A stretch of DNA of 64,000 bases from Calditrichota bacterium (lineage in GTDB: Bacteria; CLD3). This document shows positions 1 through 64,000 of this stretch, piece after piece. The position numbers and the translations under genes are program-made. Position 1 is the first letter of the stretch. Each line of letters opens with the position of its first letter. The stretch is from NCBI GenBank assembly GCA_008501735.1, contig QQUF01000016.1, forward strand, positions 62,001-126,000, given 5' to 3'. The notes under the pieces were generated by a model. It had not been told where the DNA came from, did no database searches, and saw only the letters and a program-made list of their open reading frames with translations.

Positions 1-411
1 TTGAATCATTCTTGCTGAAAGACCTTTGGGAATTGAATTGTAAATCGAAAGAAATTTACTTTTGGAAAGAACGATGTCGCCGCGATTGTTCAGAATTTCT
101 TTGATTTTGTCAACACCTTCCGAGCTTTCAATTTCTTCTCTTTCACGTTCAAGGTCTTCAAAAATTGACTCCAAACCACCTTGTGCAGAAATATTTTTTT
201 CTTCGAGAGTGTAGATTCTGCCTAACTTTTCTCGCCCTTCGTTGTTTGAAGCTAAGTAACTTCCGAGTGCAACTTCAACCAAGTTGAACTGAAATTCTAC
301 AAAGACGACCAGAAAGGCAACCAAAAAAGGAAGTCCTAACCACTTAAAACTTGGTTTCGCTTCTGGAGTGGCTTTTACTTTTTTGGAAGTTGTTTTTTTA
401 GAATTTGCCAT
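1..411 (-). CDS. Hypothetical membrane-anchored protein, C-terminus off the window
   Basis: An open frame of 137 codons reads on the minus strand from an ATG at 411 and runs off the left edge without a stop. The N-terminus is short and rich in Lys, Ser and Thr. A hydrophobic stretch follows at about residues 24-42 (WLGLPFLVAFLVVFVEF) and looks like one membrane anchor. The rest is charged (EREREEIESSEGVDKI) and probably helical or coiled-coil. I do not recognise a family. It is divergent from asnS across a 229-base gap. Confidence 0.6.
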   Translation of the reverse strand, partial: MANSKKTTSKKVKATPEAKPSFKWLGLPFLVAFLVVFVEFQFNLVEVALGSYLASNNEGREKLGRIYTLEEKNISAQGGLESIFEDLEREREEIESSEGVDKIKEILNNRGDIVLSKSKFLSIYNSIPKGLSARMIQ

Positions 412-640
412 TAAAATTATTCTTTAAAGTGATTTTCTTTTTTACCTTAAGTCTCTTTTAGAAATTCAATAGAATTACAAAATTTCTGTATTTTACCAAA
501 CCCTTGTCAAAAGGGCTTTTTAATTTAGGAAACTTTTTGTGCTTTTACTTGTATTTCGTTAGCTACTTAATAAAATCTCATTTTTGCGAAATTTAAGTCT
601 TTGCAAAAGTGAATTCAGTAAAAAAATTAACGGAGTTAAA

Positions 641-2032
641 ATGACGACTCAAACAATCAAACAACTTTACAGAAACACTGACTCGTTTGCTGACAAAGAA
701 GTCAAAGTAAACGGTTGGATTAGAACTATTCGTGGTTCTAAAGCATTCGGTTTCATCGAACTTAGCGACGGCTCATTTTTCAAAAATATTCAAATAGTTT
801 ACGAAAATAATTTAAATAATTTTGAAGAAATTAAAAAACTTCCAATCAGTAGTTCACTTGAAATCGAAGGTGTTTTAGTCGTTACTCCAAACGCCAAACA
901 ACCTTTTGAAATCAAAGCTACAAACGTAAAAATTGTTGGAGTTTCAAACTCGGATTTCCCGCTTCAAAAGAAAAGACACACTTTTGAATACTTGAGAACA
1001 ATCGCTCACCTAAGACCAAGAACGAACACTTATTCGGCAGTTTTCAGAATGCGTTCGGTTATGGCTTACGCAATTCACCGATTTTTTCAAGAAAAAGATT
1101 TTGTTTACGTTCACACTCCAATCGTTACAGGAAGTGATTGCGAAGGAGCAGGTGAAATGTTCAGAGTTACAACTCTTGACCCTGCAAAAGCAAACGTTGA
1201 CGAAAACGGAGACATCAATTACAAAGAAGATTTCTTTGGGCGTGAAACAAACTTAACAGTGAGTGGACAACTTTCAGTCGAGAATTTTTGTATGGCTTAC
1301 AATAAAGTTTATACTTTTGGTCCGACTTTCAGAGCTGAAAATTCAAACACTGCAAGACACGCTTCTGAGTTTTGGATGATTGAGCCTGAAATTGCTTTCG
1401 CAGATTTAAGCGACGATATGGATTTGACAGAAGAAATGATGAAATACTTGCTCCAATACGCTTTGGACGAACTTCCTGAAGAGATGGAATTTTTCAACAA
1501 ATTCATCGACAAAGGACTTTTGGAAAGAATCAACAACGTCATTAATTCAGATTTTGCAAGAATTACTTACACCGAAGCAGTTGAGATTTTGGAAAAATCA
1601 GGCGAGAAGTTTGAATTCCCGACTGTTTGGGGAAGCGATTTGCAAACTGAACACGAAAGATTTTTGACCGAAAAGCATTTCAAAAAACCTGTTTTCGTAA
1701 CAGACTACCCGAAAGACATTAAGGCTTTTTATATGAAACAAAATGACGACGGAAAAACTGTTGCTGCAATGGACTTGCTTGTTCCCGGAGTTGGCGAGAT
1801 TGTCGGCGGAAGTCAAAGAGAAGAAATCCAAGACAAACTCGAAGCAAGAATTAAAGAAATGGATTTGGACATTAAAGATTATTGGTGGTACTTGGATACA
1901 AGAAAATACGGAACAGTTCCTCACGCAGGTTTCGGACTCGGTTTTGAAAGACTGATTATGTACGTAACCGGAATGAGCAACATTCGCGACGTAATACCTT
2001 TCCCAAGAACTCCAAAAAATGCAGAATTTTAA
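641..2032 (+). CDS. asnS: Asparaginyl-tRNA synthetase
   Basis: This enzyme charges tRNA-Asn with asparagine in the cytoplasm. It is a class II aminoacyl-tRNA synthetase of 463 residues, the usual AsnRS length. An N-terminal OB-fold anticodon domain ([21 protein letters not shown]) is followed by the catalytic core. Motif 2 is [16 protein letters not shown] with Arg231, and motif 3 is [13 protein letters not shown] with Arg437. The C-terminus [10 protein letters not shown] is typical of AsnRS and AspRS. The ATG at 641 is chosen because a GGAG-type ribosome site lies just upstream and family members start here; an in-frame TTG at 584 would only add a non-conserved tail. Confidence 0.96.
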
Positions 2033-2038
2033 TTTTGG

Positions 2039-2065
2039 GTAGGGACAAAAATTAAAATTCCCTAC
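2039..2065 (+). terminator. Hairpin after asnS, possible terminator
   Basis: GTAGGGA (2039-2045) pairs with TCCCTAC (2059-2065), followed by TTTTCG. It lies between asnS and the next gene on the same strand. The T-run is short, so termination may be partial. Confidence 0.4.
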
Positions 2066-2089
2066 TTTTCGTGGTTCAAAAGTAATAAA

Positions 2090-3382
2090 ATGATTAATTA
2101 CACATTTAAGAAAATCGGTAGAGTTTTTCTACCGATTTTCTTCCTTTCTTTCACCAATTCTTTCGCTCAAAATGTTTTCCTTCCACCAAAAGAGGAAATG
2201 CAAAACATTGCTCGAAAGACTTCCGAAATTCGCAAACTTGAGCCAACTTCCGAAATGGCTTACGACCTTCTAAATTCAACTCAAATCTCAAATTACCTTA
2301 ACACAAAAGTTGACGAAATTTACAACGATGAGTTTTTTGAAAAGCAAAACAAAGTCTTTAAAAAATTCGGATTAATTCCCGAAAACTACGACTTGAAAAA
2401 TGAGACTTTGAAATTACTCTCAGGACAAGTCGCAGCATTTTTTGAACCTGATTCTAACAAAATGTTTTTCTCAAAAGAATGGGCGAAAAAGGAAGACAAA
2501 ACCGTAATTTCTCACGAGTACATTCACAAGTTACAGCACGACAATTTTAATCTTTCCGAAGCTATGAGTGAAGCACAAAGTTCTAACGAAGACGAAGCGA
2601 TGGCGATTCAAGCTTTGATTGAAGGCGACGCAACTTTGGTGATGATGTTTTACCAATTCTCAACAATGTTTGGCGGAGTCGAAAAAATGCCTTCTTTGAG
2701 TTTTACACAACTTTTGCCTTTGGTCGAAATGGCAATGGCTTCCGAATTTCCCGAAGTGAATTCCGCTCCCGATTACATCAAATTCGGATTTCTTTTTCCT
2801 TACATTCAAGGAATGGATTTCGTGAATCACTTTCACGGAAAAGGTGGTTTTGAGGAAGTAAACAAAGTTTTCAAAAATTTTCCTGTTTCGACAGAGCAAA
2901 TTCTTCATCCTGAAAAATACCCTTTAGAAAAGCCTGCTGAAATTCCTTCTAAAATGAAAGTTTTAACGGAAGAACTTGAGCTTTCGGAAGTTTATGAAAA
3001 CACACTCGGAGAGTTCAACACTTACCTTTTGCTCAAAAATGGAAACTCGGAATCTAAAGCAAAAAATGCTTCTGAAGGTTGGAACGGCGACAAGTATTTT
3101 GTGGTAGAAAAAGACGAAAAAGTAATTCTGACTTGGGAAACCGTTTGGGATTCGGAAGAAGATGCTTTTGAATTTTTCACCGCAATTGCAAGCAACTTTG
3201 AAAGTCGTTACAAAGAGCCGACAACATTTTTGACAGAAAGTAAAGTCTCTGGCTTCAAAGGTGAAAATTCATTTCTGATAAAAATTGAAAAAGATAGAGT
3301 GTTCGTGATTGACGGTTTTGACGAGGATGAGAATGTGGAGATTTTGGGAAAAGTGTCAGAATCACGGATTTTTACGGATTAA
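2090..3382 (+). CDS. Secreted zinc-metallopeptidase-like protein
   Basis: A 430-residue protein with an N-terminal signal peptide (hydrophobic FLPIFFLSFTNSFA, cleavage likely before QNV), so probably periplasmic. It has an HExxH zinc motif, HEYIH at residues 142-146. About 32 residues later comes ALIEGDA (175-181), whose Glu178 is well placed as the third zinc ligand of a gluzincin-type peptidase. The C-terminal half has no motif I recognise. The HExxH plus downstream Glu is seen directly; the peptidase role and substrate are inference. It is convergent with the DinB-like gene. Confidence 0.55.
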   Translation: MINYTFKKIGRVFLPIFFLSFTNSFAQNVFLPPKEEMQNIARKTSEIRKLEPTSEMAYDLLNSTQISNYLNTKVDEIYNDEFFEKQNKVFKKFGLIPENYDLKNETLKLLSGQVAAFFEPDSNKMFFSKEWAKKEDKTVISHEYIHKLQHDNFNLSEAMSEAQSSNEDEAMAIQALIEGDATLVMMFYQFSTMFGGVEKMPSLSFTQLLPLVEMAMASEFPEVNSAPDYIKFGFLFPYIQGMDFVNHFHGKGGFEEVNKVFKNFPVSTEQILHPEKYPLEKPAEIPSKMKVLTEELELSEVYENTLGEFNTYLLLKNGNSESKAKNASEGWNGDKYFVVEKDEKVILTWETVWDSEEDAFEFFTAIASNFESRYKEPTTFLTESKVSGFKGENSFLIKIEKDRVFVIDGFDEDENVEILGKVSESRIFTD

Positions 3383-3405
3383 TAGATTACTCGGATAAAA
3401 CCAAA

Positions 3406-3475
3406 TTGAGAAACCGACTGAAAGTCGGAGTCTCAACACACACTGTGAGTTTCTGACTAACAGTCAGGCTCTCAC
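3406..3475. repeat. REP-like hairpin pair, locus A
   Basis: Two 31-nt hairpins (3406-3436 and 3445-3475) lie 8 nt apart between convergent genes. Each has a 5-bp outer stem (TTGAG/CTCAA; GTGAG/CTCAC), a 3-by-3 internal loop, a 6-bp inner stem (CCGACT/AGTCGG; CTGACT/AGTCAG) and a 3-nt loop. The same architecture recurs at 36494-36562 and 42379-42452. Confidence 0.8.
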
Positions 3476-3481
3476 TGAATT

Positions 3482-3949
3482 TTATTTTTCCGAAATTATC
3501 TTTTTAATCAAAGAAATTTGCCCTAAGTGGTAGTGACTGTGTTCGATAATTCCGTGTAAGTTTCGGTAGTAATTGCCGAATTTTTTGTCGGTGAAATCTT
3601 CCCAAAGTCTTTCTTCGGGCATTTTTTCGATTAGCTTTGCAAGTTCTTCTGCTTCGGTTAAAGATTTGTTCACCAACTTTTCCCAATCTTTTTGAGAAGT
3701 AATTGGCGGAACATCAAAACTTAATTTGTCGTTTCCAGTTAGTGGCTGACCTTGAAAAACTCTCAAAACTACACTCACGAAATAATTCATATGAAAAGTA
3801 AGAATCGCAATCGTGTTGAAAGACTGAACTTGAGTTGTCGCTTGTTCCCAAGTTACGTCTGAAAGTGTTTCTTTGAGATTTGAGACTGTCCAATTTCCAC
3901 CGAAATGGATTTCTCTAAAATGCTTTGCAATTTGTTGTGTTAAAATCAT
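3482..3949 (-). CDS. DinB-superfamily protein (DUF1572-like)
   Basis: A 155-residue all-helical protein of the DinB/YfiT-like metal-binding fold. Putative metal ligands are His53 (in TFHMNYF), His137 and His141 (in EHSHYHLGQI), the spacing expected for the three-histidine site of this superfamily. Members include bacillithiol- and mycothiol-dependent transferases and many proteins of unknown function. The true substrate cannot be told from sequence. It is probably monocistronic. Confidence 0.75.
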   Translation of the reverse strand: MILTQQIAKHFREIHFGGNWTVSNLKETLSDVTWEQATTQVQSFNTIAILTFHMNYFVSVVLRVFQGQPLTGNDKLSFDVPPITSQKDWEKLVNKSLTEAEELAKLIEKMPEERLWEDFTDKKFGNYYRNLHGIIEHSHYHLGQISLIKKIISEK

Positions 3950-4006
3950 AATTCTTTATTTCTTTCATAGTTAATAACTACGGTAAAATAATTACAACTT
4001 TTAAAC

Positions 4007-4045
4007 TTTCCAAAATCTTTTCTTAGTCTAAAAAGATTTTGGAAA
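4007..4045 (-). terminator. Strong hairpin downstream of the porin-like gene
   Basis: TTTCCAAAATCTTTT (4007-4021) pairs with AAAAGATTTTGGAAA (4031-4045), a 15-bp stem with a 9-nt loop. It lies downstream of the minus-strand gene ending at 4084. There is no clear T-run, so it may protect the 3' end rather than terminate. Confidence 0.5.
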
Positions 4046-4083
4046 ATTCAGAATTAAGAGAAACAAAATTATAAAAATTGAAT

Positions 4084-4701
4084 CTAAAAAGAGTAATTTA
4101 AAGCAAACTGCAAATCTCTTGACTTAGCTTTTGTATCTTTTGAATCGAAGACATTTTTAAATCCATAGTAGTAAATTCCCTCTAAAGAAAACCTTTTACT
4201 AATGTTCCAAGAAAACCCCAAATTAACTCCATAAGTAAAATCACTCATATGTTTTAGAGTATGTTTTTCTTTTGGGTAATTAGTAACTTCACTTTCTGCT
4301 TTACCACTCAATAAATATTCCAAAGAAGGTCCTAATTTTACTTTAAATTTGTTCGTGATTTTATAACCAAAAAGAATTGGAAGTTTAAAATATTTTAATT
4401 CATATCTTAATTCAACGTTTACAGTGTCTGTGGAAAAATTTGGAGGTAAATTTTCAGGAGGATAAACCGTGGAATTGTATTCTGTACCCCTTTGCAGAAA
4501 TAGAATTTGTGGTTCTATAAAATAGTCTTCACTGAGTTGGAATTCTTTAAAAATTCCAACTATGTAGCCAATGCGAAATTCAGGATTTTGCAAAAAGTCA
4601 TCACTAAATTTTGAAAAATTCATTCCTGCTTTTACTCCAACTTCTGCGTAACTACTTGTTGAAATCGCAAAAAGAATTATGAAAGTTAAAATCGTTTTCA
4701 T
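4084..4701 (-). CDS. Outer-membrane beta-barrel protein (PorT/OmpA-like barrel family)
   Basis: A 205-residue protein with a cleavable signal peptide (MKTILTFIILFAISTSSYA). It opens with the GVKAGMNFSKF strand typical of small 'outer membrane protein beta-barrel' proteins in the FCB group. Alternating hydrophobic and polar strands run to a C-terminal aromatic residue (FALNYSF), the usual barrel-assembly signal. AGGAG lies just upstream of the ATG. The gene for a small exported protein is 37 bp upstream on the same strand, so the two may be co-transcribed. Its cargo or partner is unknown. Confidence 0.75.
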   Translation of the reverse strand: MKTILTFIILFAISTSSYAEVGVKAGMNFSKFSDDFLQNPEFRIGYIVGIFKEFQLSEDYFIEPQILFLQRGTEYNSTVYPPENLPPNFSTDTVNVELRYELKYFKLPILFGYKITNKFKVKLGPSLEYLLSGKAESEVTNYPKEKHTLKHMSDFTYGVNLGFSWNISKRFSLEGIYYYGFKNVFDSKDTKAKSRDLQFALNYSF

Positions 4702-4738
4702 CTTTATCTCCTAATTTTGATGCTTGATTTGAATAAAA

Positions 4739-5167
4739 TTATTTTTGCTTAAATTTATAGTGGCGAATTTCTCCATCTTTTGTCCATTCCATTTTTACAT
4801 CTTCAAGCGATTCACCGTCAAAAACTCCAGACCAATCGAAAAAGTCATTTTCATCTCTCATTGCACGTGCAGAAAATATAATTTTACCATTTATTTTTTT
4901 TGTATTGTAAGGTGTTATTTTGTAACCGCCTTTTAAGGAAAGTGTTGATGAAATCATTCCATCTTTGAATTCGATAGTGTCAGAAAACCGAAGCCAGCGA
5001 ATTATCGGTTTGTCCCAATAAATTTTTCCTTTAAAAGATTTACCGTCAAGAGAAATTGAATTCACTTTACCTTCGGCGTTTACAATTGCCAAAGAAATAG
5101 CCGAAATTGCAATGATTGTCATTAAATTTATGGCTCTCTTTTGGATTAGGTTTTGTTGCTTTAGCAT
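4739..5167 (-). CDS. Hypothetical exported protein
   Basis: 142 residues with an N-terminal hydrophobic segment (about residues 15-31, LMTIIAISAISLAIVNA), which is a signal peptide or signal anchor. The mature part is rich in beta-strand-forming residues, with no cysteines and no motif I recognise. It sits between the sterol-desaturase-like gene and the beta-barrel gene on the same strand, with short gaps. Confidence 0.55.
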   Translation of the reverse strand: MLKQQNLIQKRAINLMTIIAISAISLAIVNAEGKVNSISLDGKSFKGKIYWDKPIIRWLRFSDTIEFKDGMISSTLSLKGGYKITPYNTKKINGKIIFSARAMRDENDFFDWSGVFDGESLEDVKMEWTKDGEIRHYKFKQK

Positions 5168-5192
5168 TTTTATTTCCTTGAGTGAAATCGCA

Positions 5193-5912
5193 CTAATTTT
5201 TATGAACGTCTTTGAAGGCTAACATTTGTAAAAGTTGTTGTTCTTTTTCGTTGTCGAAACCGCAAGTTGAGTTGAATTCTTTCGGATTTTCGTAAGTTCC
5301 AAAAATCATATCCCACCAAACAACGTCGCCGTAATTATTTTTGTGCTTTCCATATTCGTGGTGAATTCTGTGCATTTCAGGTCTTTGGAAAAAGTAGCCA
5401 ATCCATCTCGGAGTTTTGACACTTGTGTGGTAAAAGAATTCGCCGATTGCAGTAAAAAATGTGTAAACCATTCCTGCTTCCAAACTCAAACCCAAAACGG
5501 TGTAAACCAAAACGCTTCCGATTAACGAGTTTAAAATCATTTCTAAAGGGTGTTTGTAAAAAGATGTGATTACTTCTAATCTCTGCGGGCTGTGGTGAAT
5601 TTGGTGAAAACCGAGCCATAAGAAATCAAATTCGTGTCTCCATCTGTGCCACCAGTAAAACACAAAAGTTGCGATGAAGTAAGCGGTTGCTCCTCCCCAA
5701 AAGGGCGAAAATGTTTCTGAAAAATTAAAAATCGAAACTGAAGCCAAGTATTTTTCCCAAGTCATTCCTGCAAGAACAACGACTCCTAACTGAACAGAAT
5801 TCACGAGCAAAACTCTAAAAGTCCAAGTTGGAACTTTCGGCAAATCCCAACCCGGAAATCTTCTTTCTAAAGCAAAACAAAAAATGAATAAAACTAAAAT
5901 TTGGGCTAACAT
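5193..5912 (-). CDS. Sterol desaturase / fatty acid hydroxylase family membrane enzyme
   Basis: A 239-residue integral membrane di-iron oxygenase-like protein. The histidine-box pattern of the family is complete: HxxxH (His89, His93), HxxHH (His103, His106, His107), His162, and a final HxxHH (His181, His184, His185) in MHRIHHEYG. Several hydrophobic segments flank the boxes. Such enzymes hydroxylate or desaturate lipids using O2; the substrate here is unknown. A GAGGA-type ribosome site precedes the ATG. Paired TTGAC palindromes sit just upstream and may control this gene or the divergent VOC gene. Confidence 0.85.
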   Translation of the reverse strand: MLAQILVLFIFCFALERRFPGWDLPKVPTWTFRVLLVNSVQLGVVVLAGMTWEKYLASVSIFNFSETFSPFWGGATAYFIATFVFYWWHRWRHEFDFLWLGFHQIHHSPQRLEVITSFYKHPLEMILNSLIGSVLVYTVLGLSLEAGMVYTFFTAIGEFFYHTSVKTPRWIGYFFQRPEMHRIHHEYGKHKNNYGDVVWWDMIFGTYENPKEFNSTCGFDNEKEQQLLQMLAFKDVHKN

Positions 5913-5943
5913 TTTGATTCCTCAAGTAGATTGATTTTAAAAA

Positions 5944-5983
5944 TTGACAACGTCAAGTTAAAAATCAATCTTGACATTGTCAA
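5944..5983. promoter_or_regulatory. Paired TTGAC-NNN-GTCAA palindromes, operator candidate
   Basis: TTGACAACGTCAA (5944-5956) and TTGACATTGTCAA (5971-5983) are each palindromic, with centres 27 bp apart, in the divergent gap between the desaturase-like and VOC genes. The two 15-nt arms extended by one base on each side also form an inverted repeat with one mismatch. This looks like a two-site operator for a dimeric repressor that is not encoded nearby. Confidence 0.5.
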
Positions 5984-6097
5984 TTGATTTTTTAGAAAAA
6001 TTTAAATTTGAAAACCAATGAATAAATCTTTTCTTGGCTTTAGGGAAAATCTTAGGTTTAAACTTTAATTTTAAACTTCACAAAAAGGGATTTAAAA

Positions 6098-6469
6098 ATG
6101 GACAAAAAACCAGCAATTGGGTCAGTGGTTTGGAGAGATTTAACAGTTGATAACGCTGACGAACTTAAAGACTTTTACTCAAAAGTTGTTGGTTGGAATG
6201 TTATTCCTCATTCAATGGGAGATTATAACGATTATAATATTTCTGATAAAGATGGAAATGTCATTGCAGGAATTTGTAACAAAAGAGGCACGAACTCAAA
6301 CGTTCCTTCTCAATGGTTAGTTTACATTCAAGTCGAAAACGTCGAACAAAGTGCTAAAGATTGTCTTGAACTCGGCGGAAAAATTCTTGATGGTCCAAGG
6401 AAAATGGGCAAAAGTGATTTCTGTGTCATTGAAGACCCAACAGGAGCAGTTCTCGGGTTAATAAATTAA
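6098..6469 (+). CDS. VOC (glyoxalase/bleomycin-resistance-like) family protein
   Basis: 123 residues with a single vicinal-oxygen-chelate module: VVWRDLTVDNADELKDFYSKVVGW at the start (beta-alpha unit) and FCVIEDPTGAVLGLI at the end, both characteristic of the fold. Most members bind a metal and act on small molecules as dimers; no specific reaction can be named. AAGGGA lies about 8 bases before the ATG. The palindrome pair upstream could regulate it. Confidence 0.8.
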   Translation: MDKKPAIGSVVWRDLTVDNADELKDFYSKVVGWNVIPHSMGDYNDYNISDKDGNVIAGICNKRGTNSNVPSQWLVYIQVENVEQSAKDCLELGGKILDGPRKMGKSDFCVIEDPTGAVLGLIN

Positions 6470-6488
6470 CTCAGCTGAAAATTTTCTT

Positions 6489-6514
6489 GTTCCAAGAAGC
6501 TCCTGCATTGGAAC
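6489..6514 (+). terminator. Weak hairpin after the VOC gene
   Basis: GTTCCAA (6489-6495) and TTGGAAC (6508-6514) form a 7-bp stem with a 12-nt loop, followed by ATTTTTG. A possible weak terminator. Confidence 0.35.
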
Positions 6515-6612
6515 ATTTTTGAAAGTCATTTAATACTAAATTAGTTGTTTTGAAAAAATCGGCTTAAATGTTAGATTTGACCGAACTTTACAAAAAACAA
6601 ATTCGGGTTTGA

Positions 6613-7188
6613 ATGCCAAAATTTTTCATTCACATTTTTTTGCTTTTAACTTTTCCGATTGTTGCTTTTGGACAAACGAAAACCAACCTTGAAATTTTCA
6701 GAAAACTCCTTTCTGAAAGCGTGAACGAGGCAAAACCATTTTTCCAAAATTCTGAAAGCCTTGAATTTTCTGTGAAAAGTTTTGACGGTGAAACAACCTT
6801 GAAGCAAATTCTTTCGGAAAACTTAAGTGAAAAAAAATTAACTTTTGCAGACTCAAACGAAAGTGTAAAAATTGAAGCAACAAGGTTTTCTGTAACTTAC
6901 AAACCTGTCAAAAGTTACTTCACAAAATCCAAAGATTGTGAGCGAATTTTTAATGTTGAACTTTTGTTCTCATCAGAAAAAAATGGCTTCAAAACTAAAC
7001 TTGTGAAGAAATCTTTCAATGATTTTGTAACTTCCGATGAATTGGAGAAAATTGAAGACGATTTGTTCGGTTTTACAAAAGCCAAAAGACATTCTTCAAC
7101 TCCAGTTTTGAGAAAATACTTAGACCCAATTCTTGTCGGCGGAGCAACCGCAAGTGCAATAATTTTACTTTTTTTAATTCGTAAGTAA
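6613..7188 (+). CDS. Hypothetical exported protein with C-terminal membrane segment
   Basis: 191 residues with a signal peptide (FFIHIFLLLTFPIVAFGQ) and a hydrophobic C-terminal tail at about residues 174-189 (VGGATASAIILLFLIR), so probably a periplasmic domain anchored at its C-terminus. The middle is charged, with no motif I know. It ends 12 bp before the BamD-like gene on the same strand, so it is likely in one operon and may act in the envelope. Confidence 0.55.
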   Translation: MPKFFIHIFLLLTFPIVAFGQTKTNLEIFRKLLSESVNEAKPFFQNSESLEFSVKSFDGETTLKQILSENLSEKKLTFADSNESVKIEATRFSVTYKPVKSYFTKSKDCERIFNVELLFSSEKNGFKTKLVKKSFNDFVTSDELEKIEDDLFGFTKAKRHSSTPVLRKYLDPILVGGATASAIILLFLIRK

Positions 7189-7200
7189 GGCAATTTTACA

Positions 7201-7995
7201 GTGAAAAAAATAAACATCTTTCTAATAATTTTACTTTCAATTCTCGCAGTTTCTTGTGGTAAGAAAAAGCGAAAAAATATGACTTCTGAAGAAAGTTTCA
7301 GTTATGCTTTTGAACTTTACAAAAAAGGCAAATACGAAAAAGCTATCCAAGAATTCACAATCATTACTCTGAATTTTCCGGGTTCAAACATTGCTGACGA
7401 CTCGCAATTTTATCTCGCAGAATGCTATTTTGATACGAAGCAATTTCTTTTGGCTCAATCTGAGTACCAAAGGTTAGTTTACGATTTCCCGAACAGTGAA
7501 TTTGTTGATGACGCAGAATACAAAACAGCTCTTTCACTTTATAAAATGGCACCGAAAAATACTTCACTTGACATAACTGACCTCGAACGAGCTTTAGCAA
7601 AATTTCAGGAATTTTTCGAGGCTTACCCAAAGAGTGAACTTGTTCCTGAAATCGAAAGTAAAATCAAAGAGTGCAGGCTCAAACTTGCTAAAAAGACTTT
7701 CAACAATGCTGAAACTTACCGCAAAATTGGTTACTACGGTTCAGCGATTACTTACTACAATTTTGTGCTTCAAAAATATTACGACACTGATTATGCAGAT
7801 GATGCTCAGTACCGAAAAGGTTACACTTATTTAAAAGCAAAAAAATATTCTGACTCAAAAAGAGAATTAGAAATTTTTCTCCAAAATTATCAGAAAAGCG
7901 TTTTCATTGACGAAGCAAAAAAGAAACTCAAAGAAGCCGAAAAGAAATTAGCAAAACAAGTTTTGGAAGAAGAAACGGAAACTGCAAAGAAGTAG
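7201..7995 (+). CDS. bamD: BamD-like outer-membrane assembly lipoprotein
   Basis: A 264-residue lipoprotein with lipobox LAVSC (lipidated Cys19) and tetratricopeptide-type helical repeats with the BamD/YfiO signature (SYAFELYKKGKYEKAIQEF, DSQFYLAECYF, YGSAITYYNFVLQKY). BamD is the essential lipoprotein partner of BamA in inserting beta-barrels in the outer membrane. It starts at GTG 7201, 12 bp after the preceding exported-protein gene. The C-terminus is rich in Lys and Glu. General TPR lipoproteins are an alternative, but the spacing and length fit BamD. Confidence 0.8.
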   Translation: MKKINIFLIILLSILAVSCGKKKRKNMTSEESFSYAFELYKKGKYEKAIQEFTIITLNFPGSNIADDSQFYLAECYFDTKQFLLAQSEYQRLVYDFPNSEFVDDAEYKTALSLYKMAPKNTSLDITDLERALAKFQEFFEAYPKSELVPEIESKIKECRLKLAKKTFNNAETYRKIGYYGSAITYYNFVLQKYYDTDYADDAQYRKGYTYLKAKKYSDSKRELEIFLQNYQKSVFIDEAKKKLKEAEKKLAKQVLEEETETAKK

Positions 7996-8002
7996 TCAGG
8001 AG

Positions 8003-8081
8003 CCAGAACTCAGAAGCCAGAAGTTAAATTTCGCAAGCGAAATTTCTATTAATCATTAATCATTAATCATTAGTCATTAGA
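8003..8081 (+). repeat. Composite 7-bp repeat leader of nadD
   Basis: Three heptads of CAGAA type (8005-8024 region) are followed by a perfect hairpin, AAATTTCGC (8026-8034) with GCGAAATTT (8037-8045), and then tandem ATTAATC heptads from 8048 to 8081, four and a half copies, abutting the nadD ATG at 8082. The tandem heptads put TAA stops in all three forward frames. A similar composite precedes the Lon-like gene at 30527-30600. Confidence 0.75.
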
Positions 8082-8642
8082 ATGAAGATTTTAGTTTTTG
8101 GTGGAACTTACGACCCGATTCACATTGGGCATCTTTTGAGTGCCGAATCTCTTTGCGAAATTCTTGAGCCTGATTTAGTTTTGTTCGTTCCTTCTGCTGT
8201 TTCTCCTCACAAAAATTCTGTTCGAACGTCTTTTGAAAATCGTTTCAAAATGCTCGAACTTGCACTTGAATCTTTCCCAAAATTTCGAGCCTCAAACATC
8301 GAACAAACTCTTGGCGGAATTTCTTACACTTACCAAACTCTTGAAAAACTCCACGAAAATTATCCTCAAGCAAAACTCTTTTGGGCAATCGGTGAAGACA
8401 ACGCCAAAAGTTTTGACAGATGGAAAAATCCCGACAAAATTTTAGAACTTGCCGAAGTTGTTGTGATGAGCCGAAGCGATTCGTCAAATTCCCAAAATGA
8501 AAATTTAAAATTCTACAAAACTCGTTTGGTTGATGTTTCTTCAACAGAAATTCGTGAGCGAGTCAAGGCAGGAAAATCAATTCGTTTTTTAATTCCACCA
8601 AAGGTTGAAGAATTTATTCAAGCAAAAGGACTTTACCAATAA
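8082..8642 (+). CDS. nadD: Nicotinate-nucleotide adenylyltransferase
   Basis: 186 residues. It adenylates nicotinate mononucleotide with ATP to deamido-NAD in NAD biosynthesis. The nucleotidyltransferase motif GGTYDPIHIGH contains HxGH at residues 14-17, and the C-terminal SSTEIRERVKAGKS is the second ATP-binding signature. Length is normal. There is no Shine-Dalgarno sequence; the ATG follows a heptad repeat directly. nadB, another NAD-pathway gene, lies at 38.5 kb. Confidence 0.95.
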   Translation: MKILVFGGTYDPIHIGHLLSAESLCEILEPDLVLFVPSAVSPHKNSVRTSFENRFKMLELALESFPKFRASNIEQTLGGISYTYQTLEKLHENYPQAKLFWAIGEDNAKSFDRWKNPDKILELAEVVVMSRSDSSNSQNENLKFYKTRLVDVSSTEIRERVKAGKSIRFLIPPKVEEFIQAKGLYQ

Positions 8643-8643
8643 A

Positions 8644-9396
8644 ATGTATGAAATTCTAATTTCATTAATTTTTGTTGCTGTTACTTTTGGGATTTCAAAG
8701 TGGCAGAAACTTGGAATTGAGAAAGAACTTTTAGTCGGAACTTTGCGAACCTTTGGGCAACTAACGCTAATCGGTTACGTTTTGAATTTCATTTTTGCAG
8801 AAGAAAATCCGATTTACACTTTGGTAATTATTTTGGTGATGATTTTTGTCGGAGCAATGACTTCTTCCAAAAGAGGCGAAGGTTTCAAAAATGTAAAATT
8901 GGTTGCTTTTGGTTCAATTCTGCTTGGAACTTTTCTGACTCTTGGAGTTTTGGTTTTAGTCGGAGCTTTGGAGTTTAGTCCGCGAATTGTGATTCCGATT
9001 GGTGGAATGGTAATCGGTCAAGGAACAAAATCTTGTTCACTCGGCTTAGACAGAATGAAGTCCGAATTTCAGAATAGAAAACCAATTCTTGAAGCAGCAG
9101 TTGCACTTGGTTTGCGACCTGTTCAATTTTCGGAATTTCTAATTCCGCCTGCTTTTCGTGCATCGATTTTACCGATGCTTGATTCTTTGAAGATTGTCGG
9201 ATTAATCCAACTTCCCGGAGCAATGACAGGAATGATTATTGCAGGAGCAGAACCTTTTGAAGCTGTAAAATTTCAGATTTTGATAATGTACTTACTGACA
9301 GGAGCAGCAAGTTTCCCGAATTTCATTCTGACTTTCGTCTGTGGCGTTACTTACTTCGAAGATAATTTTAGGAAATTGACTCGCAAGGAAGTTTAA
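8644..9396 (+). CDS. FetB/YbbM-family (UPF0014) permease
   Basis: 250 residues and about seven hydrophobic segments. Family hallmarks are LRTFGQLTLIGYVLNFIF, PIGGMVIGQGTKSCSLGLDRM and LGLRPVQFSEFLIPPAFR, then LPGAMTGMIIAGAEP. In E. coli the FetAB ABC system exports iron; here no FetA ATPase is adjacent, so the partner is missing from the window or elsewhere. The ATG at 8644 is preferred (one base after the nadD stop) over an upstream TTG inside nadD. Its 3' end overlaps the convergent toxin gene by 4 bp. Confidence 0.85.
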   Translation: MYEILISLIFVAVTFGISKWQKLGIEKELLVGTLRTFGQLTLIGYVLNFIFAEENPIYTLVIILVMIFVGAMTSSKRGEGFKNVKLVAFGSILLGTFLTLGVLVLVGALEFSPRIVIPIGGMVIGQGTKSCSLGLDRMKSEFQNRKPILEAAVALGLRPVQFSEFLIPPAFRASILPMLDSLKIVGLIQLPGAMTGMIIAGAEPFEAVKFQILIMYLLTGAASFPNFILTFVCGVTYFEDNFRKLTRKEV

Positions 9397-9662
9397 AATT
9401 CTTCGTAATGTCCACCAATCGCAAAAATGAAAATGTAATCTTTGTCGAACTTGTAAACCACTCGGTCTTTTTGTGAAATTCTTCTCGACCAAAAACCTTT
9501 CAAATTATGTTTTAAGGGTTCAGGTTTGCCTAAGCCTTTCGTTGGGTCACTTCTTTGAAGTTCTTTGAGAATTTTACAAAGATTTTTGTGAAGAACTCTA
9601 TCTTTTACTCTTAATTCCTCATAAACGTTCCAAGTTTTTCCTTCAAAAACTATTGATTTCAT
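9393..9662 (-). CDS. yoeB: YoeB/Txe-family mRNA interferase toxin
   Basis: 89 residues, the usual YoeB length. The catalytic set of E. coli YoeB (Glu46, Arg65, His83) aligns with Glu48 (KPEPL), Arg67 (DRVVY) and His85 (GGHYEEF). The conserved KPEPLKHNLKGFWSRRI block is intact. YoeB toxins cut mRNA in the ribosomal A site. Its start overlaps the end of the antitoxin gene by 20 bp, which implies translational coupling. It is expected to be intact and active. Confidence 0.93.
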   Translation of the reverse strand: MKSIVFEGKTWNVYEELRVKDRVLHKNLCKILKELQRSDPTKGLGKPEPLKHNLKGFWSRRISQKDRVVYKFDKDYIFIFAIGGHYEEF

Positions 9663-9915
9663 CTAACTCTTCTTGTGTCGGTTTGTAGCCACTTTTTGCA
9701 TTGTGAGTTTTTACAGATTCTTCAATTTGTTTCATCAATGAAGAGTTTTGCAGGACGTACAAAGTTTCTTGTTCTCTTTCCCAATCTTCTGCACTCATTA
9801 CAACAAAATCTTCTCCTTTTCGACGACTGACACGAATTGGAGTGTGTTCTTCAATTGCTTGGTCAACAAAGGATTTTAAGTTTGAACGGAATTTATTTAC
9901 TGATAACTCTACCAT
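9643..9915 (-). CDS. yefM: YefM/Phd-family antitoxin
   Basis: 90 residues. The N-terminal Phd/YefM DNA-binding and dimerisation domain (VNKFRSNLKSFVDQAIEEHTPIRVSRR, then EDFVVMSAEDWE) is followed by a disordered acidic C-terminal tail that would wrap the toxin. The ATG at 9915 is preferred because the family starts here; an ATG at 9963 would add 16 unrelated residues and overlap the operator. A palindrome lies 29-47 bp upstream. The pair is expected to be autorepressed. Confidence 0.92.
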   Translation of the reverse strand: MVELSVNKFRSNLKSFVDQAIEEHTPIRVSRRKGEDFVVMSAEDWEREQETLYVLQNSSLMKQIEESVKTHNAKSGYKPTQEELDEINSF

Positions 9916-9943
9916 TTTTATGCCTTTATCTTTTGAAAAAGAA

Positions 9944-9962
9944 TGTACTGGTTTACGGTACA
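9944..9962 (-). promoter_or_regulatory. YefM-YoeB operator candidate
   Basis: On the minus strand, TGTACC and AGTACA hexamers with centres 13 bp apart form an inverted repeat upstream of the antitoxin start. E. coli YefM-YoeB binds paired palindromes with TGTACA cores about 12 bp apart, so both core and spacing resemble this site. Confidence 0.6.
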
Positions 9963-10014
9963 AAATTCAAGAAATAATTTTTTAAAAGTAATTGACTTAC
10001 AAGGAAGTTTCAGA

Positions 10015-10842
10015 TCATTTTTTCAAATATGTTTCATACTCTTTTTCAGATGTAGGAAATATTCCCATTGCGAAAAGTATTTTTAGTCTTAAAAATATAA
10101 CCTCTCTCAATTCTTCATTATCAAAGAAAAAGAGCATACTAAATATTTCTCGATAAATATTATGATGTACATACTGATTATTGCCTAAATATAAAAGTAA
10201 CTCTTCAGCTAATCTTTCTTCACAACAATTCCTGTGATTATTGAAAATATATTTCATTGCTACAAACTTCTTTTGCTCAAAGGCAATAAACTTAATTCTT
10301 TCCAAAAACTTTCCTCCAAAAGTATTATTTTCGAAAGCGTGATTTAGTAAGGTTTCACTAATATTGTCATCGAATAAAATTAAGCTATCTAATTTGAAAA
10401 GTTGACTGTCGGTTGAGACTTGATAAAACGGAGAATCCATTTGATTCAATAATTTGTTAAAATATTTTAAATAGAGAGATTCTTTAATAGTTAAAAATTT
10501 CCCCTGACAACCATAATAAATTGCTACTTTCTCATTTCTTTTTAGAAGTTGCGAGAAAACTATTTCTAAGCGATTATAATTTTTATCAACTAATCCCCAA
10601 CTTGCATAACAAGTGATAACTGGGTTTGGATGATTTGTAAGTTCTACTAATTCATCAATTGTCACTAATTCTTTCAACTTTTCAAAAGCTTTAAATTGCT
10701 CGGTTTTTATTCCTGCTACCCCAACAGCAGAATCGTGAACTTCGTTGACTTGAGCCATGATATCTACCAATTCATCAATTTTTTGAGCATTAATTTGCCC
10801 AATTGAGAAGAAAAATATTAGTATTACAATTACGTTTGACAT
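10015..10842 (-). CDS. Hypothetical exported alpha-helical protein
   Basis: 275 residues with a signal peptide (IVILIFFFSIGQINA). The mature protein is helical; the segment LVELTNHPNPVITCYASWGL resembles one HEAT-type repeat. Four cysteines are present, including a CC pair in HRNCCEERLAEELL. No family is recognised. It follows the 331-residue repeat protein gene by 31 bp on the same strand, so co-transcription is likely. Confidence 0.5.
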   Translation of the reverse strand: MSNVIVILIFFFSIGQINAQKIDELVDIMAQVNEVHDSAVGVAGIKTEQFKAFEKLKELVTIDELVELTNHPNPVITCYASWGLVDKNYNRLEIVFSQLLKRNEKVAIYYGCQGKFLTIKESLYLKYFNKLLNQMDSPFYQVSTDSQLFKLDSLILFDDNISETLLNHAFENNTFGGKFLERIKFIAFEQKKFVAMKYIFNNHRNCCEERLAEELLLYLGNNQYVHHNIYREIFSMLFFFDNEELREVIFLRLKILFAMGIFPTSEKEYETYLKK

Positions 10843-10873
10843 TTTAGCACCAGAATTTATTTCTTTAATCTAA

Positions 10874-11869
10874 TCAAAAACTCAGACAAACAATCAACTG
10901 CCTTCCACTCTCCAACTTCACTCGAACAACAACTTGACCTTTGTCGTTAATCGAAACAGGGTTTAGTGCAAATTCTGTAATAACTGAGCCAAACGAGTTT
11001 TTTCCGATTGAAAGAATTTCGTCTGTTTCAGGATTTTCGCCACAAAAGATTCCAAGAGTTCCGCCTTTTGGCGTTGCGTAGAAAATCAAGTTTTCATTTT
11101 GATTTACCAAAACTCCACGAAAACTTTCGAAATTTGTAGAATCAATCACTTTTTCAATTCTACCATTTTTTACAGTGAAAACTCCTGAATCTCCATTTTT
11201 TAATTCTGCTACAAAAGCCACAGTTTCGTCGTTTAGAAATGGGAAAAAGCCGAAATTTTGGAACTCTTTCTTTGTGTCTGCAATCGTTTTGGTAGTTCCG
11301 TTTTGCCAAAGGAAAATTCCTTTTTCGCCGTTTGGTAGGTCAGCACGAAAAAGCATTTTTCCCGAATTGTTCACAACGGGCAATCCGTAAAATTCAGCAA
11401 AGTTCGGTTCCTTTGCGACTAATTCGTAAGACTCGGAATTTCCAACGAAAATTCCGTTTTCACCTGAATTCAAAGTTGCACGAAAAGCTACAAAACCTTT
11501 TTCATTCATTGTCGGACCCAAAGGACCAATTGAACTGAAATCTTTTTTGTTGCTTACGATTGTAATCAACCCATTTTCTTTGCAGGAAAAAACTCCTTCA
11601 AAGCCTTCTGGGTCTTTCGCATAAAAACAAAAAGTTTCATTTGAATTCACGTCAGGGTGACTGCCGAATTCTTTCAATTCACTTTCTTTTGAATCAATGA
11701 CTTTCTCGATTTTTCCATTTCGATAGGCGAAGATTCCATTTGAACCGTCTTTCAATTTTGCTTGAAAAGAAATTACTCCTCCATTGTTAATCGAAGGAAC
11801 GTAAGGCGAAAAATCACTAAACTCGTCGTTTGTGTCTGCTATGATTTTTAAAGAAAATTTTGTTTTCAT
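10874..11869 (-). CDS. NxxG-type tandem-repeat beta-propeller-like protein
   Basis: 331 residues built from about seven tandem units of roughly 45 residues, each with a core like N-x-x-G-x-x-x-F-x-A followed by G-x-x-G-I-F (examples: NNGGVISFQA, NEKGFVAFRA, NNSGKMLFRA, NDKGQVVVRV). This matches the 'NxxGxxAF' repeat proteins usually found on bacterial surfaces, probably a beta-propeller. No signal peptide or sorting domain is visible, so its location is uncertain. It lies downstream of secA but is separated from it by a strong terminator. Confidence 0.65.
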   Translation of the reverse strand: MKTKFSLKIIADTNDEFSDFSPYVPSINNGGVISFQAKLKDGSNGIFAYRNGKIEKVIDSKESELKEFGSHPDVNSNETFCFYAKDPEGFEGVFSCKENGLITIVSNKKDFSSIGPLGPTMNEKGFVAFRATLNSGENGIFVGNSESYELVAKEPNFAEFYGLPVVNNSGKMLFRADLPNGEKGIFLWQNGTTKTIADTKKEFQNFGFFPFLNDETVAFVAELKNGDSGVFTVKNGRIEKVIDSTNFESFRGVLVNQNENLIFYATPKGGTLGIFCGENPETDEILSIGKNSFGSVITEFALNPVSINDKGQVVVRVKLESGRQLIVCLSF

Positions 11870-11937
11870 TGGATTTCTTAAATCCTAAAAATTGGTATGT
11901 TGGAAAAGAATTTAAGAGATTAAAGTTTTAAAACAAA

Positions 11938-11970
11938 AAAAGGCTGTAAAATGTAATTTTACAGCCTTTC
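11938..11970 (-). terminator. secA rho-independent terminator
   Basis: AGGCTGTAAAAT (11941-11952) pairs with ATTTTACAGCCT (11956-11967) around a 3-nt loop, extendable by A/T pairs on both sides. On the minus strand it ends in a run of Ts, just after the secA stop. Confidence 0.9.
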
Positions 11971-11974
11971 AAAA

Positions 11975-11999
11975 CTATTAATCATTAGTCATTAATCAG
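11975..11999. repeat. TTAATCA-type heptad repeat at the secA stop
   Basis: About three tandem heptads (ATTAATC, ATTAGTC, ATTAATC). The secA stop codon TAA (11992-11994) lies inside the repeat. Same family as at 8048, 21536, 30527, 32338, 42321 and 47837. Confidence 0.7.
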
Positions 12000-14900
12000 T
12001 AAGTGCGTGGCAACTTTTGTATTTTTTGCCACTTCCACAGTAACAAGGTTCGTTTCTACCGGGAACTTTTTCGACTTTGACAGGAACTTTTGCAGTTCTG
12101 ATTCTTTCTTGGCTTTCGTCTTCTGCTGCTCCGTTTTGTCCGCCGACAGAATGGTCTTCCGAAGTTACGTGAGAAGTTTTTAACCTTTGTTGAGGAATCG
12201 GTTGTTGTGCTTGGTCAGTTTGAACTTGGATTTTGAAAATCAAGCTGATTGTTTCCTCTGTTACTTTATCTAAGAGTTTCAAGAACAAGCCGTAACTTTC
12301 AGATTTGTATTCGAGAAGTGGATTTTTCTGTCCGTAAGCACGAAGGTTAATTCCGCTACGAAGTTGGTCCATTTGGTAAAGGTGTTCTTTCCAACGTTGG
12401 TCAATTACACGAAGTGCGACGTAATGCTCGATTCTTCCCATCATTTCATCGCCGAGGTATTCTGTTTTCTCTTTGTAAGCATCTTTGACTGTTTGATCCA
12501 AATGTTCTTTCACTGCATCAACGTTAGTCTTATTTCTCATTGATTCAGGAAATTCTACAACAACTGCTGTGTCTCTTTCAACTTTTGTAATTAGTGCTTC
12601 CCATTCCCAATCAGAAGAAATTGTGTCAGGGTGAGTAAATTCTTCAACAACAATGTCAACGTATTCTTGAATTACATTTTCGATTTCTTTTCCAAGTCTT
12701 CCTGCTTCGAGAATTCTACGACGTTTTTTGTAAATCACTTGTCTTTGTTGGTTCATTACGTCATCGTAGTCAAGAAGGTGTTTACGAATACTAAAGTTGT
12801 TAGTCTCTACTTTTTTCTGAGCTCTTTCGATTGATTTTGTAACAATCGGGTGAGTGATGACTTCTCCGTCTTCTGCACCAAGTTTGTCCATAATCGTTGC
12901 GATTCTTTCTGAGCCAAAAAGTCTCATCAAATCATCTTCAAGCGAAAGGTAAAATCTTGTAAATCCTGGATCACCTTGTCTTCCTGCACGTCCACGAAGC
13001 TGTCTGTCGATTCTTCTTGAGTCGTGTCTTTCAGTTCCGATAATGTGAAGTCCACCTTTTTCAGGAATTCCTTCAGCAAGTTTGATGTCAGTTCCACGAC
13101 CTGCCATATTTGTTGCAATTGTTACAGCTCCGGGTTTTCCTGCTGCTGCGACAACGTCAGCTTCTTTGGCGTGTTGTTTCGCATTCAAAACATTGTGAGG
13201 AATCTTTTTTCCTTTGAGCAATCTTGAAAGAGTTTCAGAAACTTCAACAGTTACGGTTCCGACAAGAGTTGCAAGACCTTCTTTGTGAAGTCTTTCGATT
13301 TCGTCAACGACTGCGACGTATTTTTCACGTTTGGTTTTGTAAATGAAATCGTTTTCATCTTTTCTAATAATTGGAACATTTGTTGGAATTACTGTTACAG
13401 GGAGTTTGTAAATTTCAAAAAATTCACCTTCTTCTGTTTCAGCAGTTCCTGTCATTCCACCAAGTTTTGCGTAAAGTCTGTAGTAGTTTTGGAGAGTGAT
13501 TGTTGCGTAAGTCTGAGTTTCTTTTTCGACATTCACTCTTTCTTTTGCCTCAATCGCTTGGTGAAGTCCGTCCGAGTAACGTCTTCCTGTTAGAACACGA
13601 CCTGTAAATTCATCGACAATTTGAACTTTTCCTTCTTGCACAACGTATTCAACGTCTTTTTGGTAAAGTGAGAAGCCCCTCAAAAGCTGAGAAATTGCGT
13701 GAATTATTTCGCCTTTTTTATTGGCAGAGTTTTGTAAATCATTTTTCTTAGTAGTTTTATCTTCTGTAGAAAGCGAATCGTCGTTATCAATTTCAGCGAT
13801 TTCGTCGGCAACGTCAGGAATCAAAAATGCTTCTGGGTCATCTGGTGAAATTGTGTTTCTACCTTTTTCAGTAAGGTCGATTACGTGGCTTTTCTCGTCA
13901 ATACTAAAGTAAAGTTCTTCGTCGATTTCACTCATCTTTTTATCACGCATAAACTCGTTTTCTACGTCAGTGATGATTTTCTTAACTCCAGTCTCGTTCA
14001 TTAATTTCATTAATTTACTGTTTTTTGGAGCACCACGAAGAGCAGTAAGTAAATTAATTCCTGCTTTGAAATCATCTTTCCCAAGTTGTTTTTCACCTTC
14101 TGCTACGAGTTTACCGACAAATTCATTTTGCAATTTCACAAGTCTATCAACTTTGTCGCGAAGTTCGTTATAAACTTGGTGACCAGAAACATCAACAGGA
14201 CCTGAAATGATGAGAGGAGTTCTCGCTTCATCAATTAAAACAGAGTCAACCTCATCAATGATTGAGAAATTGTGTCCACGTTGAACGCAGTCTTCAATTT
14301 TCCAAGCCATATTATCACGCAAGTAATCGAAACCGAATTCGTTGTTAGTTCCGTAAACAATGTCTTTTTGGTAAACTTCTTTTCTCTGAGCATTTTCCAT
14401 ATTGTTGAGAAGCGAACCACAAGTTAAACCTAAATATTCAAAAACTGGTCCCATCCATTCGCTATCACGTTTTGCAAGGTAATCGTTTACAGTAACAATG
14501 TGAACTCCGCGACCGCTTAAAGCGTTCAAGTAAGTTGGCATTGTTGCAACGAGAGTTTTACCTTCACCAGTTGCCATCTCAGCGATTTTTCCTTGATGAA
14601 GAATTGCTCCACCGATTAACTGAACGTCAAAAGGAATCATATTCCACTCGACTTCTGTTCCTGCAACCATAAAAGTTTGACCGCAGAATCTTCGGCAAGT
14701 TTCTTTTACCATTGCAAACGCTTCAGGTAAAATTTCGTCAAGGACTTCCATTTCCGCTTCACGAAGAGTTGTTCTCATAGTTTCTTCGTCAAGATTATCT
14801 TTTATACATTCTTCTTTGGCTTTGTTGTAAACAGCCTGAATTTTTTCTCTAAACTCGAAAGTTTTTGCTTGAAATTGTTCTTGTGAAACGTCTTTTAACG

Positions 14901-15000
14901 TTTCATAAATTTGATTAATTTCATCAACAAGAGGTCGTAATTTTTTGACATCTCGTTCGTTTTTTGAGCCAAAAACTTTCTTGAAAAATTTATCTATCAT
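11992..15000 (-). CDS. secA: Preprotein translocase ATPase SecA
   Basis: 1002 residues. It is the ATP motor that pushes signal-peptide proteins through SecYEG. Walker A (ATGEGKT, about residues 143-150), DEVD Walker B (249-252, then IDEARTPL), the preprotein cross-linking and helicase regions, and a C-terminal SEC-C zinc motif (EPCYCGSGKKYKSC) are all present. It is about 100 residues longer than E. coli SecA, with extra sequence in the first half as is common in the FCB group. The ATG at 15000 is used because GGAG lies at a good distance; an ATG at 15012 is the alternative. Confidence 0.97.
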   Translation of the reverse strand: MIDKFFKKVFGSKNERDVKKLRPLVDEINQIYETLKDVSQEQFQAKTFEFREKIQAVYNKAKEECIKDNLDEETMRTTLREAEMEVLDEILPEAFAMVKETCRRFCGQTFMVAGTEVEWNMIPFDVQLIGGAILHQGKIAEMATGEGKTLVATMPTYLNALSGRGVHIVTVNDYLAKRDSEWMGPVFEYLGLTCGSLLNNMENAQRKEVYQKDIVYGTNNEFGFDYLRDNMAWKIEDCVQRGHNFSIIDEVDSVLIDEARTPLIISGPVDVSGHQVYNELRDKVDRLVKLQNEFVGKLVAEGEKQLGKDDFKAGINLLTALRGAPKNSKLMKLMNETGVKKIITDVENEFMRDKKMSEIDEELYFSIDEKSHVIDLTEKGRNTISPDDPEAFLIPDVADEIAEIDNDDSLSTEDKTTKKNDLQNSANKKGEIIHAISQLLRGFSLYQKDVEYVVQEGKVQIVDEFTGRVLTGRRYSDGLHQAIEAKERVNVEKETQTYATITLQNYYRLYAKLGGMTGTAETEEGEFFEIYKLPVTVIPTNVPIIRKDENDFIYKTKREKYVAVVDEIERLHKEGLATLVGTVTVEVSETLSRLLKGKKIPHNVLNAKQHAKEADVVAAAGKPGAVTIATNMAGRGTDIKLAEGIPEKGGLHIIGTERHDSRRIDRQLRGRAGRQGDPGFTRFYLSLEDDLMRLFGSERIATIMDKLGAEDGEVITHPIVTKSIERAQKKVETNNFSIRKHLLDYDDVMNQQRQVIYKKRRRILEAGRLGKEIENVIQEYVDIVVEEFTHPDTISSDWEWEALITKVERDTAVVVEFPESMRNKTNVDAVKEHLDQTVKDAYKEKTEYLGDEMMGRIEHYVALRVIDQRWKEHLYQMDQLRSGINLRAYGQKNPLLEYKSESYGLFLKLLDKVTEETISLIFKIQVQTDQAQQPIPQQRLKTSHVTSEDHSVGGQNGAAEDESQERIRTAKVPVKVEKVPGRNEPCYCGSGKKYKSCHALTD

Positions 15001-15172
15001 TTTTATCTCCAAGTAGCAATAATTTGCTAAGGTTTCATTTATTCAAAAGTCCACTAATTTAAGATTTTGAATAAATTTTTACAAGGCATTTAATTTGCCA
15101 AATTTCAGTAATTTGTTTGCTAAAAATTGAGAATTTTGTTTTGTTTTTAGCGACCAAATAATAAGGTATAAA

Positions 15173-15529
15173 ATGAATTTAGTTTCAAACTTTGCAGTTG
15201 GCTTTGTGGCTTTGCTTCACATTCTATTTTTAATTCTCGAAATGTTTCTTTGGACGAAGCCTTTTGGAAGGAAAATCTTTGGACTCAAAAAAGAGTTTGC
15301 CGAAGAATCAGCTTCTCTCGCAAAGAACCAAGGTCTTTACAACGGATTTCTTGCAGCAGGTTTGGTTTGGAGCTTGTTGACGAATGAATTTGCCTTTGAG
15401 CTAAAAGTTTTCTTTTTAGGCTGTGTGATTATTGCAGGAATTTACGGTTCGCTTACAGCCAAAAGCACAATTCTTTTCATTCAAGCTTTACCAGCGGGAA
15501 TTGCTTTGGCATTAGTTTACTGGTTCTAA
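15173..15529 (+). CDS. DUF1304 family small membrane protein
   Basis: 118 residues with four hydrophobic segments. The N-terminal FVALLHILFLILEMFLW and KNQGLYNGFLAAGL motifs are the signature of the DUF1304 family, whose function is unknown. It starts a three-gene plus-strand cluster: the next gene begins 1 bp after its stop. It is divergent from secA. Confidence 0.85.
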   Translation: MNLVSNFAVGFVALLHILFLILEMFLWTKPFGRKIFGLKKEFAEESASLAKNQGLYNGFLAAGLVWSLLTNEFAFELKVFFLGCVIIAGIYGSLTAKSTILFIQALPAGIALALVYWF

Positions 15530-15530
15530 A

Positions 15531-16052
15531 ATGGATTTACTTTCAGAGCTAAATTTTTTTGACGGAAAGAGAGTCAAAAGCCTTGAACAAGTTTTTGAAA
15601 AATACAAATTCAACGAATTTTTTTTGCTTCAACTTGTGAAATTTGTCAGAATTGAAGATTCCAAAACCCAAACTGCTTCGACTTGGCTAATCAAAAAATC
15701 TCTTGAAGAATCGTTAACTTTAGAGCCGAGTCTTTTGGGCAAACTTTTCACAAGCCTAAAATTTGTAGAAGGAAATTGGGAAGCCGAATTACACTTGTGC
15801 CAAATTTTACACTTTGTCGAATTTCAGAAAGACTATAAAAATGAAATCGAAAGTTTTGTTAGAAAGTGCCTAAAGTCGGAAAATAAATTTGTTCGTGCTT
15901 GGTCTTACAGTGCCTTTTATAAACTTTCTTTAGACTTTGAAGAGTTTGAAAGTGAAGTGAAAATGCTTTTGGAAAGTGCTTTAGAAAATGAAGCAGCTTC
16001 TGTCAAAGCAAGAATACGTAGAATTTTAAAAGAAGGAATAAAAATAAAATGA
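15531..16052 (+). CDS. Hypothetical helical protein (HEAT-like)
   Basis: 173 residues, rich in Leu, Glu, Lys and Phe, with repeated amphipathic helices. The segment ENKFVRAWSYSAFYKLS and the last helix pair resemble HEAT repeats. It contains no signal peptide and is probably cytoplasmic. Its stop overlaps the start of the acetyltransferase gene (ATGA), so the two are translationally coupled. Confidence 0.6.
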   Translation: MDLLSELNFFDGKRVKSLEQVFEKYKFNEFFLLQLVKFVRIEDSKTQTASTWLIKKSLEESLTLEPSLLGKLFTSLKFVEGNWEAELHLCQILHFVEFQKDYKNEIESFVRKCLKSENKFVRAWSYSAFYKLSLDFEEFESEVKMLLESALENEAASVKARIRRILKEGIKIK

Positions 16053-16465
16053 AAAATTATAAAATTGACAAAAATGTAACCAAGGAAGAAGTTGGTTTAA
16101 TTGACCAAAAAATCGAAGAATTCAATTTCTCAAAAACAGGAATTGATGACTCGAAACCTCTAAACCTTGCTCTGCGAGACGAAAATGGAAATCTTGTTGG
16201 TGGTTTGGTTGGAATGACTTGTTACGGTTGGTTTTACATTTCTTTTTTGTGGGTTGAAGAAAAACTTCGTGGTGGAAAACTCGGACAAAAGGTCTTACTT
16301 GAAGCAGAAAAGGAAGCTAAAGAACGAGGTTGTAAAAATTCTTGCCTGACAACTTTCACTTTTCAAGCACAAGCTTTTTATGAGAAAAATGGTTACAAAA
16401 TTTTCGGAGAGCTTGAAGACTATCCTGAAAATGAATCTTTATTTTTTATGCGAAAGAAATTGTAA
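16049..16465 (+). CDS. GNAT-family N-acetyltransferase
   Basis: 138 residues with the GNAT fold: SFLWVEEKLRGGKLGQKVLLEAEKEAKERGC contains the acetyl-CoA pyrophosphate-binding R/G-x-G-x-G loop (RGGKLG) and its helix. It ends with FYEKNGYKIFGEL, the usual last strands. The acceptor is unknown. It is convergent with the giant kinase gene, 12 bp away. Confidence 0.88.
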   Translation: MKNYKIDKNVTKEEVGLIDQKIEEFNFSKTGIDDSKPLNLALRDENGNLVGGLVGMTCYGWFYISFLWVEEKLRGGKLGQKVLLEAEKEAKERGCKNSCLTTFTFQAQAFYEKNGYKIFGELEDYPENESLFFMRKKL

Positions 16466-16477
16466 GAAATAAAGAAT

Positions 16478-19400
16478 TTATTTCTCGATTTTAAGTCTTT
16501 GGATTATTCGGTTGACTTGGGTTCTTCCGATTCCAAGTTCTTCAGCAACTTTGGTTTTGTTCCAATCATTCTCTTTTAAGGCTTTTTCGATTAGTGCTTT
16601 CTCAAAAGTCATAAGCTTTTCGGTGTAACTCTGACCTTCGAAAAAATTTAACACTTCTTTCAAATCATTTTTTTGAGCCGCTTCATCTTTTTCTTCAAAT
16701 TCAGAAGCCTTTAAAATTTTGCTTGGTTTTCGAAGAAAATCAAAATCCTTAGTTGTTAATGGTTTTTCGAAATCGTGTCCGACAATAGCTTTGATAATTG
16801 TATTTGATAATTCTCTCACATTTCCTGACCAAAATTGCTGTTGTAATTTAATCAGTGCTTCCGAAGTGAAACCGACTGATTTTATGCCGTTTTCTTTAGA
16901 AATAACTTGTAGAAAATGGTTTGCAAGCAAAGGAATATCTTCGATTCTTTCACGTAAAGATGGAACAGAAATTTTCACAACATTGAGGCGGTGAAACAAA
17001 TCTTCTCGAAAGTTTCCTTTTTTTACTTCTTCTTCCAAATTCTTATGGGTTGCGACAATTATTCTCAAATCAATTTTGATTGCCGAAGTTCCACCTACTT
17101 TCCAAATTTCTTTCTTCTGAATTGCTCGGAGAAACTTAGCTTGTAACTCCAAAGGCAAATCTCCAATTTCATCAAGGAAAAGAGTTCCTCCACTTGAAAG
17201 TTCGAATTTCCCTTTTTGAGTTGAATTTGCCCCTGTAAAAGCTCCTTTCTCGTGTCCGAATAATTCGCTTTCAGCTAAATTTGTAGGAACCGTTGCACAG
17301 TTAATAATTATAAAAGGTTTGTTTCTTCTATTACTAAGTTTGTGTAAGGCTTCTGCAACAAGTTCTTTCCCTGTTCCTGTTTCACCATAAATGTAAATTG
17401 GAAAGTTGAATTTTGAAGCCTTTTCAATTTCAGAGTAAACGGTTTGCATTTTGGGACTGTTTCCTACAAAAATCCCAAGTTTGTGGATTTCAGAACGGAT
17501 TTTCAATTTTGCGGCTTCATTTTGTCTTTGGAGAACAGGAGATAAAATTTTTGCAAAAGTTTTTACTTTTTCTAAGTCTGAATTTGTGAAAAATCCATTC
17601 GCAATTTTTGTTCGGTCAAGGTAAAGAGCACCAATTATTTTTCCGTCAGCTTTAAGTGGAACTGCAATGACTGAAAGAAAAATTTTCCCAATGACACTTT
17701 CATTCTTATTTAGTTCTGGGATTTCTAAGACATTTTTTAGAAGTGTTGGTTGGTCATCTGAAATCGCTTTTGTTAGGACAGTTGCAGAGAAATTGACTTC
17801 AATTTCTTTGAGGTTTGGCGAAACTGCAACAATCTCAAAATCATCTCCATTTTGTAAAATAATTTGGCAACCATCTGCATTTGTTTCTTTTTGTAAAAAC
17901 TTAAGTAATTCATCAAAAACTGTTTCAGGATTCATCCAGTTAGCTAAAGCAGTAATTAATTCAGGGTAAATTTCTTTAGAACGTAAAACTAATGATTCAA
18001 GTTTTTCTATAATCTTTTTCGTTCGGAACTTTGGTTTTGCCATAAACTGATATTTTAAGTTTTCCAAAGTAACTTGTTTTAGTTCTAAGAAGTTAATTTG
18101 ATATTCCAATAAAAATGGATATTCATTTTTAGAAGCAATATTACAGATTTCAAAATTTATTAATGCAACTATGAATTCTGATTCTTCTTTTCTTTGAAGT
18201 TCTAAAAATTGGTTAAAGGCTTTTGATTTATCGTGAAGTTTAAAGTCAATTTTTATTTTATAAAATTTCAATAATGAACTAATTATCCCAGTTGTTTTAT
18301 CACTAAAAGAAAGTGCTTCCTTGCAAATCTTTTCAGCATTTATGAAATCTCCAAGTTCAAAATAGGCATTTATTTTCGATACTAAATTTTGGCATAACTT
18401 ATCGTATAATTTTAAACTCTTGCAAATTCGGTAAGCTTTATTTGCTATCTCAATAGCTTTTTCATTTTGATTACTGTCAACCAACATCTCCGAATAGTTT
18501 GTGTACAATGATACAAGTTCTATTTCATTGTTAGATTCGGGTTCACAAATCTTTTTTTGCTCAATGAAAATCTTTTCACTTTGCTCAAATTCACCAACAT
18601 AATTGTAAGCAGTAGCCAAAAGAATTGAATATTCAGTGTATTTCTTTTTGTCGTTAATAAGTTTCGTAAATCTAACATTGTCTTTAAAATAGATTATGGC
18701 TTCTTGATAGTTTCCCTCAATGAAATTGGTCTTACCAATCCCAACATTTGCATTAATAACTCCTTTCGGATAGCCAATTTCCTTTGCCAAAGAAAGACTT
18801 TCGGTATAAAAATCAATTCCTAATTTTAATTTTCCAATTTGTGTATAATAATTTCCCAAAATACAATTTATGTCGAAAAGGTCGTATTTGTTATTATGAA
18901 TTTTTCTAATTTCAAGGCATTTTAGAAGGTATTCTTCAGCAGTTTCTTCATTTCTTAAAATGGCAATTTCACCTAACTTTCGGTAAGAATTTGCAATGAT
19001 TTCATTCGAACCAATTTCGACTCCAATGTCTAAAGCTAATTTTAGTGAGGAAATTGCGTATTCGAGACTTCCTACTTCCTTAAACAGAATTCCAAATTTT
19101 GTATGAGTTAAGCCTACCTGCTTTTTAAATTCCAAATTTTCATAAATTGAAAAGGCTTCATAAAATTTTGTTTTTGCATTTTCAAAATCTGATGACTTGA
19201 GAAAAGTTTCTCCTAAATCGGATAACAAATTTGCCCGAGTTGGGTTTAGTTCGGGAACTAAGTCCAATGCTTTTTCATAAAGAGGAATTGCGTTTTCAAA
19301 TTTGTTTAACTGGAAATAAGTTTTTGCAAGTTCATCAAAAATTTTAATTTTTAAATTCTTTTCCTCAGAGGACTCAACAACTTTTGAGGCTAATTTGTAG

Positions 19401-21529
19401 AAATACTCTACTTTAGAAATTACTTGTTTTGACTTGGCGATTTCTCCTGCTTTAATGCAATAATTCAAAGCTTTTATCTTGTTTTTTGCTTTAAAAAAAT
19501 GGTTTGCAAGTTCTTCTAAAACTTCAGATTCTTCAAAGTGATTTTCTAAATATTCGCCAATTTGTTTATGTAAAATTTCCCTTTTCTTTGGGGCAATCTG
19601 ATTTTGAAGGCTTTCTCTAAAAGTGTCGTTAATGAATTCAAAAAATCCGTCTTCATTTTTTTCCAAAATTCCTTCCAAACCAAAATCAGTGAGCTTTTCG
19701 TTCACTTCGCTTTCTATTTTGGAAAAGATACTTGCCACAGCTTTGGTCGTAAAATGTTTTCCTAACAAAGTACCAAGTTCTAATATTTGAAAAAGTTCAT
19801 TTTCTAAGAAGCTAAGCCTTTCGTTGACAACACTTTGAATTGACTCTGGAAGTGATAATTCCGAAAAAGACTCTTCGTCTAAATCCCAGATTCCTTCGGT
19901 TTTTTTAAGTTTTTTGGTCTCAAGTAAGTGGAACATTAATTCTTCAAGGAACAAAACATTTCCACTTGTTCTTTTGAGAATCTCATTGACAAATTTTGTA
20001 TTTACAGGTTCTGACTTTCCTAACATTTTAGTCAAGAAATTTTTCACTTCTTCAAGATTGAATCTTTCAAGTTCTATAATTTTTGCTGAGTTAAACTCGT
20101 TTTTGAAATTTAAACTTTCCTTATCTCTGATTGCTCCTACGACTAAAATTGCTTTTTTACTTAAACGTTGCGAAAAGAATTTTAACCAATTCTGACTTCT
20201 TGAGTCAATCCACTGTAAATTGTCAAAAAACAAAACTAAGGTTGTATCTTTTTTAAGAATATTATCTATAAAAATTGTTAGTGCCTCAAAGAGTCTAATT
20301 TCTGCATCGTTTTCTTTGAGTTGGTGAAGTTCGGGCAAGTGTTTGAAAAATCTTTTATTTTCAAGTTCAGGAAAAATCTTAACTAAATCTTTTCCAAACT
20401 TTCCAATTTTTTCAGCTTGTTCTTCGGAGGAAAGGTTTTTGATTTTATCTAAAGCATTTGTAAGAATAATTTTTAGAGGTGAAAGGTTGGAATTGTTCTG
20501 TTCGCATTTAACTTCGATAAGAGTTGTATTTTTCTGATTCAGTGATGCTTTAAACTCATTCCATAATTTTGTTTTACCAATTCCTTGTTCTCCACTAATT
20601 AGAACTATTCTTAAATTACTTTTTGAAGCTTTTGAATAATTTCTTCTTAATATTGAAAGCTCTTCACTTCTTCCCACAAAGTCGGGAATTAAAAGCATTT
20701 CGCCAAAAGTTTGAATTTCAAAAATCGAATCATTTTTTAAAAATGAATTTAGCGTTTTTGCAACTTCTTGAGCTGAGGAAAATCTTTTTTGGGGATTCTT
20801 TTTCAATAACTTCGTAATTACCGAGTCAATTTCTTTTGGTAGGTCGTGAACAAATTGTTGAGGAGAGATTAACGGAGTTCGAATGTGTCCAAGTGCAATT
20901 TCCGCCAAAGAATCCCCGTCAAAAGGAACTTTTCCTGTAACCATTTTATAGAATAAAACACCAACAGAATAAAGGTCGCTTCGATGGTCAACACTTGCAG
21001 AGTTTTGGCATTGTTCAGGTGAAGCATATTTTATTGTTCCTAGAAAAGCACCTGTTGCTGTTAATGTTGAAGAATCATCAATTTTTACCAAATCGAAATC
21101 AGTTATTTTTATTTTGCCTTCTTTGGTAACCAAAATATTTGCTGGTTTTAAATCCCTATGAATAATTCCTTTTGAATGAAGTGCTTCAAGTCCATTACAA
21201 ATTTGAATTATTTGATTTATAATGTCAGCAAAATTTTGTGGTAAAACTAAATTTTGTCTTTCTAAGAAAATCGGTTCTCCTTCCACAAATTCCATTAAAA
21301 AACCGATTTTATCTTCTTCCTCAAACCATTCAATCATTTTAACGCAGTTCGGACTTGAGACTTTTTGAGCAGATTTAAAGCCTCGTTTAATCCTCTTGAG
21401 TTCTTTAGGAACCTTGTAGTTCTCGTGAATTAATTTTAGTGCGTAAAATTCACCGTTGGTGGAATCCTGAACTTTGTAAACTGTTCCGAAAGTACCTGAT
21501 GCAATTTTGGAAATTATTTCGAAAGGCAT
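16478..21529 (-). CDS. Giant Ser/Thr kinase-ATPase-TPR-GAF-sigma54 activator-Fis fusion
   Basis: 1683 residues, no signal peptide, cytoplasmic. Domains in order: eukaryotic-type protein kinase (1-270: SGTFGTVY loop, Lys32, HRDLKPAN 124-131, and DFD at 144-146 where DFG is usual); AAA/STAND-type ATPase (Walker A GEQGIGKT 313-320, then FFDNLQWID); TPR array (about 640-1130); GAF sensor (about 1165-1330); sigma54-interacting AAA+ (Walker A GETGTGKE from 1382, GAFTGA loop 1429-1434 intact); Fis-type helix-turn-helix (about 1641-1683). The front half resembles PknK; the back half is a complete enhancer-binding protein. It lies directly downstream of a YWTD T9SS gene. Its start is preceded by heptad repeats. 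The signal and target are unknown. Confidence 0.93.
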   Translation of the reverse strand: MPFEIISKIASGTFGTVYKVQDSTNGEFYALKLIHENYKVPKELKRIKRGFKSAQKVSSPNCVKMIEWFEEEDKIGFLMEFVEGEPIFLERQNLVLPQNFADIINQIIQICNGLEALHSKGIIHRDLKPANILVTKEGKIKITDFDLVKIDDSSTLTATGAFLGTIKYASPEQCQNSASVDHRSDLYSVGVLFYKMVTGKVPFDGDSLAEIALGHIRTPLISPQQFVHDLPKEIDSVITKLLKKNPQKRFSSAQEVAKTLNSFLKNDSIFEIQTFGEMLLIPDFVGRSEELSILRRNYSKASKSNLRIVLISGEQGIGKTKLWNEFKASLNQKNTTLIEVKCEQNNSNLSPLKIILTNALDKIKNLSSEEQAEKIGKFGKDLVKIFPELENKRFFKHLPELHQLKENDAEIRLFEALTIFIDNILKKDTTLVLFFDNLQWIDSRSQNWLKFFSQRLSKKAILVVGAIRDKESLNFKNEFNSAKIIELERFNLEEVKNFLTKMLGKSEPVNTKFVNEILKRTSGNVLFLEELMFHLLETKKLKKTEGIWDLDEESFSELSLPESIQSVVNERLSFLENELFQILELGTLLGKHFTTKAVASIFSKIESEVNEKLTDFGLEGILEKNEDGFFEFINDTFRESLQNQIAPKKREILHKQIGEYLENHFEESEVLEELANHFFKAKNKIKALNYCIKAGEIAKSKQVISKVEYFYKLASKVVESSEEKNLKIKIFDELAKTYFQLNKFENAIPLYEKALDLVPELNPTRANLLSDLGETFLKSSDFENAKTKFYEAFSIYENLEFKKQVGLTHTKFGILFKEVGSLEYAISSLKLALDIGVEIGSNEIIANSYRKLGEIAILRNEETAEEYLLKCLEIRKIHNNKYDLFDINCILGNYYTQIGKLKLGIDFYTESLSLAKEIGYPKGVINANVGIGKTNFIEGNYQEAIIYFKDNVRFTKLINDKKKYTEYSILLATAYNYVGEFEQSEKIFIEQKKICEPESNNEIELVSLYTNYSEMLVDSNQNEKAIEIANKAYRICKSLKLYDKLCQNLVSKINAYFELGDFINAEKICKEALSFSDKTTGIISSLLKFYKIKIDFKLHDKSKAFNQFLELQRKEESEFIVALINFEICNIASKNEYPFLLEYQINFLELKQVTLENLKYQFMAKPKFRTKKIIEKLESLVLRSKEIYPELITALANWMNPETVFDELLKFLQKETNADGCQIILQNGDDFEIVAVSPNLKEIEVNFSATVLTKAISDDQPTLLKNVLEIPELNKNESVIGKIFLSVIAVPLKADGKIIGALYLDRTKIANGFFTNSDLEKVKTFAKILSPVLQRQNEAAKLKIRSEIHKLGIFVGNSPKMQTVYSEIEKASKFNFPIYIYGETGTGKELVAEALHKLSNRRNKPFIIINCATVPTNLAESELFGHEKGAFTGANSTQKGKFELSSGGTLFLDEIGDLPLELQAKFLRAIQKKEIWKVGGTSAIKIDLRIIVATHKNLEEEVKKGNFREDLFHRLNVVKISVPSLRERIEDIPLLANHFLQVISKENGIKSVGFTSEALIKLQQQFWSGNVRELSNTIIKAIVGHDFEKPLTTKDFDFLRKPSKILKASEFEEKDEAAQKNDLKEVLNFFEGQSYTEKLMTFEKALIEKALKENDWNKTKVAEELGIGRTQVNRIIQRLKIEK

Positions 21530-21535
21530 TTTATT

Positions 21536-21560
21536 TTAATGGCTAATGATTAATGATTAA
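21536..21560 (-). repeat. TTAATCA heptad repeat upstream of the giant kinase gene
   Basis: Read on the minus strand it gives TTAATCA, TTAATCA, TTAGCCA, TTAA and ends 6 bases before the ATG at 21529. Same orientation relative to the gene as at nadD. Confidence 0.7.
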
Positions 21561-21657
21561 GAAAAAAGTATTGCCTTTTCTCTCGGGTTGAACACTTCTT
21601 GCGAACTTTACGCGAAGAAGCAAAAACTTAATCACAAAACCCTCTTAGGCAAAACAA

Positions 21658-21691
21658 AAAAAGCCCGATAAAATTAATTATCGGGCTTTTT
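21658..21691 (-). terminator. Terminator of the YWTD gene at 21710
   Basis: AAAAAGCCCGATAA (21658-21671) pairs with TTATCGGGCTTTTT (21678-21691) around a 6-nt loop, with an A/T-tract on both sides. It separates the T9SS gene from the giant kinase gene. Confidence 0.9.
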
Positions 21692-21709
21692 AGTAAGAGA
21701 GAAAGAATC

Positions 21710-23191
21710 TTATTTCAATAAAATCATTTTGTTTGTTTGAACGAAGTTTCCTGCTTCAATTTTGTAGAAGTAAGTTCCGCTTGAAACTAAGTTGCCGTTT
21801 TGGTCTGTTCCGTTCCAGTTTATAGAATGTGAACCTTCGTGACTAAATCCGCTTGTGAGTTCTTTTACAAATCCACCATTTTCGTTGTAGATTTTCAAAC
21901 TAACATTTGAGTCTTTTGCAAGTGTGAAAGAGATTGTTGTGTTAGGGTTGAAAGGATTAGGGAAGTTTTGAGCTAATTTGAATCTCTTAACCGATTGGTT
22001 TTGTGTTGCTTCAAAAAATACACTTTGAGCCATTTCTTCGTGTTTAGTTTCTAATCCGTTAGTTTCAACATCAGAGACAACGTAAGTGTAAAGTTCACCA
22101 CTTTGTAATTCTGAGTTGTCAACGAAAGTGTAGAAAGTTTCAATTGAGGTGTTGCCTTGTCCTTGAAGTTCTCTGTGGCTTTTATGTGAAGCAATTTGAA
22201 TGAAGTTACTTTCGTTCGTTTTTCTATAAATATTAAAACCTTCGTTTTCAGTTTCAGAAGCAGTTGACCAAGTAAGTGAAATTGAGTTTTCAATTTGACG
22301 AGCAGAGAAAGAATTTAACTCAACAGAAAGTGGTGTATCATCTGGACCTAAAGCGATTCCTTTTGGGAAACTCAAACCTGTAACTAAGTCTTCTGTGCTT
22401 GAACCATTTAAATTTGCTCTTTGGATTTTATGTGAATTACCTTCAGTCCAATACATTTTTCCATTCGGTGAATCCACAGCAATTCTTGCAAGCGAAAAAA
22501 TACCACTTTTTAAAGTTTCAGTACTTGAGCCATCTAAATTTGCTCTATGAATCTTAAAATTTTCTGACTCAATGTAGTACATCTTTCCAGCAGTTAAGTC
22601 TAATGCTACTGATTGTGGACCGGCTAAACCAGTAACTAAATCCTCAACATTTGAACCGTCTAAATCAGCTCTTGCGACTTTAAAAGTTCCAGTATCTGTA
22701 AAATACATTTTTCCACTTGTTAAGTCTAAATCCATTCCTCGAGCACCGTTCACACCAGTAATTAAATCTTCAACAGATGAACCATCTAAATTAGCTCTTT
22801 GGATTTTATTTGTTCCAGAATCTGCCCAATACATTTTTCCACTTGGTACGTCTAAAGCTATCTCTTCTGGATTATTCAAACCAGTCGTAATTAAATTTTC
22901 TTCATTTGACCCATCTAAGTCAGATCTATGAATCGATGCATTTGCAGCATTATCACGATTAGTCCAATACATTTTTGAATTAGTAGCATCAATTGCTATT
23001 CCATTTGGACCAAAGCCCAAAGGAGCACCTGTTTTATCAATTAAATCTTCAACATTTGAGCCATCTATATCTGCTCTTTGGATTTTATTGACTCCAGGAT
23101 TTGCCCAATACATTTTTTGAGCAGAAGCATTTGCGAAAATTCCCAAGCTAAGAGCTATGGCAGGTAAGAGTGTTTTTGTGAAATTTTTCAT
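21710..23191 (-). CDS. Secreted YWTD beta-propeller protein with T9SS sorting domain
   Basis: 493 residues. A signal peptide (LLPAIALSLGIFANASA) is followed by six YWTD-type (LDL-receptor class B) blades of about 42 residues with cores like KMYW and KIQRANLDGSSVEDL, enough for one six-bladed propeller. A fibronectin-III-like segment (about 295-400: SLTWSTASETENEGFNIYRK) follows, then a C-terminal type IX sorting domain with NFPNPFNPNTTISF and SSGTYFYKI. It should be exported by Sec, then passed through the T9SS to the surface or medium; binding partner unknown. A sigma54-like promoter and three palindromes lie upstream. The gene at 23649 is a paralogue. Confidence 0.88.
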   Translation of the reverse strand: MKNFTKTLLPAIALSLGIFANASAQKMYWANPGVNKIQRADIDGSNVEDLIDKTGAPLGFGPNGIAIDATNSKMYWTNRDNAANASIHRSDLDGSNEENLITTGLNNPEEIALDVPSGKMYWADSGTNKIQRANLDGSSVEDLITGVNGARGMDLDLTSGKMYFTDTGTFKVARADLDGSNVEDLVTGLAGPQSVALDLTAGKMYYIESENFKIHRANLDGSSTETLKSGIFSLARIAVDSPNGKMYWTEGNSHKIQRANLNGSSTEDLVTGLSFPKGIALGPDDTPLSVELNSFSARQIENSISLTWSTASETENEGFNIYRKTNESNFIQIASHKSHRELQGQGNTSIETFYTFVDNSELQSGELYTYVVSDVETNGLETKHEEMAQSVFFEATQNQSVKRFKLAQNFPNPFNPNTTISFTLAKDSNVSLKIYNENGGFVKELTSGFSHEGSHSINWNGTDQNGNLVSSGTYFYKIEAGNFVQTNKMILLK

Positions 23192-23259
23192 TTTTGAAAC
23201 CCTTTGTTTAGATTTTTATTGTTTAAAAATTATTTTTCGAATCTGTCTATTTTGCTTTA

Positions 23260-23276
23260 GCCAATATTTGTGCCAA
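23260..23276 (-). promoter_or_regulatory. Sigma54-like -24/-12 promoter candidate
   Basis: On the minus strand TTGGCAC, 5 bases, then TTGGC. The GG of the -24 element is exact and the 10-base spacing to the -12 position is correct, but the -12 dinucleotide is GG instead of GC. A start near 23249 would give a leader of about 58 bases to the ATG at 23191. Confidence 0.4.
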
Positions 23277-23332
23277 GATTATAAGTATAGCAAAAACAAT
23301 ACTTTCTCTAATTTCGAGAAAAGGATTTTGTT

Positions 23333-23482
23333 GACACAATTTGTGTTGATGGATTCTTCGAATAAGTAAGTGTTAGTAAAATAAGAGTTTAGCTACTGAT
23401 ACAAAATGTGTCAGTAGTTTTTCGGTTGAGCCTATAGGGATATTTTATAAATTTTAGGATTGTCGTTGACACAAATTGTGTC
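23333..23482. promoter_or_regulatory. Three operator-like palindromes (ACACAA/TTGTGT type)
   Basis: Site 1 is GACACAA-T-TTGTGTT (23333-23347). Site 2 is an 11-nt arm inverted repeat with one mismatch (23393-23403 with 23407-23417) containing ACA and TGTGTCAG. Site 3 is the perfect GACACAA-A-TTGTGTC (23468-23482). Centres are 65 and 70 bp apart, at about -91, -156 and -226 from the inferred start, suitable for an enhancer array. Confidence 0.55.
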
Positions 23483-23568
23483 GCAGGGAGAAGGTTTTGA
23501 GATACGAGATTAGTTTAGTCAATAGGACAAAGTTGTGTAGATTTATTGGAAGGTTAAATTCTACAAAA

Positions 23569-23597
23569 AAAAGCCCGTTTTGAGTAAACGGGCTTTT
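23569..23597 (-). terminator. Terminator of the YWTD gene at 23649
   Basis: AAAAGCCCGTTT (23569-23580) pairs with AAACGGGCTTTT (23586-23597) around a 5-nt loop; the minus strand continues in a T-run. Confidence 0.9.
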
Positions 23598-23610
23598 AAA
23601 ATTGGAAAAT

Positions 23611-23639
23611 CCCTAAAAGATTTTCAAAATCTTTTAGGG
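23611..23639 (-). terminator. Second 3' hairpin of the YWTD gene at 23649
   Basis: CCCTAAAAGATTTT (23611-23624) and AAAATCTTTTAGGG (23626-23639) form a 14-bp perfect inverted repeat 9 bp after the stop. Without a T-run it may stabilise the mRNA end ahead of the true terminator. Confidence 0.55.
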
Positions 23640-23648
23640 ATAAAAAAC

Positions 23649-25154
23649 TTATTTGAGCAAAATCATTTTCTGACTTCTTGTGAAAGATTCAGTTTCAATT
23701 TTGTAAAAGTAAGTGCCGCTTGAAACTTCTTTGCCAAAACTGTCAGTTCCATTCCAATCAATTGAATGTGAACCTTTGCTTTGATTTTCATTCACAAGTT
23801 CTTTCACGAACTCACCTTTTTCATTGTAGATTTTCAAACTAACATCAACGTTGTCACCAAGATTGTAAGAAATTGTTGTGCTTGGGTTAAAAGGATTCGG
23901 AAAGTTTTGTTTGAGTTGGAATCTGTCAACAACTTGAGATTTGATTTCATAAACTACACTTTGAGCAAGTTCAGTGTGTTTTGTTTCGGTTCCATTAGTT
24001 TCAACATCTGAAACGTAGTAAGTGTAAAGCTCGTTGTTTTTAAATTCTGAGTTGTCAACGAAAGTGTAAAAACTTGCAGTCGAAGTGTTCAAAGTTCCGA
24101 TAAGTTCTGAGTTATTTTCGTAAGAAGAAATTTGAACAAAGTCATTGTTACCGATTTTTCTGTAAACATTAAAACCTGCATTTTCAGTTTCAGAAGCAGT
24201 TGCCCAAGAAAGTCCAATAGTTCTTCCGATTTGACGAGCTTTGAAAGAATCAAGTTCAACTGAAAGTGGTGCATCAGGAGTCAAATCAAGAGCTAACTCA
24301 AAAAGGTCACCTGCAGTATTAACAATATCTTCAATGTTTGAACCGTCCAAATTTGCTCTACGAACTTTTCCACTTAAATGCTCTGTCCAATAAACTTTTG
24401 AGTTAGTCAAGTCAAGTCTTACAGAGAAAGATTGGACTACTCCAACTACAACATCTTCTACGTTTGAACCGTCCAAATTCGCTCTTTTAATTTTAGAATC
24501 ACCAAAGCTAGTCCAATAAACTTTAAGGTTTGTTAAATCTAAGGTAACATCAGAAGGTCCGTTTAGTCCAGTAACAACATCTTCAACATTTGTTCCGTCT
24601 AAATCCGCTCTTTGGATTTTATTAACAAAACCATCACTCCAATACATTTTGGAATTTGCTAAATCTAAAGCGATTCCTTCTGGGTCATCTAATCCTGAAA
24701 CTAATAATTCTGGATTAGTTGCATCTGTGTTTTCTCTTCGGATATAGTTTAGGAATGAATCAGTCCAATAAATTTTTGATTTAGATTCGTCCAAAGCAAT
24801 CCCAAGCGGATTGGTTGTGAAAGTGCTAATTTTATTTGTTTCTTTTGGAGCTGACGGAGACCTTGGAACTTCAAAAATTACGTCTTCAACATTTGTTCCG
24901 TCAAGATTTGCTCTTTGGATTTTATTTGTACCTGCATCGCTCCAGTACATTTTTGAATTCGTCAAATCTAAAGCGAGTCCTCTAGGTGAAGACAATCCAC
25001 TTGTAACTAAATCCTCAACATTTGAACCATCAAGATTTGCTCTTTGAATTTTGTCAGCTGAATCGTCAACCCAGTAAACCTTTTCTGCAAAAGAGCTTGA
25101 GGTAATAGCGAAACCTAAACTTAGTGTTAGAAGTGAAGTGGCAAGGTTTTTCAT
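23649..25154 (-). CDS. Secreted YWTD beta-propeller protein with T9SS sorting domain (paralogue)
   Basis: 501 residues and closely similar to the protein at 21710. A signal peptide (SLLTLSLGFAITSSSFA) is followed by six YWTD blades (KMYWSDAGTNKIQRANLDG and others). One blade junction carries a Pro/Ser/Lys-rich insert of about 20 residues (VPRSPSAPKETNK) absent from the paralogue. A fibronectin-like segment and the T9SS domain with NFPNPFNPSTTISY and SSGTYFYKI follow. No TTGGCAC motif is visible upstream, so the two copies may be controlled differently although they are adjacent. Confidence 0.88.
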   Translation of the reverse strand: MKNLATSLLTLSLGFAITSSSFAEKVYWVDDSADKIQRANLDGSNVEDLVTSGLSSPRGLALDLTNSKMYWSDAGTNKIQRANLDGTNVEDVIFEVPRSPSAPKETNKISTFTTNPLGIALDESKSKIYWTDSFLNYIRRENTDATNPELLVSGLDDPEGIALDLANSKMYWSDGFVNKIQRADLDGTNVEDVVTGLNGPSDVTLDLTNLKVYWTSFGDSKIKRANLDGSNVEDVVVGVVQSFSVRLDLTNSKVYWTEHLSGKVRRANLDGSNIEDIVNTAGDLFELALDLTPDAPLSVELDSFKARQIGRTIGLSWATASETENAGFNVYRKIGNNDFVQISSYENNSELIGTLNTSTASFYTFVDNSEFKNNELYTYYVSDVETNGTETKHTELAQSVVYEIKSQVVDRFQLKQNFPNPFNPSTTISYNLGDNVDVSLKIYNEKGEFVKELVNENQSKGSHSIDWNGTDSFGKEVSSGTYFYKIETESFTRSQKMILLK

Positions 25155-25260
25155 TTTGTGAGTCCTTTGGGGTTAAATTTAAAAAATATAGAATCAGTTA
25201 AAATTGGCTTTGTGTGAGGAAGATAAAAGGTAAGAAGAAAAACTTAAAATTGATAAAAAA

Positions 25261-25299
25261 TTTTAGAAGCCACAAAGGGTTCTTTCGTGGCTTCTAAAA
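25261..25299 (-). terminator. Terminator downstream of tnaA
   Basis: TTTTAGAAGCCAC (25261-25273) pairs with GTGGCTTCTAAAA (25287-25299), with further inner AAG/CTT pairing. It lies 3 bp after the tryptophanase stop on the minus strand. Confidence 0.8.
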
Positions 25300-25301
25300 A
25301 T

Positions 25302-26672
25302 CTAAATTTTTTTAAAATGACAAGTGAAATGTCTTAAGAATTTTGGTTGGTAAGCAATTTTATAACTTGGAATGCTTGTACGATTTTTCCAAACATCACT
25401 AATGACTTCTACCAAATAATCAAAATGACTTTGCGTGTAAACTCTTCTTGGAAAAGCTAAACGAACAAGTTCTAAATTAGCTGGAATTTCGTTGCCTTTT
25501 TCATCTTGCTTACCAAACATTACGCTTCCGAGTTCAACAGCTCTAACTCCTCCGTCAATGTAAAGCTCGTTCACTAAACCGATTCCTGGAAATTCATTTT
25601 GAGGAATGTGCGGCAAAAATTTTCTTGCATCAAGAAAGACTGCGTGTCCTCCAACAGGCTTCACGAAAGGAATTCCTTTTTTATCAAGTTTTTTACCTAA
25701 ATATTCAACAGTTGCGTGTCTGTAAACTTGGTAATCGTATGCTAATGCTTCCATTAGCCCAACAGCAATTACTTCCAAATCTCTTCCTGCAAGCCCTCCG
25801 TAAGTCGGAAAACCTTCTCGCAAAATTAGAAGATTTCTAAAGTCAGTTGCCCATTCGTCGTTGTTCGTGCAAAGAAATCCGCCGATGTTTGCAAGTCCGT
25901 CTTTTTTGCAAGACATTGTCGCACCGTCTGCATAAGAGAACATTTCCTGAGCAATTTCAAGCAAAGTTTTGTCTTCGTATCCTTTTTCAAGTTGTTTGAT
26001 GAAGTAAGCGTTTTCAGCGAAACGACAAGCGTCAATGTAAAGTGGAATTCCATATTTTGAGAGAAGTGCTTTAACATCTTTTACATTTTGCATTGAAACA
26101 GGTTGTCCACCTCCTGTGTTATTTGTAACTGTAATCATTGCAAAAGGAATGTTTTCTGCTCCGTTAGTTTTGATACAGTTTTCGAGTTTCTCCAAATCCA
26201 TATTTCCTTTGAAAGGAACGTCCAAAGCAGTGTTCAAACCTTCTTTACAAAGCAAGTCAAGAGCTCTTGCTCCTGTGAATTCGATGTTTGCACGAGTTGT
26301 ATCGAAGTGACTGTTGTTTGGAACTACGTCTGTTGGTTTGAGTCTTGTTGTTGCCAAAATATTTTCTGCGGCACGACCTTGATGAGTTGGTAAAACGTGC
26401 TTTAGTCCAGTGATTTCTTGAACAGTTGCTTCAAACTTTTTCCAAGACTTACTTCCTGCATAACTTTCATCACCAATCATTAATGCTGCCCATTGTTGAG
26501 CTGACATTGCTCCGGTTCCACTGTCGGTCAAAAGGTCGATGCAACAATCTTTAGCATCAAGTGCAAAGACATTGAAATTTGCCCTCTCCAAAGCCTTGAT
26601 TCTTTCTTCTTTAGAAATTATGTGAATAGGCTCTGTCATTTTTATTCTGAATGGTTCCATTATTGTTTTCAT
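25302..26672 (-). CDS. tnaA: Tryptophanase (beta-eliminating lyase)
   Basis: 456 residues. A PLP enzyme splitting tryptophan to indole, pyruvate and ammonia. Family marks are EPFRIK, DLLTDSGTGAMS, PTHQGRAAENI, GGQPVS, and the PLP lysine in SCKKDG (Lys256/257). Tyrosine phenol-lyase is the close alternative. Its diagnostic Arg in RSMERG is replaced here (RAVELG, as in TnaA), and its Phe in LRFFT is His here (LRHFT, as in TnaA), so tryptophanase is favoured. The gene follows a TPR-DHp signalling gene by 31 bp on the same strand, suggesting co-transcription. Indole is a known bacterial signal. Confidence 0.85.
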   Translation of the reverse strand: MKTIMEPFRIKMTEPIHIISKEERIKALERANFNVFALDAKDCCIDLLTDSGTGAMSAQQWAALMIGDESYAGSKSWKKFEATVQEITGLKHVLPTHQGRAAENILATTRLKPTDVVPNNSHFDTTRANIEFTGARALDLLCKEGLNTALDVPFKGNMDLEKLENCIKTNGAENIPFAMITVTNNTGGGQPVSMQNVKDVKALLSKYGIPLYIDACRFAENAYFIKQLEKGYEDKTLLEIAQEMFSYADGATMSCKKDGLANIGGFLCTNNDEWATDFRNLLILREGFPTYGGLAGRDLEVIAVGLMEALAYDYQVYRHATVEYLGKKLDKKGIPFVKPVGGHAVFLDARKFLPHIPQNEFPGIGLVNELYIDGGVRAVELGSVMFGKQDEKGNEIPANLELVRLAFPRRVYTQSHFDYLVEVISDVWKNRTSIPSYKIAYQPKFLRHFTCHFKKI

Positions 26673-26703
26673 ATTTGTCTCATTTTATTATTAATAATTA
26701 TTG

Positions 26704-28017
26704 TTAGCTTTTTAAATCAATCATTTTTACGTCCTGAAGATAAGTCTTATATTTCGGAGTCTTAATATCTCGTAATTTTTCCAAAATCTCACAACATTTC
26801 ACTGTAGCTTGATAAACATTATTTAAAGATTCAGTTTCTCTTTCGGAAAACTTCTTATTTGCAGTAATTCTCAAAAGGTCAAGATTTCCTAGAATAACTG
26901 AAAGAGGCTGATTTAGTTCGTGGTTTGTCGTTACAACCATTGCATAAAACATTTTGAGCTTTTCTGATTCAATAAGCATTTCTTGAGCTTTATGTAATTC
27001 ATCGTTCAGTTTAACAAGCTCAACATTTCTTAATTTATAAATTTCATTTTCGGTTTCTTTTTGTTCAAGTTCAAAATGAATTTTTAACTTCCCTATTTTA
27101 TTAGCCATTTCTTCAGAAAAGAGTCTGTTTTTCACATCAATTAATTTTTCAGTAAATTCTAATGCTTCTTCAAAATTTTTCTCTTTTTTATGCAATTTTG
27201 CTAAAGACTCGTAAAGCGTTTTTGTTATTCCTAAGAAATTATTTGTTTCTGCAATTTCCAGTGCTTCTTCATAGCACTCAAAAGCTTTTTCAATCATTCC
27301 TTCACTTTGGTAGTAATCTGCTAAATTATCTAAAGTTCCAGCCATTCCAATTGGGAAATTAATTTTACGATAAATTTTTAGAGATTCTAAATAATATGAA
27401 AGTGCTTCGTTAGTTTTCCCTAAATCAAAAGAAATAACGCCTAAATTTGCTAAATAACTTCCAGTTTGTTTTGGATCATTTTGCTTTTTAGCAATTTCAT
27501 AAGCGGCTTTTGTAAACTCCAAAGCTTTTTCATAATTTTTAATCTCAATATAAACTCTTCCCAAACTTGCTAATGGGTATGAAGTTTTTTTCAAATCAAT
27601 GTCTTGAAAACATTTAACAGAGGTCGTTAAATGCTTAATTGCTTCATCATAATCTTTCAAATTTATGTAATCAATTCCAATTTTTACCAAAGCAGAACCT
27701 TCAGTATATTTATCATTTGCATCGCGAGCTAATTTTATGGATTCAAATAAATACTTTAGGCTTTTTGCATAATCGAAAAGTTTAGTAGAAAAAATAAAAC
27801 CGATTATATAATATGTTTTAGCAAGAATATTTTTATGTTTTTGAGCATAAGGAGTTTTTAATATCTCTAAGAAACAATCTATCGCTTCTTGAGGGTTTAG
27901 AGAATTTTCATTTAACAAAAGACCCAACTCTTCAAGAAGTTCGATTTTTTTCAAATCACTTGAGTCTGAAATTTTTTCTTTCAAATCAATGATTTCAAGT
28001 TCAAGTGTGTTTTTCAT
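26704..28017 (-). CDS. TPR protein ending in an orphan histidine-kinase DHp domain
   Basis: 437 residues, cytoplasmic. About seven tetratricopeptide repeats (residues about 15-290, for example TGSYLANLGVISFDLGKTNEALSYYLESL) are followed by a coiled-coil linker (about 295-350) and a HisKA-type dimerisation and phosphoacceptor region with H-box NHELNQPLSVILGNLDLL (His366). The protein ends only 71 residues after this histidine, so the HATPase domain is absent, not merely degenerate. The tail DVKMIDLK is shared with the protein at 40102. It may be a phosphotransfer or scaffold partner of a separate kinase (inference). Confidence 0.85.
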   Translation of the reverse strand: MKNTLELEIIDLKEKISDSSDLKKIELLEELGLLLNENSLNPQEAIDCFLEILKTPYAQKHKNILAKTYYIIGFIFSTKLFDYAKSLKYLFESIKLARDANDKYTEGSALVKIGIDYINLKDYDEAIKHLTTSVKCFQDIDLKKTSYPLASLGRVYIEIKNYEKALEFTKAAYEIAKKQNDPKQTGSYLANLGVISFDLGKTNEALSYYLESLKIYRKINFPIGMAGTLDNLADYYQSEGMIEKAFECYEEALEIAETNNFLGITKTLYESLAKLHKKEKNFEEALEFTEKLIDVKNRLFSEEMANKIGKLKIHFELEQKETENEIYKLRNVELVKLNDELHKAQEMLIESEKLKMFYAMVVTTNHELNQPLSVILGNLDLLRITANKKFSERETESLNNVYQATVKCCEILEKLRDIKTPKYKTYLQDVKMIDLKS

Positions 28018-28151
28018 TCCAACTAACTCTTTTCTTAAGTTATACTTTTGTAAAACGCAAACGGAGAATTAGAATGTTAAATTTAATAAATAATTGAATT
28101 TTTTGACCTTAAAACTTGAAAATATTGGAGTTGAAAAATTAAAGATTATTA

Positions 28152-30524
28152 TTATTTAGCCCAATTTTTAACTGCTTCGGCGTAAACTAAAAGTTTCTCA
28201 TCAATCTTTTGATAAATAACTTTTGCTTCGGCTCCTGTGAGAAGTTCTAAACCTTCCGCAACGTTTGAAACTGCAAAAACCGAGAAATTACCATTCTTGC
28301 TTTGTTCAACAACTTCTTCATTTAGCATCAAGTCAGAAATATTTGTCTGTGGAATTACAACTCCCTGATTTCCAGTGAAATCTTTCCCTTTACAAATCTC
28401 AAAAAAGCCTTCGATTTTTTCATTAATTCCACCGACTGATTGAACTTCACCAAATTGATTCACAGAACCTGTTACAGCCAAATTCTGTTTCAGTGGAACT
28501 TCTGCTAAACTCGAAAGTAGTGCGTAAAGCTCTGCCAAACTTGCACTGTCTCCGTCAATTCCTGAATAAGCTTGTTCAAAACAAATACTTGCAGAAATGT
28601 TTAGAGGTCTTTTTTGAGCAAAAGTGTTTCGCAAAAATCCTGTCAAAATAAAAACGCCTTTGTCGTGAATTTGTCCACTCAAATCTGATTCACGTTCAAT
28701 ATTTACGACTCCAGAATTTCCGATTGAACTTGTCGCAGAAATTCTAATCGGAATGCCAAAAGTGTGGTCAGTGTAATCAAGAACTGTCAAGGCATTAATT
28801 TGTCCGACTTTCTCACCTTGAGTTTGTAAGAGAACAGTTCTATCAAAAATTGCTTTTTGATATTTGTCTTCAATCAAACTATGTCTTGAAAGTTTATGCA
28901 AAATCGCTTCTTGGATTTCAACTTCGCAAACCTCTTTAAGGTTTTTACTTTCAGCAAAGTAGCTAGACTCGCGAATCAAATTTGCAATTTCGTCGAAGTG
29001 TGTTGAAATTTTTTTCTGATTTCCTGCAAGCCTGACTCCGTACTCTAACATTTTTGAAAGAGCCTTTTGGGTCAATGGAAGTAGTTTTTCTGTTTCACAA
29101 AGGTTCTGAGCAAAGGCAACGAATTTTTGTAAATTTTTGTCTGTGAGTTCCGATTCATAGTCAAATTCAACTTTGATTTTGAAAAGATTTTGAAAATCAT
29201 CATCAAGCTCCGAAAGAGCTTCGTAAGTTTCTTCGTCGCCAACTAAGATTACCTTTAAATTCAAATCAATTTCTTCAGGTTGCAAAGAAGCAGAGTAAGA
29301 TTGTGAAAAAGAATTGTAATTTTGGACTTCGAGTTTCCCACTTGTTAAAACACGTTTTAAATGTTTCCAAACTAAACTGTCATCCCACAAATCTTTTCCG
29401 TCTAAAATTAAAAAACCTCCGTCAGAAAAAATTATTGAACCACCACGAATCTTTCTAAAATCTTGAGTTTCAGAATCTTTTGAAAAATCGTTTAGGCTTT
29501 CAATATCTCCAAAAAGATTTGTAAAAGTCGGGAAGTTTTCAACAACTGTTGACGTGTCAGAATTTTCAGAAGAATCAATTAAATTCACATCGTACTGACA
29601 CAGAATTTCGTAAGAGTTTTTAAGAGGATTGGAATCATTTCTCTCGTGGAAAATATTCACATTTTCTAAAATACTTTCTTTAAGAGATTTTAAGTAATTT
29701 TCAATTTTTTCATCACCTTTAGAAAAATTCTTTTTCACCTTAGTAATTAACTTTGCAATTAGTTTTTGGCTCAAGGATTTTTCAATCTTTTCGATTTCCT
29801 CGAACATTTCTTGGTTAATCAACTTTAGCTTACGAATCATTAAATCGAGTTCAGACTTAATCAAAAAGTAGTCATTAAAAATCTGCTTGAGTTCTTTTGC
29901 TGAAATTCCTTTGGAATTTTTAAGTTTGGTAAGTTGTTCAAGGTCGTAATTCTTCTCTTCAAAAACATAATTTATGCTGTCAATGATTACATTTTCCTCG
30001 AAGTTTACATCACCTATCATTTCAAAGTTTTTTGAATTTACAAATTCTCGTAGCCCTTGGAAAAGTTCAAGTTTCAACTTTTCGTAATTTTCAATGACTT
30101 TTTTTCTTCTTTGAACGTAAGCCTTAGATTCCAAAAGTTTCAGAAATTCTTTACGAAATTCGTCAATCAAATTTTCAATTGCATCTCTAAATTTAGAGCC
30201 TTTATTTTTGGGAAAAGTCAAAAGAATCGGCTTTGAAGAATCCTCAAAATTGTTGACGTAACACTTGTCTTCTTTAGGGAAATTCTTTGGCTTAAGTTTG
30301 GAAATTAAGTTTTTCAAAATTGTAATTCTGTCTAATCCCGTCAATCCTGTGACAAAAAGATTGTAACCTCTTGTACGAATATTCAAACCGAGTTTTAGAG
30401 CATTCAAAGGCTTTTCTTGAGAAATTATTTCTTCTTGAGAAATTTTTTCGGTGAGTTTTGGAATTGAGTTTGAATCAATGTTTAGCCTTAAGTTTGAAGG
30501 CGAAACTAAAAAATTATTTTTCAT
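28152..30524 (-). CDS. Lon-family (YcbZ/LonC-like) serine protease with degenerate ATPase
   Basis: 790 residues. The C-terminal S16 protease domain carries the Ser-Lys dyad: Ser660 in DGDSAS and Lys703 in GGINEKIEG, 43 residues apart exactly as in E. coli Lon (Ser679/Lys722). The N-terminal AAA region has a P-loop-like segment, FVTGLTGLDRITIL, that lacks the conserved GKT lysine, as in the YcbZ-type Lon relatives. A long helical insert lies at about residues 130-300. The protease half should be active, whereas ATP use is doubtful. Composite heptad repeats precede the ATG. Confidence 0.85.
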   Translation of the reverse strand: MKNNFLVSPSNLRLNIDSNSIPKLTEKISQEEIISQEKPLNALKLGLNIRTRGYNLFVTGLTGLDRITILKNLISKLKPKNFPKEDKCYVNNFEDSSKPILLTFPKNKGSKFRDAIENLIDEFRKEFLKLLESKAYVQRRKKVIENYEKLKLELFQGLREFVNSKNFEMIGDVNFEENVIIDSINYVFEEKNYDLEQLTKLKNSKGISAKELKQIFNDYFLIKSELDLMIRKLKLINQEMFEEIEKIEKSLSQKLIAKLITKVKKNFSKGDEKIENYLKSLKESILENVNIFHERNDSNPLKNSYEILCQYDVNLIDSSENSDTSTVVENFPTFTNLFGDIESLNDFSKDSETQDFRKIRGGSIIFSDGGFLILDGKDLWDDSLVWKHLKRVLTSGKLEVQNYNSFSQSYSASLQPEEIDLNLKVILVGDEETYEALSELDDDFQNLFKIKVEFDYESELTDKNLQKFVAFAQNLCETEKLLPLTQKALSKMLEYGVRLAGNQKKISTHFDEIANLIRESSYFAESKNLKEVCEVEIQEAILHKLSRHSLIEDKYQKAIFDRTVLLQTQGEKVGQINALTVLDYTDHTFGIPIRISATSSIGNSGVVNIERESDLSGQIHDKGVFILTGFLRNTFAQKRPLNISASICFEQAYSGIDGDSASLAELYALLSSLAEVPLKQNLAVTGSVNQFGEVQSVGGINEKIEGFFEICKGKDFTGNQGVVIPQTNISDLMLNEEVVEQSKNGNFSVFAVSNVAEGLELLTGAEAKVIYQKIDEKLLVYAEAVKNWAK

Positions 30525-30526
30525 TT

Positions 30527-30600
30527 AAACTAATGATTAATGGTTAATAACTAATAGGAGTTTTGCAAAGCCAAATTTACTTCTGCCTTCTGGTTTCTTC
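30527..30600 (-). repeat. Composite 7-bp repeat leader of the Lon-like gene
   Basis: Read on the minus strand: CAGAAGG and CAGAAGT heptads, an AAATTTGGC...TTTGCAAA spacer, then TTAACCA-TTAATCA type heptads ending 3-6 bases before the ATG at 30524. The order of parts matches the nadD leader at 8003-8081. Confidence 0.65.
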
Positions 30601-30602
30601 TT

Positions 30603-31439
30603 TTAAAGTTTGCAAATTAAATCAATGTTTGTTGCTTGTAAACCATCATTTTTTCCTGAACTGACAAGGTCAAATTCAAAAATATACTCTCTACTTGGCA
30701 ATCCAGAAACGTAAGAATCGTTTGTAAAATTTGAAGCGTGAAAGTAAGCGGTTTTGTAAGGAGAATCTGGATTCCTTGTATCTGTTTGCCAAAGTCCGCC
30801 TTTGATTTTGTCCAAGTATTTGAAGAATCCATAACCCTTTTCTTTGTCATACCAGTAACAAACTCCACGAACTCTTGAGCCAATTTCGCCCCAATTAGGA
30901 GTGTTTGGTTTTCTTGAAGTTTTAGTTGGTATTAAGTTTGGAATTAAAAATCCAGAAACAAACATATCTGCTTCGTGTCTTAATTCGTAAGAAGAATTAT
31001 CAAGAGCAACGATTTCCAAACGACAACCACGATTTTGAATTGCCTGAACAACTTGGATGAAATCTCCATCTCCAGTGCAAATCAAAATTTTGTCAAGGTT
31101 TTCAGATTGTAAAAGAACGTCAACTGCAAGGTCAAGGTCAGCGTTTGCTTTTTTGAAAATCTCGTTTGTTTCTTTATCGCGAAACGATTTTACTTCTTTT
31201 GTAATGACTTTGTAACCGTAATCTCTGAGTGAAGAGTAAAATTCTTTTGCTCCATCTCGGTATTCAGGGTCTTCTTTTGCACGTTTCGGGTCGTAACTAA
31301 CGTAAGCATTCAAACGAATTAACTCACCTCCGTCACGGATTGCAAATTCTCTCAAAATGTCGTATTGCATTTTGTGCCCGCCGTTCAAATACATATTTGA
31401 AACGTCAGCGTAAACTCCAACTTTTAGACTACTTTTCAT
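30603..31439 (-). CDS. NYN-domain (LabA/DUF88) protein with cold-shock-like C-terminus
   Basis: 278 residues. The N-terminal NYN/PIN-like nuclease fold has its acidic residues in YADVSNMYL, ANADLDLAVDVLL and CTGDGDF, the pattern of the metal site. From about residue 195 a cold-shock-type OB fold follows (VCYWYDKEKGYGFFKYL, AYFHASNF, then GLQATNIDL), with an insert between its strands. This combination suggests an RNase that also binds RNA; the target is unknown. It lies 8 bp downstream of folD. Confidence 0.8.
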   Translation of the reverse strand: MKSSLKVGVYADVSNMYLNGGHKMQYDILREFAIRDGGELIRLNAYVSYDPKRAKEDPEYRDGAKEFYSSLRDYGYKVITKEVKSFRDKETNEIFKKANADLDLAVDVLLQSENLDKILICTGDGDFIQVVQAIQNRGCRLEIVALDNSSYELRHEADMFVSGFLIPNLIPTKTSRKPNTPNWGEIGSRVRGVCYWYDKEKGYGFFKYLDKIKGGLWQTDTRNPDSPYKTAYFHASNFTNDSYVSGLPSREYIFEFDLVSSGKNDGLQATNIDLICKL

Positions 31440-31447
31440 ATTTTTCT

Positions 31448-32332
31448 CTAATTTTCTAATCGATTTTTTGCAGATGCCAAAGTATTTGAAAGTAACATTG
31501 CAATTGTCATCGGACCAACTCCACCAGGAACTGGAGTGATGTAAGAAGATTTTTCAAAAACCTCGTCAAAAGCAACGTCTCCAACTAACTTGTAACCTTT
31601 TTCATTGTCTGCGTCAACTCTATTAATTCCAACGTCAATTACAACAACGTCATCTTTCACCATTTCAGCTTTCACAAATTCAGGAACTCCAATTGCAGCG
31701 ATTAAAATGTCAGCTTGTTTTGTAATTTCAGAAATATTTTTTGTTCTTGAATGAACGATTGTAACTGTTGAATTTGCACCTGAATTTTTCTGAACGAAAA
31801 GGTTTGCAGCAGGTTTTCCGACAATGTTGCTTCTTCCGATTACAACGACGTGTTTTCCTGAAGTTTCGATTCCCTTGCGAACTAAAAGTTGCTGAACTCC
31901 TGCAGGTGTGCAAGGCAAAAATGCTTTTTTCCCAAGAACCAAATTTCCAACGTTCATTGGATGAAATCCGTCAACGTCTTTTGAAGGTGAAATTGCTTCA
32001 ACAACTTTGAATTCGTCAATGTGGTTTGGCAAAGGCGATTGCACTAAAATTCCATCAATTCTTGAATCGTTGTTAAGTTCTTCGATTTTTTCGAGCAATT
32101 CTTTTTCTGAAATTGAAGCATTGTAAGTAATTTTGAGTGAAAAGATTCCTGCTCTTTCACAGGCTCTTTCTTTGTTACGAACATAAACTTGAGAAGCTGG
32201 GTCTTCACCAACTAAAACAACTGCCAATCCAGGAGTGATTCCGTCTTTTTTAAGGTTTTCAACTTCTGCTTTGATTTCTTTTCTAATTTGTAAAGCTGTT
32301 GCTTTTCCGTCAATTAATTTTTGAGTATCCAT
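31448..32332 (-). CDS. folD: Methylenetetrahydrofolate dehydrogenase/cyclohydrolase
   Basis: 294 residues. A bifunctional enzyme of one-carbon metabolism that oxidises 5,10-methylene-THF to methenyl-THF and hydrolyses that to 10-formyl-THF. Typical motifs are YVRNKERAC with the catalytic lysine, GILVQSPLPNHID, VIGRSNIVGKPAANL (NADP site) and PVPGGVGPMTIAML. Length is normal. The ATG is preceded by a TTAATCA heptad repeat. Confidence 0.97.
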   Translation of the reverse strand: MDTQKLIDGKATALQIRKEIKAEVENLKKDGITPGLAVVLVGEDPASQVYVRNKERACERAGIFSLKITYNASISEKELLEKIEELNNDSRIDGILVQSPLPNHIDEFKVVEAISPSKDVDGFHPMNVGNLVLGKKAFLPCTPAGVQQLLVRKGIETSGKHVVVIGRSNIVGKPAANLFVQKNSGANSTVTIVHSRTKNISEITKQADILIAAIGVPEFVKAEMVKDDVVVIDVGINRVDADNEKGYKLVGDVAFDEVFEKSSYITPVPGGVGPMTIAMLLSNTLASAKNRLEN

Positions 32333-32337
32333 TTCTT

Positions 32338-32371
32338 TAGTGACTAATGTTTAATGATTAATGACTAATAG
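32338..32371 (-). repeat. TTAATCA heptad repeat upstream of folD
   Basis: On the minus strand: TTAGTCA, TTAATCA, TTAAACA, TTAGTCA, four and a half units ending 6 bases before the ATG at 32332. Confidence 0.75.
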
Positions 32372-32552
32372 TTTTTTCAGTAATTTTATCTTAAAACCAA
32401 AAAATCCAATTTCTTAATTCCCCGAAATTACAACATAAATTTAAATTTCCTTTGGAAAAAATGCCTTTCATAAAATTGTTGGATTTGGCTTTTTATTGAA
32501 ATACTTTCCAAAAGATAAAAACTAATTTGACAATAAAAATTTGAGTAAAAAA

Positions 32553-33080
32553 ATGGATTTAGAAAAATTTATCAGGACAGTTCCTGATTTCCCAAAACCC
32601 GGAATCGGATTCAAAGACATTACAACTTTGATTCACAATGGCAAAGCCTTCAAATACGCAGTTGATGAAATGGCTGATTTTTTCGACCCAAATGAGATTG
32701 ACCTCGTTGCAGGTGCAGAATCAAGGGGTTTTGTTTTCGCTTCAGCACTTGCTTACAAATGGGAAAAAGGAAATGTTTTGATGCGAAAACCTGGCAAACT
32801 CCCTTACAAAACAGTTTCTGAATCTTACCAACTTGAGTACGGAACAGATTCGCTTCACGTTCATATTGACGCAATTCAAAAAGGGCAAAGAGTTCTTCTC
32901 ATTGACGACCTTCTTGCAACAGGCGGAACAATGAAAGCTTGTTGTAACTTAGTTGAAAAAATGGGCGGAATTGTTGCAGGAGTTGCTTTTGTGATTGAAT
33001 TAGATTTCTTGAATGGAAAAGACCTTTTCAAAGACTACAAATTTTTCTCAAGTGTTCACTACGACAACGAAGACATTTAA
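32553..33080 (+). CDS. apt: Adenine phosphoribosyltransferase
   Basis: 175 residues. It salvages adenine with PRPP to AMP. RTVPDFPKPGIGFKDITTL opens the enzyme, and VLLIDDLLATGGTM is the PRPP-binding loop. The ATG at 32553 gives the usual MDLEKFIR start; a TTG at 32541 would add four residues. Only 2 bp separate its stop from the restriction-enzyme gene, so it heads an unusual operon. Confidence 0.95.
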   Translation: MDLEKFIRTVPDFPKPGIGFKDITTLIHNGKAFKYAVDEMADFFDPNEIDLVAGAESRGFVFASALAYKWEKGNVLMRKPGKLPYKTVSESYQLEYGTDSLHVHIDAIQKGQRVLLIDDLLATGGTMKACCNLVEKMGGIVAGVAFVIELDFLNGKDLFKDYKFFSSVHYDNEDI

Positions 33081-33082
33081 AA

Positions 33083-33889
33083 GTGAGTAAAAAAGCACAG
33101 GTAATTACAGAAATTTTCAAGATCTGTCGCAAGAAAAAAGACTACACTTTTCATAACGATTTAGTGAAAAAAGTGAGTCAGAAAGTTGGTTTTGGTAACC
33201 CTTTCGATGCGACTAAAATTGACGACAAATCAAAACTTCCTGAAATTCTCATAAAAAATGATTACGCTTTAATTCATTTGGGAAAAGGTTTTCATTCTTT
33301 CATCAAAGGAATTGATACAATTTTTCATACTTTCGAGCCAATTCAAAAAACAGAAGATTGGAGTTACCGCAAAAGTGTTTTGAACCACTACAACACAAGT
33401 GAATCAAACGTTCTTTCGGTGGCAAACAACCAAAGGATTTTGCATAGGTTTGTTTTGGGAAAAGAGGCTAAACTTTATGAAATGGAAAAATCTCTTAAGA
33501 CTTACTTTCCTCACAGGACAAAAATTGATATGGATTACTCGATAAACGGAGTTCCAATTTCTTTAGATAAAATGCAAATTGAAATTGATTTAACAATCGA
33601 AATGAATGGTATTGTTAGTGTCTTTGAGGCTAAAAATGGAAATCCTAATTCATTTGTAATTTACCAACTTTATCACCCTTTTCTTTACTATCACAAAGCC
33701 AAAAATGATGAAAATGTTTGCGGAAAAATTGACGATATTGTTTGTGTTTATTTAACTAAGACAATCGAAGAAGGTTTTATCTTTCTAAATCTTTGGGCTT
33801 ACACTTTTGAAGACCCATTTGAAATTACTTCAATAAAATTTTTAAAATCTTGCAGTTACAAATTAATTCCAGAGCAATCAAAATGTTAG
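33083..33889 (+). CDS. Candidate type II restriction endonuclease
   Basis: 268 residues from a GTG start. A PD-(D/E)xK nuclease core is visible: Asp169 in IEIDLTIEMNG and Glu182-Ala-Lys184 in SVFEAKNG, followed by a helix (YQLYHPFLYYHKA), the standard layout of the fold. The N-terminal part (about 1-60) may be a DNA-recognition helical domain. The gene overlaps a DNA methyltransferase gene by 7 bp, which supports its role as the restriction partner. The recognition sequence cannot be told. Confidence 0.7.
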   Translation: MSKKAQVITEIFKICRKKKDYTFHNDLVKKVSQKVGFGNPFDATKIDDKSKLPEILIKNDYALIHLGKGFHSFIKGIDTIFHTFEPIQKTEDWSYRKSVLNHYNTSESNVLSVANNQRILHRFVLGKEAKLYEMEKSLKTYFPHRTKIDMDYSINGVPISLDKMQIEIDLTIEMNGIVSVFEAKNGNPNSFVIYQLYHPFLYYHKAKNDENVCGKIDDIVCVYLTKTIEEGFIFLNLWAYTFEDPFEITSIKFLKSCSYKLIPEQSKC

Positions 33890-34707
33890 AAAAAATCAGA
33901 AACAGAATTTTTAACAAAGATGTTATTGAAATCCTAAAATCAATTCCAGACAATTCTTTGGATATGGTTTATGGCGACCCTGACTACAATGTTGGAATTA
34001 ATTACTCAGGAAGGAATTACACTCAAAAATGGGACGATTACATCAATTGGTACGGAGAACTTACTCAAGAATGTATGCGAGTTCTCAAACCAACAGGCAA
34101 TCTTTTTATGATGAATTACCCAAAACAAAATGCTTACTTGCGAGTGAAATTCTTAGATGAAATTGCCTTTGATGTAAACGAATACGTTTGGGTTTACAAC
34201 ACAAATGTTGGGCACAGTAATCGAAAATTTACAACTGCTCACCGCTCAATTCTTCACGCAACGAAATCTAAAGACAACAGTTTTTACAAAGAAAACGTTG
34301 CCCAACCTTACAAAAACCCTAACGATAAAAGAATCAAAGAAAGAATTGCAAACGGACACACAGGTCGAATGCCTTATTCTTGGTTTTACTTTGATTTGGT
34401 AAAAAATGTCTCTAAAGACAAAACTTTTCACGCTTGCCAAATTCCTTTACCTTTGGTTGAAATGTTGATAAAATCTTGCACAAACCTAAATGATGATGTC
34501 TTTATTTTGTTCGGTGGAAGTGGTTCGGAAATAATTCTTTGCCAAAATTTAAAAAGAAATTTTATTTCTTGTGAACTCCAAGAGGATTACTACAAAATGA
34601 TTCTTGAACGTCTGTCAAACAATGGAAAAATTAAAACTGAACACAGACTTCCGACTTTTCAAAAGAATGGAAATTCGACAAAACAACAATCTTTAAAATT
34701 ATTTTAA
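33883..34707 (+). CDS. DNA adenine/cytosine-N4 methyltransferase, beta-class layout
   Basis: 274 residues. The catalytic motif IV (YGDPDYNVGINY, residues 30-41) comes first and the SAM-binding motif I (FILFGGSGSEIIL) is near the C-terminus, the beta-class order. DPDY replaces the common DPPY but keeps the Asp, Pro and Tyr. It should protect DNA from the neighbouring nuclease. The ATG at 33883 is used; it overlaps the previous gene by 7 bp. The next gene begins 1 bp after its stop. Confidence 0.85.
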   Translation: MLEKIRNRIFNKDVIEILKSIPDNSLDMVYGDPDYNVGINYSGRNYTQKWDDYINWYGELTQECMRVLKPTGNLFMMNYPKQNAYLRVKFLDEIAFDVNEYVWVYNTNVGHSNRKFTTAHRSILHATKSKDNSFYKENVAQPYKNPNDKRIKERIANGHTGRMPYSWFYFDLVKNVSKDKTFHACQIPLPLVEMLIKSCTNLNDDVFILFGGSGSEIILCQNLKRNFISCELQEDYYKMILERLSNNGKIKTEHRLPTFQKNGNSTKQQSLKLF

Positions 34708-34708
34708 A

Positions 34709-35872
34709 ATGCCTGATACACTTTTAATTACAAATGATTTTCCGCCGATAACGAGTGGGATTTCTACTTACTTTTATGAATTGTGGAAACACTTGCCCGA
34801 AAATTCTACTGCGATTTTGGCTCCAATAACCGGAGACTCTGCAAAAGACAAAAAATTTGACGAAACTTTAAAGTGTAAAGTTTATCGTGAGGCAATTCCG
34901 ACAGGTGAAAGTGCTTCACAAAAGATTTTGAAAATGTTTGTGAATGCTCGTTTGGGTTTCAATTATGCTAAAAAGTTAGGAATTAAAAAACTCCATTGTG
35001 GTCAAATTGTTTCGACAGGTTTGGCAGGTTTGGTCTGTAAAAAAGTTTTGGGAATTCCTTTTGTGCTTTACGTTTACGGCTCTGAAACTCACCGAATGGG
35101 CGGAAATCCTGTAATCAAAAAAATTATGCAAAAAGTCTGTAAAGAAGCAGAAGTGATAATTCCGAATAGCGATTTTACTGCTCAAGAGTACATTGAATTT
35201 GGTGTTCCAAAATCAAAGATGAAAAAGATTGTTCCGGGAGTTGACACTTCAACTTTTTTCCCAACTCAAGATTTTCCTGAACATATTGCTTCACTCAAAA
35301 CTTCACCTGAAACAAAAATTTTGCTTACAGTTGCAAGACTTGACGAAAGAAAAGGACACGATAAAATTATTTCATTAATGCCTGAACTTCTCAAAAATTT
35401 TCCCGAACTCGTTTACGTAATTGTTGGGAAAGGTCGTGAAGAAGAAAGGTTGAAAAATATGGTTCGTGAGTTAAATTTAGAGAATGCTGTGAAGTTCACA
35501 GGTTTTGTTCCTGACGAAGAACTTCCGCTTTATTACAACCTCGCAGATGTTTTCATTTTGCCAAATCGAGTTACCGAAGAATCAGCTTTGAAAGGCGATT
35601 TTGAAGGATTTGGAATTGTTTTCTTAGAGGCAAATGCTTGTGGAAAACCTGTAATCGGTGGAAGAAACGGAGGAGTTGCAGATGCTGTTGAAGACGGAAA
35701 AACTGGTTTTCTTGTTGACCCGATTGGTAACGAAGAAATTTTGGAAGCCTGCAAAAAATTATTCAACTCCGAAGAACTTCGGCAAAAAATGGGAACTTAT
35801 GGGCTTGAAAGAGCTAAACGAAGTTTTGAATGGAAATTACTCTCAAAAAAAATTGAGGAGATTTTGGTTTGA
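34709..35872 (+). CDS. GT4-family glycosyltransferase
   Basis: 387 residues with two Rossmann domains of the GT-B fold. The N-terminal DFPPITSGISTYFYEL is the acceptor-side loop. The C-terminal KILLTVARLDERKGHDKII, FTGFVPDEELPLYYNLADVFILPN and EGFGIVFLEANACGKPVIGG carry the family signature, including the E-x7-E pair that binds the nucleotide-sugar. It probably builds a surface glycan or glycolipid. Its TGA overlaps the TTG start of the methyltransferase gene by 4 bp. Confidence 0.93.
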   Translation: MPDTLLITNDFPPITSGISTYFYELWKHLPENSTAILAPITGDSAKDKKFDETLKCKVYREAIPTGESASQKILKMFVNARLGFNYAKKLGIKKLHCGQIVSTGLAGLVCKKVLGIPFVLYVYGSETHRMGGNPVIKKIMQKVCKEAEVIIPNSDFTAQEYIEFGVPKSKMKKIVPGVDTSTFFPTQDFPEHIASLKTSPETKILLTVARLDERKGHDKIISLMPELLKNFPELVYVIVGKGREEERLKNMVRELNLENAVKFTGFVPDEELPLYYNLADVFILPNRVTEESALKGDFEGFGIVFLEANACGKPVIGGRNGGVADAVEDGKTGFLVDPIGNEEILEACKKLFNSEELRQKMGTYGLERAKRSFEWKLLSKKIEEILV

Positions 35873-36483
35873 CCAAACTTGATACATCAAAAGTAAAAGA
35901 CAAAAAAGCCTTTCTCGGTGCTTTAACGACACAAGTCAGAGAAGAAGCTCAAAAGATTTGCAAAGAATTTCAGGGAGGTTCTTTGATTGACATTGGTTGT
36001 GGAAATGGACTTTTCTTTGCGGCGATTGGAAACTTGAAAAACACGACTTTCTTTGGGCTTGATTACTCGTTTGAACTTTTGAAAGAAGCAGAGGCAATTT
36101 TCAAAGACAACGGTTTTGAGTCAGCTTACTTAGTCAAAGGAAATGGTTTTGAACTGCCTTTTGGAAAACAAGTTTTCGATGGAGTTTATTTTCTCAACAC
36201 TCTTCTTAATTTGGAAAACAGAGACGCAGCAGAAAAAATGCTTTTGAATTTGATGAACATTTCACGCGATACTTTGGTCTTTGACTTCCGCAATCGCAAA
36301 AATCCTTACATCTCTACGAAATACGCAATTCACAATCTTTCTAAGACTTTTTGGACTAAGGCTTACACTCAAGAAGAAATCGAAGAAATTTTGGCAAAAG
36401 GTGGTTTTAAAATCAAAACCTTAGTTCCAATTGGAGCAAAAATTTTGCCTTTCGCTTATTTGGTTGAAGCGGAAAGAAATTAG
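35869..36483 (+). CDS. Class I SAM-dependent methyltransferase
   Basis: 204 residues starting at TTG (TTGA overlap with the upstream glycosyltransferase). Motif I is SLIDIGCGNGLFFA; the acidic-loop strand is TTFFGLDYSFELL, and GVYFLNTLLNLEN corresponds to motif IV. The substrate is unknown; coupling with a glycosyltransferase suggests sugar or lipid modification. It is last in the apt operon and is followed by a REP-like pair. Confidence 0.85.
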   Translation: MTKLDTSKVKDKKAFLGALTTQVREEAQKICKEFQGGSLIDIGCGNGLFFAAIGNLKNTTFFGLDYSFELLKEAEAIFKDNGFESAYLVKGNGFELPFGKQVFDGVYFLNTLLNLENRDAAEKMLLNLMNISRDTLVFDFRNRKNPYISTKYAIHNLSKTFWTKAYTQEEIEEILAKGGFKIKTLVPIGAKILPFAYLVEAERN

Positions 36484-36493
36484 GATTTTGAAA

Positions 36494-36562
36494 GTGAGAG
36501 CCTTAAAAGTCAGAATCTCACAAATATTTTACTGAGTTTCCGACTCTTAGTCGGGCTCTCAG
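36494..36562. repeat. REP-like hairpin pair, locus B
   Basis: Copy 1 (36494-36521) is inverted and lacks 3 bases of the inner stem. Copy 2 (36532-36562) has outer stem CTGAG/CTCAG and inner stem CCGACT/AGTCGG. It lies between convergent genes, so it may also act as a bidirectional terminator. Confidence 0.8.
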
Positions 36563-36574
36563 TTATCATTTTTC

Positions 36575-37606
36575 CTACCTTCGCACATTTGGGCTTCTTA
36601 AAACCAAACCATAAATTTTTGATTCCTCAATTCCTCTTTGTGCAAAATCAATTCCAACCGCATTGTTGTGCAAATCTCTTTTTCGCTCTTGTTCCGAATT
36701 TCCTGTGTCGCCTTTTTCGTGTGCGTCAGTAACTAATTTTGCAAATTTTGCTCCGAATTTTTTCGTCAAAGTGTAGCTCCACAAAACGTGTCTGTGAGCA
36801 TCTTCGGGTGAAGAAGGGTTTGTTGACAAAGCAATTCTTGACTCAGCTTCTGCGTATTCTTTTGCAAAAAGTAAAAATGGAGCTCGTAAAGGGTAATTGG
36901 CAATTACTCCGATTTCTGCGTCTGTTAGATTTTTCTCAAAAAGTGGTGAAAGTCTCCTCACATCTTCTTTGTGTAAAACGATTTTAGTTTCTCGTCCTAC
37001 TTTTTTGGTAGTCATTCTGACTTTGAAATATTTCCCAGAAGTGAAAAACTCAGCTTCTCCGTCAAGAGAAATATTTGAAGCTCCTTGTCCTTCAAGGAGT
37101 AATTTCGAGTTCTTTTCGTCTAACATAAATTGTCGCATCTCAGATGCTAAAGTTTGCAAACCTTCTTCGGGATTAAAAATGTCCATTGGAAAAGTCATTC
37201 GGAAATTTCGGATTAAATATTTTCCACCACGAATTGATTCTCCAAGAGAGCCGTTTGGTTTTGGAGAATTTTCAGGTCTGATTTGAACTCCTCGTGCAAC
37301 AACTTGTGCAAGTGAAGTTGAGTGGAAGTTTAAGTCCACAGAACTAATCGAAAGACGATTTGGGATTCCGTATTCTTTGAACTCGAAAGCTCCAAAAATC
37401 CCTTTCCAGCCAACAGAATTTACTGACGAAATACTTGCCTCACGAAAATCAAGACCTTTGATTTTGAGTCCGTAATCGGAAGCGTAGTAATCAATGTAAT
37501 TCAAAGCCTTTCTCGAAGATTCCTCTAACAAAATATTTCCGACAAAGTTTACCAAAAGTGCCAGAACACTTACTGTAACAATTAAAGTGATAAAGAATTT
37601 TTTCAT
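36575..37606 (-). CDS. Membrane-anchored protein with DUF6973-like C-terminus
   Basis: 343 residues from the ATG at 37606 (start of the hydrophobic MKKFFITLIVTVSVLALLVNF; an earlier ATG would add a polar tail). One N-terminal anchor, a middle region of unknown fold, and a C-terminal part with DAHRHVLWSYTL, VTDAHEKGD and RDLHNNAVG, the histidine-rich pattern of DUF6973 proteins, possibly a metal site. It lies 25 bp after the neighbouring membrane-protein gene in the nadB operon. Confidence 0.6.
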   Translation of the reverse strand: MKKFFITLIVTVSVLALLVNFVGNILLEESSRKALNYIDYYASDYGLKIKGLDFREASISSVNSVGWKGIFGAFEFKEYGIPNRLSISSVDLNFHSTSLAQVVARGVQIRPENSPKPNGSLGESIRGGKYLIRNFRMTFPMDIFNPEEGLQTLASEMRQFMLDEKNSKLLLEGQGASNISLDGEAEFFTSGKYFKVRMTTKKVGRETKIVLHKEDVRRLSPLFEKNLTDAEIGVIANYPLRAPFLLFAKEYAEAESRIALSTNPSSPEDAHRHVLWSYTLTKKFGAKFAKLVTDAHEKGDTGNSEQERKRDLHNNAVGIDFAQRGIEESKIYGLVLRSPNVRR

Positions 37607-37631
37607 TTTATAATTATCTGAATTTAAATTT

Positions 37632-38456
37632 TTATAATTTTTTCCAAGTAGCTTCACCATTTTCAATTATCGAAGCATACTTTTTTCCATAAATACTTTC
37701 GTAAGTAATTTTGGCATTAATGAAAACTCTCATCTCATTTTTAAATTCTTCTTCTCCTGCTGAGAAAATACCATCTTTTGGTAAATTTTTTGGAAAATCC
37801 TTTCCTCTATTTTGAAGCCAAGGAATTCTATACTTAAGTAAAAATCCTTTTACCTCAGCAAATTTTACCGCTTCCTTACTACTTAAAGTTGATTCTTCAA
37901 CTGGTTTCACTTCTTCAACATTAATATTTAATGCTGGACCATTACCAATATTTATTACTTGAAATTTTCTATGTTTGAATTCATCCTTTTCAAAGAATGC
38001 AGGTTCCACGAAAATAATAAAAGGTGCAACCTTTTTTTCTTCTAGTCTTTTGGTTGTTATTACTGTCCAAATTAAAACGCATAAAGTAGCAAGGGCTAAA
38101 ATTGCACTAAAAAATTCAGATTTTGTTAACCATAAACACCATTCTTCTCTTTTAATAGAGTTGTTAATTTTTTCTAAAGCTAAACTTATCGAATCAATTT
38201 TACTTGCTTCTAAAGCAATTTTTTGACCGACTGAATTATTAAGATTAGAGAAATTCAAATCCAAAGATTTTTGAATCTTATCTCCAGAACTTTCAATTGA
38301 TTTTACCAATTCTTTTTGAGTTTTTGAATTAGACTTTACTAACTCTTTTTGAAGTTCAAGAATTGATTGGGTTAGTTCTTTGGTAGAGTCTTTTTCTTCT
38401 GCAAAAGAATTAAGCGTGAAAGCAATGGAAATTAAAAAAAGTATGAAATACTTCAT
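37632..38456 (-). CDS. Hypothetical membrane protein with periplasmic coiled coil
   Basis: 274 residues. A signal-peptide-like start (ILFLISIAFTLNSFA) precedes a Lys/Ser-rich coiled coil (about 25-95). A transmembrane segment follows at about 110-130 (FSAILALATLCVLIWTVI) and then a soluble C-terminal domain. No family is recognised. Its ATG overlaps the nadB stop by 4 bp, so it is translationally coupled to nadB, probably by chance of operon packing. Confidence 0.55.
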   Translation of the reverse strand: MKYFILFLISIAFTLNSFAEEKDSTKELTQSILELQKELVKSNSKTQKELVKSIESSGDKIQKSLDLNFSNLNNSVGQKIALEASKIDSISLALEKINNSIKREEWCLWLTKSEFFSAILALATLCVLIWTVITTKRLEEKKVAPFIIFVEPAFFEKDEFKHRKFQVINIGNGPALNINVEEVKPVEESTLSSKEAVKFAEVKGFLLKYRIPWLQNRGKDFPKNLPKDGIFSAGEEEFKNEMRVFINAKITYESIYGKKYASIIENGEATWKKL

Positions 38457-40060
38457 TCAAATCTCCAGATGACTGAATCTTTCTTTTCGGAATTCATTTT
38501 TGGGTAATCGGTGTTGTAGTTTAGTCCGCGACTTTCGGTTCTCATTTCTGCACAACGAACAATCAAATCTGCACAAGCGACAAGGTTTCGGACTTCAAGA
38601 AGTTCGGTGTTGAGCTTGGTTCTTTCGTAAAATGCTTTGATTTCTTTTTTGATTAATTCGATTCGTTTTGAAGCTCTCGCAAGTTTTTGATTTGAACGAA
38701 CAATGCCAACGTAATCCCACATTAAGGTTTGAATTTCTGTAACATTGTGAGCAATTAAAACCAATTCTTCGGCTGTTACTGTTCCTTCTTCGTCCCATTC
38801 TTTGAACAAAGGAAGTGAGTAGTCGTTCAAATTTTTTGTTAAAATCTCCTGTGAAATTGCTTCCGACATTACGATTGCTTCAAGCAAAGAATTGCTTGCA
38901 AGTCTGTTTGCCCCGTGAAGTCCTGTGCAAGCAACTTCGCCACAAGCATAAAGTCTGTTAATGTTTGTCTCGCCTTTTAAATTCGTGATAATTCCGCCAC
39001 ATTGGTAGTGAGCAGAAGGAACAACAGGAATCATTTCTTTAGTGATGTCAATATTTAGGTAGTTTTTGCAAGTTCGCCAAATATTTGGAAATTTGGATTT
39101 TGTTTTGTCAGGGGCTAAGTGAGTAACGTCCAAATAAACAAATTCATCGCCACGTTTTTTGAGTTCTGCATCAATTGCTCTCGCAACAATGTCTCTTGGA
39201 GCGAGGCTTTTTTGGTTTGGTGAATAGTCTCGCATAAAAGTTTTTTTGTCAGTAGTTCGGAGTTTTCCGCCGTGCCCTCTGACTGCTTCGGAAATTAGAA
39301 AAGTTGGTTTGCCCGGTGCGTAAAGAGTCGTTGGGTGAAATTGCATAAATTCCAAATTTGCGACTTTTGCACCAGCTCTGTAAGCGATTGCAACTCCGTC
39401 TCCTGTTGCGATTGGCGGATTTGTCGTGTGTTGGTAAACTCTTCCCATTCCACCTGTTGCGAGAATTGTAAATTTTGCTCGGTAAATTTTTACAACGGAA
39501 TTTTTCGTGTCCCAAACGTAAGCACCGAAGCAATTAATTTCATTTTTGTTAAAACCTTCGAGTCCGTTTAAGTGATATTCCGTTAGTAAGTCGAAAGCAA
39601 AATGGTCTTCTAAAATTTCGATGTTTGGGTCTTCTTGACAAGAACTTACTAAAGCTCTTTCAATTTCTTTTCCCGTTAGGTCATCAGCGTGAATTACTCT
39701 GTTTTGTGAATGACCTCCTTCACGTCCCAAATCGTAATTCTCTGAATTATTCTCTTGGGTAAATTGAACTCCCCAATCAATTAAATCTTGAATGACTTTT
39801 GGACCATTTTTGACGATGAGTTCTACAACTTCTGTTTTACAAAGTCCAGCTCCTGCATTTTCTGTATCTTTTTTATGGCTTTTGAAAGAATCAGTTCCCG
39901 AAAGAACAGCAGCAATTCCACCTTGTGCGTAATTTGTGTTAGAATCTTTTTTGTGCTTTTTGGTAACAACAGTTACTTTGCCTTTTGCAGATGCTTTAAG
40001 GGCAAGTGAAAGACCAGCGATTCCACTTCCAATTATCAGGAAATCAGTTTGTAAGTTCAT
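38453..40060 (-). CDS. nadB: L-aspartate oxidase
   Basis: 535 residues. FAD enzyme that oxidises L-aspartate to iminoaspartate, the first step of NAD synthesis. The FAD loop is IIGSGIAGLSLALKA; further marks are NYAQGGIAAV, EGGHSQNRVIHADD, RPTTL-type FHPTTLYAP, and HYQCGGI...GEVACTGLHGANRLASNSLLEA. Length and domain order fit the family. nadA and nadC are not in the window; nadD is at 8 kb. It is preceded by a TPR-DHp gene, 41 bp away, on the same strand. Confidence 0.95.
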   Translation of the reverse strand: MNLQTDFLIIGSGIAGLSLALKASAKGKVTVVTKKHKKDSNTNYAQGGIAAVLSGTDSFKSHKKDTENAGAGLCKTEVVELIVKNGPKVIQDLIDWGVQFTQENNSENYDLGREGGHSQNRVIHADDLTGKEIERALVSSCQEDPNIEILEDHFAFDLLTEYHLNGLEGFNKNEINCFGAYVWDTKNSVVKIYRAKFTILATGGMGRVYQHTTNPPIATGDGVAIAYRAGAKVANLEFMQFHPTTLYAPGKPTFLISEAVRGHGGKLRTTDKKTFMRDYSPNQKSLAPRDIVARAIDAELKKRGDEFVYLDVTHLAPDKTKSKFPNIWRTCKNYLNIDITKEMIPVVPSAHYQCGGIITNLKGETNINRLYACGEVACTGLHGANRLASNSLLEAIVMSEAISQEILTKNLNDYSLPLFKEWDEEGTVTAEELVLIAHNVTEIQTLMWDYVGIVRSNQKLARASKRIELIKKEIKAFYERTKLNTELLEVRNLVACADLIVRCAEMRTESRGLNYNTDYPKMNSEKKDSVIWRFE

Positions 40061-40101
40061 ATTTTTAGATATTTAAGTTCAAAATTTATTTTAGAATAAA
40101 A

Positions 40102-41625
40102 TCATTTTTTCTTATGAATATCAATCATTTTTATATCGCCAAGGTATTCAATTAAAATTGGGTCATCAATTTCTTGAAGTTTTTGCAAAATATTACTAAT
40201 TCTTTCTGCTGAATTTTCAATTTTATTGAGGTGTTTTTTGGACTTCTCATCATCAGTTTGTTGCAGATGCATTTGTAATAAATTGACATTGCCGAGTAAA
40301 GTTGTAAGAGGCTGATTCATTTCGTGATTAGCGGCGACAACTGTTGCGAGGAAAGTTCTTTTTCTCTCGCTTTCTACCAATTTTTTTTGTGTGTCTAAAA
40401 GGCTTTGATTTAAATTTGCTAACTCGATATTTTTTAGACGATAAACTTCAGTTTCGAACTTTGCTTCCATTTCATTTAACTTGTTAACATTTTGTTCTTC
40501 GTAAATTTGAATTGTAACCGCGTTGTATTTTTTATGAAATTTAAAAGCCTCTTCAAATTTTTCCATTTCCGAATAAATATCAGTAATAGTTTTATAAAAC
40601 CCCTTAAGATATCTTTTTAGTGAGAGCTCATTAGCAATTTCAACCGCCTTAAAAGAGTATTTTAAGGAATCCTGATATTTTTTTTGAGCAAAATTTACAA
40701 GCCCTAATTGCCCGAAAGCTGTTAATATTCCTAACTTATCGGACTTCTCAATAAATATCTTTAAGGCATTTTGGTGATGGTTGATTGCTTCATCGAATTT
40801 ATCTAAATTGCTCAAGCAAATTCCGATATTTACCAAAGTATTCGCTATTAATATTTCGTCATTAGTTTTTTCTTGAATCTCCAAGACCTTATTAAAAATT
40901 CCTAATGCTTTTTCAAACTCACCAAATCTAAGATGTGTAACTCCATAGTTTCCGTAAGAAGAAATTAAAATTCTATCAACTTTAATGCTTTCACCAATTT
41001 CAATTGCTTTCTCAAAACATTCTTTTGATTTGGTGTAATCGGGTGGAAGTTTGCTTCGATAAACTATTCCTACATTATTCATTACAGTTGCAAATAACTC
41101 AAGGTTATTGGACTCCTTTGCAATTTCTAAAGCCTTGAAAAGGCATTTTAAGGCTTTTCCGAATTCGTTCCATTGAGCATAAATACGAGCTAAGTTTTGA
41201 AGAATACTTAAAGAGTCTTCAACCTTGCCAATACGTAAAAAACTTCTGTAGGACTCATAATAAAATTTTAGAGAATTTCTGTATTCAAATTTTTGATAGT
41301 ATATTCCTGCAATAAGTTCTTTAAACTCGGCAATATTTTCTGAAAATCTGACATTTTCGACTTTTTCCAAGCCTTGTTTAAAAATTTCAAGAGCTTCTTC
41401 AAGTTTTCCATTTTGTAAGTATAATTTTCCAACTCTTTTGTGAGCAACATCTTCTTTAAAAGAATGTTTTTGAGCTAATTTTAAAGCTTGTTCAGAAAAG
41501 TTAATTGATTTTTCAAAGTCAACTTTTTCATAGAATTTTGAAATTTCCAAAAGAATTTCGATTTTACCTAATTCGGTTAAATTTTGAAGAGATTTTTCAA
41601 GAGTTTTGACTTTTAGTTTATTCAC
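40102..41625 (-). CDS. TPR protein ending in an orphan histidine-kinase DHp domain (second copy)
   Basis: 507 residues from a GTG start. About eight tetratricopeptide repeats (residues about 15-330; MNNVGIVYRSKL, NTLVNIGICLSNLDKFDEAI) are followed by a coiled coil with NKLNEMEAKFETEVYRLKN and a HisKA region with NHEMNQPLTTLLGNVNLL (His434). The protein stops 73 residues later, so there is no HATPase domain. The tail DIKMIDIHK matches that of the protein at 26704. It lies between a GT2 gene (4 bp) and nadB (41 bp), downstream of the second giant kinase gene. Confidence 0.85.
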   Translation of the reverse strand: MNKLKVKTLEKSLQNLTELGKIEILLEISKFYEKVDFEKSINFSEQALKLAQKHSFKEDVAHKRVGKLYLQNGKLEEALEIFKQGLEKVENVRFSENIAEFKELIAGIYYQKFEYRNSLKFYYESYRSFLRIGKVEDSLSILQNLARIYAQWNEFGKALKCLFKALEIAKESNNLELFATVMNNVGIVYRSKLPPDYTKSKECFEKAIEIGESIKVDRILISSYGNYGVTHLRFGEFEKALGIFNKVLEIQEKTNDEILIANTLVNIGICLSNLDKFDEAINHHQNALKIFIEKSDKLGILTAFGQLGLVNFAQKKYQDSLKYSFKAVEIANELSLKRYLKGFYKTITDIYSEMEKFEEAFKFHKKYNAVTIQIYEEQNVNKLNEMEAKFETEVYRLKNIELANLNQSLLDTQKKLVESERKRTFLATVVAANHEMNQPLTTLLGNVNLLQMHLQQTDDEKSKKHLNKIENSAERISNILQKLQEIDDPILIEYLGDIKMIDIHKKK

Positions 41626-41629
41626 ACTT

Positions 41630-42319
41630 TTACCTGATGTTTGGATAAAATTTAATTATTTTTTGTGGATTTACACCACAAATTAAAAGCGTTGCTAAAA
41701 CCCAATTCCGTAAAGTAACAAACAGGATTCCTTCCTTTTGCCAACGTCTTGGAGAGATTTTTACACAATCTTCAAGGAAAGTAATTTTTCCGATTCTCTT
41801 AATTTCTTGAGAAATTTTAATATCCTCTCCGATTGGAACGTCAGGAAAACCACCGATTTTATAGAAGTTCTTTTGTGTCAAAAAAAGCCCTTGGTCTCCA
41901 TAAGCAATTCCTGAAAATTTTGAGCGTTTGTTTGCAGTTTTGGAAATTGTTTGTAAAGCCTTTGATTCGGATTCAATCGAAATCCCAAAAGCACCTGCAA
42001 AGACTTTTCCTTTTTCAAGCAAGTCTATGGCTTTTTTAATTTGAGAAAGTGAGATTTTAACGTCTGAATGCAGGAAAAGAAGATTTGCCGAATTTGCTAA
42101 ACTCGCTCCAAAATTCATTTGTGAAGCTCTCCCTTTTTGTGGAGAAGTTTGAATCTGAAATTTGGCTTTTTTAACAATTTGAACAGTTAAGTCCGAACTT
42201 CCTCCGTCAATTAAAATTATTTCAATTGCTGTCGGAAAGTTGTCGAATTGTTTTAGAAATTCTGCAATGAATTTTTCTTCATTCAAAACAGGAACAATTA
42301 TTGAAATCTTTGGCTTCAA
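41630..42319 (-). CDS. GT2-family glycosyltransferase (TIGR04283-like)
   Basis: 229 residues from a TTG start. ISIIVPVLNEEKFIAEFL, IILIDGGSSDLTVQI and LLFLHSDVKI give the GT-A nucleotide-sugar and metal sites, and RASQMNFGA with GDQGLFLTQKNFYKIGGFP match the small rSAM/selenodomain-associated family often called TIGR04283. The acceptor is unknown. Its leader holds a heptad repeat. Confidence 0.85.
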   Translation of the reverse strand: MKPKISIIVPVLNEEKFIAEFLKQFDNFPTAIEIILIDGGSSDLTVQIVKKAKFQIQTSPQKGRASQMNFGASLANSANLLFLHSDVKISLSQIKKAIDLLEKGKVFAGAFGISIESESKALQTISKTANKRSKFSGIAYGDQGLFLTQKNFYKIGGFPDVPIGEDIKISQEIKRIGKITFLEDCVKISPRRWQKEGILFVTLRNWVLATLLICGVNPQKIIKFYPNIR

Positions 42320-42320
42320 A

Positions 42321-42341
42321 ATAATGATTAACGATTAATAG
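42321..42341 (-). repeat. TTAATCA heptad repeat upstream of the GT2 gene
   Basis: On the minus strand: TTAATCG, TTAATCA, TTATT, ending 1-2 bases before the TTG at 42319. Two and a half units. Confidence 0.6.
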
Positions 42342-42378
42342 GTTTTGGTTTTGGAAAGCGTGAATTTCGCAAATACTT

Positions 42379-42452
42379 CTGAGATTCTCACTCACAGTGA
42401 GGCTCTCAGTTTAGAACTTTAGTGAGAGCCTCACTGTAAGTCAGACACTCAC
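42379..42452. repeat. REP-like hairpin pair, locus C
   Basis: Copy 1 (42379-42409): outer stem CTGAG/CTCAG, inner stem CTCACT/AGTGAG. Copy 2 (42422-42452, inverted): outer GTGAG/CTCAC, inner CTCACT with AGTCAG (one mismatch). It lies between the giant kinase gene and the GT2 gene on the same strand. Confidence 0.8.
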
Positions 42453-42463
42453 ATTCTTAATTC

Positions 42464-45400
42464 TTAATTTTTCTCAATTCCGTGTTTGCTGACCTTGCTA
42501 TAAAGAGTTGTTCGACTGATTCCGAGCATTTCAGAGGATTTTTTGTATTCCCAGTTGTTAAGTTCCAGAACTTCTTGAATTACGTGTTTTTCAATGTCAG
42601 ACAAAGTGTAAGTGTTTAAATTGAAATCGCTATTTGAACCTTCTTCGTCAACTAAATCTATCAAATCGGATTTCTCAATCGTGTTGTTGTCGCACAAAAC
42701 AGTCGCTCTTTCAATGATGTTTGAAAGTTGGCGAACATTCCCTGGGAATCCGTAAGTTAAAAGGATTTTCATTGCCATTTTTGAGATTTTGAATTCTTCA
42801 CCCATTCGTTCGGAATTTTCTTTCAAAAAATATCTTGTGAGAGCTTCGACATCGCCTTCACGTTTGGCTAAAGGAGGCAAACTAATTTGAATTACATTGA
42901 GTCGGTAGTAAAGGTCTTCTCTGAAAGTTTTGTCTTTAACCATTTGCATTAAGTCAACATTTGTTGCTGCAATGACTCTGACATTAACTTTTCTTGGAAT
43001 TGCTTCTCCAACTCTTCGGACTTCACGCTCTTGCAAAACACGTAGAAGTTTTGACTGGAAACCAAGACTTGTGTTTGTGATTTCGTCTAAGAAAATTGTG
43101 CCTTCGTTTGCTTCCTCAAAAAGTCCTTTTTTGTCAAAGACTGCTCCCGTAAAAGAACCTTTACTGTGTCCGAAAAGTTCATTCTCAAGTGTTTCAGGAA
43201 GCTCTGAGCAATTGACGGCAATGAAAGATTTGTCCTTCCTTGCTCCGTTGTAGTGGATTGCTTTTGCGATTAATTCTTTTCCTGTTCCGCTTTCTCCTGT
43301 TACGACAACTGTTGAATCGCTCTTTATTACTTTTCCGAGAGTTGCAAAGACTTTTTGCATTGCTTTACTTTCGCCGACAATTCCTGCAAAATGGTATTTT
43401 CTTTGAACTTCTGCTTTGAGTGTTCTGTTTTCCTCTTCGAGTCTTGAGGTAAGTTTTGCATTTTCTAAAGCGATTGCAGCTTGTGAAGCAAAAGCTACAA
43501 TGAAATCAAGGTCTTCGTTGTTCAGAGCTCTTTCGTTACTTCTTTTGTCAACGTAAACAGTTCCAAAGATTTTCCCTGCGAAACTTAAAGGAACACAAAT
43601 GAAAGAGGTAATTTGATATTTTGCAATACTTTGACGTTGTTGGTAACGAGGGTCGCTTTTTGCATTCAGACAAACGACAGGTTTTCCTTTTTGAACAACG
43701 TCGTGGAGAACTGTTTCACTAATTTTATAGGCATCTCTGACAGTTTCAACTTCCGATTTTCCCGTAACTTTTGGAATTAGCTCAGAAGTTGCTTCATCCA
43801 AAAGAAAAATCACTGCGTGTTCTGCATTAACAGCTTCAATGAGAAGGTCAAGAGTTGTTTGCAAGAGTTTTTCTTCATCTCGAATCACGTTCAGTTGTTG
43901 TGAAATCTGAATCAATTTTGTCAAGTAGTGTTGTGCAATCGAAGATTTTTCAGCTTTCTGAGGAGTTCTTCTGAATTCTTCCTCTTTTGGTGGAAGAAAT
44001 TCCGTGTCTGTTTCTTCTGAAATCTTAGGTTGAATTTGTTGAGCTTCCTGTTCTAAGTCTTCAACAGCATTTTGGAGTATTTTTTCGCGGTATTTTTCGT
44101 AAAGTTCAGCCCAATTCTGAATGTCTTTTGAAAGTATCTCGTCGTAAAGTTTGTCTTGTTGGTGTGCTTTTAAAAAACACAAAAACCGTTCTTTATAAAA
44201 TCCACTAAAACCTTGAAGGTATTTTTCTCGCATTCGGTCATTGTCTAAAGATTCAGCAACATTTTCCACTGTTTGAATTGCTTTTTCGGCAGCGGAAAAG
44301 GCTCGGAAAAATTTTTTTTCCTCTTTCGCTAGTCGGATTTCCAATTTCTTTATGTTGATTTCTAACTTTGGAAGCGGAAGATAAGCATAAATTTTTTGAG
44401 CTCCGTCAAGACAAAGGACAGTTCGGTTTAAATTTTTTTCTTCAAGGTAAATTATACCCATTTTCAGGTAATTTTTTGCAATATAAAAATCCAAACGAAT
44501 TTTTTCTGCAATCGAAATAGATTTCTGATAAAATTTTAGTGCCTGTTCAAAATTATTTTGAGACCGGTAAAATTCGCCTAATTCGTAAAGGGCAACTGCT
44601 TCTTCAATGTTTGTAGAATGTTGGTTTGCGATATTTAAAGCTTCTTCTAATTTTGAAAGAATCGTTGTTGCATTAGTTTTTTGGAGTCTGTTAACTCTTG
44701 CGATTCCGATAAGGTTTGAAGAACGTAAGGAATGAAATTTATTGCTTTCGGCAAGCATTAGAGATTTTTCGTAAAAATCGATTGACTCAAGAGGGTTTCT
44801 GAGTTCACTGTAAAGTTTACCAAAATTGTGATAAATCTGAGCTTTTAGTTCGTCGAAAGGAGTTCGTTCCAAACCCGAAATTGCTTTGTTCAAGTGGTCA
44901 ATTGACTTTTTGAAATTTCCAGTGAGCCTGTAAAGTTCGCCAATTTCTGTATGAATTTTAATTTGGAATTCAAAGTTCCCAACTTGTTCAGCTAAAAGAA
45001 GCGAGTGTTCAAAAAATGAAAAAGCATTTTTGTAATGACTCAAGTAGAAATTTGATTTTCCAAGTTTGTAGTAAATGTCGCAGACTGACTCTTGAGTTCC
45101 AAATTTTTGCGAAAGTTCGAGAGCTTTTCTAAAACTGTCAAGTGCAAGTTCAAACTTATTCAACTGAAAATTTATGTTAGCATTTAGCAAAAGTGCTTGA
45201 ATCAGAAGAGTTGGAAATTCCTTTCTCGATTCGTCTCTGAAAATTTCTTTGAGAATTTGCTGAGCCTCTGGGAAATTGCTATGATTCCAAAAGTTTCTTG
45301 CCAAGCTGAGTTTTGTTTTGAAAGCTAATTTGAAGTTTTGGATTTCGGTTGCAATTTCTTTGGAAAGAATCAAGTGGTCAACTGCTACAAGAAAATTGTT

Positions 45401-47821
45401 TTGCGAAATCAAAACGTCTGCAATTCGGTACTCAGTTTTTGCAAGAATATCTTTGTCGTTAATTTTTTTTGCGAGGCTTTTAGCTTGTTCAAGGACTTGA
45501 AAAGCACTTGCGAGTTCACCTGACTTCGTGTAACAAACCCCTTGATAAAGTAAAGCTTTACAAATCAAATTTTCAGATTGGTCTTTTTTGGCAAGTTCGA
45601 CTGCTTCAGCGAGTGCCTTTTGTGCAACCTCATTTCTTTTGAGATTGAAGCAGGAAGTCTTACCGAAAGTTATTGCAGTTTCGATAATTTTTTTGGGGTT
45701 TGAGTATTCGTATTTTGAGCAGTTTTGTAAAAATTTTTGGTAAAGTTCTGATGCTTCTTCGTAACAGGTTATTTCGTAAGAAAAATCTGCTGCAATTGAG
45801 TAGTACCTTAAGGCTTTTCCCCAAGAATCAACTTCTGCAAAGGCATTTGCAAGTGTTATTGCGTTTACTTCTTCACCTTCTTTTTCAAAGTAGTTTGAAA
45901 TTACTTTGAAAGGTTTTTTTCGTGAAAGTTGTTTGTTGACAATTTCTTTTACTTTGAGATGAACAAAAGAATACTCGATTCCGTGTTGAAGGACTTTGCG
46001 AGTCAGGAAATTCTCTTTGACAAGCTCATCTAAAATGTCAATTAATGTTTCTAAAGCAATGTTCGTAAATTCTTTGAGGATTTTTAATCTAAAAGGCTTT
46101 TGGAGACAAGAAGCAAAATGTAAAATTTCCCGTTCTTTTTTTGCTAAAGATTTGAAACGAGTTGTTGTTAATTTTTCAAAAGTTTCGGGGAAAGGAATTT
46201 TGTTGTAATCTTTGATTTTTGAACGCCAAGCATCGTCTTCGCGGTGCAAAATTTCTTCGTTTAGTAAATAAAGAATGCACTCTTCGATGAAAATTGGCAA
46301 ACCGTCAGTTATTTCAAGTAACCTTTTTCCAAACTCTATTGGTTCAGCTTTTAAACCAAGTTTTGAAGCGATTAGAGCTGCCGCTTCAGAAGCATTGAAT
46401 TTTGGAACTTTTAGTTTAATCAAATTGTCATTAAATGAATCGGTTGTTTCTTCTTCAACCGAAGTGGAAAGGAAAAGAGTTACAGAAGATTTTATGAATT
46501 TGCTAACAAGAAATCTGATTAATTTTAAATTTGTAGGTGAAGCAAATTGAATATCTTCAAGAATGAGGATGAAAGCTTTTTCACGAGATATTTTAAGTAA
46601 GAAGTCGGCTAATTTATTAAAAAATTCGAGTTGCTCTTTTTGAGATTGAATTGTTTGATCAAAATCATAGTAATTTCTTAATTCAGGAATGAATTTGACA
46701 AAAACGTTTCCATATTCAAAAATTTCTTCTTGAGTGGCGTATTTTTGGAAACACTTTAGCAAAATCGGTAACCAAGTTCTGAACCCGATTTCGGGATTCG
46801 GAGAAAAATTTTGGTAAATTACTTTGTCTTCTCCAAATTGCAAGTAAAATTCAAATTCTTTGAGTAATCTTGTTTTCCCGATTCCTGACTCACCTGTCAA
46901 AAGAACTGATTTCCCTGTTCCTCTTTTTGCACCTGAGTGAATAATTTTTAGAGTGTTAAGTTGGTCTTTTCGGCTGACAAAATAATTTCCAAGTACATAA
47001 CTTGATTGCTGACCTTTGAGAGGAATTGGTTCAGTCAGAAATTTATTCAAATCTTCAATGACTTCGTTGATTGTTTGGTAACGAATACTTGCGTCCCTTT
47101 CAATCAATTTCATTACAATCTCAGAAAGTTTCTGAGGAATAGCTTTATTTCTGTCAGATGGAGAAGTAACAGGGTTTGTGTTTTTGCCTATGAATTCTGA
47201 AAAGAAATCTTCACCTGAGTAGGGTAGTTCTCCAACCAAAATTTCGTAAAGCACAATTCCAATTGAGTAAAGGTCAGTTTGGAATGAAAAAGGTTGTCCT
47301 TTCAGAATTTCTGGAGGAAGGTATTCTATTGTTCCAGAAATATTTGTAGAACGGAATTCATTAATTCGGTGCGAAAGTCCAAAATCTAAAATTTTTATTT
47401 CATTTTTTTGTGTAACTAAGATGTTTGCAGGTTTTATGTCTCCGTGAATGATTCCGTTAGAATGCACGTATTTGAAAACAGAGAAAATTTGCCTCAAAAA
47501 GTTATAGAATTTTTCGATTTCAAAAGGAATCTGTGTGATTTCCTTACCTTCGATGAATTCCATTATAAAATAAGGAATTCCTCTTTCAGAGTTACGAAAC
47601 TCATAAACGGCAGTGAGATTTTCGTGATTTAATTTGAAAAGAGTGTTGAATTCGAGCCTGAACCTTGTGAGCATTTCTTCGTCTTTTTGGAACTCAGGTG
47701 CAAGGAATTTTAGGACCACTTTTTCTTCTTTTTGCATATCGAAAGCTGCATAAACTTTCGCCATCTCGCTTTCTGCAAAGATTTCGGTAATTTTAAATCT
47801 ATTTTCAATAAAATCAGGCAA
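42464..47821 (-). CDS. Second giant Ser/Thr kinase-ATPase-TPR-GAF-sigma54 activator-Fis fusion
   Basis: 1785 residues from a TTG start with a GGAG site about 11 bases upstream. Order: protein kinase (1-270; Lys38; catalytic HGDIKPAN 126-133, a non-RD form; DFG 146-148; the glycine-rich loop is missing, AESEMAKVY); AAA/STAND ATPase (Walker A GESGIGKT 310-317); long TPR array (about 640-1230); GAF (about 1300-1470); sigma54 AAA+ (Walker A from 1509; GSFTGA 1555-1560 in place of GAFTGA); Fis helix-turn-helix (about 1737-1785). Same plan as the protein at 16478 but diverged throughout. Its stop codon lies in an AATTAAG heptad repeat. Confidence 0.93.
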
Positions 47822-47836
47822 AAAAGAAACTCCGTT

Positions 47837-47857
47837 TCTAATGATTAACCATTAGTT
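47837..47857 (-). repeat. TTAATCA-type repeat upstream of the second giant kinase
   Basis: On the minus strand: CTAATGG-TTAATCA-TTAGAAA, in the leader of the gene starting at 47821. Confidence 0.5.
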
Positions 47858-47906
47858 TATTTTACTCTCAAAGTTTTCTAAACTTTCATCATTAATTTAA
47901 ATAACA

Positions 47907-47941
47907 AATTAAGAATTAAGAATTAAGAATTAAGAATTATT
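47907..47941. repeat. (AATTAAG)n tandem heptad repeat
   Basis: Four perfect AATTAAG units (47907-47934) and a partial fifth in the 195-base gap between the giant kinase gene and the HAD nucleotidase gene. TAA occurs in every unit on both strands. The same heptad occurs at the stop of the gene at 42464 and inside the signal peptide region at 50314-50348. Confidence 0.85.
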
Positions 47942-48016
47942 GCTTACGACTGAAAATGAAGATTTTTTAAAGGTCATTGAACGAAGCGAAAACGACCAAT
48001 TATTAATCAATTAGAA

Positions 48017-49495
48017 TTAGATTTCGTGTGGCATTAATTCCATTGGCGAACGAAAATATTTACCATTCTCGTAGGCGAGTAAGTTGCTGACTCGACTTGT
48101 GTAGATGCAAGCAAAGTCTTTAACTTGGTCGCCAAAACGACTGTTGAAGTTTCCGCATTTGAACAAAAGTCCCCAATTCAAATTGTAAACCGATTCGATT
48201 TCAGCTTCCAATTTTCTGATTTGGACTAAAGTTTGAGTTACTTCTTGTTCTTTGAGTTGAAACTCATTGAGGTGTTCACCGATTCTTTTATCAATTTCGA
48301 TTAAGTCTTCTTCTTCCATTTTACGATAATCGTTTTCTTTGATAGAGCTTAGATGATTTATTTTTTGGTTTAGGCTTGTTGCCTCTTCGATGAGTTTGTT
48401 GTTTTGCTCACGAACTTCAAGCATTTCTCTTTGTTTTGTTTCGATTTTACGACTAACACTTACTTCGTGTTCAAGTTCGTAAATTATCATCGCAGTTCTC
48501 CAACCCAAATCGCGTTTTGAACGCATAATATCACCGTAAGTGTGGTCACCAAAATATAAAATTTTGTCGCCGTTTTGTTTGATGAGTTTTTCTAATTCTT
48601 CAGCATTTCCACCTTTGAAAATTTTGTTTGGCTTAATTTTCTCATTTTTGTGTTCAACTTTTTCCAAGCTTGTTCCGTGTGTAAAAAACTTTGGCTTCTT
48701 AGAGTAGCAAAAAACTAAATTGAAGTATTCTGTCCAATGAGTGAATTCTTCTTTTTTATTTTGTAAAAGGTGATTCATAACTGCGTCGGTGTAAAACCAT
48801 TCAGAGTTTGTGAGAATGAAAAGTTTTTTCCCCGCCTTGCGAAATTTCTCAAGAGTTAGTGCAAGTTTTGGGTCGAAAATAAAATATTTATCCAAGTTCT
48901 GAATTACTTGTTCCTTTATAGAACCGTCTTTGTGAGAAAGGTCAACTGTCTCACGAATGTCTTTATAAAGTTTTGCGTAGTCTAAATTTGTCTTCTTTGC
49001 TGTTTCTTCAAAGTAGTCAACGATTTGTGCGTAAAGTGAAATTTCAGGCAGTGCGAAAAGTGTGTCAACTGATTCGAATCTTTTTTCTGCAAATGAAACT
49101 GTTACGTTAGAATAAGTTTGCTTACGAACAATTCTTTTGAGTCGCTTTTGTCCGTGAAAAGCCTCTGAAACGTAGCCGTACTGATTTGCCTTCAGAATGT
49201 TTCCTGTTTGAGTGTCAACAATTAAACCGCGAATCAAAAAATTAGGATTGTAGCTCAACTCCAAAATTGCTTTGGGAAATCCTTTTTCGGTAACGAGTTT
49301 TTGTTTTGCAATTGAGTAACAGAGTTCGTCAAAAGTCTGCAAATTATAAATTGCTAAAGTGTGATCAAGGTCGAAGCCAATAACTTCAATATTTCCCATT
49401 TTTAGGTTTCGAGCAACAAAAACACGCTTTTCTTTTTCAATCTCTTGTTCACCAAGCGAAGAAATGTTTGCAAGTGGAGTCGGTAAAAATGGCAA
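48017..49495 (-). CDS. HAD-family 5'-nucleotidase (NT5/HAD-IG type)
   Basis: 492 residues from a proposed TTG at 49495. Family members begin with a VF(V)xRNL block just before the catalytic loop, present here (RVFVARNLKMGNIEVIGFDLDHTLA), so the ATG at residue 33 (49399) would cut conserved sequence. The DxD nucleophile pair is Asp42 and Asp44; motif II is FILTNSEWFY and motif IV YFGDHTYGDI. A coiled coil (about 370-440) follows. It probably hydrolyses purine nucleotides. It lies 11 bp after the pentaheme cytochrome gene. Confidence 0.8.
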   Translation of the reverse strand: MPFLPTPLANISSLGEQEIEKEKRVFVARNLKMGNIEVIGFDLDHTLAIYNLQTFDELCYSIAKQKLVTEKGFPKAILELSYNPNFLIRGLIVDTQTGNILKANQYGYVSEAFHGQKRLKRIVRKQTYSNVTVSFAEKRFESVDTLFALPEISLYAQIVDYFEETAKKTNLDYAKLYKDIRETVDLSHKDGSIKEQVIQNLDKYFIFDPKLALTLEKFRKAGKKLFILTNSEWFYTDAVMNHLLQNKKEEFTHWTEYFNLVFCYSKKPKFFTHGTSLEKVEHKNEKIKPNKIFKGGNAEELEKLIKQNGDKILYFGDHTYGDIMRSKRDLGWRTAMIIYELEHEVSVSRKIETKQREMLEVREQNNKLIEEATSLNQKINHLSSIKENDYRKMEEEDLIEIDKRIGEHLNEFQLKEQEVTQTLVQIRKLEAEIESVYNLNWGLLFKCGNFNSRFGDQVKDFACIYTSRVSNLLAYENGKYFRSPMELMPHEI

Positions 49496-49506
49496 TTTTT
49501 TAATCC

Positions 49507-50382
49507 TTAATTTTTTAATCTTTTTAGTTTGAGTCCAAGTAAAAGAACAATTCCAAAAGTCAGAAACCAAACAATCCAAACAAAATTTTCACGTTGGCTT
49601 TGAGTTGATTTTGCTTTTTCAAGAATCTTTTTCGTTTGTGCAATTTTAGTTTTTGCGGAATCTAAACCTTTGTTGACTAAATCCAATTCGAGTGAGTGAA
49701 GGTTCTGAACTAAGTATTTTTTCACTCTTAAATTTTCTTTTGCGAGGTCAATTTCAGTTTGAGTAAGTAAAGTCTTTTCGTCCTGCAAGTAAACCAAATC
49801 TTTTTCCAAAGTGGCAAAGTCATTTTGAGTTTCTTCTAAAAGTCTCGCCAAATTTTTCCCGTAATCAACTTCTGCAATTCCTTCTGCGTGGCATTTCTGA
49901 CACTTGTTCTCCAAAATCATTGAAGTCGGTTTTTGGATTCCGTGAACTCCGTGACATTCAAGACAACCTTTGAACTTTTTGTTTTGTGAAGGAGCAAAGT
50001 GAATGCTCAAATCGAAATTATCCGAAATTTCTTTGTGGCATCTTCCACAGAATTCAGAAACTTTGTCAGCAGTTGGAGAACTTTCCCAATCAGGAGCGTC
50101 GTACATTCCTGAAAATTCGTCTCTTCCGTCAAGATTTCCACCGTGACAGTCTGTACAAATCATTTCGTATTTTTGAAAATGAATGTCGTTTTTAAATTTG
50201 TCGTAAATTTTTTCACCTTCAGGATAAAATTTACCGTTGTGGCATTCCACACAACCTGAATTTTCAACTTTTTCTTTTAGTTCGAAACTTTGGCAGAAAG
50301 CAGAACTTAACAGAATTAAGAATTGGAAATTAAGAATTAAGAATTTTAGGTTTGGTGTAGAAGGAAAAACTCGTTTTCTCAT
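49507..50382 (-). CDS. Membrane-anchored pentaheme cytochrome c
   Basis: 291 residues with five CxxCH haem sites (CVECH, CTDCH, CGRCH, CLECH, CQKCH). Then comes a helical region and a C-terminal anchor (IVWFLTFGIVLLLGLKL), with a signal peptide at the N-terminus. The ATG at 50382 overlaps the cytochrome b stop (ATGA). With Rieske and cytochrome b it forms a quinol-oxidising complex in which this protein would pass electrons on. The signal peptide core FLILNFQFLILLSS is encoded by a heptad repeat. Its stop is followed by AATTAAG-like sequence. Confidence 0.9.
   Translation of the reverse strand: MRKRVFPSTPNLKFLILNFQFLILLSSAFCQSFELKEKVENSGCVECHNGKFYPEGEKIYDKFKNDIHFQKYEMICTDCHGGNLDGRDEFSGMYDAPDWESSPTADKVSEFCGRCHKEISDNFDLSIHFAPSQNKKFKGCLECHGVHGIQKPTSMILENKCQKCHAEGIAEVDYGKNLARLLEETQNDFATLEKDLVYLQDEKTLLTQTEIDLAKENLRVKKYLVQNLHSLELDLVNKGLDSAKTKIAQTKKILEKAKSTQSQRENFVWIVWFLTFGIVLLLGLKLKRLKN
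50314..50348. repeat. Heptad repeat inside the cytochrome c signal peptide
   Basis: Five in-phase units on the plus strand: AATTAAG, AATTGGA, AATTAAG, AATTAAG, AATTTTA. On the coding strand they give a 7-residue repeat (FLILNFQ, FLILLSS). Confidence 0.75.
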
Positions 50383-51512
50383 TTTGATACCTCGTAAGGA
50401 ATTCCGAGAATGTCGAAGTGGTAGCTTCTGCCGAAAATTGTAAAAGTGCTTTCCGAGCAGTAACCTAAAATTCCAAGAAGAATTACGCAAAAGACGAAAA
50501 TTATTCCTAAAGTCAAAATTAATTTTCGCTTAGAATTTTGTTTTTCAGGATTTTTGTCTAAAAGTGGGAGCAAGAAAATTACAAAAGTAACTAATCCTAA
50601 AATGAACAAGCCAACACTTTCAGGGAAATATTTTAGGAATTGAAAAATCGGTAAAAAATACCATTCTGGTTTAATTCCAAGTGGAGTTTCAAAAGGGTTT
50701 GCTTTTTCGCCAAGTTCAATCGGAAAGTAAACTGCCAAAGTAAAAAGCAAAGCTAAACCTAAGTAGAAGAAAATTGACTCTTTCAGAAAATGATTTGGAT
50801 AAAATTTTTCTCCTCCTTTTGCAAGTAATTCTGATTCGGGGATTTCAGATTCGCCAATTTTTTTACCTTGAGAAATTCCAAAATAACGCATCAAAAAAAT
50901 GTGAATCGGAATTAGCAAAAGCAAAGCAAGAGGAAGCAAAATTATGTGAATCACGAAGAATCTACTCAAAGTTGAGTCATTTACCATTTCTCCGCCTCTA
51001 AGAAAGTTGGCGATAAATTCACCAACAAAAGGGATGGAAGAAGGAACTTCGGTTGCAACGACTGTTCCCCAAAAAGCAGTTTGATTCCAAGGCAAAAGGT
51101 AACCTGTGAAGCCAAAAGCTAAAATTATCAGAAGCAAAGCAAAACCGATGAGCCAGTTTACTTCACGTGGTTTTTTGTAGCCACTTGTCCAAAAAACTTT
51201 TAGGAAGTGAAGTAGAACTAAGACAACAATGAAAGTTGCTCCCCAAGAATGAAACTGCCTAAAAAGCCAACCGAAAGGAACTTCGAGCATTATTTTTTGC
51301 AAACTGTCAAAAGCTTCTGAAACTGTTGGCTTGTAATGGAAAAGAAGAATTATCCCTGTGAAAATTTGTAAAAGTAAAAATGCAATTGCAACTCCGCCAA
51401 AAGTATAACCAATTCCTTTTGCGTTTGGAGGCTGTGGTTTTTCCAAATGTTTCTTGAGAAAATTTGTGAACTTCTCAATTTCAAAACGTTCTTCTAACCA
51501 AGTTCTAAGCAT
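50379..51512 (-). CDS. Cytochrome b (b6-type haem spacing, fused C-terminal part)
   Basis: 377 residues with about eight membrane helices. Haem ligands are His88/His102 and His189/His204, so the second pair is 15 apart as in cytochrome b6 rather than 14 as in mitochondrial cytochrome b. The Qo motif PEWY is present (IKPEWYFLP), so the subunit-IV-like half is fused. Start at ATG 51512 ([10 protein letters not shown]), overlapping the Rieske stop by 8 bp. It oxidises quinol in the cytoplasmic membrane. Confidence 0.93.
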
Positions 51513-51945
51513 TTTTAGTTTCCACCAAAACGAGATTATTTTTTTGTTCTTTAAGCAGGAAAGTCTCAAGTGGTTTGTTTGCAGGTTTTCTTATCACAGT
51601 TCCATTTTCGTCAAATTCTGCACCGTGACAAGGGCAACTAAAAATATTACGTTTTTCATTTAATTTAACTGAACAACCTAAATGAGTGCATTTGGTAGAA
51701 ATGGCTTTCCAATTCCCTTTAGACTCTTTTTTTACCAAAACTTGTTTACCATTTAAAAAGCCCTGAATAGAATTTTGTGGAGTTTTAGACAAATCAATTT
51801 TTTGCCCGTTTGAATTTGTGAGAATTTTTTTTGAGATTTTTGAGTTTATGGGTGCAAGACTTGCAAAACCAAGAAGCCCAAAGAGTGTAGCAGTTAACCC
51901 AAAGATTACAGAAATACTTTTATCTAAGAAAGTGCGTCTAATCAC
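51505..51945 (-). CDS. Rieske iron-sulfur protein
   Basis: 146 residues. The [2Fe-2S] ligands are Cys86 and His88 (CTHLGC) and Cys104 and His107 (CPCHG); Cys91 and Cys106 form the stabilising disulfide. The N-terminus [10 protein letters not shown] with a hydrophobic helix is a twin-arginine signal anchor, the usual route for folded Rieske proteins. First gene of the Rieske-cytochrome b-cytochrome c operon; it is divergent from the gene at 52093. Confidence 0.94.
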
Positions 51946-52092
51946 GAAAAGACTTTTAATTTTGTTTTAATTAAATGTAATTTAAAATTACTTTTCTTAA
52001 TTTAGCTTTTGGCTTAAATTTATAAAATTCAAGAAAAGCTAAGAATTAGAAAAATAACTCAAGGAATTTAACTTAAAGAAGGTATAAAATTT

Positions 52093-53199
52093 ATGAAAAT
52101 CAAAAGCTACTTTTTCTTAACTGCGGTGGTCTTTCTGTGCTTTGCAAAAGTAAATGCACAAACCGCATCGATTTCTGTAAGTCCGACGGCAACGACTTAT
52201 GATATTTTTCCGACATCAAGTTTCAATTTTGCTGACCCGGAATTTAGTACTGTTTACTTTACTTTAAATGTAACTGCAAGTATTCCAAGTGTAACAGTTA
52301 GGGTAGATGTTGCTTTACAATCTCAAATTGCAACTGGAGCACTTGCGAGTGGAACAGCTTTAGTTCCTTTAAATGCTTCTGGGAACGGTTTCACTAAAAC
52401 ATTGTCAAGTACAAGATTTAATGACTTGATGGGTAATAGTTATCAAATTGATGACAATGTTCAGACAGATATTGAAGATGCAATATTGGAAACTTCTTTA
52501 GTTCCTTCGGGGCAATTGACTTTTACTTTTACCGTTTTGGACGGCGGAAATGTTATTTCGAATTCTCCAGCAACTCTTGTAATGACTCTTCAGAACAATA
52601 CTCAGCTTAACCTATTGAGTCCAAACACTGGAGATGTTTCTTCGACGACTTTTCCATTTTTCCAATGGGCTTCAGATTTGAATGATTTTGACATAATTAT
52701 TTCTGAAACTTATTCTGACCCACTCGGAGAAGCTGGGGAAGCAAATCTTAACTCTTTAGTCTTTCCTGCTCACAAGAATTACATTAATGGTTCTTCTTTA
52801 CAATTTCCTGCAAATCCTGCTGCTGGTGGAAGACATTTACAGCAAGGAAAAAAATATTACTGGCAAATAATCGCAAATGCAAATACTCCAAGTGGAAATG
52901 CTCAAATCCGTAGTGAAATTTGGGAATTTACAGTTGCTGACGGTTCTGGTAGTGGAACTTCTGGAAGTGAAAGGCAAATTGTTCAAGATAGAACTAAAAA
53001 TGCTTTAATTAGCGGTGCAGATAATTCAGGTTTAGAACTTGGTAATGCTGCTTTAAACCTTTTGGACAATGCTACTTTGCAACAGATTTTATCTGGTCAA
53101 GGAACAAGTGAAACTCCTCTTACGTTTGAGCAAATTTTACAAATTCTTGAAGCAATTGAAAATGGTAATTATGAAGTTATTAGTATTACAGTAGAGTAA
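52093..53199 (+). CDS. Hypothetical secreted protein, envelope operon gene 1
   Basis: 368 residues with a signal peptide (FLTAVVFLCFAKVNA). The middle part (about 175-300, LLSPNTGDVSSTTFPFFQWASD ... KYYWQIIANANTPSGNAQIRSEIWEFTV) looks like an Ig or fibronectin-type beta-sandwich, with a helical tail at the C-terminus. No catalytic motif is seen. AAGAAGG precedes the ATG. It is 10 bp before the FecR-domain gene and probably belongs to the same surface complex. Confidence 0.6.
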   Translation: MKIKSYFFLTAVVFLCFAKVNAQTASISVSPTATTYDIFPTSSFNFADPEFSTVYFTLNVTASIPSVTVRVDVALQSQIATGALASGTALVPLNASGNGFTKTLSSTRFNDLMGNSYQIDDNVQTDIEDAILETSLVPSGQLTFTFTVLDGGNVISNSPATLVMTLQNNTQLNLLSPNTGDVSSTTFPFFQWASDLNDFDIIISETYSDPLGEAGEANLNSLVFPAHKNYINGSSLQFPANPAAGGRHLQQGKKYYWQIIANANTPSGNAQIRSEIWEFTVADGSGSGTSGSERQIVQDRTKNALISGADNSGLELGNAALNLLDNATLQQILSGQGTSETPLTFEQILQILEAIENGNYEVISITVE

Positions 53200-53209
53200 G
53201 GGAATTAAA

Positions 53210-53896
53210 ATGTTTAAAAATAAATTCTTATTAATAATTTTTGTTTTGTGTACAAGTGTTTCAGTTTCTTTTGCACAAGAGGCTTTAGTGTTGCTTTCAA
53301 AAGGTGGAGTTCAGATTATGAAAAAAGGCGGTTCTAAATGGGAAAATTGCAAAAAAGGAACGCCTATCTTTTTGGGTGATAAACTCAAAACAAATGACAA
53401 AGGAATTTCAAAAGTTCTTTTTATCGACGACCAAAGTGTGCTGAAAATTCGTTCTAACTCTGAAATTGAATTTCTTGGCGATAAACAAAATAACAAAGTC
53501 GCAAAAGATGTTTTTATGTCTGCAGGTGAAATCCTTGTAAAAGTCATTAAAGGTAAAAATACTGATTTTAAGATTTCGACTCCAACTTCTGTGGCTTCTG
53601 TGAAGGGAACAGAATTTTGGACAATTCATTCTGATGGTACAACAACAGTTATCGGGCTTGAAGGAATAGTTGAACTCTTTAACAAAATTAGTAAAGAATC
53701 TACCTCTGTTACAGCAAACTTAACAGGAACTTCTTCAGTAACAGGTGCAGTTGGTACTAAAACGACAAAAACTGGTGATGTTCCAGCTTTTGAAGGTGAT
53801 AGTTCTTCAACAGGTGGAATTAAGATTTTAAGACTTAAATTTATCGACCAAGAAGGACAAGAAAAATCCTTAGTAATTGAGTATAGGGAGAAATAA
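53210..53896 (+). CDS. FecR-domain protein
   Basis: 228 residues with a signal peptide (LLIIFVLCTSVSVSFAQ). The FecR fold is clear: GVQIMKKGGSKWENCKKGTPIFLGDKLKTN, then SVLKIRSNSEIEFLG, GEILVKV and FKISTPTSVASVKGTEFWT. Standard FecR relays TonB-transporter signals to a sigma factor. Here there is no membrane segment or sigma factor, so a periplasmic adaptor is more likely. It lies 3 bp before the barrel gene. Confidence 0.85.
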   Translation: MFKNKFLLIIFVLCTSVSVSFAQEALVLLSKGGVQIMKKGGSKWENCKKGTPIFLGDKLKTNDKGISKVLFIDDQSVLKIRSNSEIEFLGDKQNNKVAKDVFMSAGEILVKVIKGKNTDFKISTPTSVASVKGTEFWTIHSDGTTTVIGLEGIVELFNKISKESTSVTANLTGTSSVTGAVGTKTTKTGDVPAFEGDSSSTGGIKILRLKFIDQEGQEKSLVIEYREK

Positions 53897-53899
53897 AAA

Positions 53900-56323
53900 A
53901 TGAAAATAAATACACTTTTAGCGACAGCAATTTTCAGTTTCTCTGCATCGACTTTGATGGCATCGGAATATTTCTTTGCACCTGAGAATGTAAATTGGGA
54001 CGGTAAAAATTATGAATTTGAACTAAGGATATTAGGGCAAAGCGAGTCTCCTGAGGAAGTAACACTTTGGTACAGACAGTTCGGGGAAACAAACTACGTT
54101 CCAAGAGAACTCATTGGCGATTCTGGAAATTATTATGGGAAAGTCAAAGGTACAGAAATTGCAAATAATCAAATTGAGTACTATTACGAAGTTCAGTACG
54201 CTTCTGCTTTGCAAACAGTTCCTAACTCTTCTGCGAAAGAACAACCTTTGAAATATTCTTCAACTTCTTACTCAGGTGATGTTTCAATCTTAAGTCCTGA
54301 ACCAAACGGAGAAATTCAGCCCGAAGATTTGGTGATTGCAGTTTCATTCTTCGATGTTAAAGAAGAAATTGACTTAAGTAAAGTCAGAGTAACTTTAGAT
54401 AATATTGATATGACACCAAGAGCTTACATTTCTAAAGAGTTGTTAAGTCTCACTGTAACTCAGTCTTTGCCACAAGGAAAACACACGGCAAAAATTACTT
54501 ATTCTTCAAAACAAAATCCAATCACTTGGGATTTTTTCATAAAAAAAGATTTTGATGATAAAGGGTCAACAACTTACGGAAGCGATAGCGGAATTGATTT
54601 TCAACATCGTGGAAATGGTTACATTGAGTTCTTGAATGAAAAAGTCGGTGGTGACGGAAGAAACTTGAGCAAAGGTAATGTGAACTTTAATGGAAATGTT
54701 GAGTGGTTAAAATTCAATTCAAATCTTTACATTACAAATGAAGGTTCTGATAGAGAGCAACCAAGAAATCGTTACTCACTTGGTTTAAACGCTAAGTGGT
54801 TGACTTTAGAACTTGGTGATTTTTATCCTCGTCAACACGAACTGATGCTTTGGGGAGCAAGAGTTCGTGGTGTAAATACAGAAATCAAAACCAAAGCTCT
54901 TGATTTGCAAGTTGCAATTGGTGTCTTTGACAAAAAAATCAAACAAATCACGGAAGTTGTAAACGGGGATTTAACAGTTAATTCAGATAGTTTAGGCTTT
55001 TTCTTTGTTGATGGTGAAAATCAATCAATTAACGACTCTTCTTTAACTTATTTGAACAACGGAAGCCAAGTAATCATTCCTGATGGAAGTATTAGAATAG
55101 TTGAGGACGGAACTTACAAACGTAACGTAAGGTCAGCAAGACTTGCATTTGGTTGGGGCGAAAGCAAATTTGGAATTTCAGTTTTGAAGGTAAAAGACGA
55201 CATTGATTCTTTTAATTTTTTGACGGGAAGACCAAAAGATAATTTAGTTTTGGGTAGTGATTTTGGTCTTAAACTTTGGGGCGGAAGAGTTGCTTTCAAA
55301 AGTAATGTAGCCTTTAGTTTACTTACTGATGACATTCGTTCAGGTGCTTTGTCAAAAGATGATTTAGCTGATGCAGGAATCGACATTCCTTTCGACCCAA
55401 AAGACTTTGAAGACTACTTAATTATGAACACAAGCTTGACACCAATTGACCCAAGAGGTGGAAACTCTTTAGCTTGGGACGCAGGACTTAATTTCAATGC
55501 AATTGGGCACACTGCAAGTGTAGAATTTAAATCTCACGGAGCTCAGTACCAATCACTTGGAGTTAACTATTTACGTAACGATTACCAAGCATTTATCATT
55601 AGCGATAGATTTAGAGTTTCGAATAAAGTTTACTTAAATGCTCGTTTTGAGAACTACAAAGATAATTTGAATGACTCTAAGGAATCTACAACTTCTGGTA
55701 ACAGAATTGATTTTGGATTTAATGTTTTTCTCGGTGGAAATGCTCCACAAATTGGATTTAACTACGGACTCTACACTCGTGCAAATGATGCAGAAGCAAG
55801 TTCAATCCAAAATCAGCAAGACAACACAACTAATTCATTTGCAACAAATATTTCTCAACCTTTGAATATTAATTTCTTAGGTGAAAGTAAAATTTCTGTT
55901 GGTTGGAATTATTCAAGTAGAAGTGATAACGTTGATGGTGGAACTGGTGATTCAGAAAATAATTTGGTGAATTTTGGACTTCGCTCAAAATTGGAAGAAA
56001 TTCCATTAAGAATTAATGCTCAGTATTCTTTTAACCAAAGTAAAAGTATTAATTCTAATTCTTCTTTAGAGGCAAAAAATACTTTCAACAGCTTTTATGT
56101 TGATGGCAATTATGAAGTCATTGCTGATAAGTCAGAAGTTTACGGAAGTTTCGGTTATACAAAAGCTGATTCAGAAGTTGAAGATTTTAATCTTACAAAC
56201 TTTAGTATTGGCTCAAGGTATTTCTTTACAAAAAATCATTCTTTGACTGGTGAAATGTTCTACTACTTGCTTCCAGATAACAATGACAGAACTTTCAGAA
56301 TGCGTTATCAAGCTTATTTCTAG
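53900..56323 (+). CDS. Large outer-membrane beta-barrel protein
   Basis: 807 residues with a signal peptide (LLATAIFSFSASTLMA). The first 250 residues resemble Ig-like periplasmic domains; the rest is a series of amphipathic strands with aromatic girdles, finishing in FRMRYQAYF, a terminal aromatic that fits barrel insertion. It has no TonB plug or T9SS domain. Last gene of a three-gene operon with a FecR-domain protein and followed by a strong terminator. The cargo is unknown; a role as a surface-structure anchor or exporter is possible. Confidence 0.7.
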   Translation: MKINTLLATAIFSFSASTLMASEYFFAPENVNWDGKNYEFELRILGQSESPEEVTLWYRQFGETNYVPRELIGDSGNYYGKVKGTEIANNQIEYYYEVQYASALQTVPNSSAKEQPLKYSSTSYSGDVSILSPEPNGEIQPEDLVIAVSFFDVKEEIDLSKVRVTLDNIDMTPRAYISKELLSLTVTQSLPQGKHTAKITYSSKQNPITWDFFIKKDFDDKGSTTYGSDSGIDFQHRGNGYIEFLNEKVGGDGRNLSKGNVNFNGNVEWLKFNSNLYITNEGSDREQPRNRYSLGLNAKWLTLELGDFYPRQHELMLWGARVRGVNTEIKTKALDLQVAIGVFDKKIKQITEVVNGDLTVNSDSLGFFFVDGENQSINDSSLTYLNNGSQVIIPDGSIRIVEDGTYKRNVRSARLAFGWGESKFGISVLKVKDDIDSFNFLTGRPKDNLVLGSDFGLKLWGGRVAFKSNVAFSLLTDDIRSGALSKDDLADAGIDIPFDPKDFEDYLIMNTSLTPIDPRGGNSLAWDAGLNFNAIGHTASVEFKSHGAQYQSLGVNYLRNDYQAFIISDRFRVSNKVYLNARFENYKDNLNDSKESTTSGNRIDFGFNVFLGGNAPQIGFNYGLYTRANDAEASSIQNQQDNTTNSFATNISQPLNINFLGESKISVGWNYSSRSDNVDGGTGDSENNLVNFGLRSKLEEIPLRINAQYSFNQSKSINSNSSLEAKNTFNSFYVDGNYEVIADKSEVYGSFGYTKADSEVEDFNLTNFSIGSRYFFTKNHSLTGEMFYYLLPDNNDRTFRMRYQAYF

Positions 56324-56347
56324 AAGACCGAATTAGCTTAATTTTTT

Positions 56348-56381
56348 AAAAAGACGACACAAATTATTGTGTCGTCTTTTT
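56348..56381 (+). terminator. Terminator of the FecR/barrel operon
   Basis: AAAAAGACGACACAA (56348-56362) pairs with TTGTGTCGTCTTTTT (56367-56381) around a 4-nt loop, then TGTTTTT. The stem contains the same GACACAA/TTGTGTC arms as the palindromes at 23333-23482. Confidence 0.9.
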
Positions 56382-56451
56382 TGTTTTTAGAAAAAGTGAA
56401 AAACTAATTATTTTAAGCAAATAATTTTGAAAAAATATAGGCTTTTAAAAT

Positions 56452-57180
56452 ATGAAATTAATTATTCTTGCTGCTGGTGGTGGAACAAGGCTTCTAAAAC
56501 TCACTGAATCAGTTCCCAAATGCCTTCTTCCAATTGCAGACACAAATATTCTTGGGCATCAACTTGAGAACGCAAAAAAAGTTGGGATTAATGAAGTAAT
56601 AATTTCTGCTGGTTACAAATCAAATTTAGTTGAAGAATTTGTTCAGAAGTTTAGAACAGAACTTCACATTAAAGTCGAGTATAACCCATTTTATGATATT
56701 ACAAATAATTTAATTTCATTGTGGAATGTGAGACACGAAATCAAAAATAACGAAGTGATTGTCCTAAATGGTGATGACCTTTTTGACTACAAAATTTTAG
56801 AAAAACTCAGAGAAACTGACGGCGAAGTAAACCTTGTTGTTGCCCATAAAAAAGAATATGACGGTGACGATATGAAAGTCAGCACTGTTGATGGGAAAAT
56901 TGTCAAAATTAACAAAGTGATGCGAAGTTCACAAGCCACTGGTGAGTCAATTGGAATGATGAAATTTTCTCGTGAAGGCTCGAATTACCTTTATTGGAAA
57001 TTGGACAATATGGTACGTGACAAAGAAAATCTTAATGCTTGGTATTTACGTGCAATTCAGGAGATGATTGACGACGGAATTGCTGTCAAACCTTGTGAAA
57101 TTGGCGATTTACCTTGGATGGAAATTGATTTTCCTGAAGATTACAAGAAAGCCCAAATTTTTTATAAAAAATTACTTTAA
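56452..57180 (+). CDS. Nucleotidyltransferase (LicC-like sugar/choline-phosphate cytidylyltransferase)
   Basis: 242 residues. The NTP-binding loop is IILAAGGGTRLLKLTESVPKCLLPI. The EIDFPEDYKKA tail and the long helical insert are as in phosphocholine cytidylyltransferase-like enzymes, with the metal site in LNGDDLFDY. The sugar or head group cannot be assigned. It begins a four-gene operon. Confidence 0.88.
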   Translation: MKLIILAAGGGTRLLKLTESVPKCLLPIADTNILGHQLENAKKVGINEVIISAGYKSNLVEEFVQKFRTELHIKVEYNPFYDITNNLISLWNVRHEIKNNEVIVLNGDDLFDYKILEKLRETDGEVNLVVAHKKEYDGDDMKVSTVDGKIVKINKVMRSSQATGESIGMMKFSREGSNYLYWKLDNMVRDKENLNAWYLRAIQEMIDDGIAVKPCEIGDLPWMEIDFPEDYKKAQIFYKKLL

Positions 57181-57189
57181 GGTCAAAAT

Positions 57190-58089
57190 TTGAAAATTTT
57201 TATTGTCGGAGTTAGTGGCTGTCTTGGTCAAAATCTTACAAAACTTGCAATCTCAAAAGATTACGAAGTTTTTGGAATTAGTAGAAGTCTTTACGAATAC
57301 AACTCGCCAAATTTTTCTTTTTACCAATGCGACGCAAAAAATAAAACAGAACTTGCAAAAGCACTGAAACTTGCAAAACCTGACGTTGTAGTGAACACTT
57401 CAGCAAAAACAAATGTTGATGCTTGTGAAGATGAAAGAGAAGATGCGATAGAAACAAATGTCGGAATTGTGAAAAATTTAGCCGAACTTTGTGGCTCTGC
57501 GATTCCACTTATTCAAATTTCTACAGACTATGTTTTTGACGGAGATTCTGCTCCTTATACAGAAAGTTCTAAACCGAACCCACAAGGGTTTTATGGGGAA
57601 ACAAAACACCAAGCTGAAGAATTTTTACAGAAATCAAATTGCATCTGGAGTGTCTTGAGGACACAAATTTTATTTGGAAATGGTAAAAATCTGAAAGCGG
57701 ATTTTGTCAGTTGGTTACTCAAAAGTCTTAAAAATAATTCACCTGTAAAAATCGTTACTGACCAAATTGGAAACCCGACTTTAGCTTCTCAACTTGCAAA
57801 GGGTATTCTTGCCGTTATCGAAAGGAAACCTTACAATGAAATTTTACACTGTTCAGGTAGAGAAGGAATTAATCGCTACGAATTTTCGCTGATTGCCGCC
57901 GAAATTTTTGGTTTGGACAAATCCTTGATTTCACCTGTTACGAGTAGTGAATTTAAACAAAAAGCAAAACGCCCTGCGAATTCTACCTTTAAAACAAATT
58001 ACTCTGAAAAAGCTTTAGGATTTGAATTCTTGAACCCTAAAGAAACCCTTTTAGCTTACCAAAAAGAAATAGAAACAGAAAGTATTTAA
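57190..58089 (+). CDS. SDR enzyme of the RmlD type
   Basis: 299 residues from a TTG start 9 bp after the previous gene. The NAD-binding GVSGCLGQNL loop, NTSAKTNVDACE, ISTDYVFDGDSAPY and the catalytic YxxxK (YGETK) are those of dTDP-4-dehydrorhamnose reductase-like enzymes. The genuine rhamnose pathway genes are not adjacent, so the substrate may be a different nucleotide sugar. The next gene starts immediately after its stop. Confidence 0.85.
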   Translation: MKIFIVGVSGCLGQNLTKLAISKDYEVFGISRSLYEYNSPNFSFYQCDAKNKTELAKALKLAKPDVVVNTSAKTNVDACEDEREDAIETNVGIVKNLAELCGSAIPLIQISTDYVFDGDSAPYTESSKPNPQGFYGETKHQAEEFLQKSNCIWSVLRTQILFGNGKNLKADFVSWLLKSLKNNSPVKIVTDQIGNPTLASQLAKGILAVIERKPYNEILHCSGREGINRYEFSLIAAEIFGLDKSLISPVTSSEFKQKAKRPANSTFKTNYSEKALGFEFLNPKETLLAYQKEIETESI

Positions 58090-58278
58090 ATGATTAAAGT
58101 TGATGACCAAAAATGTTGTTACTGTGCTGGTTGTGTTCCGACCTGTCCAGAAAATTCGATTTTCCTTTGGGACACAAGACTTACGATTGACGAAACTTGC
58201 ATTACCTGTAATTTATGTGTGATTTTTTGCCCTGTTAGTGCTCTTTCAATTGCAGAAGATGAAAAAAAAATTGCTTAG
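58090..58278 (+). CDS. 2[4Fe-4S] ferredoxin
   Basis: 62 residues with two CxxCxxC...C clusters: CCYCAGCVPTCPENS and CITCNLCVIFCP. A small soluble electron carrier. It lies between the SDR gene (0 bp) and the reductase gene (33 bp), so it is probably the electron donor of the flavoprotein downstream; such a donor role is known for archaeal geranylgeranyl reductases. Confidence 0.9.
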   Translation: MIKVDDQKCCYCAGCVPTCPENSIFLWDTRLTIDETCITCNLCVIFCPVSALSIAEDEKKIA

Positions 58279-58311
58279 CTTTATACCCTTAGAATTTAGA
58301 AAGAAAATATT

Positions 58312-59487
58312 TTGAAATATGATTATGATGTAATTGTTGTCGGAGCTGGTCCTGCAGGTTCGATTGCTGCAAAAACTACTGCTGAAGCAGGACTAAAGAC
58401 AATTCTACTTGAAAAACGCCAAGAAATTGGAACACCTGTTCGTTGTGCAGAAGCAACGGGAACTCGCCAAGAAATCGGTAAATTTATCCCGATTGACGAT
58501 TCTTGGATAAACGCAGATATTGCCGCAGGAAGATTCATTTCTCCTTCTGGTCACGAAATGTACAAAAATGCTGGACACGTCGGAATTATGCTTGAAAGAA
58601 AGATTTTCGACAGAGCTTTGGCAGAGCAAGCAGGAGATTTTGGAAGCGAAATCCAATGTCGTGCAGCAGTTGTTGGTTTAACTGAAAATGGCGTAAAAGT
58701 CAGTTCTTTCGGCAATGAATACGAAATTACAGGTCGTTACATTATTGCTTCTGACGGAGTTGAGTCACAGGTCGCTCGTTTTGCAGGAATTAAAAACACA
58801 ATGAAGCTCAAAGACATTCATTCTTGCATTCAGTACTTAGTAAGAGACATTGAAATTGACGAAGAATGCATTGATATTTACGTCGGAAATAAAGTTTCTC
58901 CGGGCGGTTATGTTTGGGTTTTTCCAAAAGGTAAAAGAATGGCGAATGTTGGACTTGGAATTTGTACGAATAAAAGCAAAAATAAAAATGCAAAAGCCTA
59001 CCTTGACGAATTTATGGAAAAGCATTTTCCAAAAGGTAAAATCGTTGGAATGGTTCTCGGAGCAGTTCCTGGAAGTTCTTACGTAAAACAACTCGTAAAA
59101 GACAACATTCTTTTTATCGGTGATGCAGCAAGACAAGTGAATCCGCTGACTGGTGGTGGAATTTTCTTTGCTTTGGAAGCAGGAAGAATTTCTGGTGAAG
59201 TAATCGCAGAAGCACACCGAAAAGGCGATAATTCGATTTTACAAAATTATCAAACAATTTGGGACAAAGAATACGGCAAGTTGTTTTCGATGTACTACAA
59301 AATGCGAAAACTTTTCCTTTCTATGAACGACGACGAATTCGATTTCCTTGTCCAAGAAGTAAACAAAGTTGCGTCAAAGTATGACGGTGGAACAAATTTC
59401 AACAAACAAATTCCCGAAATTCTTTGGAAAGCATTTACAAAAAATCCGAAATTTATGCTGAAAGCCGGTTTAAGTATGTTTAAATAA
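58312..59487 (+). CDS. Geranylgeranyl reductase-family flavoprotein
   Basis: 391 residues from a TTG start. FAD loop VIVVGAGPAGSIAAKTTAEAG, then EKRQEIGTPVRCAEATG and FIGDAARQVNPLTGGGIFFALEAG, all characteristic of the geranylgeranyl reductase (GGR) family that saturates isoprenoid double bonds. In a bacterium the likely target is a polyprenyl chain (menaquinone or carrier lipid), which is inference. The co-encoded ferredoxin supports reductase activity. Confidence 0.9.
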   Translation: MKYDYDVIVVGAGPAGSIAAKTTAEAGLKTILLEKRQEIGTPVRCAEATGTRQEIGKFIPIDDSWINADIAAGRFISPSGHEMYKNAGHVGIMLERKIFDRALAEQAGDFGSEIQCRAAVVGLTENGVKVSSFGNEYEITGRYIIASDGVESQVARFAGIKNTMKLKDIHSCIQYLVRDIEIDEECIDIYVGNKVSPGGYVWVFPKGKRMANVGLGICTNKSKNKNAKAYLDEFMEKHFPKGKIVGMVLGAVPGSSYVKQLVKDNILFIGDAARQVNPLTGGGIFFALEAGRISGEVIAEAHRKGDNSILQNYQTIWDKEYGKLFSMYYKMRKLFLSMNDDEFDFLVQEVNKVASKYDGGTNFNKQIPEILWKAFTKNPKFMLKAGLSMFK

Positions 59488-59511
59488 AAAAGCCCAATTT
59501 CTTGGGCTTTT
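59487..59511. terminator. Bidirectional terminator
   Basis: AAAAAGCCCAA (59487-59497) and TTGGGCTTTT (59502-59511) between the convergent reductase gene and the T9SS gene at 59519. Confidence 0.88.
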
Positions 59512-59518
59512 AAAGTAG

Positions 59519-62500
59519 TTATTTGACAAATAGCATTTTTCGAGTTTGCTGAAAACTATCAGTTTTTAATTTGTAAAAATAAATTCCACTACTTACAATG
59601 TTTCCTTTTTCGTCACTTCCATTCCAAGAGACTTTGTAGTTTGATGGCTCTAAATTTTGGTTTACCAAAGTTTTTACTTTTTGCCCTTTAGTGTTAAAAA
59701 TGCTCAAGTTTATAAAAGATGTTTTGGGAATTCCAAAGCTAATATTTGTTTTGGGGTTGAATGGATTTGGGTAATTTTGCTCAAGTTCAAATTCTGTTGG
59801 TACTGTTACTGTCTTTTCTGAAATACCTTCTGCATTCTCAATATTTTCCTTCAAAAACAATGATTTACCAATTTTAATTTCGTAACTCACATTTTTACTC
59901 AAGTCATCAGAGTTCCTTTTCCAAACGGCAAGAGTGTAGTAACCGCTACTTGAAATTTTCACTGTAAAGTCTTCATTTGCTCCGTCTAAAGCTGAGTATG
60001 AAATTCCCGCGTTTCCGTAAGAATCAACGTAGTAATCAGATTTTTTCGAATAAAGTTCATCTTTGTCGTAAAATGAAAACCCTAAATCAACGTCTGTAGA
60101 ATTGTTTATCAACTGGAAAATATAATTTCCCGAAAGGTGAATTGAAGGTGGAAAGTAAAATTCATAAATTCGTAAAAGAGAATTTGAACCCATTGTAAAA
60201 CTTCCAATTGAAACAGGAGTAGTTTGCAATCCGCTGATTGTGTAAGAACCTGTTTCATTTGTACCTTCGATTACAAAATCAGTTAAAGAGCTTTTATTCC
60301 CTAATCCAGAGAAAGAAGGAACATAATTTTCACGCGTAATACCAAAATAATATTTACCTTTTGGTGCAACATTGCCGTTCACAATGACAAAGTCGTTTCT
60401 TCCTGAAGCCCAGTTTGAAGATTCCAAAGCTGTTTCAAAGCCATTTTCACTATCGGAATAGTCGTTGTGAAGCCTTATGTCAAAATCATTTGTCATTGAA
60501 GTCGGAATTATGGAAACTCCTAACAAATTTTTTGAATAACCTCCCCAAGAAAGTGGTAAACCAAAACCAAAATCAAAACCGTCACAATTATAAAAAGTTG
60601 CTCCTGTTGTATTTTTTTTCGGAGGTGCATTTCTTGAAACAGGACTTTGATTCAAAAGTGGATAAGGTGACCAAACTTTTTGGGTTGTAAAAGTATTGTC
60701 ATTTTCATTTGTTTCCCAAATTTCCTCGTCTGCATCTAAAAATGCTTTAACAGTGTGTCTTCCTCCTCTAACGTTGTAAGGTCCTTTGTTTGTCAATTTT
60801 TTTGTATTTCCGGTGCCGACTCCTGAAGTAGAAAGATAGTAATACTGAACATCATCAACATAAACTTTACTTTCGTGAGAGAGTGCATCACCTTCGCCAT
60901 TATTTTGGTAAGCAAAATTTAAGTAAGTTGAAGTAGAGTTTCCATTCAATGTGGAAGAATTTTGGCAATTTGAGTTTGTTGCAGAATTATCTTTTCTAAC
61001 GACCAAAGCATCGTCCCAACCACTTGGAGTTAATTCATCTAAATTTGGTCGGGTTAGTTTTGCCTTCCAAACTCCTCTTCCGTTAGTTGCAGCGAAAAGA
61101 TATCCTGAGTTTTGGTCAATTCTTAATTCTTTCACAATAACATTCGGCAGTGCATCATCAAAAGAATACCAATTACTTCCTGCATCAGGCGAAAAGAAAA
61201 CCCCTAAATCTGTTCCAATATAAAGGTGGTCAGTGTAAGTTGGATCTATTACGATTGTGTTTACAGGGTGATTTAAACCGGAAGGAGTTATATCAGTCCA
61301 AGTTGCTCCTGTGTCGTTTGTTTTGTAAATGTGACCAGGCGAAGTCGAATTACTAAAACCACTAAAAGTTATGTATGCTTTTGTGTGACAATCTGGGTCA
61401 ATTGCAATGGATTTTACTATTCTTTGTGGCAAAGAACCTGTAATGTTAGTTTTGCCACTTGAGTAAGCTGAGGTTGTTACAAAGACAGTTCCATCAGTTG
61501 CTCCTGTATAAATCACATTTGAGTTATTTGGGGCAATTGCAATTGCAGAAATTTTTTCGGTTCCACCTCCTGTTAAGTCTCCACTTCCAATTGTGTTCCA
61601 ATTACTCATTTTATCTGTGGTTTTCCAAATCCTATAAGTTCCACCGTAAAGTACGGAAGAGTTATTTGGGTCCATTTCCATTGGAGCATAAAATCTACAT
61701 CTCCCGTCAGCAACATCATCTGTATAAGAAATACCACTATTTTTGTTAGAAAAAGATGCTCCTCCATTAGTAGACCTTAATGGCTTAAAATTTACATAAC
61801 TTGAGTAGGCATAAGTTGGGTCGTTAAAATCGAATTCTGTTGCTCCTCCATCTCCAGTCCTTGCAATATTCCAAGTCGAAGAAGCTAATTTAGAAATTGT
61901 TCCATTATCTTGAGTTCCAGAAAGCAAAACTTCGTTATCAGTTGGGTGAATTGCTACGCTATTGCATTGTGTAATTTCCATTCCATAACTAATTTTTGTA
62001 AAATTCTGGAAATCATCTGTCGTCTTGAAAACTCCTCCATCGCAACCAATAAAAAAAGTATTTGTATCGGTCGGATGTCTTACCAAAACTCTTTGGTCTG
62101 CGTGAACGTATTTTGAGTTTGAAGGGTTATAAGTCCAATGGCTTTTTTTATAGAAATTAGAGCCTCCATTTTTAGATCTCCAAAGGTCTAATCCACCAAC
62201 ATAAATTTTGTTGTGATTTCCTCTATCAGTCAAAATCGTATTACAAGACCAACCTTGAGAACCCAAAACATTTGCAGAATTATTTTCTAAACTCCAAGTT
62301 TGTCCATAATCTGTAGATTTCAAAATCCCTAAAGTTGAGCCATCTGAGTTATCTTCAATCATAGCAAAGGCTTCATTGTAATAGCCAGAAGAAGAACCGT
62401 AATCAACTGAGACACGACCAATTGATAAAGACAAACTTGAAGGCATTGTTGAAGCACTCCAAGTATTTCCAAAATCATTTGAGTAAAAAACTCCAAAACC

Positions 62501-63418
62501 CGTAACTCCGCAGACAAATTTATTTAAGTCATTTGGATTTTGCACTAAATCAGTAACATCGGCATTCGCAGCACCAACAGCTGTACTAATAGAAACTTGT
62601 GTCCAATTCTCTCCATTATCACTACTTTGGAAAATTCCACGACTCGTTGCGGCAAGTACAATTCCTGTAAAACTTGTATGAATTATTTTGTAAAAATTAA
62701 CTGAACCTGTGTAAGCAGCACTAAAATTTGTTGCATTCCAAGTTGCTCCACCATCTGTAGATTTTAAAACTGCGGAACTTGAGACTGTTACACCTGCAGT
62801 ATTTTCACCGTCTGTCCCAATTAAAATCTCGTCAGGATTTGAACCCCTCAAGGAGATTGCTGAAACGCGTAAATTTGGAATGTTGTCATCAAGAGCGCTC
62901 CAAGAACTTCCACCACTTGTTGTCTTCCAAATTCCACCGCCGTTAGTTCCTGCATAAATTATGTTCGGGTTTGATGGATTTACAGCGAGAGCAAGAACTC
63001 GTCCTGCGATTGCATTTTTTGAAGGACCAACGGATTCCCAAGTATTTTCATAATTGAGTTCATTCCCACCTTTATTCTTTCCTCCGTGAATTTTAGGAAT
63101 TCCATCATTAATTTTGCTACCAAAACCCGGAATTGTCGTCTTTAGTGTTTCGTACTGTTCAAAAACATAGTTTGTTGGGAAACTACCAGATGGGTAAGCA
63201 AGTTCATAAAATTTAACCCAATCTCTCATAAATGGTTTGAAACCAGTTCCTTTCCCTTTTTTTTCGCCTCTCAAATATTTAAGAGCAATCGGATTTTTTT
63301 CAAGGTTGTATTGCTTTACCCATTTTTCATTTCTTGCTTGCCAATTTTCAGCATTAACTCCACTCGTCATAAATGCTATTGAAGTAATTATTCCTAAAGA
63401 AAGATTTAATAATTTCAT
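59519..63418 (-). CDS. Very large secreted Asp-box propeller protein with T9SS sorting domain
   Basis: 1299 residues. A signal peptide (LGIITSIAFMTSGVNA) is followed by a long beta-propeller region (about 120-790) of sortilin/Vps10 or BNR type with at least seven Asp-boxes (S-x-D-x-G-x-T-W, for example STDGGATWNA and TNDTGATWTD). A CARDB-like Ig domain follows (about 860-940), then beta-sandwich regions and a C-terminal T9SS domain (NYPNPFNPKTNISF, SSGIYFYKL). It should be exposed on the surface or released. Its ATG overlaps the stop of the small upstream gene by 4 bp. Confidence 0.85.
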   Translation of the reverse strand: MKLLNLSLGIITSIAFMTSGVNAENWQARNEKWVKQYNLEKNPIALKYLRGEKKGKGTGFKPFMRDWVKFYELAYPSGSFPTNYVFEQYETLKTTIPGFGSKINDGIPKIHGGKNKGGNELNYENTWESVGPSKNAIAGRVLALAVNPSNPNIIYAGTNGGGIWKTTSGGSSWSALDDNIPNLRVSAISLRGSNPDEILIGTDGENTAGVTVSSSAVLKSTDGGATWNATNFSAAYTGSVNFYKIIHTSFTGIVLAATSRGIFQSSDNGENWTQVSISTAVGAANADVTDLVQNPNDLNKFVCGVTGFGVFYSNDFGNTWSASTMPSSLSLSIGRVSVDYGSSSGYYNEAFAMIEDNSDGSTLGILKSTDYGQTWSLENNSANVLGSQGWSCNTILTDRGNHNKIYVGGLDLWRSKNGGSNFYKKSHWTYNPSNSKYVHADQRVLVRHPTDTNTFFIGCDGGVFKTTDDFQNFTKISYGMEITQCNSVAIHPTDNEVLLSGTQDNGTISKLASSTWNIARTGDGGATEFDFNDPTYAYSSYVNFKPLRSTNGGASFSNKNSGISYTDDVADGRCRFYAPMEMDPNNSSVLYGGTYRIWKTTDKMSNWNTIGSGDLTGGGTEKISAIAIAPNNSNVIYTGATDGTVFVTTSAYSSGKTNITGSLPQRIVKSIAIDPDCHTKAYITFSGFSNSTSPGHIYKTNDTGATWTDITPSGLNHPVNTIVIDPTYTDHLYIGTDLGVFFSPDAGSNWYSFDDALPNVIVKELRIDQNSGYLFAATNGRGVWKAKLTRPNLDELTPSGWDDALVVRKDNSATNSNCQNSSTLNGNSTSTYLNFAYQNNGEGDALSHESKVYVDDVQYYYLSTSGVGTGNTKKLTNKGPYNVRGGRHTVKAFLDADEEIWETNENDNTFTTQKVWSPYPLLNQSPVSRNAPPKKNTTGATFYNCDGFDFGFGLPLSWGGYSKNLLGVSIIPTSMTNDFDIRLHNDYSDSENGFETALESSNWASGRNDFVIVNGNVAPKGKYYFGITRENYVPSFSGLGNKSSLTDFVIEGTNETGSYTISGLQTTPVSIGSFTMGSNSLLRIYEFYFPPSIHLSGNYIFQLINNSTDVDLGFSFYDKDELYSKKSDYYVDSYGNAGISYSALDGANEDFTVKISSSGYYTLAVWKRNSDDLSKNVSYEIKIGKSLFLKENIENAEGISEKTVTVPTEFELEQNYPNPFNPKTNISFGIPKTSFINLSIFNTKGQKVKTLVNQNLEPSNYKVSWNGSDEKGNIVSSGIYFYKLKTDSFQQTRKMLFVK

Positions 63419-63735
63419 TTTTCTAATCCTTGTGTTTTTTCTTGTCGTTGTAATTTTAGCGTTCTGATTGCTTGTTGAAGTTTAGTTGCCAACTTGTTGT
63501 TCTTTTGTAGTTTGGCTTTTTCTAAATTTTTACTCAAAAACAATAGCTCCTCGTCTTTTTTAAGTTCTTCTAACTTCTTTATGAGCTTAAGACCCTCTGT
63601 CTCAGAAAAAGGATTTTCGATTTGAGAGACTATTTTTTTCTTTTTAAACTCTAGGTTTTCAGTATTGCCTAAACCTATTGAGATGAAAGTTGTGTTAAGT
63701 GTTAAAACTGTAATGAGAATTTTTAAATTTTTCAT
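63415..63735 (-). CDS. Small exported coiled-coil protein
   Basis: 106 residues with a signal peptide (ILITVLTLNTTFISIGLG) and a Lys/Glu/Leu-rich coiled coil to the C-terminus. No family is recognised. Translationally coupled (ATGA) to the large T9SS propeller gene, so it may be its periplasmic partner or chaperone. AGGAA precedes the ATG. Confidence 0.6.
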   Translation of the reverse strand: MKNLKILITVLTLNTTFISIGLGNTENLEFKKKKIVSQIENPFSETEGLKLIKKLEELKKDEELLFLSKNLEKAKLQKNNKLATKLQQAIRTLKLQRQEKTQGLEK

Positions 63736-63784
63736 TTTCTGTTCCTATAAAAAATTATTATTGAATTGTTTTGATTAGGATAAT

Positions 63785-63800
63785 TCACAGAACGTGCCAA
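63785..63800 (-). promoter_or_regulatory. Sigma54-like promoter candidate
   Basis: On the minus strand TTGGCACG, then TTCT, then GTGA. The -24 element is a perfect match, spacing is correct, but the -12 GC is GA. A start near 63774 would leave a 39-base leader. Confidence 0.35.
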
Positions 63801-63861
63801 CCTTAAAAACCTCAATTAAAACCTTTGAATGATTTTTTTGAATTTATCGTTAAATAAGTTG

Positions 63862-63877
63862 TGTTACTATGGTAACA
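63862..63877. promoter_or_regulatory. Palindrome TGTTAC-TATG-GTAACA
   Basis: Inverted repeat with 6-nt arms, centre about 96 bp upstream of the start inferred from the sigma54-like motif. A possible enhancer site. Confidence 0.35.
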
Positions 63878-63961
63878 TTGTCGAAATAGCAACTTTCATT
63901 ATAGTTTTAAATCTTATAGTAAAATTTATTTTTAGCTTTATTTTATGACTTCAATTTTTTA

Positions 63962-64000
63962 ATGGCTAAAGTCAGGTATAGATTTGTCCCGTATTTTTAC
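63962..64000 (+). CDS. Possible start of a gene running off the right edge
   Basis: An ATG at 63962 opens a frame of 13 codons (MAKVRYRFVPYFY) to the end of the window without a stop. Too short to identify; the gap from 63736 to 63961 holds only the promoter and palindrome signals. Confidence 0.3.
   Translation, partial: MAKVRYRFVPYFY

Follow-up and report, generated by a model that had tools for sequence, protein, structure and literature searches.

The paired hairpins of this stretch of DNA belong to a new family of REP elements that has its own RAYT gene, a well-supported assignment that places them within an already recognized class of miniature mobile elements. They are very probably REPINs that have been moved in trans by the resident RAYT through recognition of a mismatched double stem. 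The analysis establishes the repeat family with its fold and covariation, the pairing of unlike subtypes, the fixed T beside the elements, the location of a RAYT gene with intact HUH and Y motifs in a cluster of the elements, and the same association in a second genome.

Six hairpins at three loci

The window analysed here is a stretch of 64 kb (C50:62001-126000) in a genome of 4.14 Mb and 59 contigs. Direct reading confirmed the six copies, paired at three loci, that had been proposed from the letters alone, five of them of 31 nt and one of 28 nt, with T-A, G-C and C-G closing pairs as claimed. At the first locus, copy A1 (3406..3436, minus strand; also matched by the pattern), with a T-A closing pair and the inner stem CCGACT/AGTCGG, and copy A2 (3445..3475, plus strand), with a G-C closing pair and CTGACT/AGTCAG, are both G-type and form an inverted pair with a spacer of 8 nt between convergent genes. 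The second locus also lies between convergent genes and holds the decayed 28-nt copy B1 (36494..36521, minus strand), which has lost most of its inner stem, inverted with respect to B2 (36532..36562, plus strand; C-G closing pair, CCGACT/AGTCGG) across a spacer of 10 nt. The third inverted pair lies 11 nt past the stop codon of the upstream gene and consists of C1 (42379..42409, plus strand), a C-type copy with a C-G closing pair and CTCACT/AGTGAG, and C2 (42422..42452, minus strand), with a G-C closing pair and one inner mismatch (CTCACT opposite AGTCAG), separated by 12 nt.

Within the window the consensus pattern picks out the five 31-nt copies and no other site, against 0.00 matches in 100 shuffles, and B1 is still recovered by the covariance model. 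As single-stranded DNA the intact copies tested fold into the double stem at -6.8 to -9.8 kcal/mol, while B1 reaches only -2.5 kcal/mol. No Rfam family matched the hairpins at the gathering score. The sequence-only reading had stated that both strands of the stems change together. Not every copy is compensated, because C2 carries a mismatch and B1 has lost most of the inner stem. The 3-by-3 internal loop that it described is predicted by folding in some copies and a 2-by-2 loop in others, and the GCT that it took for a flank is in fact the 3' side of that loop.

A dispersed repeat family

Copies were gathered from the whole genome by pattern searches and by covariance-model searches. The genome pattern, which left the closing pair, the loops and one inner pair free, found 54 copies at no more than two mismatches, and the reversed control pattern found 0. 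The covariance model, built from 48 distinct copies, located 62 distinct sites in 36 clusters of the host genome, and 20 of these clusters hold at least two copies. This search had been suggested together with the original description, for which few copies and no covariation would have been the unfavourable outcome; what was found is 54-62 copies with two-sided changes at 5 of the 11 stem pairs. The copies are intergenic save one pair within a gene of contig C44 that we take, from reading its protein sequence, to be ispG. A 31-nt imperfect palindrome in 54-62 dispersed and mostly intergenic copies has the properties of a REP element. Matches at L021:1579 and L044:5243 were dropped as chance matches with four mismatches. 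On contigs labelled viral only four exact copies were present, on two contigs.

Some copies are part of larger repeats. Tandem arrays at L023:3000-3174 and L020:5363-5485 contain, respectively, a REP pair with a period of 99 nt and three single REPs with a period of 46 nt. Repeated units of about 2.35 kb on contigs C9 and C37 (L039 and L041) carry one REP copy each at the same place, and adjoin large ORFs of about 730-750 aa.

Fold, covariation and subfamilies

Each unit consists of an outer stem of 5 bp, an internal loop of ATT or TGT opposite GCT, an inner stem of 6 bp and a loop of 3 nt. A T follows immediately 3' of the element in 52 of 54 copies (p 1e-23), and the 5' side is mostly TT. 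The elements are therefore not canonical GTAG REPs, given that the 5' flank has the consensus TT and the GT[AG]G foot is absent; the GTGAG found inside the stem is paired and is not an unpaired foot.

In the 48 distinct copies pairing is intact in 97.5% of the pair cells, compared with 87.1% after shuffling, and the changes on both sides at 5/11 stem pairs amount to 58 cells, compared with 23 shuffled. When the partner is slid by 1-3 columns, pairing falls to 15-45%. Given that the collecting pattern favours paired ends, a search was also made with only the 3' arm fixed. It gave 27 matches, of which 25 are true copies, and, counted by eye, pair 10:22 is intact in 25/25 of these and pair 11:21 in 23. 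In an Ignavibacteria genome that carries the same repeats (G060, see below), leaving the inner positions free revealed further two-sided states, namely CTCAAT/ATTGAG, CTCATT/AATGAG and CTGACT/AGTCAG.

The copies fall into two subfamilies, a C-type with a C..G closing pair and a CTCACT stem, and a G-type with a G..C closing pair and a CNGACT stem. Closing pair and inner type go together almost without exception (C-G with C 20 times, G-C with G 18 times, crossed 2 times; Fisher p 5e-9), so that a large share of the covariation seen at pairs 1 and 11 goes back to one ancestral split. Additional events are the T-A closing pairs, which are found in both types, and the two-sided changes at pairs 3, 10 and 13. 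Together with the new states in the second genome, pairs 3, 10 and 13 show that pairing has been kept repeatedly.

The claim of strong evidence for selection on the folded form was too strong as worded. That pairing is repeatedly kept stands, but the subfamily split reduces the number of events, and template switching within a palindrome can copy a change from one arm to the other without selection. The two-sided changes may thus come from template-switch repair of quasi-palindromes, leaving a selfish repeat whose symmetry corrects itself, and we regard this as a possibility of some weight, though not the likelier one. The arms change together while the two sides of the internal loop (ATT versus GCT) stay different, and the process is favoured because each arm is itself an inverted repeat, with 4/5 pairs in most copies. 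Against it, unpaired variants are rare among the copies, and a defined bound structure is expected if the RAYT recognizes the hairpin, as it does in E. coli (PMC8266576). Template switching is compatible with an origin as RAYT-mobilized REPINs and limits the selection claim alone.

Inverted pairs and position relative to genes

Fourteen of the 15 close inverted pairs in the genome join a G-type to a C-type copy (p 2e-4). The likeness to BIMEs that the sequence-only reading had noted is therefore apt, and close inverted pairing as in REPINs and BIMEs is a property of the family. Spacer length differs between the two arrangements (6-12 nt against 12-22 nt).

The gene context of the clusters, assigned by an ORF-based heuristic, is tandem for 20, convergent for 10, divergent for 2 and unassigned for one, and one of the "divergent" clusters (L033) actually lies inside ispG. 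Where the flanking genes are in tandem, 17 of 19 clusters lie closer to the stop codon of the upstream gene (median distance 9 nt) than to the start of the following one (41 nt). This position, the stability of the RNA form, which also folds as a double stem, at -14 to -16 kcal/mol, and a T-run of at least 4 on the GCT side of 9/54 copies (2.9% of control places) would suit intrinsic terminators or stabilizers of mRNA 3' ends that are under selection gene by gene and resemble each other through shared function only. Such an origin is nonetheless improbable. Most copies have no T-tract, a terminator consensus scan calls none of the copies in the window, and one pair lies within ispG. Identity beyond the stems (the GCT and the flanking T), hetero-pairs, tandem arrays and a cluster around a RAYT gene would also be unexpected of terminators. 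A side effect of the hairpins on mRNA ends is possible.

The pair in ispG (C44:187869-187943; L033:4870-4944) occupies exactly 75 nt, that is, 25 codons in frame, and the repeat is absent from all three of the orthologues compared, those of G001 (71% identical), G006 and G002. The linker that holds the pair differs in the orthologues and is variable in all relatives. Given that it is 17 residues longer than that of G001, and not 25, this is not a clean empty site. The element is likewise absent beside the G001 orthologues of the genes next to pairs B and C; these loci were rejected as clean empty sites for B and C, since other neighbours differ too.

The RAYT gene within the repeats

It had been suggested that a RAYT gene be sought, and one is present and surrounded by the repeats. 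The genome carries two Y1_Tnp genes. RAYT-1 (C52:116462-117010, minus strand) is a 549-bp gene that encodes an HUH/Y1 protein of 182 aa, and five REP copies flank it on both sides (C52:116384, 116422, 117038, 117115 and 117154, corresponding to L024:5385, 5423, 6039, 6116 and 6155), none of them more than about 180 nt from the ends of the gene, which is the arrangement of a REPtron. The motifs THFH (HUH), YIHQNP and FSSF are intact, and the protein matches Pfam Y1_Tnp above the cut-off and NCBIfam REP_Tyr_transpos at 64 bits, under the 80-bit cut-off. Together with its length, the motifs and these two family matches identify it as a RAYT. A search of solved structures by the RAYT-1 sequence returned none.

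The second gene, RAYT-2 (C44), is 55% identical to RAYT-1. It was rejected as the source of the 31-nt family, as it is flanked by its own unrelated structured repeat of 85 nt (GTGCGTTTTGCC..GGCGAAACGCAC), which stands on both sides of it (L016:1155-1250 and 1904-1999; C44:152156-152240 and 152905-152988) and gives about nine matches genome-wide. RAYT-1 and RAYT-2 group as sisters in a tree of 83 relatives, within a clade of 13 rows that includes sequences of Ignavibacteriota, Bacteroidota and Kapaibacterium.

Short, palindromic, dispersed and intergenic repeats are a general feature of MITEs, and the elements could be read as MITE-like relics of a DDE-type insertion sequence that lie near the RAYT gene by chance, with copies in a genome that has no detectable Y1 gene (G001, see below) as a further point for that reading. 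We consider this very unlikely: five of the 54-62 copies flank a single 549-bp gene in a genome of 4.14 Mb, the association with a RAYT recurs in an independent Ignavibacteria genome, and neither a terminal repeat nor a target duplication is apparent, the flanks being T-rich on both sides and not duplicated.

The same repeats and related hairpins in other genomes

The independent genome is the Ignavibacteria MAG G060, whose RAYT (locus L113) is 48% identical to RAYT-1 and belongs to the same 13-row clade. Seven near-identical double stems lie within 350 bp at this gene, and the genome contains about 147 copies, some of them overlapping. Two (L196/L197, C1:55897-55945) overlap by 11 nt, because their outer and inner stem words are identical (GTGAG/CTCAC) and allow alternative folds. 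An AlphaFold model of the L113 RAYT (pLDDT 95.5), a homologue and not RAYT-1 itself, has 4ER8 as its best match (E 2e-8, TM 0.64/0.69, 16% identity), the structure of a complex between the E. coli RAYT and a REP hairpin. In the order to which G060 belongs, matches occurred in 3/99 genomes, namely G060 and, more weakly, G097 and G119.

In G001, which represents the sister genus, the covariance model locates 34 sites grouped into 25 clusters. No Y1 gene was detectable there, and the stretches between neighbouring copies show no obvious RAYT frame in the translations as read, so that the copies either persist without a RAYT or the gene falls in an assembly gap. The REP pairs at loci L045 and L050 of this genome are embedded in longer repeats of the GCGGGGTTTACGCT.. 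type. In 58 other genomes the covariance model found one match only, which is borderline.

Beyond this family, recurring hairpins stand beside 29/86 RAYT loci, compared with 3/73 control regions. Many are 33-nt palindromes with a stem of 15 bp whose arms are themselves inverted repeats; in the 15-bp palindromes the arms, picked by hand, self-pair at 4.7/6 positions versus 1.6 when shuffled. Palindromes with self-paired arms were found in Bacteroidota, Chloroflexota and Cyanobacteriota. Recurring 33-nt palindromes flank RAYT relatives of Cyanobacteria and Chloroflexota at L102, L107, L115, L120, L138 and L150. Some of the RAYT relatives with recurring palindromes carry the motif YIHLNP, which resembles that of subclass 2.1; for that subclass, PMC6006769 reports no REP-like structures.

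The layout of the 31-nt element, 5/6-3-6-3-6-3-5/6, is that of the 33-nt palindromes, but with the centre triplets unpaired, and one hypothesis is that these hairpins share it by descent. A more tentative proposal, which we consider less likely than not, is that the repeats of RAYTs lacking a GTAG guide follow a single plan in different phyla, namely a palindrome made up of palindromes with about 6-3-6 nt per arm, a 3-nt tip and each arm an inverted repeat. The present family would then be the form with mismatched centre triplets, and the RAYT would read a four-fold half-site in the fold rather than a guide tetranucleotide.

Comparison with known systems

The REP/BIME system of E. coli with its TnpAREP (RAYT group 2, subclass 2.2) is alike in its imperfect palindrome with a mismatched mid-stem, in two subtypes that form inverted pairs behind genes, and in a single RAYT gene amid the copies. 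The elements described here differ in having no GTAG foot, another sequence and a 3x3 instead of a 2x2 mismatch, and their RAYT is only distantly related (16% identity for the homologue model against 4ER8). In the REPINs of Pseudomonas fluorescens SBW25 (PMC3116915), from which the concept comes, inverted REP doublets are likewise the apparent unit and are associated with a RAYT; here the spacers are shorter (6-22 nt), each REP is a full double-stem hairpin and singlets are common (at least two copies in 20/36 clusters). TIRYTs and TIRtrons (PMC3733652) share a Y1 gene flanked by self-complementary repeats that have no GTAG and form genomic families, whereas the motif GGGGWSAS is absent here and a protein of 182 aa leaves no room for the long extension at the C-terminus that characterizes subclass 2.1.

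For TnpAREP subclass 2.6 (RAYT group 5), found mostly in Bacteroidetes, Quentin et al. (PMC6006769) give 'atypical secondary structures' and no GT[AG]G. The features stated there, YIH[QN]NP, an SS motif, about 180 aa, the lack of GT[AG]G, and structures both next to the gene and at other places of the genome, agree with those found here, while its motifs NH[LIV]H and WQ differ from the THFH and FQ of RAYT-1, in which the hydrophobic residue of the HUH motif is F and not L/I/V. Compared by description, the elements accord with the loosely described 'atypical' REPs of this subclass.

Proposed mechanism and significance

Each 31-nt unit is a REP element, a single-strand hairpin followed by the fixed T. 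If the family consists of REPINs mobilized by RAYT-1, the working unit would be an inverted pair of unlike subtypes, a REPIN or BIME of about 70-80 nt. By analogy with E. coli, RAYT-1 may bind the folded strand when it is exposed as single-stranded DNA and recognize the mismatched double stem. Its tyrosine would cut beside the hairpin, next to the flanking T, and the hetero-pair would be moved or copied elsewhere in the genome, most often to places shortly after a stop codon. Binding, cleavage and mobilization in trans, like any influence on the ends of mRNAs, are what we infer. Several points weigh against mobility by a RAYT. G001 has 34 sites and no detectable Y1 gene, and the elements lack a GTAG guide, the 5' motif on which cleavage of canonical REPs depends (PMC8266576). 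No event of excision or insertion was observed, the G001 loci that correspond to pairs B and C are not clean empty sites, and the ispG linker varies in all relatives. The E. coli enzyme needs the mid-stem mismatch to be unpaired, while the letters of the mismatch do not matter (PMC8266576).

The pair in frame within ispG indicates that such repeats can add protein sequence. With this family, REPs that do not carry GTAG gain a clear anatomy, comprising a mismatched double stem, two naturally occurring subtypes that join in hetero-pairs, and a fixed T on the 3' side. Comparisons can now draw on two independent genomes, each with its RAYT, and the recognition by a RAYT of a repeat without a guide motif becomes directly testable with short oligonucleotides.
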